From IMG/VR virus record IMGVR_UViG_3300017746_002124, positions 1 to 28,812 of that record: a DNA stretch of 28,812 nucleotides. One strand, 5' to 3'. The notes under the pieces were generated by a model that saw nothing but the letters and a program-made list of their open reading frames with translations, was not told the DNA's origin and made no database searches. This DNA comes from a virus. Shown in pieces: positions 1 through 28,812 of this stretch; position 1 is the first letter of the stretch; every line of letters begins with the position of its first letter. The position numbers and the translations under genes are program-made.

Positions 1-110
1 ACCTAGCACTAGGCATTGGTGACCTACGCCGATACATCAAAGACACTCAGGCTATTGTTGGATACTATGAGGAAGCTCTAGATCCAAAGGAAGAGCCAAC
101 TGAGGAATAG
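1..110 (+). CDS. C-terminal end of an unknown protein (5' truncated)
   Basis: The window opens inside an ORF whose codons begin at position 3 and end at a TAG at 108-110. The visible 35 residues contain a short helix-like stretch (GDLRRYIKDTQ) and an acidic tail rich in Glu and Pro. Nothing in this tail identifies the protein. It is followed by a hairpin at 117-148 and then the promoter of the nrd genes, so it looks like the last gene of the upstream transcription unit. Confidence 0.6.
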   Translation, partial: LALGIGDLRRYIKDTQAIVGYYEEALDPKEEPTEE

Positions 111-116
111 TGTCAC

Positions 117-148
117 ATGTAGTGAATTAATTTGATTATTTACTACAT
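117..148 (+). terminator. Hairpin between upstream gene and nrd promoter, possible weak terminator
   Basis: The arms 117-127 and 138-148 form an 11-bp stem with one G-T wobble (ATGTAGTGAAT against ATTTACTACAT) and a 10-base loop. It begins seven bases after the stop codon of the upstream gene and is followed by only a short T-rich stretch (TTTAGC). It is AT-rich, so termination would be weak; it could instead protect the 3' end of the upstream mRNA. Confidence 0.4.
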
Positions 149-155
149 TTAGCTA

Positions 156-184
156 TTTACAAAGACTCAATAATGCTATATAAT
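156..184 (+). promoter_or_regulatory. sigma70-type promoter for nrdB-nrdA
   Basis: TTTACA at 156-161, exactly 17 bp, then TATAAT at 179-184, preceded by ATGCTA as in several other promoters of this window. Transcription should start near 191, immediately before the GGGATGAG hairpin at 195-216. It drives the nrd genes. Confidence 0.75.
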
Positions 185-194
185 ACTACCAATT

Positions 195-216
195 GGGATG
201 AGTATCCTCTCATCCC
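195..216 (+). promoter_or_regulatory. Perfect 8-bp hairpin at the 5' end of the nrd mRNA
   Basis: GGGATGAG at 195-202 pairs with CTCATCCC at 209-216 around a 6-base loop and is followed by ATTTTCT. It would sit almost at the 5' end of the transcript and 10 bases before the GGAG of nrdB. It could be a 5' stabiliser or an attenuator; the T run is too short to call it a terminator. Confidence 0.5.
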
Positions 217-239
217 ATTTTCTATGGAGAATCCCCTAC

Positions 240-1211
240 ATGCTGTTCGAAGAACAAATTTCAAGAAAGCCAGATCTCTATCCATGGACTAAACAGTTCA
301 TTGAGGCGATATGGAAAGGCTTTTGGACACCCGAAGAATTCAATTTCCGCTCAGACTATTCACAATTTAAAAATGATTTAACTCCCGCAGAACAGCAAGT
401 TGTTGTTAAAACAATGTCTGCAATTGGTCAGATCGAAATCGCAGTTAAATCCTTTTGGGCAGATGTAGGCAATAACTTACCACACCCATCAATCAAAGAT
501 CTTGGTTACGCTATGGCTAACTCAGAAGTCATTCACAATATGGCATATGAAAAGATCCTAGACGTATTACATCTTACTCATGTATTTGAGGAGAACCTAA
601 ACGTTGACGTTATTAAAGGTCGTGTGGATTATCTTCGTAAGTACAATAAGAAAGTTTACAAAGATGCACGTAAACAATACATTTATTCAATTGCCCTCTT
701 TACATTGTTTGTAGAAAATGTTAGTCTGTTCTCGCAGTTCTATATCATTATGCACATGAATCGTAATAAGGCAGTGATGAAGGACTGTGCACAACAAGTA
801 CAATATACACGTAATGAAGAGATGCTACATGCTCAAGTGGGTATCAAGCTGATTCAAACATTGCGTGAAGAGTATCCAGAATTGTTTGATGATGAAATGG
901 AACAGCGTATCAAAGAAGAGTGTGTAGAATCTCTACGTGCAGAAAGCAAAGTAATTGATTGGATTATGGACGGACACTCTGCACCCGGACTAAGTGCTGA
1001 TATCCTAAAGTCTTTCATTGCAAAACGCATGGCAGACAGCATGGATTCTATTGGCATAGATAGTTCTGAAATCGTATATGATGAAGGACACATTGAAGAG
1101 ACTTTTTGGTTTGATGAAGAACTGTATGGTGCAAACATGACAGACTTCTTCCAGAAACGTCCTGTTGAGTATGCAAAAGGTAAAGGCATTTCCGCCGATG
1201 ACTTATTTTGA
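240..1211 (+). CDS. nrdB: Ribonucleoside-diphosphate reductase class I, beta (radical) subunit
   Basis: A 323-residue NrdB, the ferritin-like diiron subunit that generates the tyrosyl radical for NrdA. Visible ligands are E66, E96 and H99 (SEVIHNMAY), the radical tyrosine Y103 four residues after H99, E159, then E194 and H197 (NEEMLHAQ). The start at ATG 240 is preferred because GGAG lies at 226-229; an upstream in-frame codon at 198 lies within the leader hairpin. It is shorter than T4 NrdB (388 residues), the difference lying at the termini. The order nrdB then nrdA is the reverse of T4. nrdA begins 10 bases downstream, behind GAGGAG. It supplies deoxynucleotides for phage replication. Confidence 0.95.
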   Translation: MLFEEQISRKPDLYPWTKQFIEAIWKGFWTPEEFNFRSDYSQFKNDLTPAEQQVVVKTMSAIGQIEIAVKSFWADVGNNLPHPSIKDLGYAMANSEVIHNMAYEKILDVLHLTHVFEENLNVDVIKGRVDYLRKYNKKVYKDARKQYIYSIALFTLFVENVSLFSQFYIIMHMNRNKAVMKDCAQQVQYTRNEEMLHAQVGIKLIQTLREEYPELFDDEMEQRIKEECVESLRAESKVIDWIMDGHSAPGLSADILKSFIAKRMADSMDSIGIDSSEIVYDEGHIEETFWFDEELYGANMTDFFQKRPVEYAKGKGISADDLF

Positions 1212-1221
1212 GGAGTAGATA

Positions 1222-2871
1222 ATGGGCTTTGAATGGGCTAACGAAGATTCACGGACATTCCTGTCTCGTGGATACATTGACGGTAACATGACCGTTGAAG
1301 AAAGAGTACGTAACATTGCACAAGCGGCAGAGAAGTCTCTTGGCATTGAAGATACAGGTTGGAGTGATAAGTTCTATGACTATATGAGTCGTGGTTTCTA
1401 TTCACTATCAAGTCCTGTATGGGCTAACTACGGAACACAAAAGGGATTACCTATCTCATGTAATGGTGTGTTCATTGATGATGACATGGAAAGCATCTTA
1501 GGTAAGGTTGCTGAAGTTGGAATGCAAACAAAGATGGGTGCAGGAACTTCGGGTTACTTTGGTGCATTACGTTCACGTGGCACACCTATCAAATCAGGTG
1601 GTACGGCAGATGGTCCTGTACACTTTATGAACTTAACTGAAACTACTGTAGATGTGGTTGCACAGGGTAATGTTCGTAGAGGATCCTTTGCGGCATATCT
1701 TGACATTGAAAGTCCAGACATCATGGAGTTCCTTGAGTGTCGTGAAGAGGGTTCTTCTATTATCAATCTAAGCCTTGGTGTTACGATTGGTGATGAGTGG
1801 ATGCAGTCTATGATTGATGGAGATGCTGACAAACGTACCATTTGGGCAAGGATCTTACGTAAACGCCGTGAAAGTGGATACCCTTACTTGTTCTTTAAAG
1901 ACACAGTAAACAATGCACGTCCTAAAGCACTACGTGATCAGAATATCCCTATTTGGGCATCTAACCTATGTTCAGAGATTGCACTACCATCATCAGAAGA
2001 TGAATCATTTGTATGTAACCTAGCTTCTATGAATTTGCTCAAGTATGACGAGTGGAAAGAAACAGATGCTGTTGAAGTTATGATCTGGTTCCTTGATGCA
2101 GTTATGGAAGAGTACATCGAAAAGACTGATGGTATCAAGTTTATGGAAGCATCAAACAATTTTGCTAGACGTTGGAGAGCATTAGGTCTTGGTCAACTTG
2201 GTTGGCATTCATATCTACAATCTAGAATGATCCCATTTGAGTCATTTGAAGCACATATGCTCACCGTAGAGATTTCTAAGTTTATTGAAGATCGTTCCCA
2301 TGCCGCATCTAAAGAGTTGGCTATCGAATATGGCGAACCAGAAGGTATGCTTGGTTATGGTATGCGCAATCTCACAACTTGTGCAATTGCTCCGACAACA
2401 AGTTCTTCTTTCATCTTAGGTCAAGTATCGCCATCTATTGAACCGTTAGCATCTAACTACTTCACTAAAGATCTTGCCAAAGGTAAGTTTACATATCGTA
2501 ATCCGTATCTTGATGCAGTGATTAACGAATACCCTGTAGATCATAAAGAAGTATGGATGTCTATCCTAAAGCATGGCGGATCTGTTCAGCACCTAGACTT
2601 TCTTTCTGATAACGAAAAGAGTGTATTTAAGACGTTCAGTGAAATCACACCACTAGTAATTGTCCAACAGGCAGGTGCAAGGCAGAAATATATAGATCAA
2701 GCACAAAGTTTAAACATTATGATTCACCCCGATGTATCCGCTAAAGATGTAAATGCATTGATTATTGAGGGTTGGAAATTAGGTGTTAAGACGTTTTATT
2801 ATCAGAGGTCTGCTAATCCAGCACAAGAACTGGTAAGAGACATCATGAACTGTGCGGCATGTGAGGCATAA
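1222..2871 (+). CDS. nrdA: Ribonucleoside-diphosphate reductase class I, alpha (catalytic) subunit, short form
   Basis: A 549-residue catalytic subunit that reduces ribonucleoside diphosphates with NrdB. All expected catalytic residues are visible: redox pair C80 (PISCNG) and C265 (VCNLAS), the N248-C250-E252 site (NLCSE), the radical-relay tyrosines Y526-Y527 (TFYYQR), and the C-terminal shuttle cysteines C544 and C547 (CAAC). The usual class I subunit is about 750 residues. The missing part is N-terminal, including the ATP-cone that senses dATP, so the enzyme probably lacks overall activity inhibition by dATP. GAGGAG precedes the ATG. The small zinc-ribbon gene follows after 11 bases and may belong to the same function. 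Confidence 0.95.
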   Translation: MGFEWANEDSRTFLSRGYIDGNMTVEERVRNIAQAAEKSLGIEDTGWSDKFYDYMSRGFYSLSSPVWANYGTQKGLPISCNGVFIDDDMESILGKVAEVGMQTKMGAGTSGYFGALRSRGTPIKSGGTADGPVHFMNLTETTVDVVAQGNVRRGSFAAYLDIESPDIMEFLECREEGSSIINLSLGVTIGDEWMQSMIDGDADKRTIWARILRKRRESGYPYLFFKDTVNNARPKALRDQNIPIWASNLCSEIALPSSEDESFVCNLASMNLLKYDEWKETDAVEVMIWFLDAVMEEYIEKTDGIKFMEASNNFARRWRALGLGQLGWHSYLQSRMIPFESFEAHMLTVEISKFIEDRSHAASKELAIEYGEPEGMLGYGMRNLTTCAIAPTTSSSFILGQVSPSIEPLASNYFTKDLAKGKFTYRNPYLDAVINEYPVDHKEVWMSILKHGGSVQHLDFLSDNEKSVFKTFSEITPLVIVQQAGARQKYIDQAQSLNIMIHPDVSAKDVNALIIEGWKLGVKTFYYQRSANPAQELVRDIMNCAACEA

Positions 2872-2882
2872 GAAGGAACACA

Positions 2883-3032
2883 ATGGCAAGAGCAACTAAG
2901 ATTGAATGTCCGATATGTGGCGAAGAGACACTAGTGGAAGTAATATCAGGCGAAGACCCCAACCACTGTCCCATGTGTGGACATCCAGTTATTATTGAAG
3001 AAGACGGATATGACGAGGAAGATGACTACTAA
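2883..3032 (+). CDS. 49-residue zinc-ribbon protein downstream of nrdA
   Basis: This short ORF starts at ATG 2883, preceded by AAGAAGGA, 11 bases after nrdA. It has two CxxC pairs, CPIC at residues 9-12 and CPMC at about 29-32, in a rubredoxin/zinc-ribbon arrangement, and an acidic tail (EEDGYDEEDDY). Such a pair of knuckles binds zinc or iron. Its position suggests, as inference only, an accessory or redox role for the reductase, since no glutaredoxin or thioredoxin gene is visible nearby. Confidence 0.8.
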   Translation: MARATKIECPICGEETLVEVISGEDPNHCPMCGHPVIIEEDGYDEEDDY

Positions 3033-3057
3033 ATAGCACTGTAATATGAGGTGATCT

Positions 3058-3498
3058 ATGTGGTTATATGAAAATAAAGAATTTAAGCCCACCCACGAGG
3101 AGTTATCCCAATGGGTGGGTTTTGTGTATGAAATTACTGATACCGCTAACGGTATGAAGTATATCGGTAAGAAGACCTTTTGGTCTAAACGCCGACTAGC
3201 CCCACTCAAGGGAAAGACTAGAAAACGTATCGTAGTAAAAGAATCCGATTGGATGGAATACTACGGATCCAACGAAGCAATCAAACAAATACTGACAGAA
3301 GACGTTGCAGAACGTTTTAGCCGTTCTATCGTGCGTTTATGTACAAGTAAGGGGGAAATGTCTTATATGGAAGCTAAAGAACAATTTGATAAAAACGTCC
3401 TTTTTGACCCGAATTATTATAATGAATTCATAGGGTTAAAGTGCCACTCAAAGCACGTTTCCCATTTAGCCCCGGAAATGATCAATGGTAGACGTTAA
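3058..3498 (+). CDS. GIY-YIG-like nuclease domain protein
   Basis: A 146-residue protein with a strong RBS (GAGGTGAT). The N-terminal part carries a GIY-YIG-like signature: VYEI at residues 23-26 stands for GIY, and KYIG at 34-37 for YIG, followed by the conserved KK-basic stretch. Further on are WMEYYGS at 65-71 and a Glu in SYMEAKEQF (about 105), consistent with the family's catalytic Glu. This fold hydrolyses DNA and occurs in phage homing and repair nucleases. No DNA-binding tail is obvious, so whether it is a homing enzyme or a resident phage nuclease is open. A hairpin with TTTT lies inside its 5' end (3088-3123). Confidence 0.6.
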   Translation: MWLYENKEFKPTHEELSQWVGFVYEITDTANGMKYIGKKTFWSKRRLAPLKGKTRKRIVVKESDWMEYYGSNEAIKQILTEDVAERFSRSIVRLCTSKGEMSYMEAKEQFDKNVLFDPNYYNEFIGLKCHSKHVSHLAPEMINGRR

Positions 3499-3697
3499 AA
3501 GAGCTAACGAACTGCATTGGGCAGTCAAAGGTCATCTGATACCAGAGGTATATGACTTAGACGAAATCCAAAGGATCTATGATAGCTACCTGTTACGTAT
3601 GTGGGGAAACCACGAATACTGTTATAGATTAGAAGGTTTCGAAGAAGCTTGGGAAGAACGTCAAATGCGAAAGGTTGTAATGAAAGGTTACGATTAA
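3485..3697 (+). CDS. Small unknown protein (70 residues)
   Basis: The ATG lies inside the last codons of the GIY-YIG-like gene (14-base overlap), preceded by GGAAATGATCA. The product is rich in aromatic and charged residues (HWAVKGHL, YCYRLEGFEEAWEERQ) and looks soluble and mostly helical. I do not recognise a family. The overlap suggests translational coupling with the upstream gene. A promoter for the next gene starts four bases after its stop. Confidence 0.65.
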   Translation: MVDVKRANELHWAVKGHLIPEVYDLDEIQRIYDSYLLRMWGNHEYCYRLEGFEEAWEERQMRKVVMKGYD

Positions 3698-3700
3698 CAC

Positions 3701-3729
3701 TTGACACACTATTTGTCATATGCTATATT
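3701..3729 (+). promoter_or_regulatory. sigma70-type promoter with inverted repeat reaching the RBS
   Basis: TTGACA 3701-3706, 17 bp, TATATT 3724-3729 preceded by ATGC. CTATTTGT at 3709-3716, in the spacer, is perfectly complementary to ACAAATAG at 3740-3747, which overlaps the TAGGAG Shine-Dalgarno sequence (3745-3750) of the gene at 3759. Transcripts starting here would lack the left arm; transcripts reading through would contain both arms and could hide the RBS. Confidence 0.8.
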
Positions 3730-3758
3730 AGTTATGATAACAAATAGGAGTGATTCGA

Positions 3759-3995
3759 ATGGATGATATCATAACATATAAAGGTCAAGAGTTTGACGGT
3801 ATTCATGGAGGACCTTTTGACAGGGGCATTATGGATTCTTATTATCGTAGGGGTTATAGTCCTCACAAGTATCCTAACGGAACTCACAACCTACCACGTA
3901 TCGATAAAGATAATGGGCTGACTGCCGATGAGACTCATGCATACTGTATGGGATTTGAATATAATGAAGAATGTGGAGATTATAAAGAATGGTAA
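3759..3995 (+). CDS. Unknown early-type phage protein (78 residues)
   Basis: I start it at ATG 3759, eight bases after TAGGAG; an in-frame GTG at 3750 lies inside that RBS and is rejected. The protein contains a segment rich in Gly, Tyr and Arg (GPFDRGIMDSYYRRG) and an acidic C-terminus ending in DYKEW. The GG-DRG-SYY-R pattern recalls small conserved phage proteins of unknown role. It has its own strong promoter at 3701 and therefore is likely expressed early. Confidence 0.7.
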   Translation: MDDIITYKGQEFDGIHGGPFDRGIMDSYYRRGYSPHKYPNGTHNLPRIDKDNGLTADETHAYCMGFEYNEECGDYKEW

Positions 3996-4165
3996 AACAG
4001 AAAATGTTTGTTGCAAAATACATGCTATTTAATGGTGTATCCAAAGAAGCTTACTTTACATCGAATAAAGAAGCAATGAAATGGGTTACTGAAGCAAATA
4101 GTAGTAATCTACTAGAAAGCTTTATCATCGATAATCGTGATGTTGGAATGGAAGAGTTCATATGA
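3989..4165 (+). CDS. Unknown small protein (58 residues)
   Basis: The ATG at 3989 overlaps the stop of the preceding gene by seven bases, and the TGA at 4163-4165 overlaps the ATG of the RNase H gene, so it fits the tightly coupled string. The product starts MVKQKMFVAKYMLF and contains a strand-turn-helix-like pattern (YFTSNKEAMKWVTEAN) seen in small phage proteins that wrap a beta hairpin around a helix. No function can be assigned. Confidence 0.6.
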   Translation: MVKQKMFVAKYMLFNGVSKEAYFTSNKEAMKWVTEANSSNLLESFIIDNRDVGMEEFI

Positions 4166-5004
4166 TATTAATTGATTACAATGCTATTGCGGTAAGTACG
4201 TTTCTATCGTCAAAGGTAGATCCAACTGAAGATGCTTTACGGCATATGATTCTTAACCAGATCCGTATGTATCGTGCCAAATACTTTAAAGAGTTTGGTG
4301 AGGTATGTATTGTTGCTGATGGTACAGGAAACTTCCGCAAAGATATCTTTCCACAATACAAACATAAGCGTAGGAAGTCACGTGACGAAGGTAGTATTGA
4401 TTGGAATGAAGTGTTTCGTTGTATCAATCTTATTCGTGATGAGATCCGTGATAACTTTCCATATCGAGTCGTACATCAAGAAGGTTGTGAGGCCGATGAT
4501 TCTATTGCGCAAATTTGTTACAACACACAAGAGTTTGGTTGCTATGAGCCAGTGATGATTATATCTGGTGATAAAGACTTTGCTCAACTACAAACACTGA
4601 AGAATGTGCAACAGTATTCTCCTGTCACAAAAAAGATGATAGTAGAGCCAAACCCACGTTTCTTTTTAGAAGATCATATCCTTAAAGGTGATGCTTCTGA
4701 TGGTGTTCCTAATGTACTGAGTGACGATAATGTGTTTGTTGATGAACGTAGACAGAATACCTTAACTGCTAAAAAGAAAGCAATGCTTATGGAAGATCCA
4801 TCTGCACTAGGAGACGAAGTCCTACGTAACATACATCGTAATCGTAAGCTGATAGACCTCAAAGAGTGTCCAGAAAGTGTAAAACAAGATATTATAAATA
4901 ACTACGATAGTCAAGACCCTTCAGCTAATAATACTAAGGTTCTTAATTATCTCTTGACTAATCGATGTAGATTATTAATTGAAAGTGTAGGAGAGTTTAT
5001 TTAA
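4162..5004 (+). CDS. rnh: T4-type RNase H (5'-3' exonuclease / flap nuclease)
   Basis: A 280-residue member of the FEN/5'-nuclease family, which removes RNA primers and flaps during lagging-strand synthesis. Metal-binding acidic residues are seen in order: D5 (LIDYN), D53 (VADGTGNFRK), E110-D112-D113 (EGCEADDS) and D137-D139 (SGDKDF). The substrate-contact region FPQYKHKRR follows D53, and the helix-hairpin region GDASDGVPN is at about 175-183. T4 RNase H has 305 residues, so this is slightly short. It begins within the ATGA overlap with the preceding small gene. An exact T4 late box (4893-4900) lies inside its 3' part. Confidence 0.92.
   Translation: MILIDYNAIAVSTFLSSKVDPTEDALRHMILNQIRMYRAKYFKEFGEVCIVADGTGNFRKDIFPQYKHKRRKSRDEGSIDWNEVFRCINLIRDEIRDNFPYRVVHQEGCEADDSIAQICYNTQEFGCYEPVMIISGDKDFAQLQTLKNVQQYSPVTKKMIVEPNPRFFLEDHILKGDASDGVPNVLSDDNVFVDERRQNTLTAKKKAMLMEDPSALGDEVLRNIHRNRKLIDLKECPESVKQDIINNYDSQDPSANNTKVLNYLLTNRCRLLIESVGEFI
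4893..4900 (+). promoter_or_regulatory. Exact T4 late-promoter box inside rnh
   Basis: TATAAATA at 4893-4900 matches the T4 late consensus exactly. It lies about 105 bases upstream of the gene at 5006 and could drive that gene late. An AT-rich coding region can produce this octamer by chance, so the support is modest. Confidence 0.35.
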
Positions 5005-5005
5005 C

Positions 5006-5428
5006 ATGACACTAGTTTATGAAGTTCTGCAAGACGTTCTAAATGCAGAGACAAAAGAGGATCGAATTAAGATTCTTAAAAAGAATGAATCATGGCCTTT
5101 AAAGGACATTATTCGTGGAACCATGGACGAGACAGTAAAGTGGAATTTACCAAAAGGTGCTCCACCATATACGCCTAACGTAGAAGGTTCCGCACCATCA
5201 TCCCTAGCAAAACAACATAAGAAGTTTGTCAACTTTGTAAAAGGTGGACCCGGTGACAACTTGCCGCCTATTCGAAGAGAGAACTTGTTTGTTGAAATCT
5301 TAGAAGCCATACATCCCAAAGATGCGCTCTTGGTGATTGATATGATCAATAAGAAACGGATGAAGGGTTTGACCCGAAAAGTTGTTTATGAATCCTTCCC
5401 AGGATTACTCAAGGATGCCTCTGGCTAA
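5006..5428 (+). CDS. Conserved uncharacterised protein of marine T4-like phages (DUF6433-like)
   Basis: A 140-residue protein starting one base after the rnh stop. It begins with a helical region (VYEVLQDVLNAETKEDRIKILKK), followed by a proline-rich middle (PKGAPPYTP) and a C-terminal helical segment with KKRMKGLTRKVVYESFPGL. From memory it resembles the DUF6433 family common in marine T4-like phages; this is recognition, not a search result. Its function is unknown. A good terminator follows (5461-5490), so it closes the transcription unit that includes rnh. A late box inside rnh may let it be expressed late. Confidence 0.75.
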   Translation: MTLVYEVLQDVLNAETKEDRIKILKKNESWPLKDIIRGTMDETVKWNLPKGAPPYTPNVEGSAPSSLAKQHKKFVNFVKGGPGDNLPPIRRENLFVEILEAIHPKDALLVIDMINKKRMKGLTRKVVYESFPGLLKDASG

Positions 5429-5460
5429 TGAATAACCAAAAACTGTAACCAACTAACCGA

Positions 5461-5490
5461 GGTCATCCCATTAATGGGTTGGCCTTTTTT
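5461..5490 (+). terminator. Rho-independent terminator after the 5006-5428 gene
   Basis: GGTCATCCCA at 5461-5470 and TGGGTTGGCC at 5475-5484 form a stem with wobble pairs around a TTAA loop, followed directly by six T (5485-5490). It ends the nuclease transcription unit. Confidence 0.85.
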
Positions 5491-5512
5491 ACTTTAAGGA
5501 AAACTAACTAAT

Positions 5513-5686
5513 ATGATATCAGCACAAATTGAGCGTCTCAAAAGAGACTCACGTGAACTAACAACATATTCAAAGAAACTGGCTAAAAAGGGTAGAAGCG
5601 ACTTAGTCCATAAGATTATGTTAAAGAAAGAGTTCATTGATCAGCACATAGCGGATGTAGTGTCGGAGCAAAATAAGTTAAATTAA
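5513..5686 (+). CDS. Small basic helical protein (57 residues)
   Basis: ATG 5513 is preceded by TTTAAGGA, 12 bases away. The protein is strongly charged and probably one long helical hairpin: IERLKRDSRELTTYSKKLAKKG, then HKIMLKKEFIDQHIADVVSEQ. It could bind nucleic acid or another protein, but no family is recognised. It lies between the terminator at 5461-5490 and the promoter at 5701, without an obvious promoter of its own. Confidence 0.6.
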   Translation: MISAQIERLKRDSRELTTYSKKLAKKGRSDLVHKIMLKKEFIDQHIADVVSEQNKLN

Positions 5687-5700
5687 TCTAAAGGAATCGC

Positions 5701-5729
5701 TTGACACCTTTGCTGATTGTGTGTATAAT
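5701..5729 (+). promoter_or_regulatory. Consensus sigma70 promoter with inverted repeat reaching the RBS
   Basis: TTGACA 5701-5706, 17 bp, TATAAT 5724-5729: both boxes are perfect consensus. CCTTTGCT at 5707-5714, directly after -35, is perfectly complementary to AGCAAAGG at 5744-5751, which ends just before TGGAG, the RBS of the gene at 5763. This is the clearest case of the arrangement seen also at 3701 and 18053. Confidence 0.9.
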
Positions 5730-5762
5730 AAGATAACATTGTTAGCAAAGGTGGAGAGTATT

Positions 5763-6332
5763 ATGAATATCTTTATATTAGATAAGTGTCCTGTCAAATC
5801 AGCACAGATGCAGTGCGATAAACATGTAGTTAAAATGATCCTAGAAAGTGGTCAAATGCTATCTACTGCACACCGTATGTTAGACGGTAAACTAACAAAA
5901 CGTCCATCACAATCAGGCAAGACTATGTCTAAGTATTGGGAGCTATCAGATCCTATTATGGAAAAAGCACTATACAAAGCTGTGCATACTGGTCACCCAT
6001 GTACTGTATGGACTATGGAAACTAATTCTAATTACAATTGGCATTACAAACACTTCATTGCTCTATGCGATGAGTATACCAAACGTTATGGTAAGGTGCA
6101 CATGACAGATACTAAACTGCGTGATATACTACGCCGCCCACCTGTAATGACTAACTACAGTAATGAGCGCACACCTTTTAGACTTGCTATGGGTGCATCA
6201 CCAGAATGTATTGACCATTCAGATCCTATCGGTTCATACCGTAAGTTCTATCAAACCAAGCAAGAGCGTTTCTCTATGACTTGGACTAACTCTATCGTTC
6301 CAGATTGGTTTAGATATAACGTAGCTATATAA
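5763..6332 (+). CDS. Conserved phage protein with CDKHVVKM signature, unknown function
   Basis: The start is ATG 5763 after TGGAGAG; the upstream in-frame codon at 5721 lies within the -10 region. The 189-residue protein begins MNIFILDKCPVKSA and then has CDKHVVKMILESGQMLSTAH, a stretch I recognise as conserved in many phage genomes but without an assigned role. Further blocks are GHPCTVW, NYNWHYKHF and RTPFRLAMG. The conserved Cys, His and Trp residues suggest an enzyme or nucleic-acid-binding protein. It is transcribed from the best consensus promoter of the window, so it is probably an abundant early product. Confidence 0.8.
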   Translation: MNIFILDKCPVKSAQMQCDKHVVKMILESGQMLSTAHRMLDGKLTKRPSQSGKTMSKYWELSDPIMEKALYKAVHTGHPCTVWTMETNSNYNWHYKHFIALCDEYTKRYGKVHMTDTKLRDILRRPPVMTNYSNERTPFRLAMGASPECIDHSDPIGSYRKFYQTKQERFSMTWTNSIVPDWFRYNVAI

Positions 6333-6357
6333 GAGCATAACAGATAATGGATGGATC

Positions 6358-6591
6358 ATGCCAGTATATACAATAAGAGACAAGCATAGCGGTGAAGAGT
6401 GGGATACCGTAATGTCATTTGGTGCTCTACAAGACTATCTCGAAGAAAACCCCAACTTAGTTCAAGCTTTATCAACACCCAAGATTGTTGCACAAACAGG
6501 TGGTACGTTGTCCAGAACATCAGATGGTTGGAAAGATCATCTAAACAATATGCATAAACATGCGGGACGAGAAAGTAAAATTAAAACATGA
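6358..6591 (+). CDS. Conserved small phage protein, FmdB-like N-terminus without zinc ligands
   Basis: A 77-residue protein whose beginning (MPVYTIRDKHSGEEWDTVMS) has the shape of the short beta hairpin of FmdB-type regulators, but without their Cys pairs. The middle (LQDYLEENPNLVQ) and the tail (SDGWKDHLNNMHKHAGRES) resemble small proteins I recall next to phoH and replication genes in marine T4-like phages. The TGA overlaps the ATG of the PhoH gene, so the two are coupled. Role unknown. Confidence 0.75.
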   Translation: MPVYTIRDKHSGEEWDTVMSFGALQDYLEENPNLVQALSTPKIVAQTGGTLSRTSDGWKDHLNNMHKHAGRESKIKT

Positions 6592-7283
6592 GTCGGAAGC
6601 AGACTACCAAGAGCATGATCCTACGTTTGGATAACATGTCAGAATTTGAACCTATTACCGACAATCAAGCACTAGCATGTGAAGCATGGGAAGAAGGAGA
6701 CAATCTTGTTTTATCAGGATCAGCAGGAACAGGTAAGACTTTTCTTGCTATCTCTTTAGGACTTGAAGAAGTTCTTGACAAAGAGACAGAATATGATAAA
6801 CTAACAGTTATAAGATCTATTGTTCCAACAAGGGACATTGGGTTTTTGCCAGGAAATGAAGACGAAAAGAAACAAGCGTATGCATCACCCTATATGGGTA
6901 TCCTAACTGAGTTGTTCCAAGACAATCAGGCATGGATGAAGCTACAGGCTTCTAACAGCATAGCGTTTGAAAGTACGTCATTCATTCGTGGTATTACATT
7001 AAATGACACGATTATTGTCGTTGACGAAATGCAGAACTTGACCTTTCACGAGTTGGATTCGGTTATCACTCGTATTGGCAACAACTGTAAGATTATCTTC
7101 TGCGGAGATTTCCATCAGTCGGATTTCCGCTTTGAAGACGAGAAGAATGGACTGCCACCTTTTTTGAATATTCTTGAGCAGATGAGAGACTTCACGACTG
7201 TAAATTTTGATTGGAAAGACATTGTACGATCAGGTATTGTACGAGACTATATAATGACTAAGGAAATGAATGGAATAAGGTAA
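6588..7283 (+). CDS. phoH: PhoH-like P-loop ATPase
   Basis: A 231-residue PhoH-family protein. The Walker A motif is GSAGTGKT at 44-51, Walker B is IVVDEMQN in the middle, and the conserved GDFHQSDF follows. The long segment after Walker A (RSIVPTRDIGFLPG) is characteristic of PhoH. The family is related to the helicase half of RecD and is widespread in marine phages; it is often listed as phosphate-related, but its role in phages is not settled. It overlaps its neighbours by four bases upstream and one base downstream. Confidence 0.92.
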   Translation: MSRKQTTKSMILRLDNMSEFEPITDNQALACEAWEEGDNLVLSGSAGTGKTFLAISLGLEEVLDKETEYDKLTVIRSIVPTRDIGFLPGNEDEKKQAYASPYMGILTELFQDNQAWMKLQASNSIAFESTSFIRGITLNDTIIVVDEMQNLTFHELDSVITRIGNNCKIIFCGDFHQSDFRFEDEKNGLPPFLNILEQMRDFTTVNFDWKDIVRSGIVRDYIMTKEMNGIR

Positions 7284-7441
7284 TGGCTAAATTTGCTAGG
7301 TACGATCCAAGAAACAAGAAGATGAATAGGAATAAGACGAAAGCAATCAATAAAGATTTCCGTATTAAACCTATTGAGAAGAAAGTGAAAGATATAAAGA
7401 ATGAGGAAGTTCAATCACACTCCACTGGACTTAGGGTATGA
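7283..7441 (+). CDS. Small very basic protein (52 residues)
   Basis: TAATG overlap with phoH. The product is rich in Lys, Arg and Asn (YDPRNKKMNRNKTKAINKDF) with few hydrophobic residues, so it may be disordered and could bind nucleic acid. The last 41 bases overlap the start of the exonuclease gene in another frame. No family recognised. Confidence 0.6.
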   Translation: MAKFARYDPRNKKMNRNKTKAINKDFRIKPIEKKVKDIKNEEVQSHSTGLRV

Positions 7442-8087
7442 AGATTTACTTGCTGAAACCGCATCAACTGGTAGAACGTATGTATGTCCAGAAGGTAATA
7501 GATATCCTAGTATCACCACTGTGCTATCAATACTCAGTCGGGACTCAATCGCAAAATGGCGAAAAAAAGTAGGTGAAGAGGAAGCTAATAGGGTTTCACA
7601 TCGTGCTTCTACAAGAGGTACGGCAGTTCACGACATTGTTGAAAAGTATTTAGATAATGAAAACATAGATCCAACTAAATATACATTAGATGTAATACAA
7701 AGTTGGATGAACCTTATGCCCATCTTAGATGAGCGTATTGGCGACATCTTTATTCAAGAAGCTCCACTCTACTCCAAACATCTTGGTGTGGCAGGTAGAG
7801 TTGACTGCGTTGGATACTTTGATGGTGTGCCTAGTATAATTGATTTTAAAACGAGTAAAAGACCGAAGAAACGTGAATGGGTAACAAGTTATTTTGCACA
7901 AGAAGCCGCATATGCAATTATGTGGGAAGAAAGAACTGGAATGCCTATCACAAACCTTGTAACAATAATGGATGTAGATGGACATGAACCTGTCGTATAT
8001 AAAGAACACCGTGATACTTGGGTCCCCAAGTTACTTGAGACAATTGATCTCTACTGGAATGACAAAAAGAAAAACACTCTCAATTAA
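7401..8087 (+). CDS. PD-(D/E)XK (RecB/Cas4-type) exonuclease
   Basis: A 228-residue nuclease. After an N-terminal part ending in RYPSITTVLSIL, the RGTAVHDIVE helix (motif I), GRVDCVG (motif II Asp) and the core IIDFKTSK (motif III, D-x-K) appear in the correct order, followed by a QEAAYAIMW helix (motif QxxxY-type). This is the RecB-like exonuclease arrangement seen in phage recombination and end-processing nucleases. It lies between PhoH and small genes; in marine T4-like phages such a gene often accompanies replication functions. The start overlaps the small basic protein gene by 41 bases. Confidence 0.85.
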   Translation: MRKFNHTPLDLGYEDLLAETASTGRTYVCPEGNRYPSITTVLSILSRDSIAKWRKKVGEEEANRVSHRASTRGTAVHDIVEKYLDNENIDPTKYTLDVIQSWMNLMPILDERIGDIFIQEAPLYSKHLGVAGRVDCVGYFDGVPSIIDFKTSKRPKKREWVTSYFAQEAAYAIMWEERTGMPITNLVTIMDVDGHEPVVYKEHRDTWVPKLLETIDLYWNDKKKNTLN

Positions 8088-8187
8088 ACAATGGGAACGT
8101 AAACGGAATGGGAAGATGAACCTTGTATGGATGCTTGGTTCATTCTACTGTTTAAACAACTGGACTGATTGGAAACTAGGAAAATGA
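8059..8187 (+). CDS. Very small basic/hydrophobic protein (42 residues), tentative
   Basis: An ORF from ATG 8059, overlapping the end of the exonuclease, to TGA at 8185-8187, overlapping the next ATG at 8184. The first half is basic (MTKRKTLSIKQWERKRNGK), the second half hydrophobic (LVWMLGSFYCL), which could be a short membrane helix. The RBS is weak, so expression is uncertain, but it fills an otherwise empty gap and couples both neighbours. Confidence 0.45.
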   Translation: MTKRKTLSIKQWERKRNGKMNLVWMLGSFYCLNNWTDWKLGK

Positions 8188-8408
8188 ATATCTTCTCCAT
8201 CTTAAACCTACGTACTGAATTTGATGAAGTTATGCGTAAGTCTAATAAGTCATGTAAAAGTGATATAGATAGTTTAAGAGCTTTTGTAAAGCAATGTACT
8301 AGACCGTCTAAGGCATGTGTATTGGCTAAAGCTATTATAGGAGAAATCAATGGAACAGAAACCAAATTCGTTCGGGGTGACACCAAAGGTACTATGCGCA
8401 GACTCTGA
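8184..8408 (+). CDS. Unknown small protein (74 residues)
   Basis: ATG 8184 is used rather than the upstream TTG at 8169. The product contains KSNKSCKSDIDSLRAFVKQC and a basic Thr-rich end (KFVRGDTKGTMRRL), probably helical. The next gene begins inside it (59-base overlap), which is unusual and would constrain the C-terminal residues, so the C-terminal part may be only tolerated rather than functional. Family not recognised. Confidence 0.55.
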   Translation: MNIFSILNLRTEFDEVMRKSNKSCKSDIDSLRAFVKQCTRPSKACVLAKAIIGEINGTETKFVRGDTKGTMRRL

Positions 8409-8715
8409 CCTTAATAAGGCAGACAGTAATAACGATGGTGTTATCACAGACGCAGAAATAGCTCGTCAAGAGAGAATGATTCGTCTCGAAAACGAAGATA
8501 AAAAAGAAGATGCCCAACGACAAATGGCTTGGTTTTGTCTTGTGGGAATGCTTGGATATCCGTTTGCAGTTATCCTAGCCGTTGTGTTTGGAGTAGACAG
8601 TGCCGCTAAAATCCTAGGAGATATGGCGGGCGTATATTTCATTGCGGTTGCAGGAATAATTGCGGCATTCTTTGGTGCCGCCGCTATCAAGTCTAACGCC
8701 GCCGCCAAGAAGTAA
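8350..8715 (+). CDS. Small membrane protein with one EF-hand calcium loop
   Basis: ATG 8350 follows AGGAG by seven bases, a strong start. Residues 25-36 (DSNNDGVITDAE) form a textbook 12-residue EF-hand loop: Asp at 1, Asn at 3, Asp at 5, Gly at 6, Ile at 8, Glu at 12. A charged helix (residues 37-57) follows, then two hydrophobic segments at about 59-82 and 92-113, the second rich in Ala and Gly, and a short basic tail. This suggests a two-span membrane protein with a Ca2+-binding N-terminus in the cytoplasm. The biological role, perhaps in lysis, membrane change or the virion, is unknown. Confidence 0.8.
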   Translation: MEQKPNSFGVTPKVLCADSDLNKADSNNDGVITDAEIARQERMIRLENEDKKEDAQRQMAWFCLVGMLGYPFAVILAVVFGVDSAAKILGDMAGVYFIAVAGIIAAFFGAAAIKSNAAAKK

Positions 8716-8730
8716 TTATGAAAGTTTGTT

Positions 8731-9516
8731 ATGAAAAGATTAATCTATCAAGTGTATGTTGGGGCAAGATCTAACTTATACGATTGGTGTACTGAAAGTG
8801 TAAAGGCATATGCAGAAAGCATTAATGCCGATTATATCTTACAGACAATGCCCAAACTGTTTATCAAACCAGATCCCTTTACTACTAATCGTAGTGAGGG
8901 TGCTTCTCGTTTAGGATACCTTCCTATCTTTGAGAAAGAGAATGCCTTTGAGTATTTCCCTGAGTATGATCAGATAGCTATCATTGACAGTGACATCTAC
9001 ATTCGTGAGAACTCTCCCAATGTATTTGATGAGATAGGTGATAACGACTTCGCAGGTGTCTATGAACGTGAGATGCCAGTCACTCCCGAATACGCTAATA
9101 AGATCCGTAACTATTCTAGAATGCAGTATAGTTCTCTTGACGGTCAGTCAGGTATGGACTTCGACTTCGATCATCCTAATGGTGGTGCGTTTATGAATAT
9201 GGGCATGATGGTCATGAATAAATCGTTCTCAAAACAATTAAATGGTATGTCACCCAAAGAGTGGATCACCCAACCTATGTTTAAAGCATTCGTTGATGGT
9301 AAGGGTACGTGGAAGTGGTCAACAGATCAGACACTGCTTAACACATTTATTAACATGAATAAGATCAGTGTAAAACATCTTGACTATAAGTTCAATGCAT
9401 TGTATACTGCAATTCCTAATGACTATTTGAAAGAAGCACATTTTATCCACTTCTTCCTTAAGGATAAGCTTCCTAACAGAGGTGAGAATGTAGAGGAGCT
9501 AAAGCAAATTGTCTAA
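8731..9516 (+). CDS. GT-A-type glycosyltransferase-like protein 1
   Basis: A 261-residue protein opening with LIYQVYVG, followed by a nucleotide-sugar-type domain with the metal-binding DxD motif D86-S-D88 (AIIDSDIYI). Later FMNMGMMVMNKSF and WSTDQTLLN resemble the acceptor-side NxG and DQ motifs of GT8/GT2-like enzymes. It heads an eight-gene run and is paralogous to the next gene (shared LIYQ-Y start and FDE after DxD). It probably transfers a sugar to a glycan, a protein or DNA; the acceptor cannot be read. Confidence 0.75.
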   Translation: MKRLIYQVYVGARSNLYDWCTESVKAYAESINADYILQTMPKLFIKPDPFTTNRSEGASRLGYLPIFEKENAFEYFPEYDQIAIIDSDIYIRENSPNVFDEIGDNDFAGVYEREMPVTPEYANKIRNYSRMQYSSLDGQSGMDFDFDHPNGGAFMNMGMMVMNKSFSKQLNGMSPKEWITQPMFKAFVDGKGTWKWSTDQTLLNTFINMNKISVKHLDYKFNALYTAIPNDYLKEAHFIHFFLKDKLPNRGENVEELKQIV

Positions 9517-10303
9517 TCTAATATATCAATACTATCAAGGGAATGTAACTACTGGCATATGGGCAGGGGTTAAACTCATGAAAGCCTATGCTGAAAGAAT
9601 TGGTGCTGAGTACATTTTTGATAACAATCCAAATTGGATACACACCACACTATCTCCATACTATGGCGCATTTCGTCCAGTGATTGATCCTGAGTTTAAT
9701 AAGTATGACAATATCCTATTTGCAGATTGTGATATCATTCCTATTGATGGCCTTACTGATAACATCTTTGATGAGATGGATGATCACGATCTATTGCTTG
9801 CCGAAGAATGGAACCAACCAGAAGCAAGAGCCAAATATAATGTTGGTGGTATTACTGGTGCTAGAGATGATGAGTGGGCAGAATGGGCTAAACAGACATA
9901 TGGGGTGACTGTGCCAAGAACTGAAAGTGGTAGGGTAAGAGTATTTAATTCTGGCGTTGTCTTGTACTCCAAAGAGGGACGAAAGAAGTTTCGTGACCTT
10001 GTTGGTGACTTTCCTCTGTCTGTTGCACTTTACATAAGTGGAGCCAATAGATTTCCTAAATTCTATACACTTGATCAGAACTACTTAAATATAATGATGT
10101 GTGGTGTCAATTGGGGATTGTTAGACTATAAGTGGAATAGTTCAGTAAGCTATGTGCCACAAACACAAGATCCAAGACCTGTACTTGATTTAAGAACAAA
10201 AGATACTAAGTTTGTTCACGTACAAATAAGAGGTAAAGGAGACTTTCCTATATGGAAGATGCAGAAGATTGCTGATAAACCTGTGGAAGAATGGAAGCTA
10301 TGA
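9509..10303 (+). CDS. GT-A-type glycosyltransferase-like protein 2 (TTG start)
   Basis: The TTG at 9509 is chosen because GAGGAG lies 11 bases before it and the translated start (LIYQYYQG) aligns with that of the preceding paralogue; the first ATG would remove this part. DxD is D73-C-D75 (ILFADCDIIPI), followed by NIFDEMDDHD and VFNSGVVLYSKEG, then LDQNYLN, matching the order in GT8-like enzymes. 264 residues. The eight-base overlap with the upstream gene indicates coupling. A Trp-rich C-terminal region (MCGVNWGLLDYKWN) may form the acceptor site. Confidence 0.75.
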   Translation: MSNLIYQYYQGNVTTGIWAGVKLMKAYAERIGAEYIFDNNPNWIHTTLSPYYGAFRPVIDPEFNKYDNILFADCDIIPIDGLTDNIFDEMDDHDLLLAEEWNQPEARAKYNVGGITGARDDEWAEWAKQTYGVTVPRTESGRVRVFNSGVVLYSKEGRKKFRDLVGDFPLSVALYISGANRFPKFYTLDQNYLNIMMCGVNWGLLDYKWNSSVSYVPQTQDPRPVLDLRTKDTKFVHVQIRGKGDFPIWKMQKIADKPVEEWKL

Positions 10304-10319
10304 CGAAAAAGGAACTAAT

Positions 10320-10889
10320 ATGATTAATGTTGAACTAGGCCATGTAAAGAATTTGGTAGAATTTTATGATGAGATCCGTAGTGGTCAAGAGGGAGAACAT
10401 GGAGATGATTATTGTGGTCAACATGATGCTATCAAGTTCTATGCTAAAGATTGTGACAGTTATAGAGAACTAGGAACACACCAAGGTGGCACATTAGCCA
10501 ATGCACTTCTCAGTGGTTTTGATTATGTAGAAGGTGTTGATATTGATATGCATCGTTATCGCAAATTCTGTCAACCCCATGCAGAACACTATGCACGAGA
10601 GAATGGCATTCAGTTAGTTATTAAAGAAGTTGATAGTGCAGGTTTGGGTGCTGTGGGTAGACAAGTAGATATGCTGTTGATCGATAGTATTCACAAAGCC
10701 TACCATATGACAAAAGAATTAGACCTACATGCTCCTCTTGCTAGGAAGTATATTGTAGCACACGACACAAACACAGTTCCAGAACTACAAGCTTGTCTTG
10801 AGAGGTTCTGCCAAAAGAACTCCGAGTGGAGCATCATTGAACGTGGAGTTGTTAATGTTGGCTTTACGGTGTTACAGAAGAATGCCTAA
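10320..10889 (+). CDS. Class I SAM-dependent methyltransferase-like protein
   Basis: ATG 10320 is preferred because AAGGA lies just upstream. The 189-residue protein has motif I RELGTHQGGTLANAL (about 49-63), an acidic end of strand 2 (VEGVDIDMHRY, 71-80), and LLIDSIHKAYHM as motif IV region, in the style of the Methyltransf_24/cephalosporin-hydroxylase group. The second half includes KYIVAHDTNT, typical of that group. The substrate is unknown; the location inside a glycosyltransferase run suggests a sugar methyltransferase. The next gene overlaps its end by eight bases. Confidence 0.7.
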   Translation: MINVELGHVKNLVEFYDEIRSGQEGEHGDDYCGQHDAIKFYAKDCDSYRELGTHQGGTLANALLSGFDYVEGVDIDMHRYRKFCQPHAEHYARENGIQLVIKEVDSAGLGAVGRQVDMLLIDSIHKAYHMTKELDLHAPLARKYIVAHDTNTVPELQACLERFCQKNSEWSIIERGVVNVGFTVLQKNA

Positions 10890-11556
10890 TATAATATTAC
10901 AACACTTCGATGGAGAGCTACGTGAACTAGATCTTCTATCTATGACAAACATTCAAAATTATGCAAAAGATGTTGGTGCAGACTATCAACTTGTCAAAGG
11001 CATGCCATTCCGTGATCATCTAACAGCACCTTGTCAGAAGGTGTTCATGATCGACGAACAGTATGATGATTATGATGATGTTCTAATGTTAGACATTGAC
11101 ATGTTTGTACCAAAGAATATGAATAAGAACATATTTGATGAAGTGGGTGTTGGTTTATACAATCCTATTCAACAGAATTTACATGCCAAGTTGGTGAGAC
11201 AACACTCTTTCCAAGGATCCATGGAAGCTCCTTATTGGGGTGGTGCTATCTACAAGATGGATAGAGCATTACGTCAAAAGCTGAGATCTGGATTAGGTGG
11301 TAATGAGAATTGGATGAATGCGTACAATCAACCATATCAGTGGGAAGACGAAGGCATCTTTCATACACTTGCTTTTAGAACAGGTGTTAAGATATCCGAT
11401 GATCAGTTCTTACATCCAAAGTGGTGCTATGACAACTATCTAGAATATCCACAATACGCTGGAATGATCCATGTGCGTACAAAGATTACACCCACAGGAC
11501 CTAAGCAAGAGAAGATCAAAAACTATAGAGCATTAGTGGAAAGGGGTATTTTATAA
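10882..11556 (+). CDS. GT-A-type glycosyltransferase-like protein 3
   Basis: ATG 10882 lies in the end of the methyltransferase gene; a longer frame from 10798 would overlap too far. The 224-residue product begins MPNIILQHFDG, continues with MTNIQNYAKDVGADYQLVKG (the same topology as proteins 1 and 2) and has DxD D71-I-D73 (VLMLDIDMFV). Later APYWGGAIYKMD fits the NxG acceptor loop and WEDEGIFHTLAF the DQ-type helix. Paralogue of the two upstream enzymes, likely with a different sugar or acceptor. Confidence 0.72.
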   Translation: MPNIILQHFDGELRELDLLSMTNIQNYAKDVGADYQLVKGMPFRDHLTAPCQKVFMIDEQYDDYDDVLMLDIDMFVPKNMNKNIFDEVGVGLYNPIQQNLHAKLVRQHSFQGSMEAPYWGGAIYKMDRALRQKLRSGLGGNENWMNAYNQPYQWEDEGIFHTLAFRTGVKISDDQFLHPKWCYDNYLEYPQYAGMIHVRTKITPTGPKQEKIKNYRALVERGIL

Positions 11557-12251
11557 TGGAAGCCCTTGTTATTACCATAAAGGGTAATGAATTAAGTGAA
11601 ACTGCCGCCGCTAACTGTATTGCATCTTCAGCTAAGTTGGATAATAAATTTAGAGTAAAGACCTTTGAAGCTACCACACCAGAAGATGTTGAAGAGTGGG
11701 TTAAGGCATACAAGCTTACATGGAATTGGCCTTGGGATGGTGAGATCCATGACATGGCCTCTGGACTTAGGAAGGTGGCATATCAAACGGCTAACCGACA
11801 TGCTCGTGTGGCATGTTCAATGAGTCATTTTAGATTATGGGATAGATGTTCTAGAAACAAATCGCCTATGCTTATACTAGAGCATGATGCAATATTTACA
11901 GACAAGATTAACGTTAAGACCTACCTAAACAAGGGATTTAATATCATAGGTATTAATTCTCCACTAGGAGCAACACGTAAGTCACAACAATTCCATGATA
12001 TAATACAGAACAGAAAAGAAGTTATACAACCAGTTCCCCATATAGATGGTTGGGGTGTGCCTCAAGGTATCGCTGGAAACAGTGCATATATACTAACACC
12101 AGATGGGGCTGATGATTTGCTGAGAGCATCCTATCAGTATGGTCTGTGGCCTAATGATGCTATAATGTGTAGACAGATGATAAAGCATATAGGTGTGACT
12201 AAGAAGTATTACACTACAATTCAACGTACTAGGAGTACGACTACGTTATGA
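11556..12251 (+). CDS. GT25-family (LPS-type) glycosyltransferase 1
   Basis: A 231-residue protein with GT25 features: N-terminal ALVITIKGNELS, the ACSMSHFRLWDRC helix (86-98), MLILEHDAIF with E109-H110-D111 as the metal/nucleotide site, and GNSAYILTPDGADDL. GT25 enzymes add galactose or related sugars to lipopolysaccharide, and also to collagen in animals. ATG 11556 overlaps the TAA of the preceding gene by one base. Paralogous to the next gene, with an end-to-end four-base overlap. Confidence 0.82.
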   Translation: MEALVITIKGNELSETAAANCIASSAKLDNKFRVKTFEATTPEDVEEWVKAYKLTWNWPWDGEIHDMASGLRKVAYQTANRHARVACSMSHFRLWDRCSRNKSPMLILEHDAIFTDKINVKTYLNKGFNIIGINSPLGATRKSQQFHDIIQNRKEVIQPVPHIDGWGVPQGIAGNSAYILTPDGADDLLRASYQYGLWPNDAIMCRQMIKHIGVTKKYYTTIQRTRSTTTL

Positions 12252-12898
12252 GAGCATTTGTTATCACAATAAAAGATAATCCACAGAGTGTGGAGATGTC
12301 TGATCGTTGCATCAAATCATTTAAAAAGCATAATGATGATAGTATAGAAGCATTTGATGCTATAACACCAGAAACAACTGAAGTGTTTTCTTTGGCACAT
12401 TACCACGGAGTTCCTGTAAAGAACTTCTTAGAGAAATACTCTAGATATGATAGATGTGTATCCGCATTCCTATCACATTTTCTTTTATGGAAGAAGTGTA
12501 TTGAGCTAGACGAATCTATTATCATATTCGAACACGATGCTGTTGTTAAAGCACCCATTCCTAAGATGCCATTCAACGGACTTGTGAACATTGGAAAACC
12601 AAGCTATGGTAAATACCTCATACCTAACCTAGGTCTTGGTAAATTGGTTTCAAAACAATACTTACCCGGAGCACATGCGTATGCTATTACACCCAAGGGT
12701 GCTGAAGCTATCATTGCCGAGACAGTATTCAATGCACAACCAACAGACGTTTATCTTAACAATAGATTATTTCCATGGATTGAAGAGTACTACCCATGGC
12801 CTGTAGATTGTGAAGATAGTTTTACAACTATTCAGAATGAGACAGGTTGTTTAGCCAAACATAATTATGGAAACGGAGAAGACTATGGGATTATCTAG
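12248..12898 (+). CDS. GT25-family glycosyltransferase 2
   Basis: 216 residues in an ATGA overlap with the previous gene. It shares the N-terminal strand (FVITIKDNPQS), a conserved AFLSHFLLWKKC helix (73-84), IIIFEHDAVV (E95-H96-D97) and PGAHAYAITPKGAEAI. The DSFTTIQNETG end corresponds to the STT-type end of its paralogue. Two adjacent GT25 paralogues suggest sequential additions of different sugars, or two acceptors. Confidence 0.8.
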   Translation: MRAFVITIKDNPQSVEMSDRCIKSFKKHNDDSIEAFDAITPETTEVFSLAHYHGVPVKNFLEKYSRYDRCVSAFLSHFLLWKKCIELDESIIIFEHDAVVKAPIPKMPFNGLVNIGKPSYGKYLIPNLGLGKLVSKQYLPGAHAYAITPKGAEAIIAETVFNAQPTDVYLNNRLFPWIEEYYPWPVDCEDSFTTIQNETGCLAKHNYGNGEDYGII

Positions 12899-13517
12899 TA
12901 AACAATTCAATAAACTTTATATAACAGGTTGTGATAAGAATACAGACTGGATGCTACCTTGGTTCGAAGAGAACTTTACTCTACACAATCAAGATGCACA
13001 ATTGGCTGTATATGAGTTCGATACATTCAGAGAGGATTTGGAAGGTTGGTTTAAGAAACCTGCAGCGATGATAGATGCGTCTCAGATTGCAGATCAGGTT
13101 GTTTGGATTGATACCGACTGCCACATCAAGGGCAATCTAGATGGGATCTTTAATCACATCACACCCAATAAACTTACTATGGCTATTGATCGTCCTTGGA
13201 CTACACGCCGTTCTAATCGTGGAACTTGGTATAATAGTGGTGTTGTGGGCTTTGAAGGTGTTCCACCAGTACTATCCGAATGGGCTAGATACATTCAAGA
13301 TGGCTTGACAAAAGAAGTTGGTGATCAGGAAGTATTGAACTGGATGTTAGGTGGGGATCCTATTAGAGAGATTACTCACATGAATACATTGCCACCTATG
13401 TACAATTTTCTACGCCTAGATATACAAGATGAGTACCCAGGATATGAGAGTGCTAAGGTTGTGCACTGGACAGGTGGTAGGGGTAAAGAAGTAATTAAAG
13501 AGATGATGAATGTCTGA
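12885..13517 (+). CDS. GT8-like glycosyltransferase
   Basis: ATG 12885 follows GGAG with good spacing; an earlier ATG at 12867 precedes that GGAG. The 210-residue protein has VVWIDTDCHIKG (DxD D76-T-D78), the acceptor loop WYNSGVVGF, and DQEVLNWML, in the order of family GT8. MYNFLRLD and VVHWTGG near the end match the family's conserved HW-G motif, which supports an intact fold. It overlaps the previous gene by 14 bases. Confidence 0.8.
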   Translation: MGLSSKQFNKLYITGCDKNTDWMLPWFEENFTLHNQDAQLAVYEFDTFREDLEGWFKKPAAMIDASQIADQVVWIDTDCHIKGNLDGIFNHITPNKLTMAIDRPWTTRRSNRGTWYNSGVVGFEGVPPVLSEWARYIQDGLTKEVGDQEVLNWMLGGDPIREITHMNTLPPMYNFLRLDIQDEYPGYESAKVVHWTGGRGKEVIKEMMNV

Positions 13518-14109
13518 AGATATTGTTAATGTTATTGGTAATGGTCAGTCCGCTGGATATTTCAAGGAAGATCAAAAGGGCATTCGCCTAACGTGTAATC
13601 TACCACCATTTGAAGTGAAGAATGTATTTGCAACTATTATGGTTGACTTCAAGATGATGAGAGCAATCCAAGAAGGAAGTGTAACAGTTCCTGGTCATTG
13701 GATACTTGGTAACAGACCTAAGATCCACATGGAACAAAACTCTAGCTTTTACATGAAGCATGCCTCACAGATACGAGGCTTCTATCTAGAAGTACCACCA
13801 TATGCACGTAATGCCACAGATTTTAATTGTGGACATGTAGCAACTCACTATGGTGTGAGTAGATGGAAACCAAAAGTATGTAACATGTTTGGATTTAACT
13901 CTATCTTTGACTTTGACATGACAAGTGCTACAGACTTCTATCTCGAATCAGATCGTGGTGATATAAACAATAATAGATTAGCAAACAATTGGAGAGGTAT
14001 TTGGCCTCAGTTGTTTAATGAATTTCCAGATACAGAATTTAGGCTACACCACAAGCATGCTAATGCTAAAATGCAGTGTCCCAAAAATGTCACTATTATT
14101 ACTCCTTGA
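13510..14109 (+). CDS. Sialyltransferase/DUF115 (MptE)-like protein, last gene of the glyco run
   Basis: 199 residues. It begins VNVIGNGQSAGYF, the glycine-rich GNG.S start shared by GT42 sialyltransferases and DUF115/MptE-like proteins, followed by IRLTCNLPPF (the CNQ-like strand), then a central region with a Cys-His pair (NCGHVATHYG) and KVCNMFGFNSIFDFDM, which fits the conserved strand-loop with an Asp. It could transfer a nine-carbon or other charged sugar from a nucleotide donor, but the assignment is by motif pattern only. It overlaps the GT8-like gene by eight bases and precedes a promoter at 14106. Confidence 0.5.
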   Translation: MSEDIVNVIGNGQSAGYFKEDQKGIRLTCNLPPFEVKNVFATIMVDFKMMRAIQEGSVTVPGHWILGNRPKIHMEQNSSFYMKHASQIRGFYLEVPPYARNATDFNCGHVATHYGVSRWKPKVCNMFGFNSIFDFDMTSATDFYLESDRGDINNNRLANNWRGIWPQLFNEFPDTEFRLHHKHANAKMQCPKNVTIITP

Positions 14110-14141
14110 CATCAATTAGAACGTTTGTTATTATATAAATA
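14106..14141 (+). promoter_or_regulatory. Overlapping sigma70-type and T4-late promoters
   Basis: TTGACA 14106-14111, 17 bp, TATTAT 14129-14134; overlapping the last base is an exact T4 late box TATAAATA (14134-14141). Expression of the genes at 14171 and 14220 could therefore continue early and late. Confidence 0.7.
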
Positions 14142-14170
14142 ATAAAGCGACTAAAGAAGGATCATTAACT

Positions 14171-14257
14171 ATGACCGATTCAGACCAATCCTTCGATAAC
14201 AAGAAGGATGACCCTCACGATGACTGGTCAAAACACCCAATCCCCCAACCTAGATAG
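14171..14257 (+). CDS. Possible 28-residue leader peptide
   Basis: ATG 14171 lies 10 bases after AAGAAGG (14154-14160), the first RBS on the transcript. The peptide is acidic (DSDQSFDNKKDDPHDDW) and ends inside the start of the next gene. Alternatively it is only a ribosome entry for that gene. It is too short for a functional statement. Confidence 0.4.
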   Translation: MTDSDQSFDNKKDDPHDDWSKHPIPQPR

Positions 14258-14531
14258 CATATACAAAAAGTACTCAGATGTAACCGACAGGAACGACAAC
14301 ATGTTAATCCCTTGGTATCTGATGGCATGTTATGCATACTACGTTGACGATGAGCCAATACTTGAAGATGTTATCTTTGATAGGCTAACTAAGAAACTAC
14401 TTAAAGTGTTCGATGACGTTGAGCACATGCATAAACATTATATAACAAAGGATATGCTAGAAGCAGGAACATACCTAGGAGAATATCCGTCTAGAATAAA
14501 GTATGTTGTAGAAGATATTAAAACAACATAA
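14220..14531 (+). CDS. Protein resembling the N-terminal domain of NAD-dependent DNA ligase
   Basis: 103 residues from ATG 14220; ATG 14208 is in frame but directly abuts AAGAAGG. The central part CYAYYVDDEPILEDVIFDRL matches the N-terminal (Ia) domain of bacterial LigA, whose pattern is YYxxDxPxxxDxxYDxL, the site that helps bind NMN. No adenylation domain follows. It may bind a nicotinamide nucleotide or be a domain relic. The C-terminal part ends in YPSRIKYVVEDIK. It is transcribed from the dual promoter at 14106. Confidence 0.65.
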   Translation: MTGQNTQSPNLDSIYKKYSDVTDRNDNMLIPWYLMACYAYYVDDEPILEDVIFDRLTKKLLKVFDDVEHMHKHYITKDMLEAGTYLGEYPSRIKYVVEDIKTT

Positions 14532-14535
14532 ACAC

Positions 14536-14570
14536 TTGACAACCCCTCAGACAAATGCTAATATGAGGGG
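14536..14570 (+). promoter_or_regulatory. sigma70-type promoter with inverted repeat flanking -10
   Basis: TTGACA 14536-14541, 17 bp, TAATAT 14559-14564. CCCCTCA at 14543-14549 is perfectly complementary to TGAGGGG at 14564-14570, flanking -10. The right arm ends before the RBS TTGGAG (14575-14580). This looks like an operator or a variant of the RBS-hiding repeats at 3701, 5701 and 18053. Confidence 0.75.
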
Positions 14571-14586
14571 TAAATTGGAGAATCAA

Positions 14587-14745
14587 ATGGCATACCCGAA
14601 TCACTTAATCGACTACGAAGCAGATCCAGAGCAATTACTAAAACTTAAAAAAGCTCTTTCTGAAGCGAAACTTGATTATATGATTACAAACCGTGATGGA
14701 GCCTTGGTGCAACTGAACGTATGGGTAGGCAAGATTAATGATTAA
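14587..14745 (+). CDS. Unknown small protein (52 residues)
   Basis: ATG 14587 after TTGGAG; an in-frame upstream codon at 14536 lies inside the promoter. The product starts MAYPNHLIDYEADPEQLLKL and has a helix followed by a strand (YMITNRDGALVQLNVWVGK), a compact alpha/beta shape. Unknown function. It has its own promoter, consistent with early expression. Confidence 0.65.
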   Translation: MAYPNHLIDYEADPEQLLKLKKALSEAKLDYMITNRDGALVQLNVWVGKIND

Positions 14746-14755
14746 GGAGAATAAT

Positions 14756-15250
14756 ATGAATGATGATAAATTAGGCTACTTGGCTATTGGTGCCGCCGCT
14801 ATACTAATTGCTTTTACTGCGACAAGTGCAAAGGCAAACAATGCAACGCCAATTAACGGTACTATTCAAGATTATTATAAAGTTGTACAAGACAGTGAAC
14901 CATACACAAAGAAAGAGTGTGTGAATGTAAACGTTCCAGTATATGGTAATGTTACACAAGAAGGAGATGCCGCAGGTGGAGCCTTGCTTGGTATGATCCT
15001 TGGTGGTCTTGTTGGTAAAGGTGTTACAGGTGACGATAAAGGTGCCGCCGCAGGAGCTATCTTTGGTGGTCTTGTTGGTGCCGATAAAGGTGCTAAACCA
15101 AAATCTGGACAGGTTGTCACAGGATACCGAACTGAGAACCGTTGCGATTACGTAACTTATTATCGTACCATTGAGCGTACTGAGTATGATTACTCAATCA
15201 TTAATTGGAAAATTGACGGTGTTACTTACACAACTGAATTTGTAAAATAA
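14756..15250 (+). CDS. Exported glycine-zipper protein (17 kDa antigen-like)
   Basis: 164 residues after AAGGAGA. A hydrophobic segment at 8-24 followed by SAKA makes a probable signal peptide, cleaved near 27; there is no lipobox cysteine. After a region around ECVNVNVPVYGN, residues 73-111 form a glycine zipper (GGALLGMILGGLVGKG, then GAAAGAIFGGLVGADKG). The C-terminal half is beta-rich (TGYRTENRCDYVTYY). Such two-helix zippers insert into membranes; in bacteria they occur in outer-membrane antigens. I recall similar proteins in marine T4-like phages. It might alter the envelope of the infected cell. Two cysteines (C55, C130) could pair in the periplasm. Confidence 0.78.
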   Translation: MNDDKLGYLAIGAAAILIAFTATSAKANNATPINGTIQDYYKVVQDSEPYTKKECVNVNVPVYGNVTQEGDAAGGALLGMILGGLVGKGVTGDDKGAAAGAIFGGLVGADKGAKPKSGQVVTGYRTENRCDYVTYYRTIERTEYDYSIINWKIDGVTYTTEFVK

Positions 15251-15882
15251 TGAGCGTCACGGAGTATACAGTAGCTCCGATAACCATACAGGAAGCCACA
15301 CCATTTGTAGAGAATTGGCACTACTCCAAGAATACAAATGGTTTGGCTACACGATATTGTTTTGGACTGTTTAGAGGATCCGAAATGATTGGTTGTATGA
15401 TTTACGCCTACTTAGGTATGGCGAGTGTTTGGAAGAAGTATGGTGAAGTAGAGACAGACGTAGTAGAACTAAGGAGACTATGCTGTATTGACGATACTCC
15501 CAAGAACACTGAAAGCTACTTTATAGCGAAAACTATTAAGTGGTTGAAGGCAGAGACTGATTGTAAAGTAGTAGTGAGTTATGCAGATACCATGCAAGGT
15601 CACGTTGGAACTATATACCATGCATCTAACTTCTATCATCTAGGCATGACAGCCAAGGGTAGATCGATAAAGATTAAAGGTAATAATCGTCTCTATCATG
15701 AGAAGACTATTAGGACATACTATCAACCTGTGAACGGAGAAAGACGTTTGAAACCATATGCTCAGAAGATCAAAGAGCAGTTGGAGAATGGTGAAGCAGA
15801 GTATGTCCATAGTGAAGGTAAACACATATTCGTCTATCCTTTGAATAAAAAAGAGAGACGAAAGTATAGGAAGTTAATATGA
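15250..15882 (+). CDS. Mom-like GNAT-fold DNA modification protein
   Basis: 210 residues, TAATG overlap with the upstream gene. Key blocks: ELRRLCCIDDTPKN (73-86), then VVVSYADTMQGHVGTIYHAS (107-126), followed by FYHLG. The SYAD..GH.G.IY.A.N pattern is that of the phage Mu Mom family, a GNAT-related fold that converts adenine in DNA to a modified base and protects phage DNA from restriction. GLFRGSEMIGCMIY corresponds to the core strands. The basic C-terminal part (KKERRKYRKL) could contact DNA. The target base and chemistry are inferred from Mu. Confidence 0.8.
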   Translation: MSVTEYTVAPITIQEATPFVENWHYSKNTNGLATRYCFGLFRGSEMIGCMIYAYLGMASVWKKYGEVETDVVELRRLCCIDDTPKNTESYFIAKTIKWLKAETDCKVVVSYADTMQGHVGTIYHASNFYHLGMTAKGRSIKIKGNNRLYHEKTIRTYYQPVNGERRLKPYAQKIKEQLENGEAEYVHSEGKHIFVYPLNKKERRKYRKLI

Positions 15883-16169
15883 CAAGTTTTATTATGGATT
15901 GGTGGAATTTAGTGATGGATCATGAAAGAAATCCATTGTCTAACATCAAAGATTTGAGAGTACGTCATCTCGTTATGCAAATACTTGCATGGATGTGGTG
16001 TATCGTATTCACGGCAATGACAGGTACATGGATGTACTTGGGTATCAATATTCTGTTTCACGCATTGCTATTGTGTGGGATCTTTATAACAGTATCGGTG
16101 TTCGAAGCCGCTAAACGTAAACCGCAGATCTTTTATACACTGCGTGGTGAAGGTGGAGAACACGACTAG
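15879..16169 (+). CDS. Small two-span membrane protein
   Basis: 96 residues, ATGA overlap with the Mom-like gene. Two hydrophobic segments (about 31-53 and 54-74: LVMQILAWMWCIVF and GINILFHALLLCGIFI) are flanked by a charged N-terminus and a KRKPQ cytoplasmic-type tail. No signature of holins is clear, though size and topology would allow it. It could equally be an inner-membrane accessory. Family not recognised. Confidence 0.7.
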   Translation: MTSFIMDWWNLVMDHERNPLSNIKDLRVRHLVMQILAWMWCIVFTAMTGTWMYLGINILFHALLLCGIFITVSVFEAAKRKPQIFYTLRGEGGEHD

Positions 16170-16369
16170 GACGTTCTGGGTAGCACCAGATAATATGGGT
16201 TAGCAAATCCCATATGATGAGAAGTGATGTTGCAGTCACAACAAAAGGCTCGATGGAAGTATCTCGGCACGAGTTTGCCGTTAGCGAGATAGAGCGGAGT
16301 TATACCAAAGGATATTAAACGTACTACAATATCTGACGTTGAGAACTCTTCTCGCATACCACAGATTTA
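16170..16369 (+). ncRNA. 200-bp gene-free stretch with four or more hairpins, candidate structured RNA
   Basis: No convincing gene is seen between the membrane protein and tRNA-Arg. Consecutive stems can be read: TCTGG 16175-16179 with CCAGA 16186-16190; ATATGGG 16193-16199 with CCCATAT 16209-16215; TATCTCG 16260-16266 with CGAGATA 16285-16291; GATATT 16311-16316 with AATATC 16328-16333. GAGAAG (16219-16224) may pair at long range with CTTCTC (16347-16352). The loops of the first two stems share TAGCA. A processed RNA cotranscribed with the tRNA is likely, but it matches no RNA class I know. A 34-codon ORF (16214-16318) lies inside without an RBS. Confidence 0.45.
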
Positions 16370-16446
16370 GTTTCCTTAGCTCAGTTGGATAGAGCAAGTG
16401 CCTTCTAAGCACTAGGTCATAGGTTCGAATCCTATAGGGAACACCA
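16370..16446 (+). tRNA. tRNA-Arg (anticodon UCU), CCA encoded
   Basis: A full cloverleaf is visible: acceptor GTTTCCT with AGGGAAC (one G-U pair), D stem GCTC/GAGC, anticodon stem AGTGC/GCACT around CTTCTAA (anticodon TCT), T stem ATAGG/CCTAT with TTCGAAT, discriminator A and encoded CCA. It reads AGA, a codon used often in these genes. It sits just after the structured stretch. Confidence 0.95.
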
Positions 16447-16457
16447 AACTAGAAGGA

Positions 16458-16991
16458 ATGGTTCATTTGACAAGCCTAGATATGCTAAAGAGGACAGGAA
16501 CGAATGCTGAGAGTGATGAATGTTATACTCCATCAGATCAGATCATTCCTCTTCTTAAATATTTAGATAAGGATAAGACTTACTATGAAGCAACTTCTGG
16601 AATCTCTTCTAACATACTTGACGGAATGGTTAAATTCGGTTATAATGTGGTTGGAAGTGGGGGAAGAGACTTTTTTGAATGCAATTCTGATGACGTGTTT
16701 GATGGGATTATTACTAACCCACCTTATAGTCTAAAGGATAAGTTCATTGAACACTGCTATTCGTTAGGGAAACCATTTGCGTTATTCCTACCTGTAGCAT
16801 CTTTCCAAGGTGGTAAACGTGGACAGATGTTCATGGACTACGGTATGTCATGTTTAGTCTACAATAATAGAGTAGACTTCACAGGTGGTGGTGCACCACA
16901 TTTTGGTAATGCTTGGTTTATGCATGGGATCCTACCACCCAACACGATATATTGGGCTAATAACCCAAAGATGAGAGGAAAGCGAAAATGA
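16458..16991 (+). CDS. DNA N6-adenine methyltransferase-like protein with NPPY
   Basis: 177 residues from ATG 16458. The RBS AGAAGGA directly abuts this ATG, so the in-frame TTG at 16467 is an alternative start with better spacing. Catalytic motif IV is ITNPPYSLKDKFIEH (NPPY 87-90), as in adenine-N6 methyltransferases. The N-terminal block DECYTPSDQIIPLL corresponds to the usual Dam-like 'YTP' start. Motif I is degenerate (YYEATSGISSN in place of the glycine-rich FxGxG). No target recognition domain is visible, so it may methylate with low specificity or need a partner. It overlaps the following gene by four bases. Confidence 0.78.
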   Translation: MVHLTSLDMLKRTGTNAESDECYTPSDQIIPLLKYLDKDKTYYEATSGISSNILDGMVKFGYNVVGSGGRDFFECNSDDVFDGIITNPPYSLKDKFIEHCYSLGKPFALFLPVASFQGGKRGQMFMDYGMSCLVYNNRVDFTGGGAPHFGNAWFMHGILPPNTIYWANNPKMRGKRK

Positions 16992-18049
16992 AGGTAACAG
17001 TAGAACGTGATAAGATCACAGATGAGATCAGCGAGATCTTCGACTATGAGTTTGACGGAACATCTACGTTCCATCCTCATGAGATTAATTCATTAGATCG
17101 TGAAACCGTTCTATCTGATTTTGGTATTGGTTTAATTGTGGGACCTTCGGGATCTGGCAAGACTACTTTACTGAAAGAGTTTGGTGAAGAGTATGAACCT
17201 TATTGGTTTGATAACAAATCTATTGCTTCTCATTTCGATGACATCGATGACGTACAGGACAGACTAGGTGCTGTTGGATTTAACTCTGTACCGTCTTGGA
17301 TGCGTCCCTATCATGTACTATCTAATGGTGAACAGTTTAGAGCTAGGTTAGCTCGACAGTTAGACAGCAACATTGTTGTTGATGAGTTCACATCTGTTAT
17401 CGACAGAGATGTTGCCAAGAGTTGTTCTAATGCTATCTCACGATATGTTAAGAGACACAACTTAAAGAACATTGTATTTTCATCTTGTCATTATGACATT
17501 ATTGAGTGGTTGCAACCAGATTGGGTATTTGATACTCAGACTGGTAAGCTGACCACAAGGGGGTATCAAAGGCCAGATATCGTTCTGGAAATTTTACCTT
17601 GTACCAGAGACATCTGGACGCACTTCAGCGACCACCACTATCTCGACCACAACATCCACAAAGGTGCATCTTGTTGGATCGCAACATGGAACGGCAGACT
17701 TGTCGGATTTCTTTCTAGCCTAAGCATGCCTTCGGGCAGTCTTAAGAATGCATGGAGAGCACATAGAGTTGTGATACTTCCAGAGTTCCAAGGGCTAGGT
17801 ATTGGTGCCAGACTTATGGATGCCCTAGGTGATATGCACGTTGCAGAAGGTAAAAGATTCTTTCTCAAAACAAGTCACCCTAGACTAGGCGAATACTGTA
17901 ATAGAAATGATGCTTGGAAAGGCACATCAAAGAACGGTATTGCCAGACCTGACTATAAAACTAATTCTAGTACCTATGGCGGATTTGCTGAAGGACTACA
18001 AAAGCATATGAATAGAATATGCTATTCCCATGAATATATCGGAAAATAG
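16988..18049 (+). CDS. ABC-type ATPase fused to a GNAT acetyltransferase domain
   Basis: 353 residues in two parts. The N-terminal part is a compact ABC ATPase without a transporter: Walker A GPSGSGKTT (52-60), the signature LSNGEQ (111-116), Walker B IVVDEFTS (129-136) and switch His H168 (SSCHYD). The C-terminal part, from about 197, is a GNAT domain with the acetyl-CoA loop EFQGLGIGARLMDAL (266-280), a QxxGxG-type motif. The combination suggests ATP-driven handling of nucleic acid with acyl transfer, in analogy to TmcA for tRNA or Mom for DNA, but substrate is unknown. It is coupled with the NPPY methyltransferase and close to the Mom-like gene. Confidence 0.82.
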   Translation: MKVTVERDKITDEISEIFDYEFDGTSTFHPHEINSLDRETVLSDFGIGLIVGPSGSGKTTLLKEFGEEYEPYWFDNKSIASHFDDIDDVQDRLGAVGFNSVPSWMRPYHVLSNGEQFRARLARQLDSNIVVDEFTSVIDRDVAKSCSNAISRYVKRHNLKNIVFSSCHYDIIEWLQPDWVFDTQTGKLTTRGYQRPDIVLEILPCTRDIWTHFSDHHYLDHNIHKGASCWIATWNGRLVGFLSSLSMPSGSLKNAWRAHRVVILPEFQGLGIGARLMDALGDMHVAEGKRFFLKTSHPRLGEYCNRNDAWKGTSKNGIARPDYKTNSSTYGGFAEGLQKHMNRICYSHEYIGK

Positions 18050-18052
18050 TAC

Positions 18053-18081
18053 TTGACATTAGACGAATCACATGCTATTAA
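18053..18081 (+). promoter_or_regulatory. sigma70-type promoter with inverted repeat reaching the RBS
   Basis: TTGACA 18053-18058, 17 bp, TATTAA 18076-18081 preceded by ATGC. ACGAATC (18063-18069, in the spacer) pairs perfectly with GATTCGT (18102-18108), which overlaps AAAGGA, the RBS of the gene at 18111. Allowing one bulge the repeat extends three more pairs. Confidence 0.78.
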
Positions 18082-18110
18082 TAGTATGTAATCTCAGAAA
18101 GGATTCGTTA

Positions 18111-18401
18111 ATGTCTTACTTAGAAATCATCAAAGAAACAATGGATGACCTGATCGTCTGCTCCACTAACTTTAAAGAGTGTAAGCGTGATGCTGAACGT
18201 GCTCTATCTAATGCCCTGAGTGGTGATTATGATTGGGATAACGACAAAATCATTGAGACACTTACTGGTGCTTGTAATGATGCGGCATTTGACATGGATA
18301 AGTGTCATGACGAAATCATAGAGATCAAAGATCGTTTGGATCTTTTGATTGCCAATGCTGAGTTTAATGAAGTAGCGCAAGCCGCTATAAAAGGAGTTTA
18401 A
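18111..18401 (+). CDS. Unknown acidic early-type protein (96 residues)
   Basis: ATG 18111 after AAAGGA. An acidic, probably all-helical protein: MSYLEIIKETMDDLIVC, then CKRDAERALSNALSGDYDWDND, and a long C-terminal helix (CHDEIIEIKDRLDLLI). No family recognised. It leads a string of small genes with repeated promoters, which looks like an early region of host-takeover or regulator genes. Confidence 0.7.
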   Translation: MSYLEIIKETMDDLIVCSTNFKECKRDAERALSNALSGDYDWDNDKIIETLTGACNDAAFDMDKCHDEIIEIKDRLDLLIANAEFNEVAQAAIKGV

Positions 18402-18402
18402 T

Positions 18403-18585
18403 ATGAATACTAATTACCAAAATGCCTATGATCAGGCTTGTGAATTAATCGATATGTGTCCTGACCTAGAGATTACTTCTGCGTTTAAAGAATGTGCTTT
18501 TAACGTTGGTATCCAAGAGGGTGACGAGTTAGGTAACTTTGTTACTTGGGCTTGGAATAAAATAACTACTTCTTACGAAGGGTAA
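18403..18585 (+). CDS. Unknown acidic protein (60 residues)
   Basis: ATG 18403 is preceded by AAAAGGAG. Sequence features: YDQACELIDMCPDLEITSAFKECAFN and GNFVTWAWNKI. Probably two helices with three cysteines; no metal motif spacing is clear. It follows the previous gene after one base and is likely coupled with it. Confidence 0.65.
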   Translation: MNTNYQNAYDQACELIDMCPDLEITSAFKECAFNVGIQEGDELGNFVTWAWNKITTSYEG

Positions 18586-18590
18586 ATCGA

Positions 18591-18752
18591 ATGATAGAAC
18601 AGTATGAAAATGAAATCAAAAAGTTAGAAAAGTTACTAACTAAGTTTTACGGTAACACTTCATCAGTAAAAATGAAGAAGTATGCAATTGAGAAAAAGAT
18701 TGCCAAATACCAAGAGATTGTTGATGAAATGAATCTAATACTTGCGATTTAG
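18591..18752 (+). CDS. Small coiled-coil-like protein (53 residues)
   Basis: ATG 18591 with GGGTAAATCGA upstream. Heptad-like Lys/Glu/Leu pattern in IEQYENEIKKLEKLLTKF, then a turn and a second helix (AIEKKIAKYQEIVDEMN), suggesting a helical hairpin that could oligomerise. Ends four bases before the next promoter. Unknown function. Confidence 0.6.
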   Translation: MIEQYENEIKKLEKLLTKFYGNTSSVKMKKYAIEKKIAKYQEIVDEMNLILAI

Positions 18753-18755
18753 TAC

Positions 18756-18784
18756 TTGACAACCACGAATCGATATGCTATAAA
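18756..18784 (+). promoter_or_regulatory. sigma70-type promoter with repeated leader (copy 1)
   Basis: TTGACA 18756-18761, 17 bp, TATAAA 18779-18784 preceded by ATGC. The following leader (AGTATAGAC, then AAAGAAAGTGAGAATCAC before the ATG) is almost identical to that of the promoter at 19342. No long inverted repeat is seen here. Confidence 0.8.
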
Positions 18785-18815
18785 ATTAGTATAGACAAAA
18801 GAAAGTGAGAATCAC

Positions 18816-19205
18816 ATGACATATGACCAACAAGATGAATACTTCGGTTTCCACCAAAACGAAATGAACTACAACTCAATCTGGTCTTGTGACCTAGAGT
18901 TCACTAGCCTTGATCAAGAGATGTATGAAGGTGAGTGGGAAGGTTCACATTGTAAAGGTGACGGTCAACAGAAAATCACTTACGAAGTTATTTCTAAAGA
19001 TGCCACTATTGATGAGATCTTGAATAACACTGCCGAAAAGATTGTCTACAAAGCCTATGTTATCGGTAACACTGTCAAAGACTTCTGGAGAGCCGCCGAA
19101 TACTTGATCACAGAGTCTGCTATTGAGCAAGACAACCACCACAGATATGTGGAAGGTTTTGATAAGCAAGCAGACGGTTCATATGAATTGGTAACAGGAT
19201 CTTAA
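18816..19205 (+). CDS. Unknown early-type protein (129 residues)
   Basis: ATG 18816 follows GTGAGAATCAC. The protein is acidic with many aromatic residues at the N-terminus (YDQQDEYFGFHQNEMNYNS), a segment SCDLEFTSLDQEMYEGEWEG, and a C-terminal half with AEKIVYKAYVIGNTVKDFWRAAEYL. No motif identifies it. The leader is shared with the gene at 19403, so the two are probably regulated together. Confidence 0.7.
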   Translation: MTYDQQDEYFGFHQNEMNYNSIWSCDLEFTSLDQEMYEGEWEGSHCKGDGQQKITYEVISKDATIDEILNNTAEKIVYKAYVIGNTVKDFWRAAEYLITESAIEQDNHHRYVEGFDKQADGSYELVTGS

Positions 19206-19206
19206 T

Positions 19207-19374
19207 ATGTTAGAATTTTTCCCTTCTGCCTACGAACTCCCATCAGTCAATGAGTGTAAAGATTACGCTCATTACTGCCAGACCAGAACTGCTGTTGGTC
19301 TTGGCTCAATGCCAGAAGACTTATTTATTGAAATAAAAGGGTTGACAAAGCAATCCGAATCAGCTATAAAGTAA
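19207..19374 (+). CDS. Unknown small protein (55 residues)
   Basis: ATG 19207, one base after the previous stop, preceded by AGGATC. Product contains FFPSAYELPSVNECKDYAHYCQTR and VGLGSMPEDLFIEIKG. Its 3' end carries the complete promoter of the next gene (TTGACA at 19342), so the last ten codons serve two purposes. No family recognised. Confidence 0.55.
   Translation: MLEFFPSAYELPSVNECKDYAHYCQTRTAVGLGSMPEDLFIEIKGLTKQSESAIK
19342..19370 (+). promoter_or_regulatory. sigma70-type promoter with repeated leader (copy 2)
   Basis: TTGACA 19342-19347, 17 bp, TATAAA 19365-19370, located inside the end of the 19207 gene. Leader AGTATAG-AAACAAAGAAAGCGAGAATCAC is a near copy of that at 18785-18815. Confidence 0.78.
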
Positions 19375-19402
19375 GTATAGAAACAAAGAAAGCGAGAATC
19401 AC

Positions 19403-19810
19403 ATGGCTTATATTTCACAAGAAGACAAAAAAGCATTAGCTCCTAAGATCAAAAGTATCCTTAAACAGTACGGTCTTAAAGGTAGCTTGTCTATTCGTCA
19501 CCATTCTACTCTAGTTCTTAATATCGCTAAGGGCGGTATCGACTTCATTGCTGAAGCTAACAAGAAGAACAAAGAGATTGCTGATCGTCGTGGCACTCCT
19601 ATGTATGAGTGTGATGGCTATATCCAAGTGAACACTCACTACCCTGAGACATACGGCAAAGGTTCAAAAGTATTGACTGAGCTTGTTGATGCCATGAAAG
19701 GTCCCAATTGGTTTGATGAGAGTGATATAATGACTGACTATTTCCACGTTGCTCACTATGTTGATATCAATATCGGTAAATGGAACAAGCCTTACGTGTG
19801 TGAGGCTTAA
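19403..19810 (+). CDS. Conserved phage/plasmid-type protein, possibly LPD29-like
   Basis: 135 residues. The N-terminal helix MAYISQEDKKALAPKIKSILKQYG leads to a strand pair LSIRHHSTLVLNIAKG, and the C-terminal part contains DYFHVAHYVDINIGKWNKPY. This pattern occurs in small proteins of phages and mobile elements and recalls the LPD29 (large polyvalent protein-associated) domain; the match is by memory. Role unknown. Driven by promoter 19342 and followed three bases later by the next gene. Confidence 0.7.
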   Translation: MAYISQEDKKALAPKIKSILKQYGLKGSLSIRHHSTLVLNIAKGGIDFIAEANKKNKEIADRRGTPMYECDGYIQVNTHYPETYGKGSKVLTELVDAMKGPNWFDESDIMTDYFHVAHYVDINIGKWNKPYVCEA

Positions 19811-19812
19811 TC

Positions 19813-20019
19813 ATGAGCAATCAAAGAAATGGAAAAATGCACCGTGCCAAGTTGGATGACGGTGCATCTGATATGAAACTACGAAACTTCTTTAGAGATT
19901 GTGCTGAACTTCTACCCGAAGACGAAGCATTTTATTTTGAGCAGATCGTAGATCATTTGAATGATGGTAAAGCATTACCAACCACAAAAGGTGAAGTGGG
20001 CAGACTATTGGGTTTGTAA
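19813..20019 (+). CDS. Unknown small protein (68 residues)
   Basis: ATG 19813 preceded by GTGAGGC. Basic N-terminus (NQRNGKMHRAKLDDG) followed by helices (MKLRNFFRDCAELLPEDEAFYFEQIVDHL) and KGEVGRLLGL, which could be a small helix-turn-helix-like fold. No family recognised. A late box follows four bases after its stop. Confidence 0.6.
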   Translation: MSNQRNGKMHRAKLDDGASDMKLRNFFRDCAELLPEDEAFYFEQIVDHLNDGKALPTTKGEVGRLLGL

Positions 20020-20022
20020 TCG

Positions 20023-20030
20023 TATAAATA
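20023..20030 (+). promoter_or_regulatory. Exact T4 late-promoter box upstream of the kinase gene
   Basis: TATAAATA at 20023-20030 lies in the gap between genes, 35 bases before the TTG start at 20058, and no sigma70-type boxes are visible. Position and exact match support a late promoter, as expected for virion-component genes. Confidence 0.7.
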
Positions 20031-20057
20031 GATGTAAATCATCTGTGGAGAATAACG

Positions 20058-20981
20058 TTGAGAAAGTTTTTAAATTATATGGCGGAAGCCGAAGTAATAG
20101 ACGAGGAGTATATCGAAGCACACTTTGATATTCTTCTTGAAAAGCTTATTACATTTGGTGGTAAGGCATATCCAAAGTTTGGCAACGTTGTAATCATGGC
20201 GGGCGGAGCGGGATCTGGTAAAGGTTTTGTTAAGGATAATCTAGTTGGACTTGAAGGTAAAGTCTTTGACGTGGATGCTCTTAAGACTGCCGCCGCCAAA
20301 GCACCTAAGATTATTGCTAAGGTTAAGGCTGAGACAGGCCAAGACTTGGCTAAGATCGGTGGTAACCTCAAGAAGGCAAGTAATGTAAGTGCCATGCACG
20401 ATATCATCTCAAACCTTCTAAACCTACCAGATAAGAAACAGGCGGCATTCTTTGCTTCTGTATTTTCATCTGCCCCTGATCGTAAGCCTAATATTATTTT
20501 TGATGTTACGCTAAAGGATCTACAGAAATTAAATAACATTACACGTCAAGTATCTGCCCTAGGGTATGATAAGAAAAGCATTCACATTGTGTGGGTAGTT
20601 AATGATATTGAGGTTGCTAAGGCACAGAACAAGAAGAGGGATCGTGTGGTTCCTACTGACATTCTTGTCAACACTCATAGAGGTGCTTCTGCCACCATGA
20701 ATGATATTGTGAACATGGGTAACGGTCTTAAGAAGTATATGGACGGAGATATCGTGTTTGCATTCAATAAGGTTGGTGTAGACAGTGAACTCGTTAAGTC
20801 TGGCAAGAGCGGTAAAAAGATTGGCATGAAGGGTAAGACCGAGGGTGGTCAATATCTAAAGGATGCTGAATACTTCTATGTTAAGCGTAAGGGTGCACGA
20901 GCTATTCCTGTAGCCAAGTTGGATAAACAGATACGTATGAAGATCTCCAAATATGTACCAAAGGGAGTGGAATGGAACTGA
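20058..20981 (+). CDS. Zeta-toxin-like P-loop kinase with probable capsid-targeting peptide
   Basis: 307 residues from TTG 20058, chosen because GTGGAG lies seven bases upstream. Residues 1-12 (MRKFLNYMAEAE) resemble the T4 internal-protein capsid-targeting sequence (MKTYQEFIAEA), with a cleavable MAE|A site for the prohead protease. The kinase core follows: Walker A GGAGSGKG (49-56), DVDALK (71-76) and IIFDVT, similar to zeta toxin and polynucleotide kinase-type P-loops. Basic C-terminal region (KSGKSGKKIGMKGKTEGG). It may be packed into the head and enter the host with the DNA. Driven by the late box at 20023; the next gene overlaps its end. Confidence 0.78.
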   Translation: MRKFLNYMAEAEVIDEEYIEAHFDILLEKLITFGGKAYPKFGNVVIMAGGAGSGKGFVKDNLVGLEGKVFDVDALKTAAAKAPKIIAKVKAETGQDLAKIGGNLKKASNVSAMHDIISNLLNLPDKKQAAFFASVFSSAPDRKPNIIFDVTLKDLQKLNNITRQVSALGYDKKSIHIVWVVNDIEVAKAQNKKRDRVVPTDILVNTHRGASATMNDIVNMGNGLKKYMDGDIVFAFNKVGVDSELVKSGKSGKKIGMKGKTEGGQYLKDAEYFYVKRKGARAIPVAKLDKQIRMKISKYVPKGVEWN

Positions 20982-21379
20982 TGCTAACATTTGCTGAACA
21001 CCTACAAGAAGCCAAAGAACCCACAGTAACAGCCAAGGTCATGAAAGACTTTGAGAAGGTTGTGGATAAGTTATTTAAGAAGTTTGACATGGACTTTAAC
21101 TTCACCAGACATTTTGCGGATCGTATGACAGACAAACGCAATGACCCTAGTATTACTCTCAAAGAGTTAGCTGACTTCATTAAGAAGATCTATGCTAAAC
21201 AAGGTAAGAGTATTAAGGATATGAAGGGTGCCGAAGCTGTTATTAAAGACATGCAGAAGGATCTAAACATCCCTATTGCAATCAAGTATGATCAACGCAA
21301 TGATGAGTTTGATGTTGTTATGAAAACAATTATGAGAAAGAAGAACTTCTCAACCCCAAATAAAGTGATAAAATATTAA
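20972..21379 (+). CDS. Companion of the kinase, RelE/ParE-like shape, probable capsid-targeting peptide
   Basis: 135 residues; ATG 20972 (GGAG five bases upstream) or ATG 20981. The start MLTFAEHLQEAKE again matches a T4 capsid-targeting peptide, with LQE|A as a prohead protease site. The rest has RHFADRMTDKRNDPSITLKEL and, near the end, FDVVMKTIMRKKNF, which resemble the H-x(3)-R helix and basic final strands of RelE/ParE/DUF4258 proteins. A nuclease or toxin-like role is only a suggestion. It overlaps the kinase gene by 10 bases, so both are made together. Confidence 0.65.
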   Translation: MELMLTFAEHLQEAKEPTVTAKVMKDFEKVVDKLFKKFDMDFNFTRHFADRMTDKRNDPSITLKELADFIKKIYAKQGKSIKDMKGAEAVIKDMQKDLNIPIAIKYDQRNDEFDVVMKTIMRKKNFSTPNKVIKY

Positions 21380-21387
21380 TTTAGCCC

Positions 21388-21416
21388 TTGACAATACGGT
21401 CAACAAAGGTTAATAT
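21388..21416 (+). promoter_or_regulatory. sigma70-type promoter for the HAD gene
   Basis: TTGACA 21388-21393, 17 bp, TAATAT 21411-21416. A short inverted repeat TTGAC/GTCAA (21388-21392 and 21399-21403) involves the -35 box itself and could be an operator; TTAAT/ATTAA flanks the -10. Confidence 0.72.
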
Positions 21417-21438
21417 AAGATGAATTAAGAAAGAATAT

Positions 21439-22020
21439 ATGATGAATAATAAAGTGATTCTAACCGACTGTGATGGCGTTTTGTGCGATTGGGTTAGTAA
21501 ATATGTCCAGTGGATGTTACGTCAAGGTTATGTCATGAAGATGTATCCCGAAGGTACATATGACATGGAGAAAGTCTTTGGTATTGACAAAGATGAATGT
21601 AAGAAGCTTGTACGAATGTTTAACGAAAGTGCTGACATTCAATACATGGCTCCTTTACGAGATGCCATTAAGTATGTTAAGAAGTTACACGAAGAGCATG
21701 GGTATGTGTTCCGTTGCATTACTAGTTTGAGCCTTAGTCGTTCTGCTTATAAGGCACGTGAGGCCAACCTAAAAGCTTTGTTTGGTGAGACTGCCTTTGA
21801 AGATCTTGTGTGTCTAGATACTGGTGCTGACAAGGATGATGCTCTTGAGCAATATCGTGACAGTGGTATGGTTTGGATTGAAGACAAGCCTGAGAACGTT
21901 GAGCTTGGTAAAAAGCTTGGTCTTGATTGTATTATGATTGACCATGACTTTAACCGTGGTACTGTTGAGGATGTCTTCGTTGCTAAAAATTGGAAAGACG
22001 TGTATGGATACCTCACTTAA
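21439..22020 (+). CDS. HAD-family hydrolase, 5'(3')-deoxyribonucleotidase-like
   Basis: 193 residues (ATG 21439; ATG 21442 also possible). The HAD nucleophile motif is D10-C-D12-GVLCDW, with a Ser/Thr in CITSLS as motif II, and MVWIEDKPENVELGKKLGLDCIMIDHD as motif III/IV region. This pattern matches deoxyribonucleotidases of the NT5C type. It would dephosphorylate deoxynucleotides, adjusting pools next to ribonucleotide reductase. It has its own promoter and its end overlaps the next gene. Confidence 0.82.
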   Translation: MMNNKVILTDCDGVLCDWVSKYVQWMLRQGYVMKMYPEGTYDMEKVFGIDKDECKKLVRMFNESADIQYMAPLRDAIKYVKKLHEEHGYVFRCITSLSLSRSAYKAREANLKALFGETAFEDLVCLDTGADKDDALEQYRDSGMVWIEDKPENVELGKKLGLDCIMIDHDFNRGTVEDVFVAKNWKDVYGYLT

Positions 22021-22630
22021 GTACGTTAAACTATATTACACATATCTAAAGGAACTAGGTGTCTCGCAAGAGGTGCCTATTTCTGCATTTCCAGAGAGCG
22101 AATTTGAAACGTTTGATGTTAATCATGGTAACGTTGGGGCAACCTTTGAAAAATTTATTACAGTGTATGAGAATAAAGATCAATACCTGTATATGTCTAT
22201 GTACGATAATGTAATCAATAATGAAGAGCCTGAGTACGTCAAGCGAAACATGAAAGATCTTATGGAAACTATTCGTTATGATAACAAAAGTCGTATGGTA
22301 GAGATAGGATTTAAGTGGAAGAGTCCATATCATCAATCGGAATTATGGAAGTCTGATAAGACACGGCTGTTATTTAAGGCATTTCAACACTTTCGTGGTC
22401 TGGCTGAGAAAGGTGAATGGTGTGGTACTAAGGGTATAGATGGTGATACTGTTGTTGTATACCCTAGAGCATGTAAGGATTGGCTAACATACACGACTTC
22501 ATCAATGGATATTGGGACAAAACAAAGGCATTCCATGGCTAAGAGATTTGGCTTTGGAGAAGTATCATTTGAGGGTACGCAGTTTGCTACATATGATAAA
22601 GGTAAACTAATCCCATGGAGAAAGACATGA
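22004..22630 (+). CDS. Unknown protein (208 residues)
   Basis: ATG 22004 overlaps the end of the HAD gene by 17 bases. The N-terminus (YVKLYYTYLKELG) is helical. A second part has KWKSPYHQSELWKSDKTRLLFKAF, and the last third is GTKGIDGDTVVVYPR, with aromatic and basic residues. I do not recognise a fold. The stop overlaps the ATG of the next gene (ATGA), implying coupling. Confidence 0.7.
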   Translation: MDTSLKYVKLYYTYLKELGVSQEVPISAFPESEFETFDVNHGNVGATFEKFITVYENKDQYLYMSMYDNVINNEEPEYVKRNMKDLMETIRYDNKSRMVEIGFKWKSPYHQSELWKSDKTRLLFKAFQHFRGLAEKGEWCGTKGIDGDTVVVYPRACKDWLTYTTSSMDIGTKQRHSMAKRFGFGEVSFEGTQFATYDKGKLIPWRKT

Positions 22631-22887
22631 GCGACATATTTGATTTTGGGTTTACGGCAGTCACTGAAGACGAGCTAGAGTATTCACAAAAGGCTGTTGC
22701 AACAGCTACAAAGGCTAAAGAAGAAGCCAACACAACACAAGAGCGATTGGATAAACTGTATAATGCAGTTATTCCTTTGCTGACTAATTTAAAGAAGAAC
22801 CCTGAGAAAGATTATATCCTCTGGCCTAATCGCCTAGATAAGGTAGAGCAGTTTGAAACTGTGATAACAAACATCTATAAAGGATAA
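22627..22887 (+). CDS. Conserved small protein of marine T4-like phages (MSDIFDFGFTAV)
   Basis: 86 residues from ATG 22627, six bases after GGAG; an upstream ATG at 22615 precedes the RBS. The opening MSDIFDFGFTAVTEDEL is one I recall as common in T4-like cyanophages. The rest is a long helical, probably coiled-coil region (AVATATKAKEEANTTQERLDKL) followed by ILWPNRLDKVEQF. Small size and coiled coil suggest a scaffold or tail-fibre-associated role, but this is unproven. Confidence 0.75.
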   Translation: MSDIFDFGFTAVTEDELEYSQKAVATATKAKEEANTTQERLDKLYNAVIPLLTNLKKNPEKDYILWPNRLDKVEQFETVITNIYKG

Positions 22888-22890
22888 CTT

Positions 22891-23514
22891 ATGTTAACGA
22901 TGTCGATCATCGGTGGGCTTATATGGAGTCAGATCATATCGCATTTTGGTGCGAGTATTCTGCTACACAGACATTATTGCCATAATCAGTTTAAGGTGCC
23001 ACCATGGTTTGAGACTATGGGATTGGCTATGCTTATGGTAGCAGTCATTAGGTCACCCATTGGTTGGATTGCTTCTCATAGGATGCACCACACCCACTCT
23101 GATACGGATAAGGATCCCCATGCACCCCAACACGTGGGCTATTGGAAGGTTCTATTTACGATATGGACTATACCACGTATCCCATCAAAGTATGCCAAAG
23201 ATCTTTATCAAAACAAAAAGCTTGTGTTCTGCCATAAGCATTGGTTTAAGATAGTTGCATGTGTGTGGGTAGTGTCATATCTGATATCCCCATACTTCTT
23301 TATAGGGTTTGCTCTAATCCCATTCATATTCGCTAAGGTGGGCTTCGGTCTATTAAACACTGTTGCACATGCCAATGGTGCTTTAAACGTTCCTTGGTTG
23401 AATTTTTTTATTGCAGGTGAAGGGTATCACAAGAATCATCATGATAACTGGAAAAGAGTACGCCTACATAAGTATGACACAGGCGGATGGATTGCAGAGA
23501 GATTGTTTAAATGA
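22891..23514 (+). CDS. Membrane fatty-acid desaturase (delta-9 type), short form
   Basis: 207 residues, preceded by AAAGGA. The three histidine boxes that bind the diiron centre are intact: HRHYCH (26-31), HRMHH (63-67) and HKNHH (170-174, in EGYHKNHH), with H150 (VAHANG) as the extra ligand typical of acyl-CoA/acyl-lipid desaturases. Hydrophobic stretches at about 5-25, 41-60, 121-140 and 136-152 allow membrane insertion. Bacterial enzymes usually have about 300 residues; the N-terminal transmembrane pair is mostly missing. It would introduce a double bond into membrane acyl chains. First gene of the oxidative cassette. Confidence 0.9.
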   Translation: MLTMSIIGGLIWSQIISHFGASILLHRHYCHNQFKVPPWFETMGLAMLMVAVIRSPIGWIASHRMHHTHSDTDKDPHAPQHVGYWKVLFTIWTIPRIPSKYAKDLYQNKKLVFCHKHWFKIVACVWVVSYLISPYFFIGFALIPFIFAKVGFGLLNTVAHANGALNVPWLNFFIAGEGYHKNHHDNWKRVRLHKYDTGGWIAERLFK

Positions 23515-24113
23515 AAAAGAACCAACTACCAAGTATAATGAAGCTGAACGTAGATATAGACTTATCTGCATTAAGGAAAGCTACTGATGATCTAGCATCT
23601 AAGTTTGTGGATGTACGAACTGCTAATCCAGGGCTTTGTATGAACCACGAAGAGTTGGTTAAGGATGTCTATGATAACTTTGAACAGATAAACCTCACAA
23701 CACCAAGTGAGATCTTGCCACACACGGCTTCTATTAAAGAACGATTGAAGCGTAGGGAAGAGCATTTGTATAATGTAACAACGAGTGAATATACTGATAG
23801 TTACTTCGAAAAGGTGGTAACACAGTGTAAGGCTCCTGCATCTCGTATACGAATCACAAAGCTTGCTCCATCAAAGACTATTCCATTTCATGTGGACTAT
23901 GATGTATCCTATGCGGTACGTTGTATTGTACCCATCTATGGTGATAATAACGCCGTTAATCTGTTTAGACGAGATGGTAAGCTAGAGGCATATAACCTTA
24001 ACTGTGGAACTGCCTATTTTTTAAACATCGGATACCCCCATGCCGTAGTCAATATGAGTGACAAACCTAGAATTGCCTTAATGTTTAGTTTGGATGGTAC
24101 AGATGACTTGTGA
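23511..24113 (+). CDS. Aspartyl/asparaginyl hydroxylase-like 2-oxoglutarate/Fe(II) oxygenase
   Basis: 200 residues, ATGA overlap with the desaturase. The cupin-type oxygenase core is visible: iron ligands H127-x-D129 (PFHVDYD) and H177 (GYPHAVVNMSD), with R187 (KPRIALMF) for 2-oxoglutarate. AYFLNIGYPH is typical of the aspartyl/asparaginyl beta-hydroxylase group. It could hydroxylate an amino-acid side chain, free or in a peptide. The gene overlaps the following TauD-like gene by 20 bases. Confidence 0.82.
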   Translation: MKKNQLPSIMKLNVDIDLSALRKATDDLASKFVDVRTANPGLCMNHEELVKDVYDNFEQINLTTPSEILPHTASIKERLKRREEHLYNVTTSEYTDSYFEKVVTQCKAPASRIRITKLAPSKTIPFHVDYDVSYAVRCIVPIYGDNNAVNLFRRDGKLEAYNLNCGTAYFLNIGYPHAVVNMSDKPRIALMFSLDGTDDL

Positions 24114-24891
24114 TAACCAACCAGAATATCCTAGATCCCATATGTGGCCTGTTGCACGAGAAGTGCAAATAAAAGGATATAAAATTTTTCATGAACTAGA
24201 GCATACCGAGCAATCTTACATTGACTACATGAAAGGCTTTGGTGAACTAGAGAGACATGAACTGTTTATGAACTCTAAGGAAGTACCAGAACTATTCTAT
24301 GTAACAGACAGACGCACTGAGAGTGGTGATAAGATAGGTATGTTTGGTGGTGGAGAGCTAGGATGGCACTCTAATGGAAACTCTAGGCATAAGATAGACA
24401 AGATTCTTATCAGTTTATACTGTGTGGACGGAGATCCTAACACTACTCTATCGGTATGTAACACGTCACAACCCTTCTATGATCTATCTGATGAGGATCA
24501 AGAGTACTTTAAGAACATCACTATACGTCTTAAGTTTAAGAATAACACAATGTATGAGCTAGATGAAGATGATCCCGAACTAGAGTTTATGAGTAAGAAC
24601 AAAGGATCTATCATACCATTGGTAGGAAGACATCCCCACACGGACAAGTATTATTTTTATTTTCCTTACCACTTTATCTGTAGAGCATGGCATGGTAAGA
24701 CACGGATCGATCATGAAGAGCTTATAGAGAGACTTAAGCCTATTATCTTTAAGAGCAAGTATCAGATCCATCATGTGTTTCAAAAGGGTGATATGTTACT
24801 AATGGATCAGTTGACAACACTCCATAGGAGAACTCCTGTGATGGGTGACCGTATGTTATGGAGAGCCGCTGGTGACTATTCAAAGGTATAG
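24094..24891 (+). CDS. TauD/TfdA-like oxygenase 1 with HxN instead of HxD
   Basis: 265 residues; ATG 24103 is an alternative start. The TauD fold is indicated by GELGWHSNGN (H92-S-N94), the distal H244 (TLHRRTP) and R257 (LWRAAGDY) 13 residues later. The acidic iron ligand of the usual HxD/E is replaced by Asn, as in the paralogue at 25792, so metal binding or chemistry may be altered. Family members hydroxylate or otherwise oxidise small carboxylates. Related Asp-rich segment SLYCVDGDPNTTLSVCNT. Sits between two other oxidative or PLP enzymes. Confidence 0.82.
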   Translation: MVQMTCDNQPEYPRSHMWPVAREVQIKGYKIFHELEHTEQSYIDYMKGFGELERHELFMNSKEVPELFYVTDRRTESGDKIGMFGGGELGWHSNGNSRHKIDKILISLYCVDGDPNTTLSVCNTSQPFYDLSDEDQEYFKNITIRLKFKNNTMYELDEDDPELEFMSKNKGSIIPLVGRHPHTDKYYFYFPYHFICRAWHGKTRIDHEELIERLKPIIFKSKYQIHHVFQKGDMLLMDQLTTLHRRTPVMGDRMLWRAAGDYSKV

Positions 24892-25777
24892 AAGACTATT
24901 AAGAGCAAACCCTTGGGTAGAAGTACCTTGCCATAAAGACGTTTTAGTTTTGCTTTCAGAACAAAAGGTATCTGATACATACTACAGACGTGGAAGCGGA
25001 GAAGCTACCGAAGACCTAAACATAGCCGAATCACTTCATAGAAATTGGGTAAAGGATATGGTAGATCTATCCGACTTTCCTTATTGCTATGTTACTAATG
25101 GTGCTACTGATGCTATACACTACTGGAGACTGATGCATGGTAAGGAATGGCAGAAGTTTGAGGGTGAATACGAATATCCTGATATGATTGGTATTGAGGG
25201 TCGAAGCATGTGTGATGTCGAGGGACAGCACATGAAGAACCATAGAGCCGCCTTAAATGCATCTGTAGATCCTAACCAAACTCTATATGTATCCAACCCA
25301 TCTAGTGCTGATGGTAATATCTTCAGTCCCAATATGCACAAATGGAAAAACCAACCCCCTGTTATTCTTGACTGCACATACGTATCATCCACACCTATTA
25401 AAAAAATAGAAGTACCGTCTAATACTGAGCAAATCTTTTTCTCGTTCAGTAAGGGCTTTGGTGTGGTTGGTCAAAGGATTGGATTTGTATACACAAAGAA
25501 ACCCCATTCTATACTACACACCCTTAAAGAGTTTGAGAACTGGAACTATGGGTCGGTAAAGACTGCTTCTCTTCTTATGTCTAACTTTAAGGTTGATGAG
25601 ATGTACAACAGGCACAGGGATAAACAGCTATCAATATGTGACGAATACAACCTAACACCTTCGGATTGTTTCTATTTGGCTACAACATATGATGATTACT
25701 ATGAGAAACGCAGACGTATGAGATGGAATGACAGTGCCAGGATATGCATCACCCCTTTATTTGACCACTATATATGA
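24872..25777 (+). CDS. PLP-dependent aminotransferase-like protein (fold type I)
   Basis: 301 residues from GTG 24872, which has GGAGAG six bases upstream; no ATG is near. Fold-type-I signatures are YVTNGATDAIHYW (phosphate/cofactor loop), N152 in SNPSSADGN, D167 in ILDCTYVSS (pyridine nitrogen), and lysine K194 in FFSFSKGFGVVGQRIG, the Schiff-base site. The product is shorter than usual class I/II enzymes (about 380-400), lacking part of the N- and C-terminal small domain. It would transaminate an amino acid or amino sugar of the cassette. It overlaps its upstream and downstream genes. Confidence 0.8.
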   Translation: MTIQRYRRLLRANPWVEVPCHKDVLVLLSEQKVSDTYYRRGSGEATEDLNIAESLHRNWVKDMVDLSDFPYCYVTNGATDAIHYWRLMHGKEWQKFEGEYEYPDMIGIEGRSMCDVEGQHMKNHRAALNASVDPNQTLYVSNPSSADGNIFSPNMHKWKNQPPVILDCTYVSSTPIKKIEVPSNTEQIFFSFSKGFGVVGQRIGFVYTKKPHSILHTLKEFENWNYGSVKTASLLMSNFKVDEMYNRHRDKQLSICDEYNLTPSDCFYLATTYDDYYEKRRRMRWNDSARICITPLFDHYI

Positions 25778-25791
25778 CGAAGGAGTTTGAT

Positions 25792-26655
25792 ATGGATAAG
25801 CAAATATTAGATTATACAGACGAGGAATACATAGATCTCGTTAAGAAGATTGTTGCTGATGGGTCTACAGTACTACATGATCAGAACCTGACACGTCAAG
25901 AACTAGCTAAAGTATGTGCTAGGATGGGTAAGGTAGAAGAGCTAGATTATTTTATGAACCCCAAGGACAGCCCACAGATTTCTATTGTGTCTGGTAAGGT
26001 TGTTGATGGTAAGGCTATCGGGATGTTCGGTCCTACTGAGTTAGAGTGGCATGCCAACGGAACTGGTAGATATAATTTTGATGAGATATGTGTTGGTCTA
26101 TACTGTAAGAAAGGATGTGTTGACACCGTGCTTTCTATTGTAGACCAAAGAGCGGCATTCCAAGAACTATCCGAAGAAGATAAGGAATACTACCGAGGGA
26201 TCTATATCAATCTTAATAACGAGAGAGGTCGTGCACAGATCTGGCGTGATGATGGTGTTTACTCTAAGGCATATAATGCTTCTGGTGAGAATACATTTAG
26301 AACAGGACAGGAACATTACAAGGAAACGATTGATCGTAGACCTCTTGTGGCACGTCACCCTGTTGATGGTTCTGAATATTTTTATCCTATGTTCATCTAT
26401 CTGTACAAAGCATTCTATGAGGATGGTAGAGAGGTAGAAGACTTCCAAGCGTTTCGAGATAAGCTATATGATACCATTACACGAAGTAAGTATATGTTCC
26501 ACCATGTATTCCGTGATGGTGATCTGTTGTTCATGGATCAATTGCTGACATCCCATAGACGTTCTGCCGTAAAGGATAAGGACAGAGAGCTATGGAGAAC
26601 TGCATTTGATTACTCTAATACTGTAGAGAACTATACTCCTGTGGTGTTCACGTGA
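25792..26655 (+). CDS. TauD/TfdA-like oxygenase 2 with HxN instead of HxD
   Basis: 287 residues from ATG 25792, six bases after AAGGAG; an ATG at 25774 is less well placed. Iron-site residues are H87-A-N89 (ELEWHANGTG), H255 (TSHRRSA) and R269 (LWRTAFDYS). Like the paralogue at 24094, the acidic ligand is Asn. The sequences share GMFG, WH-NG, LYC, SEEDKEYY and HHVF-DGDLLFMDQL, so a duplication with divergence is likely. Substrate unknown. Confidence 0.82.
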   Translation: MDKQILDYTDEEYIDLVKKIVADGSTVLHDQNLTRQELAKVCARMGKVEELDYFMNPKDSPQISIVSGKVVDGKAIGMFGPTELEWHANGTGRYNFDEICVGLYCKKGCVDTVLSIVDQRAAFQELSEEDKEYYRGIYINLNNERGRAQIWRDDGVYSKAYNASGENTFRTGQEHYKETIDRRPLVARHPVDGSEYFYPMFIYLYKAFYEDGREVEDFQAFRDKLYDTITRSKYMFHHVFRDGDLLFMDQLLTSHRRSAVKDKDRELWRTAFDYSNTVENYTPVVFT

Positions 26656-27329
26656 AACAGAAGTCCACAGGCAGACCTATACCATGGCCTAAGATCCATA
26701 AGCTAGATGCCTTGGCGTTGGGTGCCAATGAACAAGTACCTGTGCCTCTTAAAGAAGACTATCTCATGGAAGATATGCACTATCTAGACACAGATGAGGC
26801 ATATCCACTGTTCGAGAAACAAGCTAGGATCATTAAGAAGGCTGGTTATAAAAAAATATTAGACGTGGGATGCAGACACGGTCCGATTAACAAAATACTA
26901 CACAAAAATTTAAAGTATACTGACTATGAATACTTTGGGTTTGATACGAGTCAAGAGCCTATTGATATCGCTATTGAGACGTGGAAAGACTATGATAACA
27001 TCAACTATGAGTGTACGTCATGGGAAGGTTTCTCTACTGACTTTGAACCTGATGTAATCGTCTTCAGTGGTGTTCTACTCTATATAAAGGACGATGAAGA
27101 ACGTGCTGACTTCTTTGATGACTTTATGTTTAGGCATCGGTGCAAAAACGCTATTATCCAAGAGCCATATCACTTCCAAAGACATTGGGACGATAGGCTT
27201 ATCCTAAATACAATAACAAACGGTGGATTGGACTTCCTTCAAGAAGACTATGAGGTGGACGAGCACTACTTAGATCTGCCTATATTTGCTGGTAAGAGAG
27301 TATTATACGATGTCACTCCTAAGTCTTAG
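26652..27329 (+). CDS. Class I SAM-dependent methyltransferase (GTG start)
   Basis: 225 residues from GTG 26652, four-base overlap with the TauD-like gene. Motif I is KILDVGCRHGPINKIL (68-83), motif II YFGFDTSQEPIDIA, and a later strand DVIVFSGVLLYI. Such an enzyme would methylate a small molecule or peptide. The substrate could be the product of its oxygenase neighbours. The RBS is weak, so translation is probably coupled. Confidence 0.82.
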   Translation: MKQKSTGRPIPWPKIHKLDALALGANEQVPVPLKEDYLMEDMHYLDTDEAYPLFEKQARIIKKAGYKKILDVGCRHGPINKILHKNLKYTDYEYFGFDTSQEPIDIAIETWKDYDNINYECTSWEGFSTDFEPDVIVFSGVLLYIKDDEERADFFDDFMFRHRCKNAIIQEPYHFQRHWDDRLILNTITNGGLDFLQEDYEVDEHYLDLPIFAGKRVLYDVTPKS

Positions 27330-27921
27330 TACAAGCGCATGTCCTGATAGTCTTAATCATAGAGGTCTGTTGGTACTCAATGAGAGTGTAGACCTAGGTT
27401 TCATAGATTGTTTATGTAACTATAACCTTCCTGTTGTGAATGTAAATGGTATGGATAGTAATGTACCACCCGAAGTCAAACGTCTCTTAGATCATATGTT
27501 TAAGTTTGATAAATTTATTTTTGCCATACCTGAGTTCACTGGAATGATGAGTGCATCGACTAAGAACCTTCTTGATTGGTTTGTTGTTGCAACGAATATG
27601 AACCTTGATCATGGTAAAGGCTATCCATGGTCTGATAAGCATGTGATGCTGTTTACCTTTACTCCCAGTGGATCTGAGGGTGGGAAGAGGCATATGGACG
27701 GTACTAAGGCTATCTTTAAGAAGCTTGGGGCTAATGTAATACATACTGAGGTGTTTAACTATGGGTGGGAGACGGTTATCCCAGGTAATACTGAGCCGTT
27801 TAAAGAAGCCGCCGATAGGATAAATAATTTTCTAAGCTATAAACCTAACAGTAAGAATAGTTTTAAAAACAAATACGAAGAATGGAACAGACAATGGCTA
27901 AAGACAGAGGTGGATTACTGA
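27310..27921 (+). CDS. NADPH-dependent FMN reductase-like flavoprotein
   Basis: 203 residues; ATG 27310 preferred over 27286. Flavodoxin-like fold with a phosphate-binding loop LSTSACPDSLNHRG (about 6-19) and the typical FAIPEFTGMMSAS..KNLLDWF (PEYNG-like, 74-91) that contacts FMN, followed by LFTFTPSGSEGG. Such reductases supply reduced flavin or quinone reduction. In this cassette it may deliver electrons to oxygenases or to the desaturase. It overlaps its neighbours by 20 and 28 bases. Confidence 0.8.
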   Translation: MSLLSLSTSACPDSLNHRGLLVLNESVDLGFIDCLCNYNLPVVNVNGMDSNVPPEVKRLLDHMFKFDKFIFAIPEFTGMMSASTKNLLDWFVVATNMNLDHGKGYPWSDKHVMLFTFTPSGSEGGKRHMDGTKAIFKKLGANVIHTEVFNYGWETVIPGNTEPFKEAADRINNFLSYKPNSKNSFKNKYEEWNRQWLKTEVDY

Positions 27922-28649
27922 TAGATGCTGGTGATTTCGATGACGAGATCGATGGCCTTTGTGAGTACATTAACATACCAAGCTACAGAGATCTCCTATT
28001 GTCTATGTGGGAACAGATCGTTGACAAGGAGACAAACCTAGGTAAGGGAGAAGCACGTGCATTGGTTGGTTGTCATAGTCATGATTATCACAATGTATTT
28101 GGTAAGACACGATGGCAATCCTATGTCCTTGGAGATCTAGCAGATCAAGACAATGGTAATGCCGCTATCTTTGAACCCTTTATGAAGATCATGAGGAAGG
28201 TACATCCCCACTTTCAAATGAGATCCACAGGCTTTAAATTCTCTGATGACGTAAACAAAGAGCTATATGTCCATACAGACCTAGATCCTAAGCTAGAACA
28301 CCCCAATTATTTTAATTTTATTCTACCTGTGGCTGGTAGATCTCGTATAGATTACTATGAACCCAGACCAGAAGAGATTTGGTTACCTGAGAGGAACAGC
28401 CGAGACGAGTATTACTATCACGAATTTCGTCCTAAGCTCAAGTATGACCTAGAGTTTAACAAAGAACGACAGATGGGACACATACATGTGAACGAAGAGA
28501 GTGGGTGTGTGATGCTAGATACTGATGTTCTACACGGTGTACAGGTACAGGAAGCACCAAGACTGGCATTCTGTGTACGATTTAATAATATCCCTGCCCA
28601 TATAGACTTTCATGCGTTTAAGAAGCATGCTGAGAAGGTTCTTAATTGA
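27894..28649 (+). CDS. 2-oxoglutarate/Fe(II) oxygenase-like protein
   Basis: 251 residues (ATG 27894; ATG 27882 lies 12 bases earlier). A beta-helix core is suggested by H127-T-D129 (YVHTDLD), FNFILPVAG, then H214 (DVLHGVQV) and R223 (APRLAF): the HxD...H...R set of the 2OG/Fe(II) superfamily. The N-terminal half has an unusual GCHSHDYHNVFG. It may be a prolyl/asparaginyl-hydroxylase type. Its end overlaps the next gene. Confidence 0.68.
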   Translation: MAKDRGGLLIDAGDFDDEIDGLCEYINIPSYRDLLLSMWEQIVDKETNLGKGEARALVGCHSHDYHNVFGKTRWQSYVLGDLADQDNGNAAIFEPFMKIMRKVHPHFQMRSTGFKFSDDVNKELYVHTDLDPKLEHPNYFNFILPVAGRSRIDYYEPRPEEIWLPERNSRDEYYYHEFRPKLKYDLEFNKERQMGHIHVNEESGCVMLDTDVLHGVQVQEAPRLAFCVRFNNIPAHIDFHAFKKHAEKVLN

Positions 28650-28812
28650 AAATAGTATCATACATACGCAATGGCATAAGAACACACGAAGATGATGATC
28701 TGTGCCACAGTGCATTCTTACAGATGGAAGCAGAACGAGACGGAGATCGTCTAAGCGATAATTATTCGTTTTCAAAACTAAACCTAGACCGTATGGTAAT
28801 GTTTAACTTCGT
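28646..28812 (+). CDS. N-terminal part of an unknown protein, runs off the window (TTG start)
   Basis: TTG 28646 overlaps the TGA of the previous gene and has GAGAAGG eight bases upstream. The reading frame stays open to the end. The visible 55 residues begin with KIVSYIRNGIRTHED and contain many Asp and Arg; no family can be assigned. Confidence 0.5.
   Translation, partial: MKIVSYIRNGIRTHEDDDLCHSAFLQMEAERDGDRLSDNYSFSKLNLDRMVMFNF

Follow-up and report, generated by a model that had tools for sequence, protein, structure and literature searches.

A hairpin enclosing an early-type promoter as a probable transcript-origin filter on translation in T4-like phages

Introduction

In bacteriophage T4, the ribosome-binding sites of genes e, soc, 49, I-TevI and I-TevII are hidden in the longer mRNAs that are initiated upstream (PMC3014915, PMC2988022), and the T4 genes described as being under such control are all late genes (PMC2988022). 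Early and late genes of this virus share long overlapping transcripts, and the exclusion of early proteins from later mRNA is only partly explained. A sigma70 promoter inside an inverted repeat occurs in IS10/IS50, where the read-through mRNA folds back to cover the start of the transposase. Here we compare these systems with a hairpin that surrounds a sigma70-type promoter in a viral contig, and with similar hairpins in its relatives and in T4 itself.

Results

A promoter nested in a ribosome-site hairpin

The stretch analyzed, hereafter the window, is a viral contig of 28,812 nt (28.8 kb) with T4-like genes that include ribonucleotide reductase, a T4 RNase H-like 5'-3' exonuclease and PhoH. 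The gene under study encodes a 189-aa protein that matches PHROG 624 strongly and PF03013 (Pyr_excise, Pyrimidine dimer DNA glycosylase) marginally, at 24.5 bits, above the cut-off of 23. Orthologues in equivalent context were found in many IMG/VR contigs, and among isolates the nearest records are those of phage C48C1 and of Pelagibacter phages, all under Kyanoviridae.

Inspection of the region upstream of this gene (Table 1) reveals the inverted repeat around a promoter that the original prediction had placed there. That prediction paired only the core arms; their pairing holds, and the extent needs correction, as the perfect helix is longer and joins 5705-5714 with 5744-5753 in 10 bp, or 13 pairs counting G.U. 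The left arm includes the final two bases of the -35 hexamer, and the enclosed TTGACA-17-TATAAT is the sole 12/12 sigma70 match when the whole window is scanned. When promoter spacers were paired with mismatched leaders, runs of at least 10 pairs were expected only 0.05 times per 180 promoters, and the helix is therefore not a product of chance.

Table 1 Features of the promoter-nested hairpin locus and of two weaker sites in the window
Feature	Position	Strand	Basis or remark
Intrinsic terminator-like hairpin with U-run	5459..5490	+	between DUF6433 gene and 57-aa gene
57-aa gene, upstream, same strand	5513..5686	+	putative source of read-through RNA; stops 14 nt before -35
-35 hexamer TTGACA	5701..5706	+	read in sequence, promoter match
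Left arm CACCTTTGCT	5705..5714 (to 5717 with G.U)	+	within promoter, 5' of predicted transcript start
Core of left arm CCTTTGCT	5707-5714	+	sequence reading
-10 hexamer TATAAT	5724..5729	+	inside loop; spacer 17
Predicted transcription start, 7 nt past -10	5736	+	inferred from sigma70 promoter geometry
Right arm AGCAAAGGTG	5744..5753 (to 5741 with G.U)	+	overlaps ribosome-binding site
Core of right arm AGCAAAGG	5744-5751	+	sequence reading
Shine-Dalgarno region GGTGGAG	5750..5756	+	accessibility predicted
Start codon ATG	5763-5765	+	sequence reading
Pyr_excise-family gene, 189 aa	5763..6332	+	Pfam PF03013, PHROG 624
Weaker similar site: TTGACA, arms CTATTTGT 3709-3716 / ACAAATAG 3740-3747, ATG 3759	3701..3761	+	sequence
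Weak similar site: TTGACA, arms ACGAATC 18063-18069 / GATTCGT 18102-18108, ATG 18111	18053..18113	+	sequence

Similar arrangements had also been claimed at 3701 and 18053. Inverted repeats are indeed present at both, but both are weak and lend the proposed switch little. The 8-bp arms at 3701 shrink to 7 bp or carry a mismatch in close relatives and are absent from more distant ones. At 18053 the arms span 7 bp beside a poor -10, and the sole diverged relative has identical arms, such that this site shows no covariation.

Predicted folding of read-through and local RNA

Read-through RNA spanning 5690-5775 is predicted to fold at -29.1 kcal/mol (z -5.5, with 0 of 200 shuffles as stable), whereas RNA beginning at about the expected start site reaches -2.5 kcal/mol. 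The predicted unpaired probability of the Shine-Dalgarno sequence GGTGGAG, computed on a relative (L110) with a leader identical to that of the window, is ~0.0 in read-through RNA versus 0.58 in local RNA. Across loci, the median predicted accessibility of the ribosome site is 0.0 for read-through and 0.42-0.46 for local RNA; in a few cases (L150, L129) the site is predicted to be paired in local RNA as well.

The upstream genes of arm-bearing orthologues lie on the same strand and the nearest of them stops 3-16 nt short of the -35; read-through RNA is therefore to be expected. In the window, the terminator ~210 nt 5' of the site would lower read-through without necessarily abolishing it; analogous terminator-like hairpins occupy the equivalent place in several relatives. 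Upstream of the window site, matches to the T4 late promoter TATAAATA did not exceed chance.

Covariation of the arms in Pyr_excise orthologues

Covariation between the arms in relatives had been named as a check on the original prediction, and the arms do covary: their sequences are replaced while pairing is retained. The upstream regions of orthologues follow a common plan with differing arms. A promoter is present at the appropriate distance in 32 of 102 distinct upstream regions, and ~20 of these 32 have strong arms, which comprise a dozen unrelated sequences and some G.U exchanges; examples are CACCTTTGCT/AGCAAAGGTG, CATCTCCAC/GTGGAGATG, ATACCTCTGTCGA/TCGACAGAGGTAT, AAAGCTCCCATAAT/ATTATGGGAGCTTT and CCCCTGAAATTT/AAATTTCAGGGG. 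Every arm-bearing orthologue keeps the nested promoter, and in each the left arm sits in the interval from the -35 to the predicted start. RNAalifold, applied to 17 Pyr_excise leaders aligned with MAFFT, gave no consensus structure because the arms shift register, and mismatched-arm controls were adopted in its place. For 19 non-redundant orthologue promoters selected blind to their arms, own-arm duplexes of -15 kcal/mol or better occur at 7, versus 0.06 expected from mismatched arms, and none of 100,000 permutations matched the observed pairing. Selection at these loci acts on pairing. This covariation supports a switch that depends on transcript origin, a function we infer from sequence.

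Inverted repeats around a promoter are, as a matter of general knowledge, typical of operators, and the arms could in principle be half-sites of a dimeric regulator acting on DNA. The arms are unrelated between loci and between orthologues, however, their centres lie 28-45 bp apart with no helical phase, and G.U pairs are tolerated. Neither a half-site shared between loci nor a spacing in helical phase was found, both of which disfavour an operator; we rejected this reading on covariation and spacing and regard it as very improbable.

Against the proposed switch, a minority of Pyr_excise promoters are arm-less (L101, L067, L125, L185), mostly with same-strand upstream genes. A divergent upstream gene, as in C48C1, was considered as the reason for missing arms and failed to generalize across orthologues.

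Promoter-blind scans and other gene families

The window was selected for a striking example and its other two sites are weak, as would be the case if the best of many promoter-like sites had simply been picked. Orthologue promoters chosen blind to their arms nevertheless exceed mismatched controls, and the permutation result for the 19 promoters is joined in refuting this explanation by a scan of 2.25 Mb for hairpins over ribosome sites, in which no promoter criterion was applied. The scan returned 19 non-redundant hairpins, most of them around a promoter matching at 10-12 of 12 positions; in most, the hexamers are exactly 17 nt apart and the left arm begins at the -35. Chance selection is scarcely credible.

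Promoters of other genes gave own-arm duplexes of -14 kcal/mol or better at 7 of 180, versus 0.56 expected, in a set to which the text filter had passed a few Pyr_excise relatives. Orthologues with differing, still-pairing arms were found for a PNKP-like phosphatase, a DNA-ligase-like protein and an unnamed family. In the non-T4 set the dyads target the ribosome site, on which 16 of 18 strong dyads fall versus 30 of 127 weak ones (P = 1e-7). No strong example was found in the HTVC008M and Mosig regions examined.

At 1414-1471 of contig L033, a 14-bp promoter-nested hairpin precedes a gene that encodes a small protein of the sigma70 region 4 kind, and in related contigs this module is found immediately 5' of Pyr_excise. 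Pseudoalteromonas phage XG4 (L203) has three long promoter dyads off the ribosome site, at 12014, 15540 and 1057, one of which precedes the gene for a gp55-like late sigma factor.

Two hairpin geometries at denV

We take T4 DenV, the product of a UV-repair gene, to belong to the same Pfam family as the window protein (PF03013); the T4 record annotates it as a pyrimidine-dimer repair N-glycosylase. The denV promoters of T4-like phages read GTTTAC-16/17-TAnnAT, and T4 and its relatives present ~18 different arm pairs, which fall into two geometries and always combine the ribosome site with the promoter. The left arm lies within the -35/-10 spacer in T4, JS98, JK36, L317, L334 and L337, and extends across the -10 to about -1 in phiR1-RT, EnC07, RZH, pKp20, Muldoon, L325, L335 and L343. 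All that the two geometries have in common is a left arm located no later than the predicted start, together with a right arm that is the ribosome site. In an alignment of the -10-arm group built from sequence alone (A3), 89.5% of cells are paired, versus 40-57% when the arms are slid, and two-sided changes number 10 (0 of 500 shuffles).

Genes e, ipIII and ipII are found upstream of denV in T4, and two late promoters (TATAAATA) precede e, so that late mRNA can reach denV. Several denV relatives have lysozyme or internal head protein genes directly upstream.

The denV loci of jumbo phages (L314, which is XbC2, and L336, L338, L339 and L342) have an intrinsic terminator, the hairpin of which contains the -35. 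It reads GGGTTGAC-TTCG-GTCAGCCC-TTTTT, where the U-run fills the promoter spacer and is followed by the -10.

That a true terminator overlaps the -35 at these loci invites the reading that the hairpins elsewhere also halt polymerase arriving from upstream and shield the nested promoter, overlap with the ribosome site being secondary. GenBank X04567 marks the stem-loops of T4 denV, ipII and ipIII as potential terminators, and T-runs follow the right arms in L130, L136, L150 and L037. Against this reading, the window lacks a U-run after the arm, as do T4 denV, regB and alc and also L120, L148 and L033; the loops, at 16-34 nt, are unlike those of terminators; and the right arms outside T4 cluster on the ribosome site. 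A GC-rich stem, a short loop and a direct U-run were found together at the jumbo-phage denV loci only, and not in the window or at T4 denV, regB or alc, where the loops measure 12-29 nt. We consider termination or insulation an unlikely role for these hairpins. Under regB, too, X04567 has entries for a terminator and an inverted repeat, and the T4 stem-loops had thus been noticed before. A search of open literature found no paper giving these stem-loops a role as translation filters.

Hairpins at other T4 early genes

A scan of T4 served as a positive control for the hairpin search. It recovers e, 49, I-TevI and I-TevII, which are late-gene cases already in print, and among early genes it finds denV, regB, alc, ndd.4, nrdC.8, 30.8 and motB.2, together with a variant at modB. 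Helices reach 15 pairs in regB (with G.U), 15 in alc, 15 in ndd.4, 13 in nrdC.8 and 14 in modB. Own-arm duplexes of the GTTTAC-type promoters attain -14 kcal/mol in 6 of 37 cases, regB and alc included, versus ~0.6 (0.56) expected. The regB hairpin is kept with changed arms in all five phages examined, two of which have an inner stem around the -10, and the alc hairpin is kept in two of four.

About half of the strong T4 promoter dyads, those of ipI, ipII, dmd and mobD.2 among them, miss the ribosome site. Promoter dyads may therefore serve another purpose as well, or be the inner portion of composite stems. Counting dyads of either class, 13 of 41 T4 promoters have strong ones, versus 0.9 expected. 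In the second class of T4 early promoters, strong dyads have their centre at the -10 and do not cover the ribosome site; these lie near 65799, 57990, 20612, 73939, 146143 and 133331 of NC_000866. A promoter-like example of this class occurs in the window at 14536-14571, where arms ACCCCTCA and TGAGGGGT flank the -10 of TTGACA-17-TAATAT and stop short of the ribosome site.

Strong T4 dyads with a free ribosome site would fit an element of RNA processing or stability, in which the read-through hairpin is a nuclease site or protects the 3' end of the upstream message. Such an element leaves unexplained why two denV geometries both end on the ribosome site, and equally the bias of dyads towards that site, and we find it quite improbable.

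Discussion

The hairpin and its nested promoter probably form a filter on translation that distinguishes transcripts by their origin. Read-through RNA from the upstream genes would carry both arms, and the resulting hairpin would cover the ribosome-binding site and leave the gene untranslated. RNA from the nested sigma70-type (early) promoter would begin past the left arm, lack the hairpin and be translated. That is to say, expression would be limited to the time when the gene's own early promoter is firing, and the gene would stay silent on later, long transcripts from upstream promoters. The start site in this scheme is predicted from promoter geometry, and occlusion of the ribosome in vivo and the temporal purpose are presumed. 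The hairpin at denV would silence that gene on late mRNA, which is opposite to the way in which e is known to be controlled.

Beyond single loci, we lean towards nested hairpins being a general filter in T4-superfamily phages, one that would confine DenV, RegB, Alc and ModB to mRNA begun at the early promoter of each gene and silence them on later read-through. With comparable, qualified confidence, we would count as its forms the spacer arm, the -10 arm, composite inner and outer stems, and the jumbo-phage terminator over the promoter. Such a filter would be a rule open to direct testing in a virus that ranks among the most thoroughly studied. It would add early genes to a mechanism that a 2010 review confines to late genes, and would tie marine T4-like phages to T4 by a structure kept through covariation, not by sequence.

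Among the systems compared, the jumbo-phage terminator (XbC2, L336, L338, L339, L342) is alike in that it sits at denV and would exclude upstream transcription; it differs in being a U-run hairpin that acts on transcription and not on the ribosome site. IS10/IS50 likewise place a sigma70 promoter within an inverted repeat, with a read-through fold that covers the start, but there the arms are the ends of the element and guard against fortuitous host transcription. The phage hairpins, in contrast, belong to free-standing genes of repair, nuclease and host-takeover families, away from transposable-element ends, and their arms change rapidly. The T4 e/I-TevI type is similar in nesting a promoter in a hairpin over the ribosome site, such that local mRNA is made without the left arm. 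In the window, sequestration of the ribosome site in read-through RNA is predicted by folding and accompanied by covariation, and local RNA would lack the left arm by virtue of the promoter position and the predicted start. The late promoter TATAAATA nested in the T4 type, under which early read-through is silenced, is not the nested promoter at the window site or at denV, where a sigma70/early promoter stands in its place. Since the gene is an early one, the read-through to be silenced would be later or from upstream, unlike at T4 e. The T4 early-gene hairpins appear to belong with the known late-gene type, and the nesting of an early promoter would be what distinguishes them from the described cases.
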